The position numbers and the translations under genes were made by a program. Below the pieces are notes generated by a model that was given only the letters and a program-made list of their open reading frames with translations, was not told the DNA's origin and did no database searches. This document shows positions 1 through 46,293 of a stretch of DNA of 46,293 nucleotides, piece by piece (within the stretch, counting starts at the first letter, position 1; each line of letters starts with the position of its first letter). The DNA lies in assembly GCA_900696595.1 (NCBI GenBank), contig CAADGT010000029.1, positions 1 to 46,293 on the forward strand, written 5' to 3'. This stretch comes from an uncultured Chloroflexota bacterium (GTDB lineage: Bacteria > Chloroflexota > Anaerolineae > Anaerolineales > Villigracilaceae).

Positions 1-68
1 GCGCTACCATGGTTGCCAAGGCTCGAGCCGCCTGGCTTAGCCGCCAATGGGATGCCTTGCCGTTGGCT

Positions 69-126
69 GCTTGATTCTACAGAATTTGAATGCTCCCGCT
101 TGATTCTACAGAATTTGAATGCTCCC
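69..126. repeat. 29-bp unit repeated twice in tandem
   Basis: Two identical, directly adjacent copies (69-97 and 98-126) of a 29-bp unit beginning GCTTGATTCTACAG and ending AATGCTCCC. It is followed at 140-157 by a short element, CCTGAGCGAAGTCGAAGG, that resembles a dispersed word found in many genomes. The rest of 1-252 holds no gene I can support, apart from the terminator at 202-228 and a 16-bp palindrome at 181-196. Confidence 0.85.
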
Positions 127-201
127 ATTGGAGACTTATCCTGAGCGAAGTCGAAGGTTGGTAGTTGAATTATACGTCATGCGACGCGCGCGTCGCGCAA
201 C

Positions 202-228
202 AAAAAACCGCAGACGTTTGTCCGCGGT
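202..228 (-). terminator. Intrinsic terminator of the VOC gene
   Basis: Read on the minus strand, a 9-bp stem with one mismatch (207-215 with 220-228, loop AAAC) is followed by TTTTTTGTTG. It lies about 25 nt past the stop codon of the VOC-family gene, which is the usual position for a Rho-independent terminator. Confidence 0.75.
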
Positions 229-252
229 CTATCGCTCATTGTCTGTGGTCAA

Positions 253-1161
253 CTATCCAACCGGGCGTAACAATACGCCGTTCTGCGATGGATCGTGCAA
301 TAAAATGCCGTCTTCGGTTTTGTTGTAGGGGATGCCAGCCGCCTCCACGCGGGAGGTCGCTTCGCCGAGCGCGGAAGGATTCGGGTAGTCCACGGTCATG
401 AAGCGCAATCCAACGGCATCGGCGGGGGGAGGAGGCGCGCCGACTCCGTTCCAGGTGTTGAGTCCGATGTGGTGATGATATCCGCCCGCCGAAACGAACG
501 CCATCCCAATTCCTTGCGAGACGCCCATGATGTCGAAGCCGAGGACGCCGTGATAAAAATCCAGCGCTTCGTTTATGTCGCGCACATGCAGGTGGACGTG
601 CCCCATGCGGGTTTCGGCGGGGATGGGAGAATCAACGCGATCATCATCGCGGATATGTTTGAAGAGCGCGTCCACGTCGAGCGCTTCGCGTCCGTCGCTC
701 CAGCGTCCGTCCGCCCAGCGCGCTTCGTAGTTGCCGTCTTTGATGGTCCACGAGCCGTCTTCGGGAGATTCACAATATAGTTCGATGCCGTTGCCTTCGG
801 GGTCGCTCAGGTAGGTGGTCTTGGTCATGACGTGATCGGTGGGCGAGTTGGGAATTTTCAACGCAAACAGGCGCGCCATGGCGATGGCAAGTTCGCGGCG
901 ATCGGGGAATAGAACGGCAAAGTGATAAAGCCCCGTGCCGCCGCGATAGCGTTTGAGATTGGGTTCTTCGACAAGTTGAAGCAAGTCCGCGCCGCCCGCG
1001 CCCAAGCCTGCGCGATTGCCCTCGCGCCAGTGGGTTTTGAAGCCCATCGCCTTTTCATAAAATAGAATTTGATTTTCGAGACTGGCAACGGTCAGAGAGA
1101 CGTGTCCCATTTTAACGGCGGGATGAATCGAATATTTTTTAAGGGCGGTTTGTTGGTTCAA
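253..1161 (-). CDS. Two-domain VOC family protein (glyoxalase / extradiol dioxygenase-like, CatE type)
   Basis: The 302-aa protein carries two vicinal-oxygen-chelate modules, roughly residues 15-130 and 185-300. In the first module H20 (MGHVSL), H80 (GLYHF) and E127 (GNGIELY) are spaced like the metal triad of this fold. The second has H188, H190 and a HHHIGLN stretch (229-235) but lacks the final Glu (NGVLLRP). This is the layout of proteins annotated as catechol 2,3-dioxygenase or CatE; the real substrate is unknown. The start is a TTG with AGGA 7 nt upstream, which includes the IHPAVKMGHV segment typical of the family; the first in-family ATG is M18. The gene diverges from the GT-C gene and ends in a clear terminator. 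It appears monocistronic. Confidence 0.85.
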   Translation of the reverse strand: MNQQTALKKYSIHPAVKMGHVSLTVASLENQILFYEKAMGFKTHWREGNRAGLGAGGADLLQLVEEPNLKRYRGGTGLYHFAVLFPDRRELAIAMARLFALKIPNSPTDHVMTKTTYLSDPEGNGIELYCESPEDGSWTIKDGNYEARWADGRWSDGREALDVDALFKHIRDDDRVDSPIPAETRMGHVHLHVRDINEALDFYHGVLGFDIMGVSQGIGMAFVSAGGYHHHIGLNTWNGVGAPPPPADAVGLRFMTVDYPNPSALGEATSRVEAAGIPYNKTEDGILLHDPSQNGVLLRPVG

Positions 1162-1260
1162 GTTAAATTCCTGGTTTCGCGCGTATGTAAAAGGCGCGTC
1201 GCTTTGGCTTTTGTAAAAGACCTCGTTACGCGGGGTTTCCTTACCTGTTTCCCCGCCGGG

Positions 1261-1266
1261 TATAAT
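1261..1266 (+). promoter_or_regulatory. TATAAT box 8 nt before the GT-C start codon
   Basis: A perfect TATAAT ends 8 nt before the ATG at 1275, and no Shine-Dalgarno sequence intervenes. Transcription would begin at or next to the start codon, so the mRNA is probably leaderless. No good -35 hexamer is visible. Confidence 0.6.
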
Positions 1267-1274
1267 CTCCCGCG

Positions 1275-2909
1275 ATGAACTCGAAAATTTTCCGCAACAT
1301 CGCCTTCGTCCTGCTGGTATTCGGCTACATTTATTACTGCCAGCGCTACATCGCCGCGACCAGTTTCGAGATCGAGGGCAAAACCTACTACGTCCTCTTC
1401 GACGACGCGATGATCTCGATGCGTTATGCCTACAACCTCGCGCATGGGAACGGGCTGGTCTGGAATCCCGGCGAGCGCGTGGAGGGCATCACCAATCCCT
1501 TGTGGACTGTTGCCATGGCGTTGATCCACCTCCTGCCGATCGGACTCAACACGACGGGACTTTATATACAAATCTTCGGCGCCTCTCTCCTGACCCTGAA
1601 CCTGTTCTGCGTTAAGAAGCTGGTCGAACACTTTAGCGGCGATCTCTTCGTCATGCTCTCGTCTGTGGCGTTGACCGCGTTCTACGCGCCGCTCAATTCC
1701 TTCGGCTTGCTGGGCATGGAGGTCAGTCTCTTGACGTTGCTCTTGACTGCGGCTGTCTTGATCGCGGTAAAAAGCGAGAGCCGATTCAACGTCCGGGTTT
1801 ACGTTTTACTCGCCGTCTCCACCCTCGTCCGTTTCGATATGGCGGTTCCGTATCTCGTCGTCCTTGCCGTATTATTCTGGACGCAAAAGGAAAATCGCAA
1901 ATCGCATCTGGTTTGGGGGCTGGGGCTGTTGATCCTCTTCCTCGGCGGGCAGACTCTCGCCCGATATGCTTATTATGGCGAATGGCTTCCCAACACCTAT
2001 TATCTTAAAGTCGAAGGCTGGAATACCACCCTGCGCCTCCTGCGCGGACTGTATGCCTTCATCCAATTCGCCTACTTCCATAACTGGGTCTTGTTCCTGC
2101 TCCCCCTGACGATCTTCCTCCTCCGCCGCGACTGGAAAACGACGCTGATGTTCCTGTTGCTCGCCGGGCAGATCGCCTACTCCGTTTATGTCGGCGGCGA
2201 CGCCTGGGAGAATCACGGCGGCGCGAACCGCTACATCGTCATCGCCATGCCGTTGTATTTCGTCGGTTTCAGTTGGGCGGTTGTCGAGTGGATGAAACGC
2301 GGGGCGAACCTCCTCGCTCCTACCGCCGTCCTCGGCGGCGAAGACGGCGGTAGGAGCAAGGTTGTAGCCAAAGGAAATATTCTTGAAGCGGGCTGGCGTT
2401 CTGTTTTCGTGACCCTGTTCGCCTTTTCCTTGCTGACCTTCAACGCCCTGCTCGGCGAGTGGAAATCCATCGAACGCTGGAACTTTACCCGCCGCCCCGA
2501 TTACGTCGCCGGGAACGACCGCAATTTGCAGATTGCCATCTCGCTCGAGAAAATCACGAAACCCGGCGCATCCATCGCCGTCATTGGCGCGGGAACGATT
2601 CCCTATCTCCTCCCCGACCGCTACGCCATAGACATCCTCGGCAAAGCCGACCCGTACATCGCGCATCAAAACGTCCGCGCGCCGATGGGGATTCCCGACA
2701 TCCCGAACATGCGCCCCGGTCATATGAAGTGGGATTACGCCCACACCATCGGCGAACTCCAGCCGGACGTAATCGTCTCGCTATGGGAGAACACCAGCGA
2801 AGAAGCCGCGCCTTACATGAGCGGTTATGATTTCAGGGCGATTGCCACGAAAATCAAAGTCTTCCTGCGAAAAGATTCCCCCAACATCAATTGGGAGGCG
2901 CTAAAGTAA
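1275..2909 (+). CDS. Polytopic GT-C type glycosyltransferase (AftB / ArnT-like)
   Basis: This 544-aa protein has an N-terminal membrane helix (about 6-22), an extracytoplasmic loop with FDDAMISMRYAYNLAHG (42-58) followed by GLVWNPGERVEGITNPLW, then about nine more hydrophobic helices and a soluble C-terminal domain. The Asp pair at 43-44 in the first loop and the VEGxTNPLW signature are known from lipid-linked-sugar transferases of the arabinofuranosyl/mannosyl GT-C group. It likely adds a sugar to a cell-wall glycan outside the membrane; donor and acceptor are unknown. Residues 348-361 are encoded by a perfect 15-bp inverted repeat that looks like an in-frame inserted element. Its stop codon lies in a 26-bp palindrome shared with the convergent gene. 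The mRNA is probably leaderless. Confidence 0.75.
   Translation: MNSKIFRNIAFVLLVFGYIYYCQRYIAATSFEIEGKTYYVLFDDAMISMRYAYNLAHGNGLVWNPGERVEGITNPLWTVAMALIHLLPIGLNTTGLYIQIFGASLLTLNLFCVKKLVEHFSGDLFVMLSSVALTAFYAPLNSFGLLGMEVSLLTLLLTAAVLIAVKSESRFNVRVYVLLAVSTLVRFDMAVPYLVVLAVLFWTQKENRKSHLVWGLGLLILFLGGQTLARYAYYGEWLPNTYYLKVEGWNTTLRLLRGLYAFIQFAYFHNWVLFLLPLTIFLLRRDWKTTLMFLLLAGQIAYSVYVGGDAWENHGGANRYIVIAMPLYFVGFSWAVVEWMKRGANLLAPTAVLGGEDGGRSKVVAKGNILEAGWRSVFVTLFAFSLLTFNALLGEWKSIERWNFTRRPDYVAGNDRNLQIAISLEKITKPGASIAVIGAGTIPYLLPDRYAIDILGKADPYIAHQNVRAPMGIPDIPNMRPGHMKWDYAHTIGELQPDVIVSLWENTSEEAAPYMSGYDFRAIATKIKVFLRKDSPNINWEALK
2316..2357. repeat. Palindromic element inside the GT-C coding region
   Basis: Perfect 15-bp arms (2316-2330 and 2343-2357) flank a 12-nt loop. 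The 42-nt element equals 14 codons and encodes APTAVLGGEDGGRS in frame. A strong hairpin inside a membrane-protein gene, placed between two hydrophobic segments, looks like a REP-type insertion rather than ancestral coding sequence. Confidence 0.8.
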
Positions 2910-2931
2910 CGCCGACTTAAGTCGGCGTTAC
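2906..2931. repeat. 26-bp perfect palindrome holding the stop codons of two convergent genes
   Basis: GTAACGCCGACTT and its exact complement AAGTCGGCGTTAC abut with no loop. The TAA of the plus-strand GT-C gene (2907-2909) and the TAA of the minus-strand oxidoreductase (2917-2919) both lie inside it. It may act as a bidirectional mRNA end, although no T-run follows. Confidence 0.9.
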
Positions 2932-3909
2932 AAAGCCTGTCTTTTGCGATTCATAAACCGCTGAAATGATCTTCTGTACGCGAATGCCGTCCCCCAGCGT
3001 GCAGGATGGTTCGGCTTTCCCCCTGACGACATCCACAAAATGCTTCGTCTGTTCCTGGAACATGACGTTGCGCTCCCACCCCGCCGGGAGCGGATACACA
3101 TCCCAATCCTTTTTCTCCGTTCGGTAGATGCGCGCCGCGCCGTCGGACAGATTCCACTTGATCGTGCCGTTCACGCCGATGATGCGAAATTCATGTTCCG
3201 GCGGCTGTTGGTTGTAATCGAGATGCAAACTTCCCAACGCGCCGCCCTCGAAGCGGACGCCGATCTTGGCGGTATCGTCCGCGCTCACTTCGAGGTCGCT
3301 CAATTTATCGGCAAAGCCCCAAACGGATTCGACGCGTTTCCCCACCAGCCACGGCAGATAATCCAGCGAGTGGCATTGAGTCGCCACCACGCCGCCGCCC
3401 ATATCGGCGCGCGCCGCGTAGCCCTGACGATAATCCTCCCAGGGATGCCACGCAGGCAGATATTCGCCGAAATGAACCGAGGCGGACACCACCCGCCCGA
3501 TCTCTCCGTTTTGAATCCACTCCCTGGTCTTGACCAGACCCGGATGAAAACGGAACTGAAACGCGACCAAAACTTTCGAGCCGCTTTTCTGAACCGTTTT
3601 TTGAAGAACGTCCACCCGCTCCATCGAGGCGGCGATGGGTTTTTCGAGCAAAATGGCGCACCCCGTTTCGGCGGCGGGGATGGCGACATCCAAATGCAAC
3701 GACGTGGGGTTCGAGACAATGACAGCGTCCGGTTTATGTTTTTTCAACGCTTCGGTCAAGTCCGTTTCGACAGGATGTCCCGCCAGTTCATCGTCCGGCA
3801 ACGTGGCTTTATGCGTGCGATACAAGACGATATCCGTTTCGCCCAGCGCGATGAGATTGCGCAAATGGCGGCGTCCGACCGAGCCGAGACCGGCGATGAG
3901 GTATTTCAT
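2917..3909 (-). CDS. Gfo/Idh/MocA family oxidoreductase
   Basis: The 330-aa protein has an N-terminal Rossmann fold with GLGSVGRRH (7-15) and the EKP motif (89-91) that supplies the catalytic Lys of this NAD(P)-dependent sugar dehydrogenase family. The C-terminal half is the beta-sheet substrate domain. An upstream in-frame ATG would add 14 residues, but the chosen ATG is preceded by AAAGGATG and puts the GxGxxG motif where it belongs. Next to a sulfotransferase and opposite a GT-C gene, it probably oxidises or reduces a sugar for a surface glycan (inference). Its stop codon lies in a shared palindrome. Confidence 0.87.
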   Translation of the reverse strand: MKYLIAGLGSVGRRHLRNLIALGETDIVLYRTHKATLPDDELAGHPVETDLTEALKKHKPDAVIVSNPTSLHLDVAIPAAETGCAILLEKPIAASMERVDVLQKTVQKSGSKVLVAFQFRFHPGLVKTREWIQNGEIGRVVSASVHFGEYLPAWHPWEDYRQGYAARADMGGGVVATQCHSLDYLPWLVGKRVESVWGFADKLSDLEVSADDTAKIGVRFEGGALGSLHLDYNQQPPEHEFRIIGVNGTIKWNLSDGAARIYRTEKKDWDVYPLPAGWERNVMFQEQTKHFVDVVRGKAEPSCTLGDGIRVQKIISAVYESQKTGFVTPT

Positions 3910-3932
3910 GTTTTCATCCTTTCCATAGCGGA

Positions 3933-3969
3933 GCGCAAGGTCGGAACGCAAAGCCTCCCGACCTTGCGC
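3933..3969. repeat. Inverted repeat between sulfotransferase and oxidoreductase genes
   Basis: Arms GCGCAAGGTCGG (3933-3944) and CCGACCTTGCGC (3958-3969) form a perfect 12-bp stem with a 13-nt loop. No T-tract follows on the minus strand. It is either a weak terminator, an mRNA-stability hairpin or another REP-like element. Confidence 0.7.
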
Positions 3970-3994
3970 CGATGATGGGAGTCATCGGACTCCG

Positions 3995-5023
3995 TTACCA
4001 GTCGTTATCCTTCTCATACCCCCACCTGACCAATACCTCCCCGGCGATTTCCTTGAACAAGGCTTTATCCCTCGCTGTGAACAAACGCCGCCAGTTGCCC
4101 GCCTGTCCCTTCGGCAGAAAAGAGGCAATGTCTTCGTTCCGTTTTGCCTGCCATTCTTCGTCGGGGTTGGAGGACATTTCAACGAGCAGTTCCTTCCCCA
4201 GCGCCCTGCCCGCCTTCTTCGCGCCGAGAAACTTCCACAGGCGCGACATTTCATCGAAGGGGCTGGCGAGCATATCCTCATATCGCAGCGAGATGTAATT
4301 CTCCCCGTATAACTTTTTACATTCAGAGTCGATCTCCGTTAAATCGTCCGCCCAGCGTTGGGCGACGTTGCGGATGAAGGTCTCGGTAAAGATCGAGCGG
4401 CGTCCGTCGCCAAATGGAGCAGGATCAATTTTCAGATCGGCAATGATGCGCCTGTCTTCCGCCGTCAAAAATTTTGATTCCTCGACAAAGTTGCGGAAGC
4501 GTTCGGATATCAAAACATCCCGCCCATCGCGGACGATGTAGATGATCTTCGCGTCGGGATACAGACCATGCGCCTCGCGCGCGACCCGGGCGTGAATCGT
4601 GGACGACGGGCTTTTATCTCCCACGATGTTTTTTCCCTCGCGCGCGGCGTCGCGCTCCATGATGAAATCCGCCGCGGCGCGCAACACAAGCGGGGACAGG
4701 TCGCGCCCGTGATTCCAGCGGTTCGATTTGCGCGTCAGCCATTCCTCGGCTTCGGGCGAATCCACCAGCGACGCGAGCGTGGGTCTGCGCGTGAAAAAAT
4801 GCGCCTGATAGTTGCAATGCACTTCGGGATGCAGGCGCAGGAGTCGCACGAGAAGGGTTGTGCCGCTGCGGGCGTGACCGAAGACAAAAAATTTTTCGCG
4901 CGGGAAGAATTGCTTGATCTCCGCCAGTTCATCCGCCGTAATGGCGGGAATGGGGTTGCGGCTTTTCTTTTGCGGCTCGCCCTTGACGAGGATGCGCGCG
5001 GCGGATCTGAAACGGGAAAACAT
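3995..5023 (-). CDS. Sulfotransferase family protein
   Basis: The 342-aa protein shows the 5'-phosphosulfate loop FGHARSGTT (48-56) and the 3'-phosphate segment YIVRDGRD (162-169) of PAPS-dependent sulfotransferases, with a basic C-terminal region. It would transfer sulfate from PAPS to a hydroxyl, most plausibly of a surface sugar given its neighbours. It starts 6 nt after the stop of the lipoprotein gene upstream, so the two are co-transcribed. A weak AGG precedes the ATG. The acceptor cannot be told from sequence. Confidence 0.82.
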   Translation of the reverse strand: MFSRFRSAARILVKGEPQKKSRNPIPAITADELAEIKQFFPREKFFVFGHARSGTTLLVRLLRLHPEVHCNYQAHFFTRRPTLASLVDSPEAEEWLTRKSNRWNHGRDLSPLVLRAAADFIMERDAAREGKNIVGDKSPSSTIHARVAREAHGLYPDAKIIYIVRDGRDVLISERFRNFVEESKFLTAEDRRIIADLKIDPAPFGDGRRSIFTETFIRNVAQRWADDLTEIDSECKKLYGENYISLRYEDMLASPFDEMSRLWKFLGAKKAGRALGKELLVEMSSNPDEEWQAKRNEDIASFLPKGQAGNWRRLFTARDKALFKEIAGEVLVRWGYEKDNDW

Positions 5024-5029
5024 GTGTGC

Positions 5030-5629
5030 CTATTTGAAATCCACCCGTTCCGCGGTGATCAGGATCTTGTAGATGATGTTGGCGTCCGTCAGGCACAGAA
5101 TCTTGTCGCCCGATTTTGCGATCGAGCCGTCCGTGCCGCCGATCCATGCCCAGCCGTAATAACACCCCGCCAAGACCCTGGCGGGGAAGACATCGCCCGC
5201 GCCCAATGTGAATGAATATGCGTAACATTCGTTCTTGTCGTTTGGAAAGTTCATGCCAAAGGAAAGGTTGGCGCTGCTGTCTGCCTGGTTGTAAAACTCG
5301 ACGTTGACTTGCGCTCCCTTCGGCTCCGGTTCCGGGATAAGCACGCAATCAGCCGTCGGGGTCGCCATTACGCCGACAGTCGCGGGCGGGAGCGTGGGGA
5401 GCAGGACCAGGGGCGCGGGCGTATTTGTGGGTTGGGGCGTAAACGTAGGCGGAAGGGGCGTCGCGGTGGGAGCGGCGGCGGCGGTTTGGGTCATGGCAAG
5501 CCAGGCTTGCGCTACGGCGGTCGAGGCGATGTCTTCCGCGCTGATTTCGGGCGTGGCGTCCGCGCCTCCGCAGGCGGAGACGACAAGAGTCGCCAGGACG
5601 GTCATGGCAATCAGGAATTTCTGTTTCAT
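5030..5629 (-). CDS. Lipoprotein with Thr-Pro linker, unknown function
   Basis: The 199-aa protein has a signal peptide ending in the lipobox VSAC (lipidated C20), a helical segment, then a linker rich in PTATPLPPTFTPQPTNTP (about 54-72) and a small C-terminal globular domain. Such Thr-Pro linkers are frequent in Anaerolineae exported proteins. I do not recognise the C-terminal domain. GGAG lies 8 nt before the ATG. The gene runs into the sulfotransferase gene, so it may be a surface partner of the same glycan system, but this is only context. Confidence 0.72.
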   Translation of the reverse strand: MKQKFLIAMTVLATLVVSACGGADATPEISAEDIASTAVAQAWLAMTQTAAAAPTATPLPPTFTPQPTNTPAPLVLLPTLPPATVGVMATPTADCVLIPEPEPKGAQVNVEFYNQADSSANLSFGMNFPNDKNECYAYSFTLGAGDVFPARVLAGCYYGWAWIGGTDGSIAKSGDKILCLTDANIIYKILITAERVDFK

Positions 5630-6004
5630 TGGTTTCTCCAGCCTCCATTTTTACCACGAATCGCCTTTCAAACGTTTTGCGGCGGAGGGGCGTCGGCGGG
5701 CTGGCAAGGCTTGGGGAGCAGGATCCGCTTCGAGCGGGGAAAGAGGCGTTCAATCCGTTCGAGAATCTTGCGGCGCGGATAATCCAATTCTCAAAGTGAA
5801 TGAAGGCGGGCGTATCGTAGAGTTTCACGGTCAAAATTGTGACCCATTATCGGGAGGTTTATCAGCATTGCGCGGTTATTTTCGTCACTGTTGACTGCGA
5901 CATATTTAACTAATATGGAATTGAGGGGTAATTTATCGCCGTTGCGAATGGATGGCTTCGGTCATGCCGAGCAAAGACATTCGTCCTTTTGAAAGGAGGA
6001 TGGC
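5630..6004. other. Divergent intergenic region
   Basis: A 375-nt gap between two divergent genes. It must hold both promoters, but I find no strong -35/-10 pair. The only clear element is the GAAAGGAGG ribosome binding site at 5991-5999. No RNA gene or gene remnant is recognisable. Confidence 0.4.
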
Positions 6005-6256
6005 ATGAACGTCAAACCGATTCTGGACGCCGAGCCTGTCGAAGACCCGAACGCCATGCTGGAGAAGGCGCTCATGGAAGAGTTTCTGAAGGAAAAGGGG
6101 TACAGCCTCGAAGGCTTGAAGGGACTCTCCGCCGAACTCGCGGAGAAACTGATGAAGGAAGCCTCGCAATATGCCTCGCTCAAGTTGGAAGAAGTGGAGG
6201 CGCGGGCAAAGTTCGTGAAGGAACTGCAAGACAGCGCTTCGCCTCTGGAAAAGTAA
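6005..6256 (+). CDS. Small helical protein, unknown function
   Basis: The 83-aa product is preceded by a very strong ribosome binding site (GAAAGGAGG, 5 nt before the ATG). It is almost wholly predicted helix, with charged stretches (ALMEEFLKEKGYSLEGLKGL, LKLEEVEARAKFVKEL) and no Cys, signal peptide or membrane segment. It resembles no family I can name. It is followed after 14 nt by the next gene, so both are likely co-transcribed. The word GAGCCTGTCGAAG at 6032-6044 also occurs in the dispersed repeat found in polX, but here it may be coincidence. Confidence 0.65.
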   Translation: MNVKPILDAEPVEDPNAMLEKALMEEFLKEKGYSLEGLKGLSAELAEKLMKEASQYASLKLEEVEARAKFVKELQDSASPLEK

Positions 6257-6270
6257 AAAGGAGAATGAAA

Positions 6271-6597
6271 ATGGCTGCAACAAACTCAAACGCCGAAGGC
6301 GAATCGAACAAAGAAACCATTGCAAATATGGAAGTTGAGATCAGCGAGCTTCAGGGCGCGATCAAGAAGCTCGGGCAGATTGGGGTGGCAGGCTTTGTAG
6401 TCCTTTTAATAGCAGTATTCCTGTTTTTCTCTCATCTTGCAACGATGTTTGATAACGACGCTACCTCCTGCGTTACAGGAATCCTATTGGTGTTAATGAT
6501 GCCTGCGGCGTTCATGCTAAGAAAAAAGTGGGACGCCGCCAACAGTCAACTCAGTGAAAAGCAAAAGGCATTAAAAGAAATGTATAACCGCCAGTAG
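6271..6597 (+). CDS. Small coiled-coil membrane protein
   Basis: The 108-aa product has an N-terminal coiled coil (about 15-40), two hydrophobic segments (about 42-62 and 70-88) and a charged C-terminal helix. The ATG at 6271 is chosen because AAGGAG lies 7 nt upstream; an in-frame ATG two codons earlier would be too close to that site. It is probably an inner-membrane hairpin protein with both ends in the cytoplasm. No function can be assigned. It appears to form an operon with the preceding 83-aa gene. Confidence 0.65.
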   Translation: MAATNSNAEGESNKETIANMEVEISELQGAIKKLGQIGVAGFVVLLIAVFLFFSHLATMFDNDATSCVTGILLVLMMPAAFMLRKKWDAANSQLSEKQKALKEMYNRQ

Positions 6598-6646
6598 CCA
6601 AATTTCAAAAAGACTGTTTTCAAGATCATTACGGATAGGAATCTCC

Positions 6647-6803
6647 ATGACCCGACGCATATTCATTGACCCCGTCGCCCATCTCGAAGGTCATGCCAGG
6701 GTTGAAATTCTTCTCGACGGACAGGGCAATGCGGCCAACTCGTATTCTCAGATTCTCGAACTGCGCGGGTTCGAGCGCTTCTGATCGGGCGCCAGAGGAT
6801 GCC
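6647..6803 (+). pseudogene. 5' remnant of a [NiFe]-hydrogenase large-subunit gene
   Basis: An ATG with AGGA upstream opens 45 codons that read like the N-terminus of a group 3 [NiFe]-hydrogenase alpha subunit (HoxH/MvhA type): IFIDPVAHLEGHARVEILLD (5-24), then ELRGFERF (38-45). A TGA follows at 6782-6784. If one base is assumed lost there, the next codons read IGR and end in MP, echoing the family's FCxGRPVEEMP. The RxCGxC motif that binds the NiFe site, and everything after it, is missing. The lipoprotein ATG follows exactly where the homology ends. It is a dead fragment as an enzyme, but its translation start may still serve as a leader for the next gene. Confidence 0.75.
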
Positions 6804-7286
6804 ATGCGCACAAAGATGATTCTTCCACTCGCCTTTATTCTGGCGACATTGATATGCGCATGTGCTACAACTGCGCCGCCAACACCGACTCCAGTTCCGT
6901 CTCCAACTCCGACGCCGTCGGGTCCAAAGGCAGGAAAATGGGCGGGTGAGGATGTTTCTTTTATTGTGACCGCCGACAACAAGGTTGAAAATTTTGAACT
7001 ACTTATTCCAAATTCTTGCATCATCAAAGTTGCCCAGATTGACATTGACAGCGAAGGGAGATTTGTTGTAAGCCAGAATTATGATTTTACAAATGCCGCC
7101 GACCCCGTTAGTGTTTTCTTGAAAAATATCCTGGGTGAAAAGGGAACCCTCGATATTATCAGCGGGCAATTTACAAGCGATACCGGGGCCAGCGGAGATC
7201 ATCAGGATATTTTCTTTTGTGAAGAGCAGGCGATCATGGGCGATTTTCCGGAGTCGGAATGGACCGCCCAATGGATTGAACCGTGA
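6804..7286 (+). CDS. Lipoprotein with Thr-Pro linker, unknown function
   Basis: The 160-aa protein has a signal peptide with a lipobox ending at C20 (ICAC) and a PTPTPVPSPTPTPSGP linker, then a domain of about 115 residues rich in beta strands. Two Cys remain in the exported part and could form a disulfide. The start at 6804 is favoured because the signal peptide begins there and AGAGGA lies just upstream. An in-frame upstream ATG at 6666 reads, in another frame, through the hydrogenase remnant and is not credible. The domain has no family I can name. Confidence 0.7.
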   Translation: MRTKMILPLAFILATLICACATTAPPTPTPVPSPTPTPSGPKAGKWAGEDVSFIVTADNKVENFELLIPNSCIIKVAQIDIDSEGRFVVSQNYDFTNAADPVSVFLKNILGEKGTLDIISGQFTSDTGASGDHQDIFFCEEQAIMGDFPESEWTAQWIEP

Positions 7287-7320
7287 TGTGCCTTCGCTTT
7301 GATTTGGAAAGAAAAACATC

Positions 7321-7869
7321 ATGAACAACTACAAGATTATTGTTGTTACCTTGATCTTAACAGCCGTTTTGTCCCTGCCCGCTTGTGGCGGCGCGCCTGT
7401 AAACCAGCCGGATTCGGAAGATATCACCCCGCAGTCCCATGCGGAGACCAACCTCTCGCTGGTTGCAGTGTCCGATGAATGGGAATTGGAGATTACCGGA
7501 GCCATATGGGGAGGCGATTCTTCCATGATTCAGATCGGTGAGGGGCAAAAACAACTCTTTGTATTTACAAACCTCACCTATGTCGGGGTTGAAAATGATG
7601 TGCCGGTCCCTGCTTTTGGCGTGAACGACGGCAAAGGGTCTCCATTTGTTGTGTTTGCGAGTTTTGGTTATGGCTCTTCTGTCCCTGAAGGGGGGGAGAA
7701 TTGGATATCTTCATTTGTCACAGGGAATCCGGCCACCAGACACTTCACTCCTGGAGAGAGTTTTCGCCCGCTAATGTTCACTTTCGCCGGTCCCCAAGAT
7801 ACGCAAACTTTCATCTTTTTCTTTGACGACCTGACGCTTGATTTTACTTCTGTAGTAGAAAGCAAATGA
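7321..7869 (+). CDS. Lipoprotein, unknown function
   Basis: The 182-aa protein has a signal peptide and lipobox LPAC (C22). The exported domain looks like a beta sandwich: it contains the phrase LFVFTNLTYVG and a late segment FRPLMFTFAGP, a pattern similar to DUF4352-like bacterial lipoproteins, but this is only a resemblance. It lies 34 nt after the preceding lipoprotein gene. Its function is unknown. Confidence 0.7.
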   Translation: MNNYKIIVVTLILTAVLSLPACGGAPVNQPDSEDITPQSHAETNLSLVAVSDEWELEITGAIWGGDSSMIQIGEGQKQLFVFTNLTYVGVENDVPVPAFGVNDGKGSPFVVFASFGYGSSVPEGGENWISSFVTGNPATRHFTPGESFRPLMFTFAGPQDTQTFIFFFDDLTLDFTSVVESK

Positions 7870-7950
7870 CTCTCGTTTTTGGCATTGACCTTGCCCTGCC
7901 CCGAAACAATCAAGTTGTTGCAAACAGGACGCCAAACGATTGGAGGAAAA

Positions 7951-8298
7951 ATGAGCGCAAAACACTTAAAAATTGCCGCCTGTCTTTTGGCGGCGGCCCT
8001 GACTTTTGCAGGGTGTTTGGGACAAAAGGCAAAAATCATCGGCGTTGAGCGGGTGTATTCAATCGGTTATGAGGGAATGCCCGCCGCACATGCCCGTCCG
8101 GGATATGTCATTTTGTTGATTGAATTGCAGACCAGTGAAGAAATATCTCCCTTTGGCGACCTGGTTCTCAAAGATGGGGCTGGCAATTCCTATCCGGGCT
8201 CCGGGCTGTTTGACGGAAAGTATATTTTTGAAGCGCCTGAAAATGCGAATAATCTCACCTTGGTTGTGAAGGGCGATACAGAAATCCCCCTTCCCTGA
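7951..8298 (+). CDS. Small lipoprotein, unknown function
   Basis: The 115-aa protein has a signal peptide with lipobox FAGC (C22) and a short beta-rich domain. The ATG is preceded by GGAGGAAAA, a strong ribosome binding site, which decides against longer in-frame starts. Phrases such as RPGYVILLIELQ and LVLKDGAGNSYPGSGLF suggest a small immunoglobulin-like fold related to its upstream neighbour (inference). It is the third consecutive lipoprotein in the run. Confidence 0.7.
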   Translation: MSAKHLKIAACLLAAALTFAGCLGQKAKIIGVERVYSIGYEGMPAAHARPGYVILLIELQTSEEISPFGDLVLKDGAGNSYPGSGLFDGKYIFEAPENANNLTLVVKGDTEIPLP

Positions 8299-8314
8299 GC
8301 GAAAAGGAGCAAAC

Positions 8315-8575
8315 ATGAGCCGCAAATCAATCAATGCCATCATCGTCGGGCTGGTCATTTTGGCGGTCACATATTTCGCCTTCAATTCCATGTTCAACGC
8401 CGCCGCTCCGTCCGAGGCGGAGATCAACGCAGTGGTCGCAAGCGGAGGCTCGCCGCAGGGACTGATCGCGAAATCCGAGGAAGCGCAAAGCATCCGAACC
8501 ATGTTCTATTTCATCGCGGCGTTGGAAGTCATCGTAACCGGCATCCTTGCATATCAATGGCGCGGGCAAAACTGA
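8315..8575 (+). CDS. Small two-helix membrane protein
   Basis: The 86-aa product has a membrane helix at about 6-24, an extracytoplasmic loop of about 40 residues with many Ala, Glu and Ser, and a second helix at about 63-80 that ends in WRGQN. AAAAGGAG lies 7 nt before the ATG and the gene follows the lipoprotein by 16 nt, so it is the last gene of this run. No family is recognised. Confidence 0.65.
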   Translation: MSRKSINAIIVGLVILAVTYFAFNSMFNAAAPSEAEINAVVASGGSPQGLIAKSEEAQSIRTMFYFIAALEVIVTGILAYQWRGQN

Positions 8576-8743
8576 CAGCGCAACCTTGTTTGGATGAAAA
8601 AGCAGAAGGTTGTCGAAGCGCCGCAAAAGCAAATGGATATCATTCTCGCTGGGCGCATCAGGTTGATGGAGCGTCTCATCGGCTGCGATTGAGCCATTAT
8701 CATTGATCCGTTCATCGCAGAGATAAGGAGTCCGGTTCGATTG

Positions 8744-8775
8744 AAAAACGCCCCGGTTCGAGCCGGGGCGTTTTT
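8744..8775. terminator. Bidirectional intrinsic terminator before clpC
   Basis: A 13-bp perfect stem, AAAAACGCCCCGG with CCGGGGCGTTTTT, and a 6-nt loop (TTCGAG). It begins right after the clpC stop codon on the minus strand and also ends the plus-strand lipoprotein run, with A and T tracts on both sides. Confidence 0.92.
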
Positions 8776-8776
8776 G

Positions 8777-11254
8777 TTAGGCTTCCACTTCCTGTTCGGA
8801 TTTCTTCTTCGCCGCGGACGACGAACTGAAGACGATTTTGTTTTCCTGCTCGTCCACATCCACGGTCACTTCGGCGCCGTCTTTGAACTGGCCGCCGAGC
8901 AGTTCCACCGAGAGCGGGCTCTCGACATATTTCTGGATCGCCCTGCGCAGCGGACGCGCCCCGAAGGCCGGGTCGTAGCCCGCCTTCGCCAGCCAGGCGC
9001 GCGCCGGGTCGGTCAATAACACGGTGATGTTATGATCGTTGAGACGGTCCTGCACTTCCTTCATTTGCAGGATGACGATCTGCTCCATCTGTTCGAGCGA
9101 GAGCGGCGAGAACATGATGATCTCGTCTATGCGGTTGAGGAACTCGGGACGGAAGGCCGCCTTGAGCGCCTTGTCAATTTTGTCGTGCGCCTCGCGGTCG
9201 GAGGGTTCGGTTTTGCCGGGCAAAAATCCCAACGTGCCGCCCTTTCTCACATATTCGGTGCCGAGGTTTGAGGTCATGATCAGAACCGTGTTGCGGAAGT
9301 CCACCACGTTGCCCTGTCCGTCGGTCATGCGCCCGTCGTCGAGTATCTGCAACAAGGCGTTCCACACTTCGGGGTGCGCCTTCTCGATCTCGTCGAACAA
9401 CAGCACGCGATACGGCCTGCGGCGCACGGCTTCGGTCAGTTGACCGCCCTCCTCGTAGCCAACATATCCCGGAGGCGCGCCGAAGAGGCGGCTGACCGTA
9501 TGCTGTTCGCGGTACTCGGACATGTCAATGCGCACCATTGCGTCCTCGTCGTCGAACATGAACCACGCGAGCGCTTTGGCCAGTTCGGTCTTGCCCACGC
9601 CCGAAGGTCCGATAAAGATGAACGAGCCGATCGGGCGCGAAGGATCCTTCAAACCGGAGCGCGCGCGGCGGATCGCGTCCGAGATGGCGTGGATGGCCTC
9701 CTCCTGCCCGATGATGCGTTCGTGCAAACGCGCCTCCATGTGCAGGAGTTTCTCGGATTCGGTCTCGAGCATCTGAGTCACGGGGATGCCCGTCCACTGA
9801 TGCACGACCGCGGCGATGTCGTTCACATCCACCACTTCATCGAGGTGATGTTCGGCTTCCCAATGGTCGCGCTTCGCGTTGTATTCCTGCTCGAGGCGCA
9901 GGCGCTCGGCTTTCTTTTGCGCGGCGCGTTCGTAATCGCGATTCAAGCCGGCCTGTTCCTCCTCGGCTTGCAGTTTGTCAACCTCGGTCTTCATCGCCTT
10001 CAAATCCGGCGGCATGGAATACAGAGCCACGCGAAGTTTCGCGGCGGCTTCGTCCATCAGGTCAATGGCTTTATCGGGCAGGTGGCGGTCGGTCACGTAG
10101 CGATCCGCCAGATGGGCTGCGGCGGACAGGGCTTCATCCGAAAATCGCACCTTGTGATGCGCCTCGTAGCGGTCGCGCAAACCCTGAAGCATTTTGATCG
10201 TATCGTCCACGCTCGGCTCGTCCACATAGATCGGGGCGAAGCGGCGTTCGAGCGCGGCGTCCTTCTCGATGTGTTTGTGATATTCGTCCAGCGTCGTCGC
10301 GCCGATGCACTGCAATTCGCCTCTTGCAAGCGCAGGCTTGAGCATGTTGCTGGCGTCCATCGCGCCCTGCGCCGCCCCCGCGCCGACGACGGTATGCAGT
10401 TCGTCAATCATCAGGATGATGTCGCCCTTTGCGCGCTGGACTTCCTCCATCACCGCTTTGAGTCTTTCCTCGAACTCGCCTCTAAACCTGGACCCGGCGA
10501 TCATCGCGCCCAAGTCGAGCGCGACCACCTTTTTGCCTGAGAGAATCTCCGGCACGTCGTTCGTGGCGATCTTTTGCGCGAGTCCTTCCGCGATGGCGGT
10601 CTTGCCCACGCCCGCCTCGCCGATCAACACCGGGTTGTTCTTCGTGCGGCGCGAGAGAATCTGAATCAGGCGCATGATCTCGTTGTCGCGCCCGATGACC
10701 GGGTCAAGTTTGCCTTCGCGCGCCAGTTGGGTCAAATCGCGCGAATATTTATCGAGCGCGCGATATTTCGTCTCTGCCTGCGGGTCGGTCACGCGCTGTC
10801 CGCCGCGCAAATCCTGGATCGAATCGTAAACGCGATCGCGGCTCAACCCGGCCGATTCCAAGATGCGCGCCGCGGGCGTGTTGCGCTCGGTCAGAATCGC
10901 CAGAAAGATATGCTCGGTCGAAATGTATTCGTCCTTCAGACGGTTGGCTTCCTCGTTGGCAAGGTCAATAATGCGCTTGACGCGCGGCGTGATGAAGATC
11001 TGCCCCGCCCCGCCGCCGCCGAAGATATTCGCCTTCGGACTGGCGCGCAGGGTGGCGTCGAGCCGTTCGGTCAACGCCTGGGCGCTGACGCTCAATTTTT
11101 CAAGGATTTGGGGAATCACTCCGCCGGGCTGTTCGATCAACGCCAGCAGGATGTGTTCAGTGTCAATCTGGTTGTGGCCATAACGCTGGATGATCTCCGC
11201 GGCTCTTTGCGCGGCCTCCTGCGCTCTTTCTGTAAATCGGTCGAATCGCATCAT
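8777..11254 (-). CDS. clpC: ATP-dependent Clp protease ATPase subunit ClpC
   Basis: The 825-aa protein unfolds substrates and feeds them to ClpP. It has the double Clp_N repeat (about 1-140), a first AAA+ domain with Walker A GEAGVGKT (212-219) and Walker B LMIDELH (281-287), a UVR-like coiled middle domain (about 423-458) and a second AAA+ domain with GPSGVGKT (549-556). The short middle domain marks it as ClpC rather than ClpB. An in-frame GTG would add 22 residues, but [12 protein letters not shown] is the canonical start, with AAAGGA about 10 nt upstream. A TATAAT (11379-11384) gives a 5' leader of about 120 nt containing a 34-codon ORF. It ends in a strong terminator. Confidence 0.96.
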
Positions 11255-11378
11255 GGGGAATTGTCCTTTCAAACCAAACCTGACATCTCCAATTGTCCGT
11301 CGGGAGAGGTCTTCTTCCACGCGTGGGTTGCGACCTGCAAGCAGCGCGGATAAGACCTGCCAGGTTTTAGCATGGGCG

Positions 11379-11384
11379 ATTATA
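11379..11384 (-). promoter_or_regulatory. Extended -10 promoter of clpC
   Basis: On the minus strand the sequence reads TGTTATAAT, an extended -10 element. It lies just past the ilvE terminator and about 125 nt before the clpC start. Five nt downstream is an ATG opening a 34-codon leader ORF (11269-11373) whose TGA overlaps the region of the clpC ribosome binding site. Confidence 0.6.
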
Positions 11385-11388
11385 ACAA

Positions 11389-11419
11389 ACGCCGCATTGG
11401 CGAAATGTCAATGCGGCGT
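11389..11419 (-). terminator. Terminator of ilvE
   Basis: A perfect 11-bp stem, ACGCCGCATTG (11389-11399) with CAATGCGGCGT (11409-11419), has a 9-nt loop and is followed on the minus strand by TTTGTTATAA. It separates ilvE from the clpC promoter. Confidence 0.75.
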
Positions 11420-11450
11420 AAGAGGAGCGTTGGAATTTGTTGAATGCGGC

Positions 11451-12368
11451 TTACACTTCCACGTTCCAATTTGCAAATCTCGGATTCTTCCCGCGCACGA
11501 TATCTTCGTAAGCCGCCCTCAATTTCGTCGTGATCGGACCCATCGAACCGCCCCCCACCGGTCGGTGATCCACCTTCGTCACCGCCACCACCTGCGCGGC
11601 TGTCCCCGTCATGAACAGTTCGTCCGCCATGTACACTTCCGTGCGGTCTATCGAACGTTCGACCACGTCCAGCCCCAATTCTTTGCGAGCCACTTCGATC
11701 ACCGAACGGCGCGTGATGCCTTCGAGAATATTATCCGTCACCGGCGGCGTGATCAGGACTCCCTCTCGCGCCATGAAGATATTCATCGCCGATCCCTCGG
11801 AGATATGACCGTTCTGATCCAGCACAAGCGCCTCGTCGAAGCCCGCGCGGTTCGCGTCCGTTTTGATCAACGCCGAATTGGCGTACGCGCCCGCCACCTT
11901 GCCGCGCGCCGGGATGACGTTATCGTCAATGCGCCGCCACGAAGAGACAGTCACATGCGCGTTCGTGTCGTTTTTGACGTACGGCTCATACGCCATCACA
12001 AACATGCAGAACTCGTCCTTCAACTCGTGCAGCCTCACGCCGATGCCCATATCCGCCTTGTAGATCGTCGGGCGCAGGTACACATCCCTCCGCCAGTTAT
12101 CGGTTCTCAACAAATCAACAGTCAATTCGGTCAACCCCTCTTCGTCGTACGGAACGCTCATCGTCATCATTTTGCCCGAATTCAACAAACGGTGAAAATG
12201 GTCGTAGGGACGAAAAACGAAGAGACGTTGCTTCTCTTCGTTCCAGTATGCGCGCATCCCGCCGAAGACGGCGGTGCCATATAAAAAACCGTGCGTGGCA
12301 ATGCTGATCCTTGCCTCGCTCAGGGGAACAGTCTTACCTTCAAAGAACGCATGTTTCGTAAGATCCAC
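11451..12368 (-). CDS. ilvE: Branched-chain amino acid aminotransferase
   Basis: The 305-aa protein is a fold-type IV PLP enzyme that interconverts Val, Leu and Ile with their 2-oxoacids. K157 (ARGKVAGAY) is the expected Schiff-base Lys, and E191-G192-S193 (HISEGSAMN) is the phosphate and ring binding segment; the GTAVFGGMRAY entrance motif (31-41) fits group I IlvE. Length is normal. The start is a GTG with a strong AGGAGG 5 nt upstream. A TATAAT box at 12401-12406 drives it. It stands alone, away from other ilv genes. Confidence 0.94.
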   Translation of the reverse strand: MDLTKHAFFEGKTVPLSEARISIATHGFLYGTAVFGGMRAYWNEEKQRLFVFRPYDHFHRLLNSGKMMTMSVPYDEEGLTELTVDLLRTDNWRRDVYLRPTIYKADMGIGVRLHELKDEFCMFVMAYEPYVKNDTNAHVTVSSWRRIDDNVIPARGKVAGAYANSALIKTDANRAGFDEALVLDQNGHISEGSAMNIFMAREGVLITPPVTDNILEGITRRSVIEVARKELGLDVVERSIDRTEVYMADELFMTGTAAQVVAVTKVDHRPVGGGSMGPITTKLRAAYEDIVRGKNPRFANWNVEV

Positions 12369-12400
12369 GCGCGCCTCCTCTGTGTTGAGTTGATGGGCGG

Positions 12401-12406
12401 ATTATA
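12401..12406 (-). promoter_or_regulatory. TATAAT box of ilvE
   Basis: A perfect TATAAT on the minus strand, 32 nt before the GTG. The predicted leader of about 26 nt includes the AGGAGG site. The divergent gene may use TACAAT at 12535-12540. Confidence 0.55.
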
Positions 12407-12467
12407 CCCGCCGACTGATATAACCCCGCCGGGATGCGTCCGCTTCGCCCCATCACCCGAACGGAAT

Positions 12468-12493
12468 CGCGCCTCAGACTCCGCCCCGGCTTG
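12468..12493. repeat. 26-bp dispersed repeat, copy 1
   Basis: A 26-bp stretch beginning CGCGCCTCAGACTCCG and ending GGCTTG recurs exactly at 37185-37210. Both copies lie in intergenic DNA. The function is unknown. Confidence 0.85.
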
Positions 12494-12572
12494 ATTCGGC
12501 TCCCCGATCTTCCTCCCCGCCAAAGCCGATGAGTCGTACAATAAGCTATCTTATCTCAAACGGAGGCGGCAG

Positions 12573-13490
12573 GTGAAACGGATCGTATCCATCAGCGTAG
12601 GCTCGTCCGCGCGCGACCATTCCACGCGGCACACATTCCTGGGGCAGGAATGTGAAATATCAAGACGAGGCACGAACGGAGATTTCGAAAAAGCCGTCGC
12701 CTTGTATAAAGAATTGGACGGCAAAGTGGACGCCATCGGCGCGGGCGGAGTCGAGTTCTTCCTCCAGGTCGAAGACAAACGCTATTACTTCCGCGACGTG
12801 AAGCGATTCCGCAACGCGGTCAAGATCAGCAAATTCGGCGACGGCAACGGCGTGAAGGGCATCCTCGAAAAACGCGCCTTCGACGCGCTCGAAAAACATC
12901 TCAACCAAAAAGAGGGGCGCACGCTCAGGGGATTGCCCGCCATGCACACCAGCGTCGTGGATCGTTACAGCATGGGCAAAGCCATGGTGGAGGCGGGCTT
13001 GGATACAATCTTCGGCGATATGATGTTCGCGCTCGGACTGCCCTTCCCCATTCGCACCCTGCGCCAGGCGAGGATTCTCGCCGCATTCCTCCTGCCCGCC
13101 ATCGTGCAGATGCCGTTTTCATGGCTGTATCCGCTCGGCTCCGAACAGGACAAGCCCCCGCAGCCGAAATGGACAAAGTATTATGAAAGGGCGCAGGTGA
13201 TCGCGGGCGACTTTTTACAGATCCGCCAATACATGCCGGACGACCTGAGCGGCAAAATCATCGTCACCAACACAACCACGCCGAAGAACGTGGAAGAACT
13301 GCGTAAACGCAACCTGCACATCCTCGTCACCGTCACGCCGCGGCTGGACGGTAGAAGTTTTGGCACAAACGTCATGGAAGCGACCCTGCTCGCCCTGATG
13401 GACAAACCCCAATCCGAAACCACCCCGGCGGACTTCCTCGACCTGATCAACCGCATTCCGCTCGAACCCAATATCGAAACGCTTAACTAA
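12573..13490 (+). CDS. Conserved protein of a family sometimes annotated quinate 5-dehydrogenase
   Basis: The 305-aa protein opens with RIVSISVGSSARDH (3-16) and has a conserved IGAGGVEFFLQVEDKRYYF segment (55-73). I recall similar proteins in databases carrying the label quinate 5-dehydrogenase, but I see no GxGxxG nucleotide motif and would not trust that activity. Hydrophobic residues near 160-190 might be a membrane-near helix. The start is a GTG preceded by GGAGGCGGCAG. It diverges from ilvE and converges on the molybdoenzyme gene. The reaction is unknown. Confidence 0.6.
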   Translation: MKRIVSISVGSSARDHSTRHTFLGQECEISRRGTNGDFEKAVALYKELDGKVDAIGAGGVEFFLQVEDKRYYFRDVKRFRNAVKISKFGDGNGVKGILEKRAFDALEKHLNQKEGRTLRGLPAMHTSVVDRYSMGKAMVEAGLDTIFGDMMFALGLPFPIRTLRQARILAAFLLPAIVQMPFSWLYPLGSEQDKPPQPKWTKYYERAQVIAGDFLQIRQYMPDDLSGKIIVTNTTTPKNVEELRKRNLHILVTVTPRLDGRSFGTNVMEATLLALMDKPQSETTPADFLDLINRIPLEPNIETLN

Positions 13491-13563
13491 AGATTCGATT
13501 TTGCGCGTCTGTTCGGCGGCGAAAAATGGAAAAGGTCTGTCGCAGAACTGAACGCCAGGACGG

Positions 13564-14205
13564 TCACCCAAACCGCTCTTCGCGCCAGACATCGGCGCGG
13601 TTATGATACCCGGCCTGCTCCCAGAACCCGCGTTTGTCGCGCGGCATGAACTCGATGGAACGCAGCCACTTGGCGCCCTTCCAGAAGTACGGCGTTTCCA
13701 TGTCTTCGCGCCCAGGGACGAAGCCGACCACTCCGCGCAGGGGATAGCCGTGATCGGAGGAGATCGGTTCGCCCATGAAATGCGTCGCCAGCAAAAAGTT
13801 ATCCTGCAAGACCACCTCCAGCGGCAGGTTGACCGTGAAGCCGTACTCGGCGTGTTGCATGACGTGAGTCGCCGTCGGCTTGATCTTGAAGAAGCCCCGA
13901 TCCAGGAGCGTCCTGACCGAAACGCCCTCCCATTCCGTGTCGAACTTGCTCCAGCGCGTCACGCAGTGAATATCCATGCACAATTTGGCGCGCGGCAACT
14001 GATTGAACTCGTCCCAACTCCAGCGTTTTTCCTCTTCCACTTCGCCCCAAATGCGGAAGTCCCAAACGGCGGCGTTGAACGGCGGCACAGGCCCGTAATG
14101 CAGGACGGGAAACTTCTGCGTCAACGACTGACCCGGCGGCAGGCGCCCCTCCGCGCGGACTTTGTCCTCCTGCTTGCGGCGATCCAATCCTTCGAATTGA
14201 AACAT
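13564..14205 (-). CDS. Sulfite oxidase-like molybdopterin-dependent oxidoreductase
   Basis: The 213-aa protein is the single molybdopterin-binding domain of the sulfite oxidase fold. C81 in MDIHCVTRW is the expected molybdenum ligand, and the DHGYPLRGVVGFVPG segment (about 159-173) matches the cofactor pocket. It lacks a signal peptide or Tat motif and the heme and dimerisation domains, so it is a minimal cytoplasmic member. AGAGAGGTG lies before the ATG. The substrate is not known. It stands alone between convergent and divergent genes. Confidence 0.85.
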   Translation of the reverse strand: MFQFEGLDRRKQEDKVRAEGRLPPGQSLTQKFPVLHYGPVPPFNAAVWDFRIWGEVEEEKRWSWDEFNQLPRAKLCMDIHCVTRWSKFDTEWEGVSVRTLLDRGFFKIKPTATHVMQHAEYGFTVNLPLEVVLQDNFLLATHFMGEPISSDHGYPLRGVVGFVPGREDMETPYFWKGAKWLRSIEFMPRDKRGFWEQAGYHNRADVWREERFG

Positions 14206-14684
14206 AAGTCACCTCTCTTGTACGCAAGTCTCAGATTTGCGCTCCAGAATACGGATAATTTCATTGATTACCCTACACTCTTAAAATCAGGACGCGGACG
14301 AGCGCTGAAAACGAGGATTCAAGGCATTGTTTCGGGCGTTTTGCCAAAAAAATCTGCGTTCATCCGCGTTTTCCGCGTCCTAAAAACAAAGTTAGGACTT
14401 ACGCAAAACCCTGGCAGAATCCGCTAATCTACGCCAATTATTAACTCATGTTACGCACTTTTGCCATCCTCACGAACCGTCCAAGAATAAAGTCGCGAAT
14501 TCGCAAATGCTGGCGCGCCTATTCGTTTATTCGTGAACATTCGTGGACGGTAACCGACTCATCTGCAAGCGTATTTTCCAGCCAAATGCCGCCTTGCGTA
14601 ACTCGCTCCGCTCGTTGAAACAGTTTTCAGGCGTTTTTTTAAGTATATCAGCAAAAAAAATTGATCGAATGATAAAATCACCCC
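14206..14684. other. Intergenic region with degenerate word repeats
   Basis: A 479-nt gap between divergent genes with no gene I can support. It holds several low-complexity word clusters: TCTGCGTT, CATCCGCGTT and TTCCGCGTCC at 14353-14380; AATCCGCTAATCTACGCC at 14418-14435; and three ATTCGT words at 14519-14546. These look like further members of the tandem-word repeats seen elsewhere in the window. Confidence 0.5.
14673..14678 (+). promoter_or_regulatory. TAAAAT box 6 nt before comM
   Basis: TAAAAT ends 6 nt before the comM ATG, with CACCCC between and no Shine-Dalgarno sequence. A leaderless transcript is expected. Confidence 0.5.
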
Positions 14685-16220
14685 ATGCTCTCCCGCGTCT
14701 ACTCCTGCGCCGTAGCGGGGCTGGAAGGTGTCATCGTCGAAGTGGAGGTTGATTACACCAACGGCCTGCCCGCCGTCGTCATCGTCGGCCTGCCCGACGC
14801 CGCCGTGCAGGAAAGCCGCGAGCGCGTGCAAACCGCCGTCAAGAACGCCGGCCTGCACTTCCCCCGTCATCGCATCGTCGTCAATCTATCCCCCGCCGCC
14901 ATCCGCAAGGAAGGCCCCGCCTACGATCTTCCCATCGCCTTGGGCGTCGTCATCCTCGCCGGTTTTCTTCCGCATGAAAGCATCGCCGGAGCCATCGTCG
15001 TCGGCGAACTTTCACTGGATGGAGCCGTCCGTCACACGCGCGGAATTTTGCCCATGGCGGCCGCCGCGCGCGCCAATGGATTCAAGCGGATGTTCGTCCC
15101 CGAAGCGGATGCGCCCGAAGCGGCCTTGATCCCCGACCTGGAAGTGTACCCGGTCCAATCGCTTGCGCATCTCTACGGACATTTGAGCGGGCGCGAACCC
15201 ATTGAGCCTTATCTCCCCTCAGGCGACTCCGCCGAACCGCTCTTCACCCCGACGGATTTCTCCGAGATCAAAGGACAGGAACACGTCAAGCGCGCGCTCG
15301 AAGTCGCCGCCGCGGGCGGGCATAACGTGTTGATGGTCGGCAGCCCCGGCGCGGGGAAAACCTTATTGGCCAGAGCCATCCCCGGCATCCTGCCCGAAAT
15401 GTCCATCGAAGAATCGCTGGACGTGACGCGCATCTACTCCGTGGCGGATCAACTCCCGCCGGGGACTCCGCTCATCAAGCATCGTCCCTTCCGCGCGCCG
15501 CATCACACAATTTCCCATGCCGGTCTTGTCGGCGGAGGAAACATCCCCAAGCCCGGCGAAATTTCACTGGCGCATCGCGGCGTTTTGTTTTTAGACGAAT
15601 TCCCCGAATTCGGACAGCGCGTCCTCGAAGTGATGCGTCAGCCGATGGAAGACAAAGTCGTCACCATCAGCCGCGCCAAAGGCTCGCTGACTTTTTCCGC
15701 AAACTTCCAACTGATCGCCGCAATGAATCCCTGTCCGTGCGGCTATCACGGCGACTCGCAAAAAGCCTGCGCCTGCGCCCCCGCCGTCGTGACCAAATAT
15801 CAAAAACGCATCTCCGGCCCCCTGCTCGACCGCATTGACATCCACATCGAAGTCCCGCGCGTGGATTACGAAAAACTCAGCGGAGACAGGCTCGGCGAAT
15901 CAAGCGAGTCGATTCGCAAACGCGTTCAAACCGCAAGAGATATTCAACATCGCCGATTTACCAATCTCCAATTACCAATTACCGATGTTCTTTGCAACGC
16001 CGACATGCGCATCGGGGAGATACGGCAGTTTTGCAAATTACAAGCCGAAGGTCAGAGCCTGATGCGGGCGGCGATGACTCAACTCAACCTGTCGGCGCGC
16101 GCCTATCACCGCATCCTCAAACTGGCGCGGACGATTGCAGACCTCGCCGCGAGCGAAGAGATTCAGTCCCCGCATCTGGCGGAGGCGCTGCAATATCGCC
16201 CCAAGATCATGATGGGGTAA
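14685..16220 (+). CDS. comM: YifB/ComM family Mg-chelatase-like AAA+ ATPase
   Basis: The 511-aa protein has the N-terminal ChlI-like domain with the VEVDYTNGLPAVVIVGLPDAA segment (20-40, in two conserved blocks), an AAA+ core with Walker A GSPGAGKT (219-226) and the Mg-chelatase C-terminal domain. ComM is a hexameric helicase that promotes branch migration during natural transformation. Around residues 426-432 the sequence TNLQLPI is encoded by three heptamers (CCAATCT, CCAATTA, CCAATTA at 15961-15981) placed just before the conserved CNADM block, a likely in-frame insertion. No ribosome binding site is seen. Confidence 0.92.
   Translation: MLSRVYSCAVAGLEGVIVEVEVDYTNGLPAVVIVGLPDAAVQESRERVQTAVKNAGLHFPRHRIVVNLSPAAIRKEGPAYDLPIALGVVILAGFLPHESIAGAIVVGELSLDGAVRHTRGILPMAAAARANGFKRMFVPEADAPEAALIPDLEVYPVQSLAHLYGHLSGREPIEPYLPSGDSAEPLFTPTDFSEIKGQEHVKRALEVAAAGGHNVLMVGSPGAGKTLLARAIPGILPEMSIEESLDVTRIYSVADQLPPGTPLIKHRPFRAPHHTISHAGLVGGGNIPKPGEISLAHRGVLFLDEFPEFGQRVLEVMRQPMEDKVVTISRAKGSLTFSANFQLIAAMNPCPCGYHGDSQKACACAPAVVTKYQKRISGPLLDRIDIHIEVPRVDYEKLSGDRLGESSESIRKRVQTARDIQHRRFTNLQLPITDVLCNADMRIGEIRQFCKLQAEGQSLMRAAMTQLNLSARAYHRILKLARTIADLAASEEIQSPHLAEALQYRPKIMMG
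15961..15981. repeat. Heptamer triplet inside comM
   Basis: Three tandem units CCAATCT, CCAATTA, CCAATTA, exactly 21 nt. The same words recur at 17337-17364, 42124-42192 and 46082-46109. Confidence 0.85.
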
Positions 16221-16526
16221 TGCCAGCCTGGCGAAACGCGCCGCTCGACGCCCGGGGGACTCGTGTTTCGACGGCGAGCGAAACGGGCGCAGTTCTCCTT
16301 AATTTTTTGTAATCTATTTCGTCGAGTTCGCGTGGATGAAGCGTAGGGTTTTCGTCAAGCGCGTTGGAGGGAGGCGTGTTACATTTGCAGTCGTAACAAA
16401 TCTCTTCTCCTCCTTTGTAAGAGAGCCAGGGCATAAGCGACCCTGGCTCTCGCACTTTAAGGGCAGGGAAACCAGAATATCGGTTCTGTTTTACTGCCCT
16501 TCCGGTTGTGATGTAAAATCCGGCGC
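16221..16526. other. Intergenic region with an 11-bp hairpin
   Basis: A 306-nt gap between comM and the PIG-L gene. Arms GAGAGCCAGGG (16421-16431) and CCCTGGCTCTC (16441-16451) form a perfect hairpin with a 9-nt loop and no T-run. A minus-strand ORF from an ATG inside the loop (16434) down to 16207 would encode about 75 residues with a CYDCKC motif; there is no good ribosome binding site and I do not call it a gene. Confidence 0.45.
16514..16519 (+). promoter_or_regulatory. TAAAAT box 7 nt before the PIG-L gene
   Basis: TAAAAT ends 7 nt before the ATG at 16527, with CCGGCGC between and no ribosome binding site, which suggests a leaderless mRNA. Confidence 0.5.
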
Positions 16527-17267
16527 ATGAACAATTCAACCGAATACATCCCCAAGCGCGCGATGAGCATCCACGCCCACCCGGACGACCAGGAATTTTC
16601 CATTGGAGGCACGCTCGCCAAATGGGCAAAAGCCGGATGCGAGATCGTTTCAGTAACGATAACCAGCGGCGACTCCGGCTCGAATGACCCGACCAAAGAC
16701 GGCGGTTATAAAGCCGAGTTGGCGCGTTTAAGAGAAGAGGAGCAACTCGCGGCGAACAAAGTCCTCGGCGTGAAAGAGGCGGTCTTCTTACGTTACCCAG
16801 ACGGCGAACTCGAGCCGACGATTGCTTTGCGAAAGGAACTCACGCGCCTCATCCGCCAATATAAACCGGATGCGGTCTTGACCGGCAACCCCGAAGCGTG
16901 GTTCTACGGCAACGAGTACGTCAACCACCCCGACCATCGCGCGGCGGCGCAGGCGGCTTGTGAGGCGGTCTTCCCCTCGGCGGGGACAAGGCTCATTTTC
17001 GCCGACCTGCTCGAGGCGGGGTATGAACCGCACAACGTCAAAAAGTTATACATCCACGGCACGGAGAAGCCCGATATCTGGGTGGACATCTCCGCGACCA
17101 TCGCCGTCAAAGTGGAGGCTTTGCAGAAACACGCCAGCCAGGTGCCTGTGAATGAAGTGGATAAATGGATGCGCGATTGGGCGAAGGAAGACGCGAAGAA
17201 TAAAGATTTCGAGTACGCCGAGTCGTATCGCGTGATGAAGTTCTCGGAAGAAGAGGCGGAACAGTAA
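16527..17267 (+). CDS. PIG-L / LmbE family deacetylase
   Basis: The 246-aa protein carries AHPDD (17-21) and HPDH (134-137), the zinc ligands and catalytic Asp of N-acetylglucosaminyl deacetylases such as MshB, BshB and PIG-L. It is of normal length and has no signal peptide. The substrate could be a GlcNAc conjugate of a low-molecular-weight thiol or a glycan precursor; nothing nearby decides between them. It is followed by a strong terminator. Confidence 0.9.
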   Translation: MNNSTEYIPKRAMSIHAHPDDQEFSIGGTLAKWAKAGCEIVSVTITSGDSGSNDPTKDGGYKAELARLREEEQLAANKVLGVKEAVFLRYPDGELEPTIALRKELTRLIRQYKPDAVLTGNPEAWFYGNEYVNHPDHRAAAQAACEAVFPSAGTRLIFADLLEAGYEPHNVKKLYIHGTEKPDIWVDISATIAVKVEALQKHASQVPVNEVDKWMRDWAKEDAKNKDFEYAESYRVMKFSEEEAEQ

Positions 17268-17284
17268 GTCCCGGAACAAAGCGC

Positions 17285-17328
17285 AAAACGCGAAACGCAA
17301 AGTTAATGGAACTTGCGTTTCGCGTTTT
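17285..17328. terminator. Bidirectional terminator after the PIG-L gene
   Basis: A perfect 16-bp stem (17285-17300 with 17313-17328), A-rich on the left and T-rich on the right, has a 12-nt loop and is followed by TG. It lies about 18 nt past the PIG-L stop and may also stop transcription from the convergent aminotransferase gene. Confidence 0.85.
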
Positions 17329-17336
17329 TGAATTCT

Positions 17337-17364
17337 CCAATTATCAATCTCCAATTACCAATCA
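17337..17364. repeat. Four heptamers abutting the aminotransferase stop codon
   Basis: Units CCAATTA, TCAATCT, CCAATTA, CCAATCA lie directly after the PIG-L terminator and end 3 nt before the stop codon of the minus-strand aminotransferase gene. Confidence 0.85.
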
Positions 17365-17367
17365 CCC

Positions 17368-18603
17368 TCACTTATGCCCGTTCTTCTTCAAGGCCTCCTT
17401 CAAGGTCGCGCCCAGGCGGGCGATTCCCTCGCGGATCATCTCCGGCGAGGAGTAGGAGAAGTTCAGCCGCATGGTGTTCGCGCCGCCGCCGTTCGGGTGG
17501 AAGGGCGCGCCCGGCACGAACGCCACTTTGCGTTCGACGGCGATCTTCAAGACCTCGGCGGCGTCCACGCCTTCGGGCATGATGCCCCACAGGAACATCC
17601 CGCCCTGCGGATGTGTCCAGCGCATTTCGGAGGGGAACATCTCATCCATGATTTCCAACATTACGTCGCGCCGTTCCTTGTATGTGGCGCGGATGACCTT
17701 GACGTGCTCGTCGAGGAAACCGCCCTTGCCGACTTCGTAGGCAACCTGCTGGTTAAAACTGGAGGTGTGCAGGTCGGCGGCTTGCTTTGTCATCACCAAT
17801 CGTTGGATCACTTTTTGCGGGGCGACCACCCACGCCAGCCGCAGCCCCGGCGCGAGAAGTTTCGAAAACGTGCTGAGATAGATGACGTTGCCCGTGTATT
17901 CATGGTCGCCGTTGTTGCGATATTGCGCGTCCAGGTAGACGACCGAAGGCAGGTGTTCGCCGCCGTAGCGTAATTGACCGTACGGATCGTCTTCGATGAT
18001 GGGAACCCCGTACTGGTCTGCCAGCGCAACCAGGCGTTTGCGGCGTTCGAGGCTGAGAGTCGAACCGGAGGGATTCTGAAAGTTGGGAAGCACATAAATG
18101 AACTTCGGTCCGACCCGCAGCGCGGCTTCCAGTTCGTCCACGATCATGCCGTCTTCATCGGTTGGGACGGTGATGTATTGCGCCCCGTACGCGTTCCAGG
18201 CTTGCAACGCGCCCAAATATGTGGGCGATTCCACAACGATGTGATCGCCGCGATTGACAAACAACCTTCCGATGAAATCCAGAGCCTGTTGCGAGCCGGA
18301 GGTGATCAGGATGTTCTCCGGGGTCGCCGACACATTGAATCTTCCGGTATGGCGCGAGATCATCTCGCGCAGGGGACGATATCCTTCCGTCGTGCTGTAT
18401 TGCAACGCCTGCGCGCCGTGCGCGGTCAGCACGCGGTTGCAGGCCTCCTGAAACTCCTTCACCGGGAAGACCTCCGGCGCGGGCAACCCGCCCGCAAAGG
18501 AAATGATATCCGGCTGTTCGGTCAGTTTCAACAGTTCGCGGATGATGGAACTTCCCATGCGCTGTATTCGGTGGGCGAAGCGATACTCCCAGGGGGTTTG
18601 CAT
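17368..18603 (-). CDS. PLP-dependent class I/II aminotransferase (2-aminoadipate / LysN-like)
   Basis: The 411-aa protein has the fold-type I core: SGSQQALDFIGR, PNFQNPSGSTLS, EDDPYGQLRYGG and the Schiff-base K248 in STFSKLLAPGLRLAW. The FAGGLPAPEVFP N-terminal stretch and these motifs match the group that includes LysN (2-aminoadipate aminotransferase) and the enzyme half of MocR regulators; the HTH domain of MocR is absent. AAGGAG lies 7 nt before the chosen ATG, so the longer upstream reading is rejected. The amino donor specificity is unknown. The C-terminus lies beside a heptamer array. Confidence 0.88.
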   Translation of the reverse strand: MQTPWEYRFAHRIQRMGSSIIRELLKLTEQPDIISFAGGLPAPEVFPVKEFQEACNRVLTAHGAQALQYSTTEGYRPLREMISRHTGRFNVSATPENILITSGSQQALDFIGRLFVNRGDHIVVESPTYLGALQAWNAYGAQYITVPTDEDGMIVDELEAALRVGPKFIYVLPNFQNPSGSTLSLERRKRLVALADQYGVPIIEDDPYGQLRYGGEHLPSVVYLDAQYRNNGDHEYTGNVIYLSTFSKLLAPGLRLAWVVAPQKVIQRLVMTKQAADLHTSSFNQQVAYEVGKGGFLDEHVKVIRATYKERRDVMLEIMDEMFPSEMRWTHPQGGMFLWGIMPEGVDAAEVLKIAVERKVAFVPGAPFHPNGGGANTMRLNFSYSSPEMIREGIARLGATLKEALKKNGHK

Positions 18604-18844
18604 TTTCACTCCTTGTACAATTTGCGCAAGGCGCATTCCCCAATGCGCCCGGCGCGTTTTTCGAAGAAGGAACAAAAAGCCCGGTGGGCGCGCGCGCCCA
18701 TCAGGCAGTCCGATTCAAGGCATAAGAATGCCGGCGATTGACATTGCCAGAAGTCCATTCATGGCAACCCTATCTTACCCATTTTTCAAGAAGGATTCAA
18801 CTGACATTCATCCATTGTTTGCGGATTGAAAACCACAGCCCAAC
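18604..18844. other. Intergenic region
   Basis: A 241-nt gap between two minus-strand genes. I see no terminator with a clear T-run, no small gene and no repeat. Confidence 0.4.
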
Positions 18845-19702
18845 CTACCCAAACAGCGCAATGACCATCACCCCCGCGAAGACGATCGCCGAACCCGCCA
18901 CACGGACGCCGCCCATCTGCTCCTTGAGGAATTGCCATCCCAGAAACGCCCCGATCACCGCGCTCACCTCGCGGATCGCGCCCGAATAACTGAGCGGCGC
19001 GAAGGTATAGGCGAACAACGCCAGCATATAAGCGATCAGCCCCAGCGCGCCGCCAATGAGCAGGTACATCCGGTTCTGTTTCCAAACCCGCGTGAAAGAA
19101 TCCCAGCCGTAGTGATACGCGATATACGGCGTCGTCACGAAAGGCACCATCACGAACATCGAAAGCCCATAAGGCAGAGCGGGCCCGCTTTTGACGGCTT
19201 TCCCGTCAATGAAGGTGTAGAGCGAAATGACCAGCGCCACCGTCAACGCAGTCAGGACTCCCTTCAGACGAATCTTCTCGCCCTTGCTTTGCAGCAACGC
19301 CGTCGCGCCGATGACCATCATGCCAAGCGTAATCATCGCCAGCCCGATATACCCGCCGGTCGTCAATTCCTCCCGCAAAAAGATCGCCGTCCACGCCACC
19401 AGCAAAGCCGGAGCCGCCCCTCTGGCAATGGGATACACCAGCGAAAAATCATGGTCGCTGTAGGCGATGCACAGCAGAATGAAATAAACGGCTTCCAACA
19501 ACATGCTGACGACGGCAAAAAGCCACATTTCGCGCGGAGGCGGACCCGAATGGAACAACATCACCCCCACGGCAATGATTCCACTCAGGATGGTCTGCCA
19601 TCCCATCGCGGTATATTTCTCCTCCGCGCTTTTGAGCAAAAAGTTCCAGATCGCATGCATGGATGCGGAGAGAAAAAGAAGGAGCAGGGCTAAGGCGGGC
19701 AT
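18845..19702 (-). CDS. EamA / DMT family transporter
   Basis: The 285-aa protein has about ten hydrophobic helices in two EamA repeats. The first helix starts at residue 2 (ALALLLLFLSASMHAIWNFL) and a SLVYPIARGAAPAL motif lies near residue 90. Such drug/metabolite transporters export amino acids, sugars or other small molecules; the substrate is not apparent. Its start overlaps the end of the GT4 gene by 13 nt, but a TATACT box 7 nt before its ATG, inside the GT4 gene, could give it its own leaderless transcript. Confidence 0.85.
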   Translation of the reverse strand: MPALALLLLFLSASMHAIWNFLLKSAEEKYTAMGWQTILSGIIAVGVMLFHSGPPPREMWLFAVVSMLLEAVYFILLCIAYSDHDFSLVYPIARGAAPALLVAWTAIFLREELTTGGYIGLAMITLGMMVIGATALLQSKGEKIRLKGVLTALTVALVISLYTFIDGKAVKSGPALPYGLSMFVMVPFVTTPYIAYHYGWDSFTRVWKQNRMYLLIGGALGLIAYMLALFAYTFAPLSYSGAIREVSAVIGAFLGWQFLKEQMGGVRVAGSAIVFAGVMVIALFG

Positions 19703-20883
19703 AGGCGCGAGTATAACGGAAATCGGGAAACCACAGCGTCATACCATTCTCTCGCCCGCTCCATGCACGTCCCATAATCCGCGCGCGCGGAAATCATCTT
19801 TACATTCAAACCGGCGGCTTCGCTTCGCAGGTCTTCCCTTTCCAGCCCCAAAAGAATCGCGTCGGCAATCGCTTGCGGGTCGTTGGCGTCGAAAAGCAAC
19901 CCGTTGCGCCCGTGCGTGATCCACTCGCGGATGGATTCGAGATCGCCCGCGACCGGAAGGCACCCGCACGCCATGGCTTCGATCAACGTGTTCGGCGTCC
20001 CGTCGTGCGCGCTCGGCGAAGCGACGATCTGCGCGCCGCGAAAAACATCTCCCATCTTTTCGTGAGGAAACGCGGGCAGTAATTCGACCGACGCTTCGAT
20101 TCCAAACTCCTTCACCCAGCCCATCGCCTGCGCTTCGCCCCGCATCCCCGTGCAAATGAATTTTGCGTCGGGGCGTTTTGCCAGCACAAGCGGAATGGCT
20201 TTGAAAAACGAATCGTTGCGCACATACGGCCTCACCCCGCGCGGATTGACGACGACCGGACTCTTTACCAATTCCTCTGGCGGATAAAAAACCCCGGCTC
20301 GGACTCCGCCGTTGCCGGGCGCGACCAAAACGGGTTTATCCGCGCCCAAGCCCCATTCCCCTGCCAGCCGCGCGTCGCGTTCGGCGTCGGCGTGCAAACC
20401 GTCGGCGGATCTCAAAACTTTGCGCGTGTAACGCTTCATCAACGGCGTGGACGGGGCGTGCAAGGTGAAGTCGTTGCCCCAGGTGGAGACGAGGAATGGA
20501 GGATGAGATGTGAGACCCAGCAACGCTGAGGCGGTCAACATACCTTCATACGGAATCCGCATGGCGTGAACAAGATCAGGTTTTACCTCCGCGATGAATC
20601 TCCGCAGTTTGAACGCGGCAGCGGGAACAGTCAAAGGGCCGATCCACTGCCGGATTTTGGTGCGAAGACTCAAAGTCCGCGAAGAGGCGGAGGAGGGGGC
20701 GGAGGAACGCTTTTTGATGGCGCTAAAGGCAACGGGCGTGAACTCCATCCGCTTAACGGGGAAATCCGCCGCATCCGATTCAAAGGTGGACGCGATGAAT
20801 ATCTCGTCGCCGCGGCCGGAAAAATAACGCATCCAACCGCGCGAGATGGGCGAACGGGCGTCGGCGACGAAAAGCAGGCGCAT
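19690..20883 (-). CDS. Family 4 glycosyltransferase
   Basis: The 397-aa protein has the GT-B fold: N-terminal LLFVADARSPISRGWMRYF, a PDLVHAMRIPYEG segment (102-114) and the C-terminal donor site SAHDGTPNTLIEAMACGCLP (291-310), in which D294 and E302 stand in the E-x7-E position. Such retaining enzymes extend surface polysaccharides or glycolipids in the cytoplasm. It runs into the EamA gene. It is divergent from the receiver-protein gene and its ATG lies 6 nt after TATAAT (20890-20895), with no ribosome binding site. Confidence 0.87.
   Translation of the reverse strand: MRLLFVADARSPISRGWMRYFSGRGDEIFIASTFESDAADFPVKRMEFTPVAFSAIKKRSSAPSSASSRTLSLRTKIRQWIGPLTVPAAAFKLRRFIAEVKPDLVHAMRIPYEGMLTASALLGLTSHPPFLVSTWGNDFTLHAPSTPLMKRYTRKVLRSADGLHADAERDARLAGEWGLGADKPVLVAPGNGGVRAGVFYPPEELVKSPVVVNPRGVRPYVRNDSFFKAIPLVLAKRPDAKFICTGMRGEAQAMGWVKEFGIEASVELLPAFPHEKMGDVFRGAQIVASPSAHDGTPNTLIEAMACGCLPVAGDLESIREWITHGRNGLLFDANDPQAIADAILLGLEREDLRSEAAGLNVKMISARADYGTCMERAREWYDAVVSRFPLYSRLCPP
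19710..19715 (-). promoter_or_regulatory. TATACT box 7 nt before the EamA gene
   Basis: TATACT on the minus strand ends 7 nt before the ATG at 19702, within the last codons of the GT4 gene. No Shine-Dalgarno sequence is present. Confidence 0.4.
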
Positions 20884-20889
20884 TTCGCA

Positions 20890-20939
20890 ATTATAAAGCC
20901 CAAACTGGCGGGGCTTTATAGGTCACTTTGTAGTATATT
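20890..20939. promoter_or_regulatory. Divergent leaderless promoters with a shared inverted repeat
   Basis: TATAAT (20890-20895, minus) serves the GT4 gene and TATATT (20934-20939, plus) serves the receiver gene; each ends 6 nt before its ATG. Between and over them lie the arms TATAAAGCC (20892-20900) and GGCTTTATA (20912-20920), a perfect 9-bp inverted repeat with centres 20 bp apart. It overlaps the GT4 -10 box and lies near the -35 position of the receiver gene, as an operator would. Confidence 0.55.
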
Positions 20940-20945
20940 TAACGC

Positions 20946-21323
20946 ATGAGCGCCGGACGAATCTTAATCGTCGAAGATAACATGGACACCTATGAATTGG
21001 TGCGTTTTATTCTCGAGAAGAACGGGTATGAGACCTTTCTCGCCATGAATGGGCGCGACGGAGTCAACGCCGCCAATAAACAGAATCCCGACCTGATCAT
21101 CATGGACCTTTCGATGCCGGAGATGGACGGCTGGACGGCGACGAGATTGATCAAGGGCAACGCGGCGACTTCCGCCATCCCATTGATCGCGCTCACCGCG
21201 CACGCCCTGCCCAGCGACCGCAAACGCGCCTTCGACGCGGGTTGCGACGAATACATCACCAAACCGATGGACCTGCTCGACCTGCTGGAAACAGTCAACA
21301 CCTGGACGAAACAGACGGGGTGA
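20946..21323 (+). CDS. Single-domain response regulator (CheY/DivK-like)
   Basis: The 125-aa protein is only a receiver domain. E10 and D11 form the acidic pocket, D54 (IIMDLSMPEMDGW) is the phosphoacceptor, and T84 and K106 are the switch residues. There is no output domain, so it probably works by binding a kinase, as DivK or CheY does. No kinase gene adjoins it; two hybrid-free histidine kinases lie 4 kb and 14 kb away. It is transcribed divergently from the GT4 gene and followed by ugd after 64 nt. Confidence 0.92.
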   Translation: MSAGRILIVEDNMDTYELVRFILEKNGYETFLAMNGRDGVNAANKQNPDLIIMDLSMPEMDGWTATRLIKGNAATSAIPLIALTAHALPSDRKRAFDAGCDEYITKPMDLLDLLETVNTWTKQTG

Positions 21324-21387
21324 ACGTCCGTTGTGAGCGGATGACTCCACCGGGCGAAGCGATAAATTTAAATCAAGAGGAATAAAC

Positions 21388-22683
21388 ATGAAACAGATCT
21401 GTGTCGTCGGCGTGGGCTACGTCGGTCTCGTGACCGCCGCCTGTTTCGCCGACCTGGGCAACCGCGTGACCGCGCTGGATGTAAACGAGGAGCGCATTGC
21501 CAATCTCAAGAAGGGCGTCATGCCCATCTACGAACCGGGGCTGGATGAACTCGTCAAACGGAACGTCAAGGCGGGGCGCATCCACTTTACCGCCTCATAC
21601 AAGGAAGGCTTGAAGGGCGCGGAATACGTCTTCATCGCGGTCGGCACGCCCTCCGGTTCGGATGGCTCGGCCGACCTGCAATACGTCGCGGCGGCCGCCA
21701 AATCCATCGCCGAGAATATGACCGCGCCGGTGATCATCATCAATAAAAGCACGGTCCCGATCGGCACCGGCGACTGGGTGGCGGATATCGTCAAAGGCGC
21801 GTTGCCCAAGCCGATGGATTTCTCCGTAGTCTCCTGCCCGGAGTTCCTGCGCGAGGGCGCCGCCGTCAGCGATTTTATGAATCCGCACCGCACGGTGATC
21901 GGCTCGCTGGACAAGGACGCCGCGAACAAAGTGGCGCAATTGCATTTGCCCCTGCGCGCGCCCATCGTCATCACCGACCTGCGCACGGCGGAAATGATCA
22001 AGTATGCCAGCAACGCCTTCCTTGCCACAAAGATTTCGTTCATCAACGAACTGGCTGACCTGTGCGAGCGCGTCGGCGCGGACGTGAAGGAAGTGGCGGC
22101 CGGCATGGGCTATGATGCGCGCATCGGGCGTCACTTTCTGGATGCGGGTATCGGCTGGGGCGGTTCGTGCTTCCCCAAGGATGTGGAGGCGCTGGCTTTC
22201 ATGGCAAAGGAGAACGAACTCGAGCCGCAGATTCTCAACAGCGTGATGGAGATCAATTACCGGCGGCGCAAAGACGCGGTCAGGATCGTGGAAAAACTGC
22301 TCGGCGGAAGTTTGAAGGGCAAAACCGTCGGCTTGTTGGGGTTGGCGTTCAAACCCAACACCGACGACATGCGCGACGCGCCGTCCATTGACATAGCCGA
22401 GGGCTTGGTCGCGGCGGGCGCCAAAGTGCGCGCCTACGACCCGGTGGCGATGGACGTGGCGCGCCCCATCCTGCCGGCGGTGGATATGTTCGACGAGCCG
22501 TACAAAGTGGCGGACGGCGCCGATGCGCTGATGATTGTCACGGAATGGAACGAGTTCAAACAACTCGACCTCGAGAAGGTGAAGAGTCTGCTCAAATCCC
22601 CGGTCGTCTTCGACGGGCGCAACATCTACGAACCCCAGCGGATGATCGAAATGGGGTTCACCTATCGGGCAATCGGACGATAG
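21388..22683 (+). CDS. ugd: UDP-glucose 6-dehydrogenase
   Basis: The 431-aa enzyme oxidises UDP-glucose to UDP-glucuronate with two NAD+. It has the Rossmann motif [10 protein letters not shown] (8-17), the CPEFLREG segment (150-157), [13 protein letters not shown] (209-221) and the catalytic C261 in GGSCFPKD, followed by the C-terminal UDP-binding domain. AGAGGAATAAAC precedes the ATG. UDP-glucuronate would feed the surface glycan enzymes in this region. Its end is followed by an octamer array. Confidence 0.95.
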
Positions 22684-22733
22684 CCGCATGGTCGGTTAGT
22701 TCATCGGTCGGATAGTCGGGTCATCTGACTATC

Positions 22734-22814
22734 CGACTATTTGACCACTCGACCACCCGACCACCCGACCACCCAACCACCCGACCACCCAACCACCCGA
22801 CCACCCGACCACAT
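22734..22814. repeat. Octamer array before the methyltransferase gene
   Basis: About ten tandem units of the form GACCACCC (variants GACTATCC, GACTATTT, GACCACTC, AACCACCC) run into the ATG at 22813. It is the only eight-nucleotide array in the window; the others use seven. Confidence 0.9.
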
Positions 22815-23715
22815 GACTAATCCCCCCGTCTGCAATTACGAAGGTTCCGATTACCAGCGCTCTTTTTGGGAGCAGGGCGGACGCGCTTACGAAGATCGAA
22901 CCGAAGCCATCGCCTTGAAGCGCCTGTTGCCCGGAGGCGGCAGGCTCATGCTCGAACTCGGCGCCGGCGCGGGACGCAATACGCCGCGTTACTCCGGCTT
23001 CGAGCGCGTTGTCGTGCTGGATTATTCGACGACGCAACTTGCCCAGGCGCAGGAACGGCTTGGGCGCTCTTCAAAATACATCTACGTCGCCGCGGATGTG
23101 TACCGCCTGCCCTTCCGCCCCGGCTTGTTCGACGCCGCCACGATGATCCGCGTCCTGCATCACATGGCGGATGCGCCCAAAGCATTGGCGCAGATTCAGG
23201 CAACGCTTCAACCGGGCGCGATCTTCATCCTCGAATTTGCGAATAAACTCAACCTCAAGGCGATCCTGCGTTATTTCATCGGCAGACAAACCTGGAGCCC
23301 GTTCACGCTCGAACCGGTGGAATTCGTCAAGTTGAATTTCGATTTCCACCCCAAAGCCATCCGCAAGTGGCTGGGCGGGCTGGGTTTCTCCATTGACAAA
23401 ACGCTGACCGTGTCGCACTTCCGCCTCGGTTTGTTGAAGCGGCTCATCCCCGCCAAATTTCTCGCCGCGTTGGATGGATTTTTCCAGCCGACGGGCGCGC
23501 TCTTTCAACTCACGCCGAGCGTGTTCGTAAAAGCAAAACTGCCGGGGGATGCGGATGCGGAAATCCCTGCGGCGGTGATTGATCTATTCAAATGTCCAGA
23601 TTGCAACGGCGGGAATTTACTGGAAAAGGCGGACCATCTAACCTGTCCCTCCTGCGGGGCGAAGTGGGCGGTCAAAGATGGGATTTATGATTTCAGGGAA
23701 TCGTTAAAGAGATGA
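22813..23715 (+). CDS. SAM-dependent methyltransferase with C-terminal zinc ribbon
   Basis: The 300-aa protein has class I methyltransferase motif I, LELGAGAGRN (47-56), VVVLDYS, and motif IV-like FDAATMIRVLHHM. The last 50 residues form a Trm112-like zinc ribbon with CPDC and CPSC. The substrate is unknown; surface glycans or quinones are possible. The start is uncertain because an in-frame ATG at 22741 would translate the repeat array; MTNPPVCNYEG is preferred as the first non-repeat sequence, though it has no ribosome binding site. Confidence 0.8.
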   Translation: MTNPPVCNYEGSDYQRSFWEQGGRAYEDRTEAIALKRLLPGGGRLMLELGAGAGRNTPRYSGFERVVVLDYSTTQLAQAQERLGRSSKYIYVAADVYRLPFRPGLFDAATMIRVLHHMADAPKALAQIQATLQPGAIFILEFANKLNLKAILRYFIGRQTWSPFTLEPVEFVKLNFDFHPKAIRKWLGGLGFSIDKTLTVSHFRLGLLKRLIPAKFLAALDGFFQPTGALFQLTPSVFVKAKLPGDADAEIPAAVIDLFKCPDCNGGNLLEKADHLTCPSCGAKWAVKDGIYDFRESLKR

Positions 23716-23720
23716 ATACG

Positions 23721-23748
23721 AAACCCGGAAGTTTTGGCATCCGGGTTT
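23721..23748 (+). terminator. Terminator after the methyltransferase gene
   Basis: A 9-bp stem AAACCCGGA with TCCGGGTTT and a 10-nt loop, followed by TGTTGTTG, 6 nt after the stop codon. Confidence 0.75.
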
Positions 23749-23793
23749 TGTTGTTGCCTGTATTCACTCCCTTAAAACAATATTGGGGGATAT

Positions 23794-24015
23794 TTATTCT
23801 GATCGACGTTCTTCCCGCTGGATATAGACCGCTTGAACGCCGCCATCTTCATCCGCCTCGTGTCTGCCGTAATACCATTCAACGTTTACATCTTTCTTGA
23901 TATTTACCAACTTCACATTGATGACATCATCCACGCCGCCCTCGTATCCTTTGACCATAACATCCGCATCGGCAGGCATTTGGGATAATAGGTTTAGCAG
24001 GTCTTTTACTTTCAT
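23794..24015 (-). CDS. Small conserved hypothetical protein
   Basis: The 73-aa protein begins MKVKDLLNLLSQMPADADVM and has KGYEGGVDDV in its middle. This pattern (short N-terminal helix, then a beta region for which many homologues read GYEGG-D) is common in small proteins of no known role. GGAGGAC lies before the ATG. It sits just downstream of the BrnT/BrnA pair on the same strand and could be co-transcribed with it. Confidence 0.7.
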   Translation of the reverse strand: MKVKDLLNLLSQMPADADVMVKGYEGGVDDVINVKLVNIKKDVNVEWYYGRHEADEDGGVQAVYIQREERRSE

Positions 24016-24052
24016 ATTCGATGTCCTCCAGTGTTCTCTCGTTACTTTATGC

Positions 24053-24340
24053 TTATCCGCCGCTGGGCAGATGACGCGCCTTGAAATCCTCTTCGATCCG
24101 TTCCTGCAAGTATATTTTGATCAGGGATTGATACGGTACATCCCGTTCATTCGCCAATTGACGTATTGCATCCAAAAGCGACTCGGGCAGGCGAATGGAA
24201 ATCGCCTTGGTGGAAGGTTTTAGGTTCGGAAACAGCGCCCGTTCGGCGTTTTCCCAGTTTAAGTATTCAGAAGAATCATTCTCACTCCAGAACTCGCGCT
24301 CTTCATCTTCATTCTTGAATCTAGGGATTGGCTTGCTCAT
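24053..24340 (-). CDS. brnA: BrnA-type antitoxin (CopG/RHH)
   Basis: The 95-aa protein has the REFWSENDSSEYLNWE segment (14-29) and a ribbon-helix-helix core, AISIRLPESLLDAIRQLANE (46-65), as in the BrnA/CopG antitoxins that pair with BrnT. Antitoxins of this kind bind the toxin and repress their own promoter. Its ATG overlaps the end of brnT by 20 nt and is preceded by AAGGAG inside the toxin gene. Confidence 0.85.
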   Translation of the reverse strand: MSKPIPRFKNEDEEREFWSENDSSEYLNWENAERALFPNLKPSTKAISIRLPESLLDAIRQLANERDVPYQSLIKIYLQERIEEDFKARHLPSGG

Positions 24341-24620
24341 AAATTTTTCGCTCCTTTTTACTCATGTCACGGGCGGAAACCACACGGATTTTGTCATCTC
24401 GAACCGTAAAAGCAATAAATAAACGCCTGTTTGCTGTTGTATGTCCAAGCACGAAGTAACGCGGTTCCTGTTGGGAATGGGTTGGGTCGGGTTGAAGCAG
24501 TAACGGCAGGTTAAAAAAGACCTTTTCACACTCGCTCGCCAGAGCCTGATGTTTTTCCCAGTTCTTTTCCCTGTTATTCTCATCCCAATCAAAGCCAGTC
24601 AGGCGACTAAGAACAATCAC
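24321..24620 (-). CDS. brnT: BrnT-type ribonuclease toxin
   Basis: The 99-aa protein begins with FDWDENNREKNWEKHQ (10-25), the BrnT signature, and carries the YFVLGHTTANRRLFIAFTV core (54-72) and RVVSARDMSKKE (79-90). BrnT is a RelE-fold RNase that blocks translation. The start is a GTG directly behind a TAATAT box and inside an operator palindrome, so the mRNA is probably leaderless. It is the first gene of the toxin-antitoxin operon. Confidence 0.87.
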   Translation of the reverse strand: MIVLSRLTGFDWDENNREKNWEKHQALASECEKVFFNLPLLLQPDPTHSQQEPRYFVLGHTTANRRLFIAFTVRDDKIRVVSARDMSKKERKIYEQANP

Positions 24621-24649
24621 ACCTGTATATTACCACAATATACAGGTGT
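24619..24649. promoter_or_regulatory. Operator palindrome and promoter of brnTA
   Basis: Two perfect 13-bp arms (24619-24631 and 24637-24649) flank a 5-bp spacer. The left arm overlaps the first two bases of the GTG start codon and the TAATAT box (24627-24632). This is the layout expected for autoregulation by the BrnA antitoxin. Confidence 0.8.
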
Positions 24650-24769
24650 CCTGCGACTCCATTTCAGACACAACTGCCCCTTCTCTTCGGAGAACACCGG
24701 GCTGAGCCTGTCGAAGTAGGCAAAGAAGAGGGCAGTCTGCCCGGTTCTCTCACTGAATGACAACAGAAC

Positions 24770-27700
24770 TCACTCCTTCAACAACGGCAAGCGGATGAAG
24801 AACGTGCTTCCGGGGAATTTCTCCTCGTCGCGTCCGGGGCTTTCCACCCAAATGGTCCCCTGCAAGGCGCGGACGATGCCCGCCGCAATGGCGAGCCCCA
24901 GTCCCGCGCCGCCGCCCTTGAAGTTTGTGCGGCTGGACGAATGTAACTGCACCTCCCCCATTTGATACAACTTCTCGAAGATGACTGCGTGATGTTCCGG
25001 GTCTATGCCGATGCCGGTGTCCTTGACGGCGATCTCCGCCATTTTGCCGCGCTTTGGGTCCTCCACCACCCAGGCGGAAACGGTGATCGAGCCGCCGTCG
25101 GGCGTGAATTTAATCGCATTGACGATGATCTGGTCGAGCGCTTTTTTCAGGAGTTCAGAATCCGCCAACAGCGGGGGAACAGACTTGATGGCTTCGTCCA
25201 GGGTCAAGGTCACGTTGCGAGCCGCGAGATCGTCCACATAATCCTTGTGGATCAGTTTGAGGATCAACCCCAAACTCACCGATTCGAAATGCGGCGTGAT
25301 GACCTGGCTTTCGAGCCGCGCGACGTCGAGCATACTGTTGACGATCTGATGCAGGCGGTTCGTGCCGCGCTGGACGCCCTGGATCGCCTCGGAAAGCATG
25401 GGGCTTGCCTGAACCGTCGCATCGTTCAGCAACATGCCGAGGAACCCCTTGACGACCGTCAACGGCGTGCGCAGTTCATGCGCGGCGACCTGAATAAACG
25501 CGGATTTATTCTTATCGTGCTTTTCAAGTTTCTGATAGGCTTTGTTCAATTCCTCCACGCGCTCCGCCACCATGCGCTCCATCACCAGGTTGATGCCGGT
25601 CACTTCATGGTAGAGACGCGCGTTTTCGACGGCGATGGTCGCCTGTTGCGCGAAGGTGGCGGCCAGCAGGGCGTCGTCTTCTGTGAACGAATCCGCCGCG
25701 CGGCTGACGAGCAGGAGTCCGACGACGTTATCCTTCAAATGCAACGGCGCGCCCATCCATGATTTATCGCGCGGCAGCCATTCGGGCTGGGACCATTTCT
25801 CGGCTGATTCAATATCTTCGACGACCACCGTTTCGCCTTTGCGCGAGACGATGGTGTAAAGGTTGCCGCCCCTGAGTCCCAGGCGGAAAGAGGACATATC
25901 CGCGCCCGGCGGCATTCCGCGATGCGCTTCGACGCGCGGATCGCCGTTCACATCTTCCATGTAGAGGACGCCGCGCTCGTAAGGCAGCGCCAGACTCAAC
26001 TGTTCGAGGATTTGATCCGGCAGGCGTTCGACGGTTTTCAGGGAGGATAATTGGCGCAAAGATCGCGCCAACGCCTCGGCTCCGCGGCGACGGTTTTGTT
26101 CAGCCCCGAATAGCAACGCGTTTTCGCTGGCGGCTTTTTCCGCCGCATCCCGCGCGCGGCTGAGTTCCTCCGCCCGTTCATGCGCCTCGCCCAAAAGCCG
26201 TTCCACTTCGCGCTGGGCTTGTTCGCGCTGGGTCACGAGCATCACGCGCAACAACGCGCTCGAAAGCAGGTTGCGCGCGCGCGCATATACATCCCAATCG
26301 TCGGACCCCATCTCCGCCCACATGAACCCGAAGCGGTTGCTCGCCAGAGAAAGCGGCATGACTACAGCGTCGAAGCGGCGATCCTCCGGGTTATGTCCGC
26401 GCGGAGCGAGGCGCCCCGTGGCGAGAGTGGAGCGCTCGCCGGGCATGTCGAATCCATTTTCGTCGTACTGCATCAGCAGGCGGTAATTCTGCGGCGGCGG
26501 CGCGGCGGCGGGGACGGGCGAATCGCCTTCGCCGTAATACATCACATACCAGCGCGCAATGCCCAGCGCGGGAAAATGCAGTGTAATCGCGTCGCCGATG
26601 GATCTGAAACTGACCGCGGACGCCATCGAAAAACTGAAATTATTAAGCAGTTCCTCCTGCTTGACGAATTGCAGCCTGCGATATGCCTGCGCGCGCTGGG
26701 AAAGTTCGCCCGCCAACATGCGCGCCTGTTGGAAAAGATTCTCGGCGTGCAGGGTCGTGGCGGCGCTGGAAATGCCCCCCAGCGCGTAACGTCGGAACAT
26801 GGAAAGCGCGTTCTGCCAGACGCTCAAATCATGCCCGTGTTTTTGCAAGGTCGCAACCATGCCCTGCACCGCCTTCATGAACCCGTCGTTTCTGTTCGTA
26901 TCGCGCAGACCGGCGAGAAAGGCGTCCCATGCCGCGCCGAACGATGCGGCGTATTCCTCCCTCGCCGGGTCATCCTCATCCACGCCGATGGCTCCGAGCA
27001 GGGCGTTGATCGCCGCAACGCGTTTGTTTTCCAGCCTGCCCGTGTGCGCCACCTCGCGCGGAAGCGCCGCCGCGCGATGGATGCTTTCCGGCAGGCACCC
27101 GCACGACCAGCGCACAATCAACTCGGAGGGGAGCATTTTATCTTCGACATCGCCGCCTTCAATGCGCTTCATCAGAGAGTCGAAAGCCTTCGCCCCCGCG
27201 TCGTAGAAAGACTGGCGCACCGTCGTCAGCGGCACGCCCATGGACTGGGATTCGCTCACATCGTCGAAGCCGGTCACAGCGATCTGATCCGGCACAAGAA
27301 TGCCGCGCTCTTGCAACGCCTCCAGGACGCCGAACGCCATGCGGTCGTTGGCCGCGACGATGGCTCTCACCGCCATACCGCGCTCGTCGAGCAGAGTTCG
27401 CACGGCGGCGCGCCCGCTCTCCGCGGAAAAATCCCCGTTTACAAGCAGTCGCTCGTCAAAGCGAACCTTGTGCGCCTTTAATTCGGCGAAAAAAGCGTCC
27501 AGCCGCGCCTCGGATTCCACCTGTCCCGCCGGTCCGCGGATGAAGGCGATCCGTTCATAATGATGCGTTTCCAGGAGATGCCGGGCGACGGCGCGCATCC
27601 CGCCTTCGTTATCCGCCGTCACCGAAACAACGCCGCGCGCCGGGATGGAAAAAGAGGCGACCGGCATGGGCGCGAAGAATTCGCAAAATTGACCGACCTC

Positions 27701-27964
27701 ATGTTGCGATAGTCCGTGCGCGAGGTCCGCCGAAAGCAGGATGCCGTCGAAATGCTCGTGCTTGACCAGGTCGTATGTTCCATAAGAACGCCCCCCGTCC
27801 ATGGCGGACGGTTTCCCCCCGACGAAGCAAACCACGTTGACATCCGCCGCGCGCGCCGAAGCAAGCGCGCCCGCCATGAACTCGTTCCCCCACGTGCGGT
27901 TCAACTGCGCGCTCAGCGCTGCGATCGTCCTGCGTTTGCCTGCGGAACTTCCTGAATTTGCCAT
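24770..27964 (-). CDS. LacI-type sensor domain / GAF / histidine kinase
   Basis: The 1064-aa protein starts with a periplasmic-binding-protein fold of the LacI/GalR group (about 10-285: AALSAQLNRTWGNEFMAG, DGILLSADLAHG, DRMAFGVLEALQERGI, VTGFDD) that ends in WSCGC (286-290). A helical linker, a poorly conserved domain (about 430-580), a coiled coil, a GAF domain (about 640-790) and a HisKA/HATPase core follow, with the phosphoacceptor H829 in AAHELRTPL and the GIGID and GGGAGLGLAIA ATP motifs. There is no HTH, no signal peptide and no membrane helix, so it should sense a cytoplasmic sugar-like ligand. No response regulator lies next to it. A TATAAT box lies 14 nt before the ATG. Confidence 0.9.
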   Translation of the reverse strand: MANSGSSAGKRRTIAALSAQLNRTWGNEFMAGALASARAADVNVVCFVGGKPSAMDGGRSYGTYDLVKHEHFDGILLSADLAHGLSQHEVGQFCEFFAPMPVASFSIPARGVVSVTADNEGGMRAVARHLLETHHYERIAFIRGPAGQVESEARLDAFFAELKAHKVRFDERLLVNGDFSAESGRAAVRTLLDERGMAVRAIVAANDRMAFGVLEALQERGILVPDQIAVTGFDDVSESQSMGVPLTTVRQSFYDAGAKAFDSLMKRIEGGDVEDKMLPSELIVRWSCGCLPESIHRAAALPREVAHTGRLENKRVAAINALLGAIGVDEDDPAREEYAASFGAAWDAFLAGLRDTNRNDGFMKAVQGMVATLQKHGHDLSVWQNALSMFRRYALGGISSAATTLHAENLFQQARMLAGELSQRAQAYRRLQFVKQEELLNNFSFSMASAVSFRSIGDAITLHFPALGIARWYVMYYGEGDSPVPAAAPPPQNYRLLMQYDENGFDMPGERSTLATGRLAPRGHNPEDRRFDAVVMPLSLASNRFGFMWAEMGSDDWDVYARARNLLSSALLRVMLVTQREQAQREVERLLGEAHERAEELSRARDAAEKAASENALLFGAEQNRRRGAEALARSLRQLSSLKTVERLPDQILEQLSLALPYERGVLYMEDVNGDPRVEAHRGMPPGADMSSFRLGLRGGNLYTIVSRKGETVVVEDIESAEKWSQPEWLPRDKSWMGAPLHLKDNVVGLLLVSRAADSFTEDDALLAATFAQQATIAVENARLYHEVTGINLVMERMVAERVEELNKAYQKLEKHDKNKSAFIQVAAHELRTPLTVVKGFLGMLLNDATVQASPMLSEAIQGVQRGTNRLHQIVNSMLDVARLESQVITPHFESVSLGLILKLIHKDYVDDLAARNVTLTLDEAIKSVPPLLADSELLKKALDQIIVNAIKFTPDGGSITVSAWVVEDPKRGKMAEIAVKDTGIGIDPEHHAVIFEKLYQMGEVQLHSSSRTNFKGGGAGLGLAIAAGIVRALQGTIWVESPGRDEEKFPGSTFFIRLPLLKE

Positions 27965-28046
27965 AAGCGAATGGCGAAATTATAAGACAGGAGGTTGGGC
28001 GGATGTATTGCAATTTTGAAAGAATGTGCGGTTGCCGCGCCGAGCA

Positions 28047-30068
28047 TCATTTAGCGTCGGTTATCTCGATCTGATACGACGCCGGTTCGCGCGTGAAGCG
28101 CGTCGTGCCGGAGACGACCAGATACGCCGTCTCGCCCGCTTTCAGCGAGACCGGAATCTCCGCCGTCTGGTCGGCGCTGACCGGGAGCATCGTCACGCTT
28201 GAATCGCCGGTTTGAATCAATGCCAGCCGGAAGGTTTGCGGCAGGATGTTTTGAACGCGGACGAATCCATCCGCAACCCAACCGCCGTTGTCCGCCTCGA
28301 AATCGGACGAGTAGCCTGCGGCGTCGACCCGGACATCGTCCACCATGAAGCCTTCGCCGTTGACCGCGGCGTCGGTGATATATTCGAAGCGGATTTGAAC
28401 CTTCTTCCCGGCGTAATCCGACAGGTCAACGGTCTCCTCGATCCAGTCCCCGGTCACGCCGGTGTAGCCCCAGCCGTAGGAATTGCCGCTTGGGTCCGTG
28501 CCGGTCCCGGATGGAGTGGTCAAAATTTCCCATGTCTCGCCGTTTTCCGAAACTTCGACATAAACATAATCCCAATCGGTTTCGATGTCGTACCAGGTCT
28601 GAAAGGTCAACTCAATGGGCGCGCTTACATTCGTGAAATCGAACTCGCGCGTCAGGGTCATATCCGACTCGTCGCCCTTGTTCGACCAAAAGGCGTAGTC
28701 CCCCGAATGGGGATCGGCCGGCAAAAGCCCGGTCACGGTCGAGCCGGTGAAATTGATCGTGTAATCCCCGGCACATTCGATGGCGATGTAATCCACGCCG
28801 TATTGGTGGACGGTGCGGGTGAACGCGCTTTGCGGGCAGTCTTGGAACGTCTCGGTGACATGGGCGCGCCCGGCGCCGGGATAGTTGTTATAAATATATC
28901 TGCCGTCGGCAATGGACGGATCCAGCAATAAGTTGGTCGCGGCCCAATCCATGTAGAAGTCGTCGGCGGTAATGGGTTGACCCGTCAACGGATCGGTCGC
29001 GCCGATCTGCAGCAGCACGTCGTCCACGCTGTCCAGTCCGTTGGCGTCGTCTTTGACCAGCGCCTGCGTCGCCTCCTCGCCGAAGCGGTCGAGGAAGTAG
29101 GTCATGAACAAAAATCCCGCGCCATAATGCGGCCCGGTGTTCTGGTCGTTGGGCCAGTCGTTCAACTGCAGGTCGGGGTTGGAGGTGTAGTACGAATCGA
29201 ACCAACCGGTATTGTATCCATTCAGCAGGGCCGCCAATTCAGACGACCCTTCATTCAACCATGAAGTCTCGTTCAGGTCGTTGTTCCAGTGAATCATGTG
29301 TTGAAATTCATGCGCCAGCACAGAGTAGGCGTCTTCGCCGCCCAGCGAGGTGTTGTCGGCGTTGAAGAGGAACATCTCATGCGCGTTCGAATATTCATGA
29401 ATCAAGGGATGCGTGGAATCCGAAGTGGAAAAATACCCCCCGACCGAGAAGCCAAGCCCGCGAGAGTATAGAATGTAAATATGTTCGTCTCCGTCAATGC
29501 CCGGCGACCATTCGCTTCCGAAGAATTCGCGGTTGGTGGGGTAAATCTCGTTCTCGAAGGCTTCCACCAGGTTCTTTATTTCATCTTCGTCCGCGTCCAC
29601 GCCGTCCTGCGCCCAGAAATAGACGTGCGGCGTGATGTAGCGCAGCGTGGCGGCGACTTCGTTATTTTCGTTTGAATCGAGATTATGCGCCCAGAAATTT
29701 TCCTTCGCGCCCAATGAAAGCGGCGCGGCGGATGTCGCCGTCACCTCGGGGACGTTGCATTTTCCATCGAGGCGGCAGGCAAGCGCGCGCGGGTCGTTGA
29801 CCGGAACGACGGTCTTCTTCAGCGCTTCGAGCGTCTCATTCAAAATGGGATCCGCCGGGGGGCGAACGATTTCCGCCGTCTCCGTCGGCGCATCCGGGGT
29901 GATCGGGTCGGTAAATATCGGGGAATCCTGCGAAGGGGCGGAGCGGCTCAGGGTGTAAAAAGCATATCCGCCGATTCCCAGTAGCAGCAGGCCAAAACAC
30001 CCCAAAAGCGCGAGGATGCCCACAATCATGCCCGCCGTCCCCGGAGATTTGTTTTCGCTTGTATCCAT
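28047..30068 (-). CDS. Membrane-anchored M6-like (immune inhibitor A) metallopeptidase
   Basis: The 673-aa protein has an N-terminal membrane anchor (about 13-38), a Pro/Thr-rich stalk, a catalytic domain with HEFQH (253-257) and NEGSSELAA (272-280, E273 as third zinc ligand), and a C-terminal beta domain that begins at about 445. It resembles InhA-type M6 secreted peptidases, although the usual HExxH is followed by an unusually close NEG. It is expected to be exported and tethered outside. A GGAG lies 8 nt before the ATG. It is transcribed divergently from ligA. Confidence 0.82.
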   Translation of the reverse strand: MDTSENKSPGTAGMIVGILALLGCFGLLLLGIGGYAFYTLSRSAPSQDSPIFTDPITPDAPTETAEIVRPPADPILNETLEALKKTVVPVNDPRALACRLDGKCNVPEVTATSAAPLSLGAKENFWAHNLDSNENNEVAATLRYITPHVYFWAQDGVDADEDEIKNLVEAFENEIYPTNREFFGSEWSPGIDGDEHIYILYSRGLGFSVGGYFSTSDSTHPLIHEYSNAHEMFLFNADNTSLGGEDAYSVLAHEFQHMIHWNNDLNETSWLNEGSSELAALLNGYNTGWFDSYYTSNPDLQLNDWPNDQNTGPHYGAGFLFMTYFLDRFGEEATQALVKDDANGLDSVDDVLLQIGATDPLTGQPITADDFYMDWAATNLLLDPSIADGRYIYNNYPGAGRAHVTETFQDCPQSAFTRTVHQYGVDYIAIECAGDYTINFTGSTVTGLLPADPHSGDYAFWSNKGDESDMTLTREFDFTNVSAPIELTFQTWYDIETDWDYVYVEVSENGETWEILTTPSGTGTDPSGNSYGWGYTGVTGDWIEETVDLSDYAGKKVQIRFEYITDAAVNGEGFMVDDVRVDAAGYSSDFEADNGGWVADGFVRVQNILPQTFRLALIQTGDSSVTMLPVSADQTAEIPVSLKAGETAYLVVSGTTRFTREPASYQIEITDAK

Positions 30069-30086
30069 GTGTTTCTCCTTGGTTGA

Positions 30087-32255
<2,169 letters not shown>

Positions 32256-32435
32256 AGATTCCGCATCCTCCCCTGGAGTCAAAATATATTCCGATGCTGT
32301 CGTTTCGACGAACAAAACAAGGAGAAGCTCTGCGCTCGGCGAACGATTGAATTTGTCCTTCGCCGACCCAAGCCGCTGGCTCCCGGCGGCGAGTATGCCG
32401 TCGGGAGCATGGACAATTGGAAGCTCTCTTGCCGC
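32256..32435. other. Convergent gap with imperfect hairpins
   Basis: A 180-nt gap between ligA and the convergent lipoprotein gene. It has an 8-bp stem (32336-32343 with 32359-32366) and a 12-bp stem with one mismatch (32379-32390 with 32397-32408). Neither has a T-run, so a terminator is only possible. Confidence 0.4.
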
Positions 32436-33527
32436 CTACGGATTCGGACCTGGGGCGCCTCCCCCAGGAAATCCACCGCCTCCTCCTCCGGGAAACCCGC
32501 CGCCCGCCCCCCCGGCAGGACGGTTTCCAAGCGACGCCTCGAATCCGTTCAGGTTTTCGCGCCCGCGCGAGATTTCACCGCGCGCGAATTGCTGATTGAT
32601 CTCGTCGAACTTGCCGGAGAACTGCGTCAGATCGGGACCGATCGCGTCGGCGCCGCCAAACTGTTGGAAGCCGGCTTGCGCGTTCTTTCCCAGTTGCGCA
32701 AGGTTGAGCAGTTCGTCGCGGCTGAGTTTATTATCTCCGAAGGCGTTCTTGGCAAAGTCAACAAAGGCAAACGCCGATTGCAATGCGGAAAGTTTATCGG
32801 CGGGAATATTGTTCGGCTGAATCTGCCCGATCTGATTCAAACGTCCCTGTTGGTCCGCCTGCAATACGGATATCATATCCTGCGCGTTCGATTTCAATTC
32901 CTGCGCGTTCGTCTGGGCGGACTGGGCGGCAGTTTCGAGCTGGGATATCGTTTCTTCGGCGAGGGCGAGTCCCTGGTCGAGCGTGGCGCTGATCTGCTGA
33001 AGCGACTGGTCAATGGAACTGAGCGTCTCGTTCATCTGGTTTAGTTCGGCTTCGATGGCGTTCAACTCGGCGATCATTTCATAGGCGAGGTCGGAGTACA
33101 GGGCGTAATACTCCGCCAGCAGGTCTTCGGCATATTCGACGTAGTAGTCGGCATAGTAATAGTAACTGTAGACGTATTCGACCTCTTCGTAGGTGACCGC
33201 GTCGTCCTCAGTGGCGGTATAGACGCTGGCCGTCGTCTGTTCCGAGGCGGCGACCGCTTCGACCACCGCCTGTTCGATCAATGCGGCGAGTTCCTCCTCG
33301 GTCAGTGTGACATATTCGATGGTCGGTCCGGGCGTGGGTGTGGCGGGCAGGGCAGTCAACACGGCCGCATTCACAGTTGCCTGCGCCAACGCCTGAGATT
33401 GCTGAGTGCCGGCAATGCCCGTGCTGATCGCGTCCTCCTGCGAGACGGGCGCGGCGCCCATCGAACAGGCAGCGAGCAGGGCGGCTATGATGAAAGAAAA
33501 AGTTGCGATTCTGATTGCGGGTTTCAT
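32436..33527 (-). CDS. Tyr-rich coiled-coil lipoprotein
   Basis: The 363-aa protein has a signal peptide with lipobox LAAC (C21). Residues 113-149 hold 14 Tyr with many Glu and Ala. A long coiled coil follows (about 150-235), then a helical domain and a C-terminal Gly/Pro tail (PGGGGGGFPGGG). It is exported, rod-like and unlike any family I know. The Tyr cluster might act in adhesion, metal binding or cross-linking. The start is chosen because GGAG lies 7 nt upstream and the signal peptide begins there. It stands alone behind a strong terminator. Confidence 0.78.
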   Translation of the reverse strand: MKPAIRIATFSFIIAALLAACSMGAAPVSQEDAISTGIAGTQQSQALAQATVNAAVLTALPATPTPGPTIEYVTLTEEELAALIEQAVVEAVAASEQTTASVYTATEDDAVTYEEVEYVYSYYYYADYYVEYAEDLLAEYYALYSDLAYEMIAELNAIEAELNQMNETLSSIDQSLQQISATLDQGLALAEETISQLETAAQSAQTNAQELKSNAQDMISVLQADQQGRLNQIGQIQPNNIPADKLSALQSAFAFVDFAKNAFGDNKLSRDELLNLAQLGKNAQAGFQQFGGADAIGPDLTQFSGKFDEINQQFARGEISRGRENLNGFEASLGNRPAGGAGGGFPGGGGGGFPGGGAPGPNP

Positions 33528-33651
33528 TTGTTTCTCCATTTTATGCGTTTCGTTCATCATACAACGGGAGGACAAAAATCGCCTTTACATTTTTGTGCAG
33601 ACGGTTGGTTATTTCAGATATATGTTGTCTTATTTAAGGGGAGCGACGGCA

Positions 33652-33683
33652 AAAAAAGAGACCGGGCGCCCGGTCTCTTTTTT
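33652..33683. terminator. Palindromic bidirectional terminator
   Basis: A 32-bp perfect palindrome centred on GGGCGCCC with six A on one side and six T on the other. It ends the operon of the sensor kinase and Thr-Pro protein before the lipoprotein gene begins. Confidence 0.92.
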
Positions 33684-33751
33684 CTTCATGGGATCGGCTC
33701 TTCAACCGTCTGGCTGGCGTCCACCTGGGCGCGCGCGTTTCGGGTTTTGGA

Positions 33752-35032
33752 TCAGGGAGTGGGAGGCGGTTCTTCTGTCGTTGAGGCTTCCTCCGTTTGG
33801 GCGGTTTCCTCCGGGGTTGGCTCCTCGGGCTGAACGGAATCTTCAGGCGTCGGCCCTGCGTCGGCCTGATTTATAACCGGCGCAGGCGGCGCAGGAATCG
33901 GAACTTCGACAGTTTGAACTGCATCCACCTGAACAGCGTCCCCGCCGCCGACTGGATTGATGATAACAACGTATCCATAAACCCCGGGAGGCGGGTTGCC
34001 GGAGTTGTTATCGTCCACGTCAATCAGGATGCCCGTTTGGGGAGCGGGTCCCGCGCCGTCTGCGTCATACAATTGACTTGGGTTGACCGCTTCATTATCT
34101 GTTTCTCCGCCCGCCGCCAGGTCTGCGACGTTCGAGTTGTTGTCAGGGGCGCCGTTTCCCCAGTTAAACACTTCATAATATGTCGCGCCGTCGGCGTCGT
34201 TGGAAATGCCCACAACGAACCAGTCAAGATAGATTACATTAAAGTTCAGGAATTCATATATCGCCAGGTCATAGTTGCCGTCTGGGGTGGCTTCCACTGT
34301 GACGTTCAGCCCCAGGACAACATAGTTTCCGCTGTTTATTTCATAGGTATTGCTTAAATCAAAGCGATCCGTGTTATCCGGCGGAGCCCCCACATTAATT
34401 TGCGTGGGCGCGGGCGTAATTTGCGTAAGCGACGGGTCTATTGTGGACACAACCCCGGTCGGTGTATCTGTGGGGGTCGGTGTATCTGTGGGGGTCGGTG
34501 TATCTGTGGGGGTCGGTGTATCTGTGGGGGTTATTGTCGGCGTATCGGTGGGAGGCGGCGGGGTTGAACTTCCGCCGCCGTCATCGGGAGGCTCTGTTTC
34601 ATCCCCGCCTTGTGTGTTTGTTGGCGTCGCCGTTCCCGGATCGGCGCTGGGCGTAGGCGAAGGCGTGTCGGTGGGCGGGACCTGCGTCGGCGAAGGTTCG
34701 GTCCCGGTCGGCGTGGACTCCGTCGGCGCGGGCGAAGCGGTTGGCGAAAAGGGCAGGAAGGGCGGAAAGTAAACCTCCGCCCCGGGGGTCAGGTAATACT
34801 CCATCCACGCCATCGGGGTGAGAATCTGCGGCAGGATCGGTTCGAGCAGGGCGAAGGGTCTTGCCTCTTCCGGGTCCGGCTCGAGATTCGAGTTCATATC
34901 TCCGTTGACGCTCCAAAACGACGCCAGCCGCACGGCAAATTGACCCACGATGAGGATGAGCAGAATGCCGATGGGAATGATAAAGATGAGGAGCGTCCAA
35001 TCGCGGCGCTCGCGTTTCGGGTTTTGGATCAT
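33752..35032 (-). CDS. Membrane-anchored Thr-Pro repeat protein
   Basis: The 426-aa protein has one N-terminal membrane helix (about 13-33) after a short basic cytoplasmic start, then a long Pro/Thr linker with TPTDTP repeats, a beta-sandwich domain (about 225-365) and an acidic Pro/Glu/Thr tail. The linker is coded by an 18-nt unit repeated almost perfectly (34463-34530). A beta domain with LNVTVEATPDGNYDLAIYEF (246-265) suggests a CARDB-like fold (weak). Its ATG overlaps the TGA of the sensor kinase gene, so translation is coupled. Confidence 0.78.
   Translation of the reverse strand: MIQNPKRERRDWTLLIFIIPIGILLILIVGQFAVRLASFWSVNGDMNSNLEPDPEEARPFALLEPILPQILTPMAWMEYYLTPGAEVYFPPFLPFSPTASPAPTESTPTGTEPSPTQVPPTDTPSPTPSADPGTATPTNTQGGDETEPPDDGGGSSTPPPPTDTPTITPTDTPTPTDTPTPTDTPTPTDTPTGVVSTIDPSLTQITPAPTQINVGAPPDNTDRFDLSNTYEINSGNYVVLGLNVTVEATPDGNYDLAIYEFLNFNVIYLDWFVVGISNDADGATYYEVFNWGNGAPDNNSNVADLAAGGETDNEAVNPSQLYDADGAGPAPQTGILIDVDDNNSGNPPPGVYGYVVIINPVGGGDAVQVDAVQTVEVPIPAPPAPVINQADAGPTPEDSVQPEEPTPEETAQTEEASTTEEPPPTP
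34463..34530. repeat. 18-nt tandem repeat in the Thr-Pro linker
   Basis: Three identical 18-nt units (34463-34516) and a partial fourth code for TPTDTP steps. The exact identity of codons points to recent slippage or unequal exchange. Confidence 0.9.
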
Positions 35033-36939
35033 GGCGTGCGTTCCTTTCTCGACGGGGCGGGCAGGGTGACGATGAATTTTGCTCCAGGCAATTTTTCTTC
35101 GTCGTGCCCCGGGCTTTCCACGCGGATGCGCCCGCCATGCGCCTGGACGATGCCGCGCGCAATGGCAAGCCCAAGCCCGGGCCCGCCGCCCTTGAATTTC
35201 GTCTTGCCGGAGGAGTGCATCAGCACTTCCCCGGTCTGTGAAAATTTCTCGAAAATAATTTCGTGCATACCCGGGTCAATGCCGATGCCGGTATCGCAAA
35301 CGGAGATTTCAACCTGGGGCGGCTCCGCGCCGTTTACAAACCTGCCCGAGACTTTCACATTGCCGCCGTCGGGCGTGAATTTGATGGCGTTCATGACAAG
35401 ATGGTAGAAGACCTTCTGTATCATGTCGGGGTCGGCGGTAACGACTGGCAGATTCTCCAGCCCTTCGAGGCTTAACTTGATTCTGCGCTCGGCAAGCGCC
35501 GGCGAGAATTCCTTCTGCACTTTGCGGATGACGGCGTCCAGTTGTATGTTGGTCTTGCGCAGGTTGAGGGCGTTGCTGTCTATGCGCGAAACGTCGAGCA
35601 TGCTTTCCACCACGTCGGTCATGCGTTCCGCGCCGTCGAGGATGCCGCGCGCCAGTTTCTGCATCTCCGGGTCATGCCCGAGGTCCTGGTTCAACATTTG
35701 CGAGTATCCCATGATCAAGGTCAGCGGCGTGCGCAGTTCATGCGCCGAGATCGAAATGAAGTTGGTCTTGGTCCTGTCCATCTTTCGGAGCAGTTCGTTT
35801 TTCTCGCCCAGTTCGATGTTCTTTTCCTCCAGCTCGACGGTCTTCTTTTGCAGTTTGGCGGTCATATCGTCGAAACTGCTCGCCAGGGTTTCGATCTCGT
35901 CGCCGGTGCGGATGCCCGTCCTGCGGTTAAGGTCGCCCCCCGCGATGGCTTGCGAGGTCCTGACCAGCGAAAACAACGGCACGATGATCATGCGCGAAAC
36001 AAAGTACCCGATTGCCGCCACCGCCAGCGTGAGAACGGTAAAGATGACGACATACGTCGTGCGGTTTTCCGCGCCCACCTGGGTGACGAAATCGGTCGGC
36101 AACGCCACGGCGAAAACGGCAATCCGGTCGTTGCCCACCTGCAAAGGCGCGCGTCCGATCGTAAACGTGCGCCCCGCGATCATCAGGTTATTCTCGCCCG
36201 TGACGAGTTCCTCGTCGGTGTTGATGATCTCCCCGTAATCTGCCGCGGAGAGATTCAACAACTCCAGCGCGGCCGCGTCCGCCGAGCCGAATGTGTGAAG
36301 GATGACCCCGCCGTCGGGCGCGTAGAGGACGATATCCGCCAGCGCGACCTGTTTGAAAACCGGCAGGAGCGTGTTGACCGAAGTGCCGATGATGACGACC
36401 CCGTCGAAGTTGTCCCCGTCCGAGGTCATCGGCAGGGCGGTGTAATAATAAACATTATCATTGACGAAATTCCCGCCCAAAAAACGATGCGGCGACTCCT
36501 GAGGGTTTCTATTCCTCAAATACGAAGCGACCAGTTGCATGTTTCCCGCCCCCGTGTCCTGATCCACAACGACGACATTCCCATCGTTGTCTTTGAGCAG
36601 GTGGAGCAGTTCCTTCCCCTCCGGCGAGACGATGATGACGTTCTCCGTCGCGCTGGTTCCGAAGAGCGGCTCCACGATCTTCAGCGCCGCTTCGCGGTCC
36701 GCGCCTCGAACCGCAACCCCAACCCCTTCAGTGAACATCATGCGCCGGGCTTCACTCACATGGAAACCTTCCTGACGCACAAAACTATCCGAGACCACCC
36801 TGCCCGCTTCGAGCAACTGATTGGTCAGACGTTCGGTCAGCGAACTGGTGACCAGGCGCGTCACCACATAGACCCCGATCACCGACACGATCACGGTCAA
36901 TAAAAGGTAGGGCAGGGCGACCTTTATACGAATGCTCAT
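35029..36939 (-). CDS. Membrane sensor histidine kinase with HAMP domain
   Basis: The 636-aa protein has a membrane helix (about 7-27), an extracytoplasmic sensor of about 260 residues that may be a double CACHE fold (EGKELLHLLKDNDGNVVVVD; DIVLYAPDGGVILHTFG), a second helix (about 295-318), a HAMP linker, a coiled coil and a HisKA/HATPase core with the phosphoacceptor H400 in SAHELRTPL and G-boxes DTGIGIDPGM and GGGPGLGLAIA. The start is MSIRIKVALPYLL. It lacks a receiver domain and no partner regulator adjoins it. The Thr-Pro protein gene follows with an ATGA overlap. Confidence 0.92.
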   Translation of the reverse strand: MSIRIKVALPYLLLTVIVSVIGVYVVTRLVTSSLTERLTNQLLEAGRVVSDSFVRQEGFHVSEARRMMFTEGVGVAVRGADREAALKIVEPLFGTSATENVIIVSPEGKELLHLLKDNDGNVVVVDQDTGAGNMQLVASYLRNRNPQESPHRFLGGNFVNDNVYYYTALPMTSDGDNFDGVVIIGTSVNTLLPVFKQVALADIVLYAPDGGVILHTFGSADAAALELLNLSAADYGEIINTDEELVTGENNLMIAGRTFTIGRAPLQVGNDRIAVFAVALPTDFVTQVGAENRTTYVVIFTVLTLAVAAIGYFVSRMIIVPLFSLVRTSQAIAGGDLNRRTGIRTGDEIETLASSFDDMTAKLQKKTVELEEKNIELGEKNELLRKMDRTKTNFISISAHELRTPLTLIMGYSQMLNQDLGHDPEMQKLARGILDGAERMTDVVESMLDVSRIDSNALNLRKTNIQLDAVIRKVQKEFSPALAERRIKLSLEGLENLPVVTADPDMIQKVFYHLVMNAIKFTPDGGNVKVSGRFVNGAEPPQVEISVCDTGIGIDPGMHEIIFEKFSQTGEVLMHSSGKTKFKGGGPGLGLAIARGIVQAHGGRIRVESPGHDEEKLPGAKFIVTLPAPSRKERTP

Positions 36940-37258
36940 GTGAAAACCGTACAGAACTGCCGCAGGCATTATACAGGCGGCCAAACAGCCCCGCCCGGAA
37001 ATGCAACATTATTATAATGTCATTAAAGGGCGATATTCAGCGAATCTCATCCCGTTTCGCCCTTTTTGCTTACAATTCCCCTACAGAACTCTTCCGACTT
37101 TCAATGATTTCAAAACACGGATTTGATCAGTCACGCCAGAATCAGAATCCAAACTGCGACGATTATCGCCGCCCCAAACCAGCCCGCGCCTCAGACTCCG
37201 CCCCGGCTTGCCGCTTCCCTGCGAGCGTCTTCCATCACCCCGGGCGGGCTGCCCCTAC
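36940..37258. other. Intergenic region with promoter and dispersed repeat
   Basis: A 319-nt gap. TATAAT on the minus strand (36968-36973) can serve the sensor kinase. The second copy of the 26-bp dispersed repeat lies at 37185-37210. No gene, RNA or terminator with a T-run is seen. Confidence 0.45.
37185..37210. repeat. 26-bp dispersed repeat, copy 2
   Basis: Identical to 12468-12493 and in the same orientation; flanking sequence differs. The surrounding DNA is intergenic. Confidence 0.85.
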
Positions 37259-37480
37259 TTATTCGGTCGAATCCGGCGCCGACAGGTTGTAGGCGAAAAC
37301 CGCCAACCCCGAAAAGAACAACGCCGCCCCAACCACGCCCGCAACCCATCGGGGAATTCCCATGGCGTCGAGGTCGAACGGCAAAAGCCCAAAGTAAAAG
37401 AGCAGTCCGATCGCGCCAAGGAGAGCATCCATGCCGCCAGCGATCAACAATGCAGTTCGTTTTGCGTTTTTATTTTCCAT
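37259..37480 (-). CDS. Small two-helix membrane protein
   Basis: The 73-aa protein has two hydrophobic segments (about 9-33 and 42-64) joined by a short loop with DLDAMGIPRW. It begins 4 nt after the polX stop codon, so both are on one transcript. There is no recognised family and no reason to link it to DNA repair beyond position. Confidence 0.6.
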   Translation of the reverse strand: MENKNAKRTALLIAGGMDALLGAIGLLFYFGLLPFDLDAMGIPRWVAGVVGAALFFSGLAVFAYNLSAPDSTE

Positions 37481-37484
37481 CCGC

Positions 37485-39236
37485 TCATCCTCTCTTCTTC
37501 AACCACTTTGTCAGATTATCCGCCGACCATGTGTTGACAACATCTTTCGGCTCCAGCCAGGCGCGGCGGCCGATTGCCACGCCGTAATGGAGCATATCGT
37601 AATCCGCCTCGGAGTGCGCGTCGGTGTTGACGCTGATGAGGACGCCCAAATCCTTCGCGCGGCGGGCGTAAGCGTCGTCGAGGTCGAGGCGCGAGGGATG
37701 GGCGTTGATCTCCAGCGCCACGCCCGATTCGGCGGCGGCTTGTAAAATAACTTCCATGTCCAAATCTGCGGCTTCGCGGTCGGGAAGTTCGCGTCCCGTC
37801 GGGTGACCGATGATATCAACATGCGGATTCTTCACGACCTTGAGCAGCCGTTCGGTGATCTTCTCTCGCGGCTGGCGCAAACTCGAATGGAGAGAGGCAA
37901 CCACGAGGTCGAGCGAGGCGAGGAATTTATCCGGGTAATCGAGCGAGCCGTCGGCTTTGATCTCCACTTCGCTCCCGTGCAGGATCAAAATCTCATCCCC
38001 AAGTTGTTTTTGAATCTTTTTAATTTCAGCGGCTTGCTCCTTGTGTCGTTCGATGGACAAACCGTTGGCAACGCCGAGGCTGACGGAATGATCGGTGAAA
38101 GCGATCGCCTTCAGCCCGCGCTTGATGGCGGCGCGGGCCATATCCATCATGCTCAATTTGCCGTCGCTGTAGGTCGAGTGCATGTGCAAATTGGATTTGA
38201 TATCCCCGACCTGGATCAGTTTGGGAAGTTTATTCTTCTTCGCCGCCTCCACCTCGCCGCGCCCTTCGCGCAGTTCAGGCGGAATCCACGGCAAGCCCAA
38301 TGTTTTATACACTTCCTCTTCCGTCGAACAAAATATTTCTTTTGCCGCCGCTCGCCCTGAGCCTGTCGAAGAGTTCACATTTTTGAACGAATGATCCGAC
38401 AGCGACAAGCCTTTCTCGAGCGCGATCTGCCGCAATTGAACGTTGTGATCCTTCGAGCCGGTGGCGTATTGGAGCGCCGTCCCAAACTCCCGCGGCGGAT
38501 GCGCCCAGACCTGCGCGCGCACGCCGTCAGAAAATTCGACGCTCGATTTCGTCTCGCCCTTTCCCAACACGCGCTCCACGCCTTTGAGGTTGACGAAGGC
38601 TTCCATCACCGCCGCCGAATCATTGCATGAGACGAGAATATCGAGATCGCCGATGGTGGAGCGCATCCTCCTTAAACTCCCCGCGGGTTCTGCGGCGACG
38701 ACTCCTTTCACGCCTTTGAGGACTTTGATGATCTCCTGCGCGAGCGGGTATGCCTTTCCCAACGGAAGCCGGCCTGAGCGACGTGCGAGAGAAGCGATGC
38801 CCTCCAAAATTGCGGTTTCAGATTTTGCGCCCATGCCGGGCAGGTCGCGCAACTTGCCCGCCTTTGCCGACGCTTCAAGTTGGGCGAGCGTGGCGATGTT
38901 CAACGTTTTCCAAATCAACGCAACTTTTTTCGGTCCTAACGAAGGGACTTGCAACCAGCCCGCCAGACTCTCCGGGACTTCCTTCTTTAACTTCTCCAGG
39001 AATCCGAGTTTGCCGGTCGAGAGGAGTTCTTCGATTTTTTCCGCAATGGCTTGACCGACGCCGGGGATGTCCCTGAGTTTGCCCTCTTTCCAGAATTCCT
39101 CCGCTTCGCGCCCCAGCGATTCCAAACTCTCAGCCGCTTTGCGATAGGCGAGAGTCTTATAGACGATCTCGCCTTTGATCTCGAGCAGGTTGGCGATCAG
39201 AATAAAAACATTCGCAAGTTGTTTATTGTTCATCAT
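37485..39236 (-). CDS. polX: DNA polymerase/3'-5' exonuclease PolX
   Basis: The 583-aa protein has the N-terminal HhH region (GKLRDIPGVGQAIAEKIEEL; LPGMGAKSETAILEG), the family X palm with GSLRRMRSTIGDLDILV (the two Asp of the metal site), and a C-terminal PHP domain with HMHSTYSDGKLS, FTDHS and GHPTGREL. It fills gaps in base excision repair. The long upstream reading is rejected in favour of MMNNKQLANVF. Residues 289-297 (SSTGSGRAA) lie on a 24-bp dispersed repeat, CCGCTCGCCCTGAGCCTG plus TCGAAG, that looks inserted in frame between polymerase and PHP domains. Confidence 0.94.
   Translation of the reverse strand: MMNNKQLANVFILIANLLEIKGEIVYKTLAYRKAAESLESLGREAEEFWKEGKLRDIPGVGQAIAEKIEELLSTGKLGFLEKLKKEVPESLAGWLQVPSLGPKKVALIWKTLNIATLAQLEASAKAGKLRDLPGMGAKSETAILEGIASLARRSGRLPLGKAYPLAQEIIKVLKGVKGVVAAEPAGSLRRMRSTIGDLDILVSCNDSAAVMEAFVNLKGVERVLGKGETKSSVEFSDGVRAQVWAHPPREFGTALQYATGSKDHNVQLRQIALEKGLSLSDHSFKNVNSSTGSGRAAAKEIFCSTEEEVYKTLGLPWIPPELREGRGEVEAAKKNKLPKLIQVGDIKSNLHMHSTYSDGKLSMMDMARAAIKRGLKAIAFTDHSVSLGVANGLSIERHKEQAAEIKKIQKQLGDEILILHGSEVEIKADGSLDYPDKFLASLDLVVASLHSSLRQPREKITERLLKVVKNPHVDIIGHPTGRELPDREAADLDMEVILQAAAESGVALEINAHPSRLDLDDAYARRAKDLGVLISVNTDAHSEADYDMLHYGVAIGRRAWLEPKDVVNTWSADNLTKWLKKRG
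38348..38371. repeat. 24-bp dispersed repeat inside polX
   Basis: A 24-nt (8-codon) copy of a word seen across many genomes. The core CTGAGCCTGTCGAAG also occurs at 24702-24716 between genes, and a shorter match lies at 6032-6044. Confidence 0.75.
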
Positions 39237-39511
39237 GGGCGTTTCTCGTGTTGGCGAGCGGAACGAGGGACGGGAATGGAAAAGTAAACGATGAAAGCAG
39301 AAAAAAAGCGTCGCCGACATTATACCCGGGCGGGAAAAGGGGCTGTCCGTCTGCGCCAGGCGGGAGCGGCGTTTATGAGGAGAACCCCTCGCTAAGGACG
39401 GCGCAGGGAGCAATCTGCCTGACATGTTTTGCGCGCACACCGCCTCCGAATGCCCGACAAACGACGACAGGCGCGCGGTATAATGCGGAAATTTTTTACA
39501 ATGGATATTCC

Positions 39512-40684
39512 ATGAATCTTAACTCCCAATTCGATCTGATCCGTCAATCCGCCACCGTCGCCATGGCGGATCGAATCCTTGCGCTGAAGTCTGGCGGAAG
39601 AAATATCATCGGCTTGCAGGTGGGCGACCCGGATTTTGGCACGCATCCCGCGATCGCAGAGGCGGCGTTGAAAGCCATCCAAAGCGGTTTGACTCATTAC
39701 GGTCCCTCGCGCGGATACGCCGAACTGCGCGAGGCGATTGCGGCGAAATTATTGCGCGATGAAAACGCGACGTACGATCCCGCTTCGGAGATTCTCGTCA
39801 CGCACGGCGGTATCCACGCCTATTACGCGGCGATGCAATCCATCCTCAACCCGGGCGACGATGTGTTGATCCCCGACCCGTCGTGGGCGACTCATTCCAA
39901 CATGGCGATCATGCTGAGGGGAAATGTGATCCGCGTGCCAGCCCCCGCGGAGAATCGCTTCATCCCGCATTTTGATTCCTGGGAAAAAGCGCTGACGCCC
40001 AAAACGCGGGTCATCGTCCTGAACTACCCCTCCAACCCGACGGGCGCGTACCCGACGCGGGAATACCTTCAAAAATTGCAGGACTTCGCCAAAGCCAACG
40101 ACCTGTGGATCGTCAGCGATGAGGTGTACGGCAGTCTGTATTACGAAGAAAAGCCGGTCAGCGCAGCGGCGTTCGACGGCGCAAAGGCGCGGACGATTCT
40201 TGTCAACAGCCTGTCCAAATCTTATGCGATGACGGGCTGGCGGGTGGGCTTCCTTGCCGCCCCCGCCTCTGTGATCGAAAACGCGCTGAAAGCCGGGCAG
40301 AATTCGATCACCTGCGTCGCGCCGTTCATTCAAAAAGCCGCGACCTTTGCGTTGACCGACCCGGCGATTCAACAAGTCACCGCGCAGATGCGGGACGGGT
40401 ACGCCCGCCGCCGCGAATCGGTCTTGAGAATCGCGCGCGAACTCGAAAGCGATAAGGTCCGCGTCTCGCCGCCGCAGGGCGCCTTTTATTTCTTCCTCGA
40501 TCTGCGCCCGATGAAGCTGTCCTCCCTCGAACTTTGCGAAAGAATCCTCGAAGAAGCGGGCGTGGGATTGGTGCCGGGTTCGGCGTTCGGGAATCAGGGC
40601 GAGGGTTTTATAAGAATGTGCATCGCCGCATCGGATGAAGATGTGGAGAGCGGGTTTCGGAAGATTGTGGAGTGGGCGGGGTGA
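39512..40684 (+). CDS. Class I aminotransferase (aspartate / aromatic type)
   Basis: The 390-aa protein shows NYPSNPTGAYPT (171-182), SDEVYGSLYY (202-211) and K236 (SLSKSYAMTGWRVG) of fold-type I transaminases in the aspartate aminotransferase Ib group. Next to pheA it may act on phenylpyruvate or prephenate as well as oxaloacetate. The start MNLNSQFDLI is chosen because earlier sequence does not align with the family; TACAAT ends 9 nt upstream and TATAAT 27 nt upstream. A heptamer array follows the stop. Confidence 0.9.
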   Translation: MNLNSQFDLIRQSATVAMADRILALKSGGRNIIGLQVGDPDFGTHPAIAEAALKAIQSGLTHYGPSRGYAELREAIAAKLLRDENATYDPASEILVTHGGIHAYYAAMQSILNPGDDVLIPDPSWATHSNMAIMLRGNVIRVPAPAENRFIPHFDSWEKALTPKTRVIVLNYPSNPTGAYPTREYLQKLQDFAKANDLWIVSDEVYGSLYYEEKPVSAAAFDGAKARTILVNSLSKSYAMTGWRVGFLAAPASVIENALKAGQNSITCVAPFIQKAATFALTDPAIQQVTAQMRDGYARRRESVLRIARELESDKVRVSPPQGAFYFFLDLRPMKLSSLELCERILEEAGVGLVPGSAFGNQGEGFIRMCIAASDEDVESGFRKIVEWAG

Positions 40685-40685
40685 G

Positions 40686-40748
40686 GGTTGAAGGTTGCGG
40701 GTTGCGGGTTGCAGGTTACAGGTTGCAGGTTGCAGGTTGCAGGTTGTA
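40686..40748. repeat. Nine GGTTGCA-type heptamers before pheA
   Basis: Units GGTTGAA, GGTTGCG twice, GGTTGCA, GGTTACA, GGTTGCA three times and GGTTGTA fill the gap between the aminotransferase and pheA. Confidence 0.95.
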
Positions 40749-40771
40749 TTTCATAACAAATGGAGTCTATT

Positions 40772-41584
40772 ATGAAAGTTGCGTTTCAGGGCGAGCCGGG
40801 GGCTTATTCGGAGCAGGCGCTGTTCGAGTATTTTGGGGAGGTTGAATCCGTCCCGTGCGAATCGTTCGAGGCGATGTTCGACGCGGTCGTCTCCGGGAGA
40901 TGCGACGCGGCTCTGGCGCCGATTGAAAATTCGCTGGCGGGGAGCATCCACCAGAATTACGACCTGCTCCTGCGCCATTCCCTGCACATTGCGGGCGAAT
41001 ATTTTTTGCGCGTGCGGCATTGTTTGATCGCGAACGAAGGCGTGAAGAAAGAGGACGTCAAAAAAGCCATCAGCCATCAGCAGGCAATCGGTCAATGCCT
41101 GGGGTATTTTCGGAAGAACGGCATCAAAAGCGAAACCGTTTACGACACGGCGGGCAGCGTGAAGATGTTGAAAGAATCCGGCGCGCGCGACACGGCGGCT
41201 GTCGCCTCGAAACGCGCGGCGCAATTGTACGGAATGAAAATTTTGGAGGAGGGCATCGAGGACAACCCGGAGAACTACACGCGCTTTCTTGCGATTCAGC
41301 GCGAACCGGTCGCCCCGCAGGGCGCGGCAAAAACGTCCATTGTCTTCACGCTGAAGAACGTCCCCGGCTCGTTGTTCAAAGCCATGAGCGTCTTCGCCCT
41401 GCGCGACATTGACCTGACCAAGATCGAATCGCGCCCATTGGCGGGCAAGCCCTGGGAATATTTATTTTATATAGATTTCATCGGCTCGCTCGAAGATGAA
41501 GCATCCAGACGCGCGCTCGATCATTTGGGCGAATACGCGCTGATGTTGCGCGTGCTGGGGTCGTATGCGCGTTTTAGCGTGTAA
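40772..41584 (+). CDS. pheA: Prephenate dehydratase
   Basis: The 270-aa enzyme converts prephenate to phenylpyruvate. It has the dehydratase lobes with GEPGAYSEQA (7-16), APIENSLAGS and the catalytic T170-R171-F172 (ENYTRFL), and a C-terminal ACT domain with ESRP that binds Phe for feedback inhibition. It has no chorismate mutase domain. GGAG lies 6 nt before the chosen ATG; an ATG four codons earlier is less likely. It follows an aminotransferase, which could finish Phe synthesis, and faces the aro operon. Confidence 0.95.
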   Translation: MKVAFQGEPGAYSEQALFEYFGEVESVPCESFEAMFDAVVSGRCDAALAPIENSLAGSIHQNYDLLLRHSLHIAGEYFLRVRHCLIANEGVKKEDVKKAISHQQAIGQCLGYFRKNGIKSETVYDTAGSVKMLKESGARDTAAVASKRAAQLYGMKILEEGIEDNPENYTRFLAIQREPVAPQGAAKTSIVFTLKNVPGSLFKAMSVFALRDIDLTKIESRPLAGKPWEYLFYIDFIGSLEDEASRRALDHLGEYALMLRVLGSYARFSV

Positions 41585-41594
41585 CGCGGCTGTG

Positions 41595-41641
41595 CCGCAA
41601 ACTTCAGTTTGCGGATTGCGCGTGCGCAAACTAAAGTTTGC
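41595..41641. repeat. Pair of palindromic elements between pheA and aroQ
   Basis: CCGCAAACT with AGTTTGCGG (41595-41614) and GCAAACT with AGTTTGC (41626-41641) are two related hairpins in a convergent gap. They may end transcription on both sides or be REP elements. Confidence 0.8.
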
Positions 41642-41661
41642 AGTACGGCGTTTGGCCGCCC

Positions 41662-42105
41662 CTACGATATACCGTCAGCCACAAAACTAACCAACCCCCG
41701 CAGTCCCAATTCATAAGACCGCCAGCCGAATCCGCTCACTTTGCCTTTGCACACCGCCGAGATCATCGAGACATGGCGGAATTCTTCGCGCGCATATACA
41801 TTTGACAGGTGAACTTCGATCACGGGAATCGCAATCGCGGAGATCGCGTCGCGCAAGGCGACCGAGGTGTGAGTGTAGCCGCCGGGGTTGAAAACCACGC
41901 CGCCCGCCCACATCCGCGCGTCGTGCAGGGCGTCAATCAACGCGCCTTCGTGGTTCGATTGCAGGCATGTCACCTCGACGCCGAGTTCTTTTCCAAGCGC
42001 GGTCATTTTTTCATTGATGTCGTCCAGCGTCGTCGAGCCGTATACTTCGGGCTCGCGCGTTCCAAGCAAATTCAGGTTGGGTCCGTGCAGGATGAGGATT
42101 TTCAT
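41662..42105 (-). CDS. aroQ: 3-dehydroquinate dehydratase, type II
   Basis: The 147-aa protein has [21 protein letters not shown] (3-23, in conserved blocks), with Y22 as the catalytic Tyr, [14 protein letters not shown] and the [15 protein letters not shown] segment. It removes water from dehydroquinate. AAGGAG precedes the ATG; the long upstream reading translates the heptamer array and is rejected. It is the last gene of the aro operon, separated from aroKB by two repeat arrays. Confidence 0.95.
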
Positions 42106-42123
42106 GGTGTCTCCTTGTAGAGC

Positions 42124-42192
42124 TTGGTGATTGGTAAATTGGTAAATTGGTAAATTGGTGATTGGTAATTGGTGATTGGTAATTGGCAATTG
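42124..42192. repeat. TTGGTAA-type array upstream of aroQ
   Basis: About nine units of TTGGTGA, TTGGTAA or TTGGTAAA (seven or eight nt) lie 19 nt upstream of the aroQ start. The complement is the CCAATTA word of comM and aroE. Confidence 0.9.
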
Positions 42193-42197
42193 TCCAA

Positions 42198-42316
42198 TCT
42201 CTATTCTCTATTCTCTACTCTCTATTCTCTATTCTCTACTCTCTATTCTCTACTCTCTACTCTCTACTCTCTACTCTCTACTCTCTATTCTCTACTCTCT
42301 ACTCTCTACTCTCTAC
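42198..42316. repeat. Seventeen TCTCTAC/TCTCTAT heptamers ending in aroKB
   Basis: Seventeen uninterrupted heptamers. The last one contains the aroKB stop codon (TAG, 42313-42315 on the minus strand), so the array sets the C-terminus VIGE of the protein. Confidence 0.97.
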
Positions 42317-43800
42317 TCTCCAATCACCGCTTCCAAGTCTTCCACATTCACCAGTTCAACCTTGCCGATTTCCACCGGCAGCGCAAAACGGATTGACTTT
42401 GCATTCTTTTTTTTATCCACCCGCATGGCGCGGATGATTTCTTCTCGCGGCATGTTTTCAGGGATGCGCGTGGGCAGTCCCAACGCCTCCAAAGTGGATT
42501 CAATCGCCTCGACCGCGCTCTGGCTTGCCAGCCCGACCCGGGCGGAATACTTCGCCTCGGCTGTCATACCGATGGCGATCGCCTCGCCATGCCGCAGTTC
42601 AAACCTGCTGACAAGTTCCACCGCGTGGCCGACGGTATGCCCCAAATTCAACGCGGCGCGGAAGCCTTTCTCGTACGGGTCTTCTTCGATGATTTTGATT
42701 TTCACCGCCATCGCATGTTTGACGACCTCTTCGAGATTGTCCTTGACCCAGCCCATGCCGCGCCGGCACATGGCAAATAAATCGGGCGACGAAATGATTC
42801 CGTGCTTCACAACCTCCGCCATGCCGGAGCGCAGTTCGCGCGCCGTCAGCGTAAGCAAAAGGCTCGGGTCTGCAATGACCCGCTTCGGGGGATGAAAAGA
42901 GCCGATGAGGTTTTTTCCTTCGGGTAAATCGAATCCGGTTTTTCCTCCCAGCGACGCATCCACCATGGAGAGCAGGGTCGTGGGGATGCCGATCCAATCA
43001 ATGCCGCGCATGTAGGCGGATGCGGCAAAGCCGGTCAGGTCGCCGACGACGCCGCCGCCGAGGGCAATGACGACGCTTTTGCGGTCGAGTCCGTTTTCGA
43101 GAAAGGCTTGCCACAGGCGCGAGACGGTCTGGAGATTTTTATGCTCTTCGCCCGCGGGGATGACGACGGATTTTATGCCGTTGAATTTTTCGAGGTGATA
43201 TTTCGCCACGTTTTCGTCGGTGACGATCAGATCGCCGTAGGTCGGATCGCCAATCCGACCTACCATTACGTCGTATTCCCCCATTGCGGAGAGGCGATGC
43301 CTGCCGAGTTTGATCTGCGCTTCGCGCGCGTTTTGTTCGGCGGGCTTGCCGTCCACTTGAAGTTGCAACGGGAAGGAGGCGTAATGTTCTTTGCGTTTTT
43401 CCAGCAACGCCGCGAGTTTGTTTTTCAAATTCCCCGCCAAAAGCGGGCGTTTGCCCGGTTCGCGTTGAACGCGGTCAAGCAGTGTGGGCAGTTCCGCCAT
43501 GAGCAAAAGGATTTTGCCGTTTGTTTCCGCGCAGGCGCGGTTTTCTTCGCGCAATAATGCGCCGCCGCCGAGGGCAACGACGTTTTCTTTTTCGGCTGTC
43601 AGCGATTTCAACGCCGCAGTTTCCATGTCGCGGAAGGCGGTCTCGCCGCGCTGTTCCATGATCTGCGGAATGGACATGCCCGCGTTTGTTTCGATGATGC
43701 GGTCGAGGTCAACGAAGGGAAGTTGGAGACTCTTGGCGAGTAGTCGTCCGATTGTGGATTTGCCTGTGCCGGGAGGTCCGTAGAGGAAGAGGTGGGTCAT
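42313..43800 (-). CDS. aroKB: Shikimate kinase / 3-dehydroquinate synthase fusion
   Basis: The 495-aa protein joins AroK (about 1-165: P-loop GPPGTGKS at 8-15, D31 and D33, GGGALL at 78-83, KRPLLAG lid) to AroB (about 176-495: GGGVVGDLTGF, SGMAEVVKHG with E329, NLGHTVGHAVE with H388, RHGEAIAIGM with H404 as zinc ligands). It performs steps two and five of the shikimate route. Residues 180-188 (VGRIGDPTY) in the linker are coded by a palindromic element (43237-43263). The chosen ATG is just before the P-loop strand; GGAG lies 4 nt upstream. Its stop codon is in a heptamer array. Confidence 0.95.
   Translation of the reverse strand: MTHLFLYGPPGTGKSTIGRLLAKSLQLPFVDLDRIIETNAGMSIPQIMEQRGETAFRDMETAALKSLTAEKENVVALGGGALLREENRACAETNGKILLLMAELPTLLDRVQREPGKRPLLAGNLKNKLAALLEKRKEHYASFPLQLQVDGKPAEQNAREAQIKLGRHRLSAMGEYDVMVGRIGDPTYGDLIVTDENVAKYHLEKFNGIKSVVIPAGEEHKNLQTVSRLWQAFLENGLDRKSVVIALGGGVVGDLTGFAASAYMRGIDWIGIPTTLLSMVDASLGGKTGFDLPEGKNLIGSFHPPKRVIADPSLLLTLTARELRSGMAEVVKHGIISSPDLFAMCRRGMGWVKDNLEEVVKHAMAVKIKIIEEDPYEKGFRAALNLGHTVGHAVELVSRFELRHGEAIAIGMTAEAKYSARVGLASQSAVEAIESTLEALGLPTRIPENMPREEIIRAMRVDKKKNAKSIRFALPVEIGKVELVNVEDLEAVIGE
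43237..43263. repeat. Palindromic element at the AroK-AroB junction
   Basis: Arms GTAGGTCGGAT and ATCCGACCTAC flank CGCCA. The 27-nt element equals nine codons and sits near the start of the AroB half. Confidence 0.85.
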
Positions 43801-43811
43801 GATGCTCCATC

Positions 43812-43909
43812 CGTCATTGCGAGGACGATGCTCTTCCGTCCGAAGCAATCTCGTCGTCAAATTGGAGATTGCTTCGTTGCAAAGAACAAGAGCGCTCCTC
43901 GCAATGACG
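43812..43909. repeat. 98-bp MITE-like palindromic element between aroC and aroKB
   Basis: Outer arms CGTCATTGCGAGGA and TCCTCGCAATGACG (14 bp) and inner arms CGAAGCAATCTC and GAGATTGCTTCG (12 bp) form a nested palindrome of a type found in many unrelated genomes. It carries no ORF. It interrupts the aro operon and ends 12 nt before the aroKB start. Confidence 0.85.
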
Positions 43910-43916
43910 AGAATGA

Positions 43917-45128
43917 TTAATCCCAAAACACATGCGGAAGATTGTCCATTGGCAAATCTTCGAGTGTGGCCTGGCGCAGGGAGTTGAAGCGGGGTTTGAT
44001 TTCGGTCATGGAGTCGCCGCCGAGTTTTTCGAGCAGGGCGTCGGCGAGGACGAAGGCGGTCATGGCTTCGAGGATGGGGACGGCGCGGGGGACGGGGCAG
44101 AAGTCGGAGCGTTCATATTTGGTGGGAGAGTCGGCTTGTAACGCCAGATCAACCGTCGGCTGGGGAAGAAGCGTGGTGGCGATCGGTTTCATCGCGGCGC
44201 GAATCACGATCGGCTGTCCGTTGGAGATTCCGCCTTCGATGCCTCCGGCGCGGTTGGTTAAACGGTGAAGGTTGATGGTTGAAGGTTGAAGGTTTTCATT
44301 CTGCCTTCTGCCTTCTACATTCTGCATTTGTATTGGGTCGTGCGCTTCCGTTCCCAATCTTTTTGCATTGTCAAACGCGTCGCCGATTTCGATTCCTTTG
44401 ATGGCTTGAACGGACATGATGGCGTGGGCGAGTTTGGCTTCGAGGCGTTTGTCCCATTGGGCGAAGGAGCCAAGCCCGATTGGGAGATTGAGCGCGACGA
44501 TTTCGATGATTCCGCCGAGGGTGTTTTTTCCGCGAATGGTTTTTTCGATTTCGTCCCGCATCTTTTTTGCGGACGCTGGGTCCGGGCAGCGGATATCGGA
44601 CTCTTCGGCGCGGGTGAAGCGTTCTGCGTAGGGCGTATCGCCAAAGTCCGCCGCCGCTTCGCCAATGGAGACGACGTATCCGCCGACGATGATTCCAAAT
44701 TGGGCGAGGAGGTGTTTGCAGACGGCGCCTGCGGCGACTCGCATGGTTGTCTCGCGGGCGGAGGCGCGTTCGAGGGCGGGGCGTAAATCTTTATAGCCAT
44801 ATTTGACCGCGCCGGTGAGGTCGGCGTGACCCGGGCGCGGGGCGGTCATCGGTTCGACGGCTTTGCCCTTCCATTTGATGTGGTCCGCGTTTTTGACCAG
44901 CATGGCGATGGGCGCGCCGGTGGTTTCGCCCGCCATCACTCCGCCGAGAATTTGGACGGCGTCTTTTTCGATCTTCATGCGTCCGCCAGAGCCGTAGCCC
45001 TGCTGGCGGCGGGCGAGTTCTTTGTTGATGATGTCGGGAGTCAATGGCAATCCGGCGGGGATTCCGTCCAGGATGGCGGTGAGGGCGGGGCCGTGAGATT
45101 CTCCGGCGGTGAGGAAGCGTAGGGGCAT
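43917..45128 (-). CDS. aroC: Chorismate synthase
   Basis: The 403-aa enzyme makes chorismate from EPSP with reduced FMN. It has LTAGESHGPAL (6-16, H12), RRQQGYGSGGRM, GHADLTGAVKYG, ALERASARETTMR and RLTNRAGGIEGG. Between AHDPI and RLTNRAGG there is an extra stretch of about 22 residues (268-289) coded by GGTTGAA and TTCTGCC heptamers (44270-44326), an in-frame insertion in a surface loop. No ribosome binding site is clear. The gap to aroE is filled by heptamers. Confidence 0.96.
   Translation of the reverse strand: MPLRFLTAGESHGPALTAILDGIPAGLPLTPDIINKELARRQQGYGSGGRMKIEKDAVQILGGVMAGETTGAPIAMLVKNADHIKWKGKAVEPMTAPRPGHADLTGAVKYGYKDLRPALERASARETTMRVAAGAVCKHLLAQFGIIVGGYVVSIGEAAADFGDTPYAERFTRAEESDIRCPDPASAKKMRDEIEKTIRGKNTLGGIIEIVALNLPIGLGSFAQWDKRLEAKLAHAIMSVQAIKGIEIGDAFDNAKRLGTEAHDPIQMQNVEGRRQNENLQPSTINLHRLTNRAGGIEGGISNGQPIVIRAAMKPIATTLLPQPTVDLALQADSPTKYERSDFCPVPRAVPILEAMTAFVLADALLEKLGGDSMTEIKPRFNSLRQATLEDLPMDNLPHVFWD
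44270..44326. repeat. Heptamer insert inside aroC
   Basis: GGTTGAT, GGTTGAA, GGTTGAA (44270-44290) and TTCTGCC, TTCTGCC, TTCTACA, TTCTGCA (44299-44326), two families side by side in coding sequence. Confidence 0.9.
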
Positions 45129-45139
45129 GGGGGGATTCC

Positions 45140-45216
45140 GGTTGAAGGTGTCAGGTTGGAGGTTGAAGGTTGGAGGTTGAAGGTTGAAGGTTGAAGGAGG
45201 AAGGTTGAAGGTTGCG
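45140..45216. repeat. Eleven heptamers between aroE and aroC
   Basis: Units GGTTGAA with variants GGTGTCA, GGTTGGA, GGAGGAA and GGTTGCG occupy most of the 115-nt gap. Confidence 0.95.
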
Positions 45217-45243
45217 AGTGGTGAGGGTGGAAAGTATCAGTGG

Positions 45244-46116
45244 TTAGATTGCTTGATAGAGGGCTGTGCGCGGCGGGGTGTGGCCGGTCCATAGTTCAAA
45301 GGCGAGGGCGGCTTGTTCGATGAGCATTCCGATTCCGGTTGCGGCGCGGCATCCCTGCGCTTTGGCGTCGCGGACGAGTTTGGTTTCGCGCGGGTTGTAG
45401 ACCAGATCGTAAATCATTATATCTTTTGGCAAAAGAATGTTTTCGGGCAGGGGGGATTGGTCAATGTTGGGGGTCATGCCGAGCGGGGTTGTATTAACCA
45501 GCAAGTCGAAGGCTTGCCCTGAGAGTAATTGAAGGGTTGAAGGTTGAAAGGTTTCATAACTTGTAACCTGTAACCTGTAACTTGCAACTGATTTAGCGAG
45601 TTGTCCGGCTTGTTCAAGTCTGCGGGCGGCGAGGGTGACGTTCCAGCCGTCATTGAGCAAGGCGTAAACGACTGCCCGCGCCGATCCGCCTGCGCCGAGG
45701 ACCAGCGCAGATTTGTTTCCCTGTGCGCCAGTCTCCTTGTTTACCTTCTTCAAGTCTGCCAAAAATCCCGCCGCGTCGGTGTTGTCGCCGATCAATTTAT
45801 TTCCGCGCATGTACATGGCGTTGACTGCGCCGATGGCTTGGGCGGTGGGAGTCAGGTCGTCCATGAATGCGACGACGCTTTGTTTATGCGGGATGGTGAC
45901 GTTGAGTCCGCGAATGTCGCCGGAGCGGACGCGGGCGAGCAGGGCTTGCAGGGCTTGTCTGTCTTCGGGGGGGATGGGGAATAGGGAATAGTCTCCAGCC
46001 AATCCGCAAGATTTTAGCGCGGCGGAGTGGATTCTCGGCGAGAGGGAATGATCGAGGGGATAGCCGATGAGTCCCAGTTGGTAATTGGCGATTGGTAATT
46101 GGTAATTGGGATTCAT
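45244..46116 (-). CDS. aroE: Shikimate dehydrogenase
   Basis: The 290-aa enzyme reduces dehydroshikimate with NADPH. It has SLSPRIH (24-30), K78 and D114 of the active site (NVTIPHK; NTDAAGF) and the NADP loop GAGGSARA (141-148). Two parts come from repeats: the first 14 residues ([13 protein letters not shown]) from CCAATTA heptamers, and residues 176-194 from GTAACCT and GGTTGAA heptamers, in a loop between the NADP strand region and [10 protein letters not shown]. The ATG overlaps the aroA stop (ATGA). Confidence 0.95.
45535..45590. repeat. Heptamer insert inside aroE
   Basis: GGTTGAA twice (45535-45548) and five GTAACCT-type units (45556-45590). Confidence 0.9.
46082..46109. repeat. Heptamers at the aroE N-terminus
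   Basis: Four units of TAATTGG type (one CGATTGG) lie directly behind the aroE start codon and code for its N-terminal residues. Confidence 0.9.
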
Positions 46117-46293
46117 GCCGGTTGACTTCTTAATTGATTGAGGACTTCAAAATAATTCGGAAATGTCTTGGAAACACAGGAGGGGTTTTCGATGGTCACG
46201 CCGTCGGAGCGCAAGCCGATGAGGGAAAAAGCCATTGCCATGCGGTGGTCGTTGTAGGTTTGGATGGTTGCAGGTTTGAAGGTTGAAGGTTGA
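46113..46293 (-). CDS. aroA: 3-phosphoshikimate 1-carboxyvinyltransferase, C-terminal part
   Basis: The gene runs off the window; the last 60 codons are visible. [19 protein letters not shown] and [13 protein letters not shown] are the C-terminal signatures of EPSP synthase, which joins shikimate 3-phosphate with PEP. Before YNDHR the sequence STFKPATIQ is coded by AACCTTC-type heptamers (46258-46293), so this gene too carries an insert in a loop. Its TGA overlaps the aroE ATG. The order aroA-aroE-aroC-aroKB-aroQ makes a single operon. Confidence 0.93.
46258..46293. repeat. Heptamer-like insert inside aroA, reaching the window edge
   Basis: GGTTGCA and GGTTGAA words with slight irregularity (one 8-nt step) continue to the last base of the window. 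The full length is unknown. Confidence 0.85.

Follow-up and report, generated by a model that had tools for sequence, protein, structure and literature searches.

Remnants of a probable Mvh-Hdr hydrogenase operon, and an intact small gene among them, in an uncultured Anaerolineales bacterium

In the genome of an uncultured Chloroflexota bacterium (Villigracilaceae), a short open reading frame that resembles the beginning of a [NiFe]-hydrogenase gene is followed directly by a gene for a predicted lipoprotein. Is this frame the scar of a deletion, a duplicated 5′ end that now supplies expression signals, or a short gene in its own right? We addressed the question in the 46,293-nucleotide stretch of DNA that carries it (the window; contig CAADGT010000029.1), using the rest of its own genome and 60 relatives for comparison. 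The segment from 5818 to 6803 is, with high probability, what erosion has left of an Mvh-Hdr operon ([NiFe] group 3c type) formerly present in the lineage. Its features and those that follow it are these:

5818 to 5942, plus strand: what is left of the hdrC leader and promoter region, from blastn to relatives
5943 to 5992, plus strand: hdrC 5′ stub, with a putative ATG at 5948, 14 codons and a TGA at 5990–5992 (frame by eye)
6005 to 6256, plus strand: intact 83-aa gene, 66–77% identical in amino acids to its counterparts in 15 of 19 relative loci
6260 to 6626, plus strand: insert unseen in the relatives' operons, carrying ORF 6271–6597
6627 to 6803, plus strand: mvhA 5′ remnant, comprising the upstream region and coding sequence to about codon 55 of the intact genes
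6804 to 7286, plus strand: predicted lipoprotein of 160 aa (by eye), directly after the mvhA remnant
7321 to 7869, plus strand: predicted lipoprotein (by eye), collinear
7951 to 8298, plus strand: predicted lipoprotein, collinear (start and signal by eye)
8315 to 8575, plus strand: small membrane ORF, collinear, followed by a convergent gene that we take to be clpB-like

As judged from homology, ORF 6647–6784, whose 45-aa product is MTRRIFIDPVAHLEGHARVEILLDGQGNAANSYSQILELRGFERF, is the first 45 codons of mvhA, the gene for a [NiFe]-hydrogenase large subunit. Against solved structures (PDB), the product matched residues 20–63 of 5xf9_D, the N-terminus of a hydrogenase large subunit (E 5.2e-7), with MvhA-type chains next, and the NCBIfam model VhuA aligned its positions 3–44 to residues 4–45 (E 5.1e-7); Pfam gave no match at E ≤ 1. 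Among 61 genomes, its own included, 38 match the stub at E ≤ 0.001. Strong matches (E ≤ 1e-13, 62–73% identity) occur in 19 of 36 same-genus relatives, and the open frames that hold them are 488–592 aa long in 18 of the 19 (142 aa in G016). The structure, the family model and these 19 matches bear out the initial annotation, which had recognised the N-terminus of a hydrogenase large subunit in the 45 codons. We judged the hydrogenase type to be group 3c from the content of the operon in relatives; this is the name that we take to apply to the Mvh-Hdr complex, with MvhA/VhuA as the large subunit of an F420-non-reducing [NiFe] hydrogenase.

The remnant extends beyond the open frame. Most relatives' mvhA genes align to the 45 codons without internal gaps, and the frame is then broken at 6782 by a 1-nt gap at codon 46, with a 6-nt gap after it. 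The initial annotation had described a frame break and a homology that stops exactly where the lipoprotein gene starts; the break is real, but homology does not end at it and runs past the TGA to 6803, just before the lipoprotein ATG at 6804. None of 500 random window segments aligned to mvhA as well as this extension. The next stretch, 6804–6825, aligned no better than chance (189 of 500 random segments were as good), and 6804–6818 was borderline, with 45 of 500 as good when judged by best score and 23 of 500 by mean score; the homology could therefore reach a few bases beyond 6803. The stub aligns over the length of the N-terminal IDPxxRxEGH region, but the R of RLEGH is changed (R12H). Clear homology stops before RICGVCP, and both this and the C-terminal DPCFGC, which we take to be the cysteine motifs of the large subunit, are missing from the stub; the mvhA of G028 carries both.

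The ancestral setting was reconstructed by mapping 19 same-genus loci with the proteins of G028; genes were named by homology and partly from what we presume to hold for Mvh-Hdr complexes in general. Gene order in these loci is hdrC-hdrB-hdrA-mvhD-mvhG-(usually the 83-aa gene)-mvhA-protease, the protease being unseen in L050, where the contig ends. Relatives' hdrA is mostly 76–96% identical to the query, and the hdrC and hdrB of five loci (L037, L039, L043, L048 and L049) are only 37–49% identical to the G028 versions, which indicates variation at the hdrC-hdrB end. The 83-aa gene lies between mvhG and mvhA in 14 of the 19 loci, takes another position in L040 and was undetected in four operons (L033, L034, L041 and L049). 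In L039 (G016), mvhA matched in overlapping pieces with a first open frame of 118 aa, which may reflect sequencing errors or another decaying copy. The synteny comparison envisaged at the outset thus shows an mvhA operon in all 19 loci.

Set against this order, the window holds more of the operon than the start of mvhA. The initial annotation's view that no other hydrogenase sequence lies nearby did not survive the comparison: a leader with an hdrC 5′ remnant lies at 5818–5973 and the operon's companion gene at 6005–6256. By blastn, 5847–5973 is 76–78% identical to the leaders of L035 and L110, and 5818–5882 is 85% identical to that of L044, with further matches in L050, L032, L038 and L054; the hdrC start of L107 matches 5943–5973 at 93.5% over 31 nt. 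Homology to hdrC ends at about 5973, and from there the sequence passes into the upstream flank of the 83-aa gene, ahead of which stands a Shine-Dalgarno-like AAAGGAGG at 5992–5999. Matching blocks (5818–5973; about 5980–6260, which takes in the ribosome-binding site of the 83-aa gene; and 6626–6796) follow the ancestral order of the intact operons; what is missing between 5973 and the 83-aa gene is the rest of hdrC, hdrB, hdrA, mvhD and mvhG. By eye, a CRP/FNR-family-like dyad, TTGTGA-N-TCAC, can be seen upstream of hdrC in 6 of 13 other leaders (L105, L108, L110, L115, L116 and L130); its counterpart in the window, at about 5890–5915, looks disrupted.

We propose that at least one deletion removed hdrC from about codon 10 through mvhG, and that mvhA was broken a second time, after about codon 55, where unrelated sequence beginning with the lipoprotein gene came in. 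The mvhA stub would afterwards have drifted without constraint, and the 83-aa gene would owe its retention to a role that does not depend on the hydrogenase.

Sequence not seen in the relatives' operons now stands upstream of the stub. Homology to these operons ends at 6259–6260 and returns at 6626–6628, and the intervening insert encodes a predicted membrane protein of 108 aa (ORF 6271–6597) with a sub-cut-off Pfam match to Phage_holin_3_6 (E 8.2e-6) and no match at E ≤ 0.001 in 60 relatives. A search of 6230–6700 for a transposon origin of the insert revealed no direct repeats and five short inverted pairs. For the lipoprotein at 6804 the relatives gave weak matches only, the best of them 40% identical (E 1.8e-9), none of the three ORFs at 7321–7869, 7951–8298 and 8315–8575 matched at E ≤ 1e-5 in the 60 relatives, and against PHROGs the neighbours gave weak matches only (best 0.0098).

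One could suppose that the remnant has been put to new use, the hydrogenase leader and the translated stub driving a seven-ORF unit (the 83-aa gene, the 108-aa ORF, the stub, three lipoproteins and the membrane ORF). All ORFs from 6005 to 8575 lie on one strand with gaps of 14–81 nt, the stub keeps its start codon, and AGAGG, which aligns to the mvhA codons just before EMP, stands 5 nt ahead of the lipoprotein ATG. A scan of 5600–8800 found no plus-strand terminator-like site that would divide such a unit and no plus-strand promoter-like site; neither count exceeded that of shuffled sequence, so that the scan carries no weight. With the CRP-like dyad apparently broken in the window and the residues of the stub drifted, we regard such a unit as a doubtful proposition, although one to be kept in mind.

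The drift of the stub is evident from residues that are otherwise invariant. It is changed at 10 of 37 such residues, and each of 17 relatives' mvhA genes at none or one (at most 1 of 38). The 83-aa gene of the window differs at 3 of 39, within the range of 0–5 seen in the other 15 copies (5 of 44 in L047). In a small and phylogeny-blind comparison, the stub and the 83-aa gene differ in this respect (10/37 vs 3/39, Fisher p 0.034); a second, likewise small and phylogeny-blind, used only the relatives common to both sets (10/39 vs 3/40, Fisher p 0.037). The mvhA set was formed without L038 and L040, which have shifted starts, and includes G016/L039, frame-broken further on; the 83-aa set was formed without L038, and L033, L034, L041 and L049 have no copy. 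Median pairwise pN/pS is 0.260 for the stub against relatives and 0.062 among relatives; for the 83-aa gene the values are 0.265 and 0.179. The pN/pS of the 83-aa gene here is thus no lower than that of the stub, and the difference appears only against each gene's own baseline. Taken together, pN/pS and the invariant-residue changes indicate, in a small sample, a clear relaxation of the stub compared with its own gene. The 83-aa gene, too, is evolving a little faster in this genome than in the others; what speaks for a function is that its frame is intact and its core conserved. The stub combines what is expected of a pseudogene: truncation within a recognisable gene order, a frame-disrupting change and relaxed constraint.

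These data also bear on whether the 45-aa ORF could be a genuine short gene that has a function of its own. It is an open frame with a start codon, gap-free over its 45 codons against most relatives' genes, but its strong same-genus matches lie, with one exception in 19, in frames of 488–592 aa, substitutions fall on conserved residues including R12H, and homology continues beyond its stop. Relatives therefore do not present it as a short gene, as had been allowed for at the outset, and we consider this reading very improbable.

We also searched the rest of the bacterium's own genome, a draft of 272 contigs that is 94% complete, so that a gene not found there might still exist. When mvhD, mvhG, mvhA, the protease and the first 250 aa of hdrB were joined into one query, it matched the stub alone at E ≤ 1, and the 45-aa query found only itself. 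HypD, present in 42 of the 61 genomes, was not found in this one. The hdrA query gave partial matches of 32–33% on C42 and a 75-residue match of 47% on C248, and the best hdrC match was a partial one of 31% on C42; because these identities are far below the 76–96% of most relatives' hdrA, we read the matches as other Hdr-like genes. The hdrC-like (31%) and hdrA-like (32–33%) matches on C42 lie close together, at 30874–33991 (L133, L135), as though another Hdr-like cluster had been kept. The only PF00374 match, on C98, was considered as a second hydrogenase and rejected, being below the cut-off and in a frame that by eye is complex I subunit D-like. The kam gene (91%), which lies downstream of the operon in relatives, was found on contig C200 with the two genes that separate protease and kam in some of them (L044 and L047, for example), and the best matches to oleC and oleD were only 24–38%; the remnant is therefore no longer beside its ancestral flanks. 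A stretch of about 78 bp, 85% identical between window 39366–39440 and L101 14291–14367 (C200), may be a dispersed repeat.

Apart from the stub, the 94%-complete genome yielded no mvhA, mvhG, mvhD, protease, hdrB or HypD and only distant hdrA and hdrC, which favours a deletion scar over a duplicated 5′ end. A duplication, by which the start of mvhA was copied before the lipoprotein gene for its expression signals while the real gene stayed elsewhere, would suit a remnant that lies away from its ancestral flanks, but it is highly unlikely, given that the search of the genome turned up neither an intact mvhA nor mvhG, mvhD, protease, hdrB or HypD and that the segment holds the leader, the hdrC start and the 83-aa gene in operon order, well beyond an mvhA start alone. 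Of the two origins that the initial annotation had offered, the deletion that joined a hydrogenase operon to the lipoprotein gene is upheld by synteny, by the decay of the stub and by the failure to find other mvh genes or HypD in the genome; the duplicated 5′ end finds no support, no intact copy having been found.

The most plausible reading of the intact 83-aa gene within the segment is that of an independent gene able to outlive the hydrogenase. A profile scan of the genome contigs with the 83-aa alignment identified 26 loci, many on contigs that, to judge by their length, also occur in the earlier set, all from Chloroflexi, Anaerolineales, Anaerolinea or Villigracilaceae. In 20 of these mvhA directly follows the gene, and L105 ends after it; five (L106, L109, L114, L127 and L129) have no mvhA beside it. 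In L106 about 2 kb separates the gene from an mvh operon upstream of it, in L129 the gene sits between oleD and kam, the ancestral flanks, and in L114 and L127 promoter-like and terminator-like sequences surround it (by eye). These five loci, together with the four operons that lack the gene, indicate that gene and operon are separable in both directions. Among the 17 same-genus genomes without a strong stub match, the 83-aa gene was found only in G006 and G013, with a divergent match in G009; it has therefore often been lost too. G013 (L054/L109) is a parallel wreck, comprising oleC, leader, 83-aa gene, part of mvhA and protease. It is the 3′ end of mvhA that remains there, not the 5′ end. 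In a kam tree of 10 rows, the window's genome groups with L129 at a support of 91/90, which falls below the tool's star; the losses in these two may be one event.

The 83-aa protein itself could be tied to no established family. Pfam gave none for the window's copy, and across the 26 members only scattered matches, the best to AAA_lid_At3g28540 (5.1e-4, two members) and LisH_2 (0.0043, one member), none of which was taken as an identification; nor was the single match of a profile search of solved structures, to a designed protein (E 0.12). Structure prediction gave a helical model with a mean pLDDT of 81.8 and a pTM of 0.59, and a fold search with it returned 13 matches at E ≤ 10 and none at E ≤ 0.001. 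A QYASLK core is conserved in the family. We speculate, tentatively and from sequence comparison, that the protein is a stand-alone factor of this Anaerolineales group, rescued more than once from a collapsing operon, and that here the leader, retained for its sake, might since have been re-used to express new membrane and lipoprotein genes specific to the lineage, the lipoprotein taking its ribosome-binding site from the mvhA stub.

The deletion scar is thus real and well supported; it is ordinary as a kind and more interesting through the small gene that is able to outlive the operon. Among the titles that a literature search listed, none dealt with the loss of an mvh-hdr operon. The bacterium would have lost a hydrogen-metabolising enzyme still encoded by close relatives, and the scar marks its lineage as secondarily, not ancestrally, without this hydrogenase. 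The stepwise dismantling of the operon can be read in order along the DNA. A small unnamed protein outlasts the loss in several genomes; hydrogen metabolism, which its place in the operon would suggest, would be the wrong assignment, and it is a testable candidate for another function.

The stub resembles MvhA/VhuA in that its 45-residue product aligns over its whole length with the N-terminus, and relatives own an hdrCBA-mvhDG-mvhA operon. It differs in that about 11% of the gene remains (about codon 55 of 488), frameshifted and without any cysteine motif, and, unlike a functional Mvh system, this one has no mvhG, mvhD, hdrB or HypD that could be found in its own genome. Bacterial gene remnants and deletion scars are in general marked by truncation, frameshift, accelerated residue change and loss of partner genes. 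The stub shares all four. In contrast to such scars in general, the segment has kept an intact small gene of the operon and the operon's leader, and comparable wrecks of the mvh operon are found in related genomes, in G013 and at L129.
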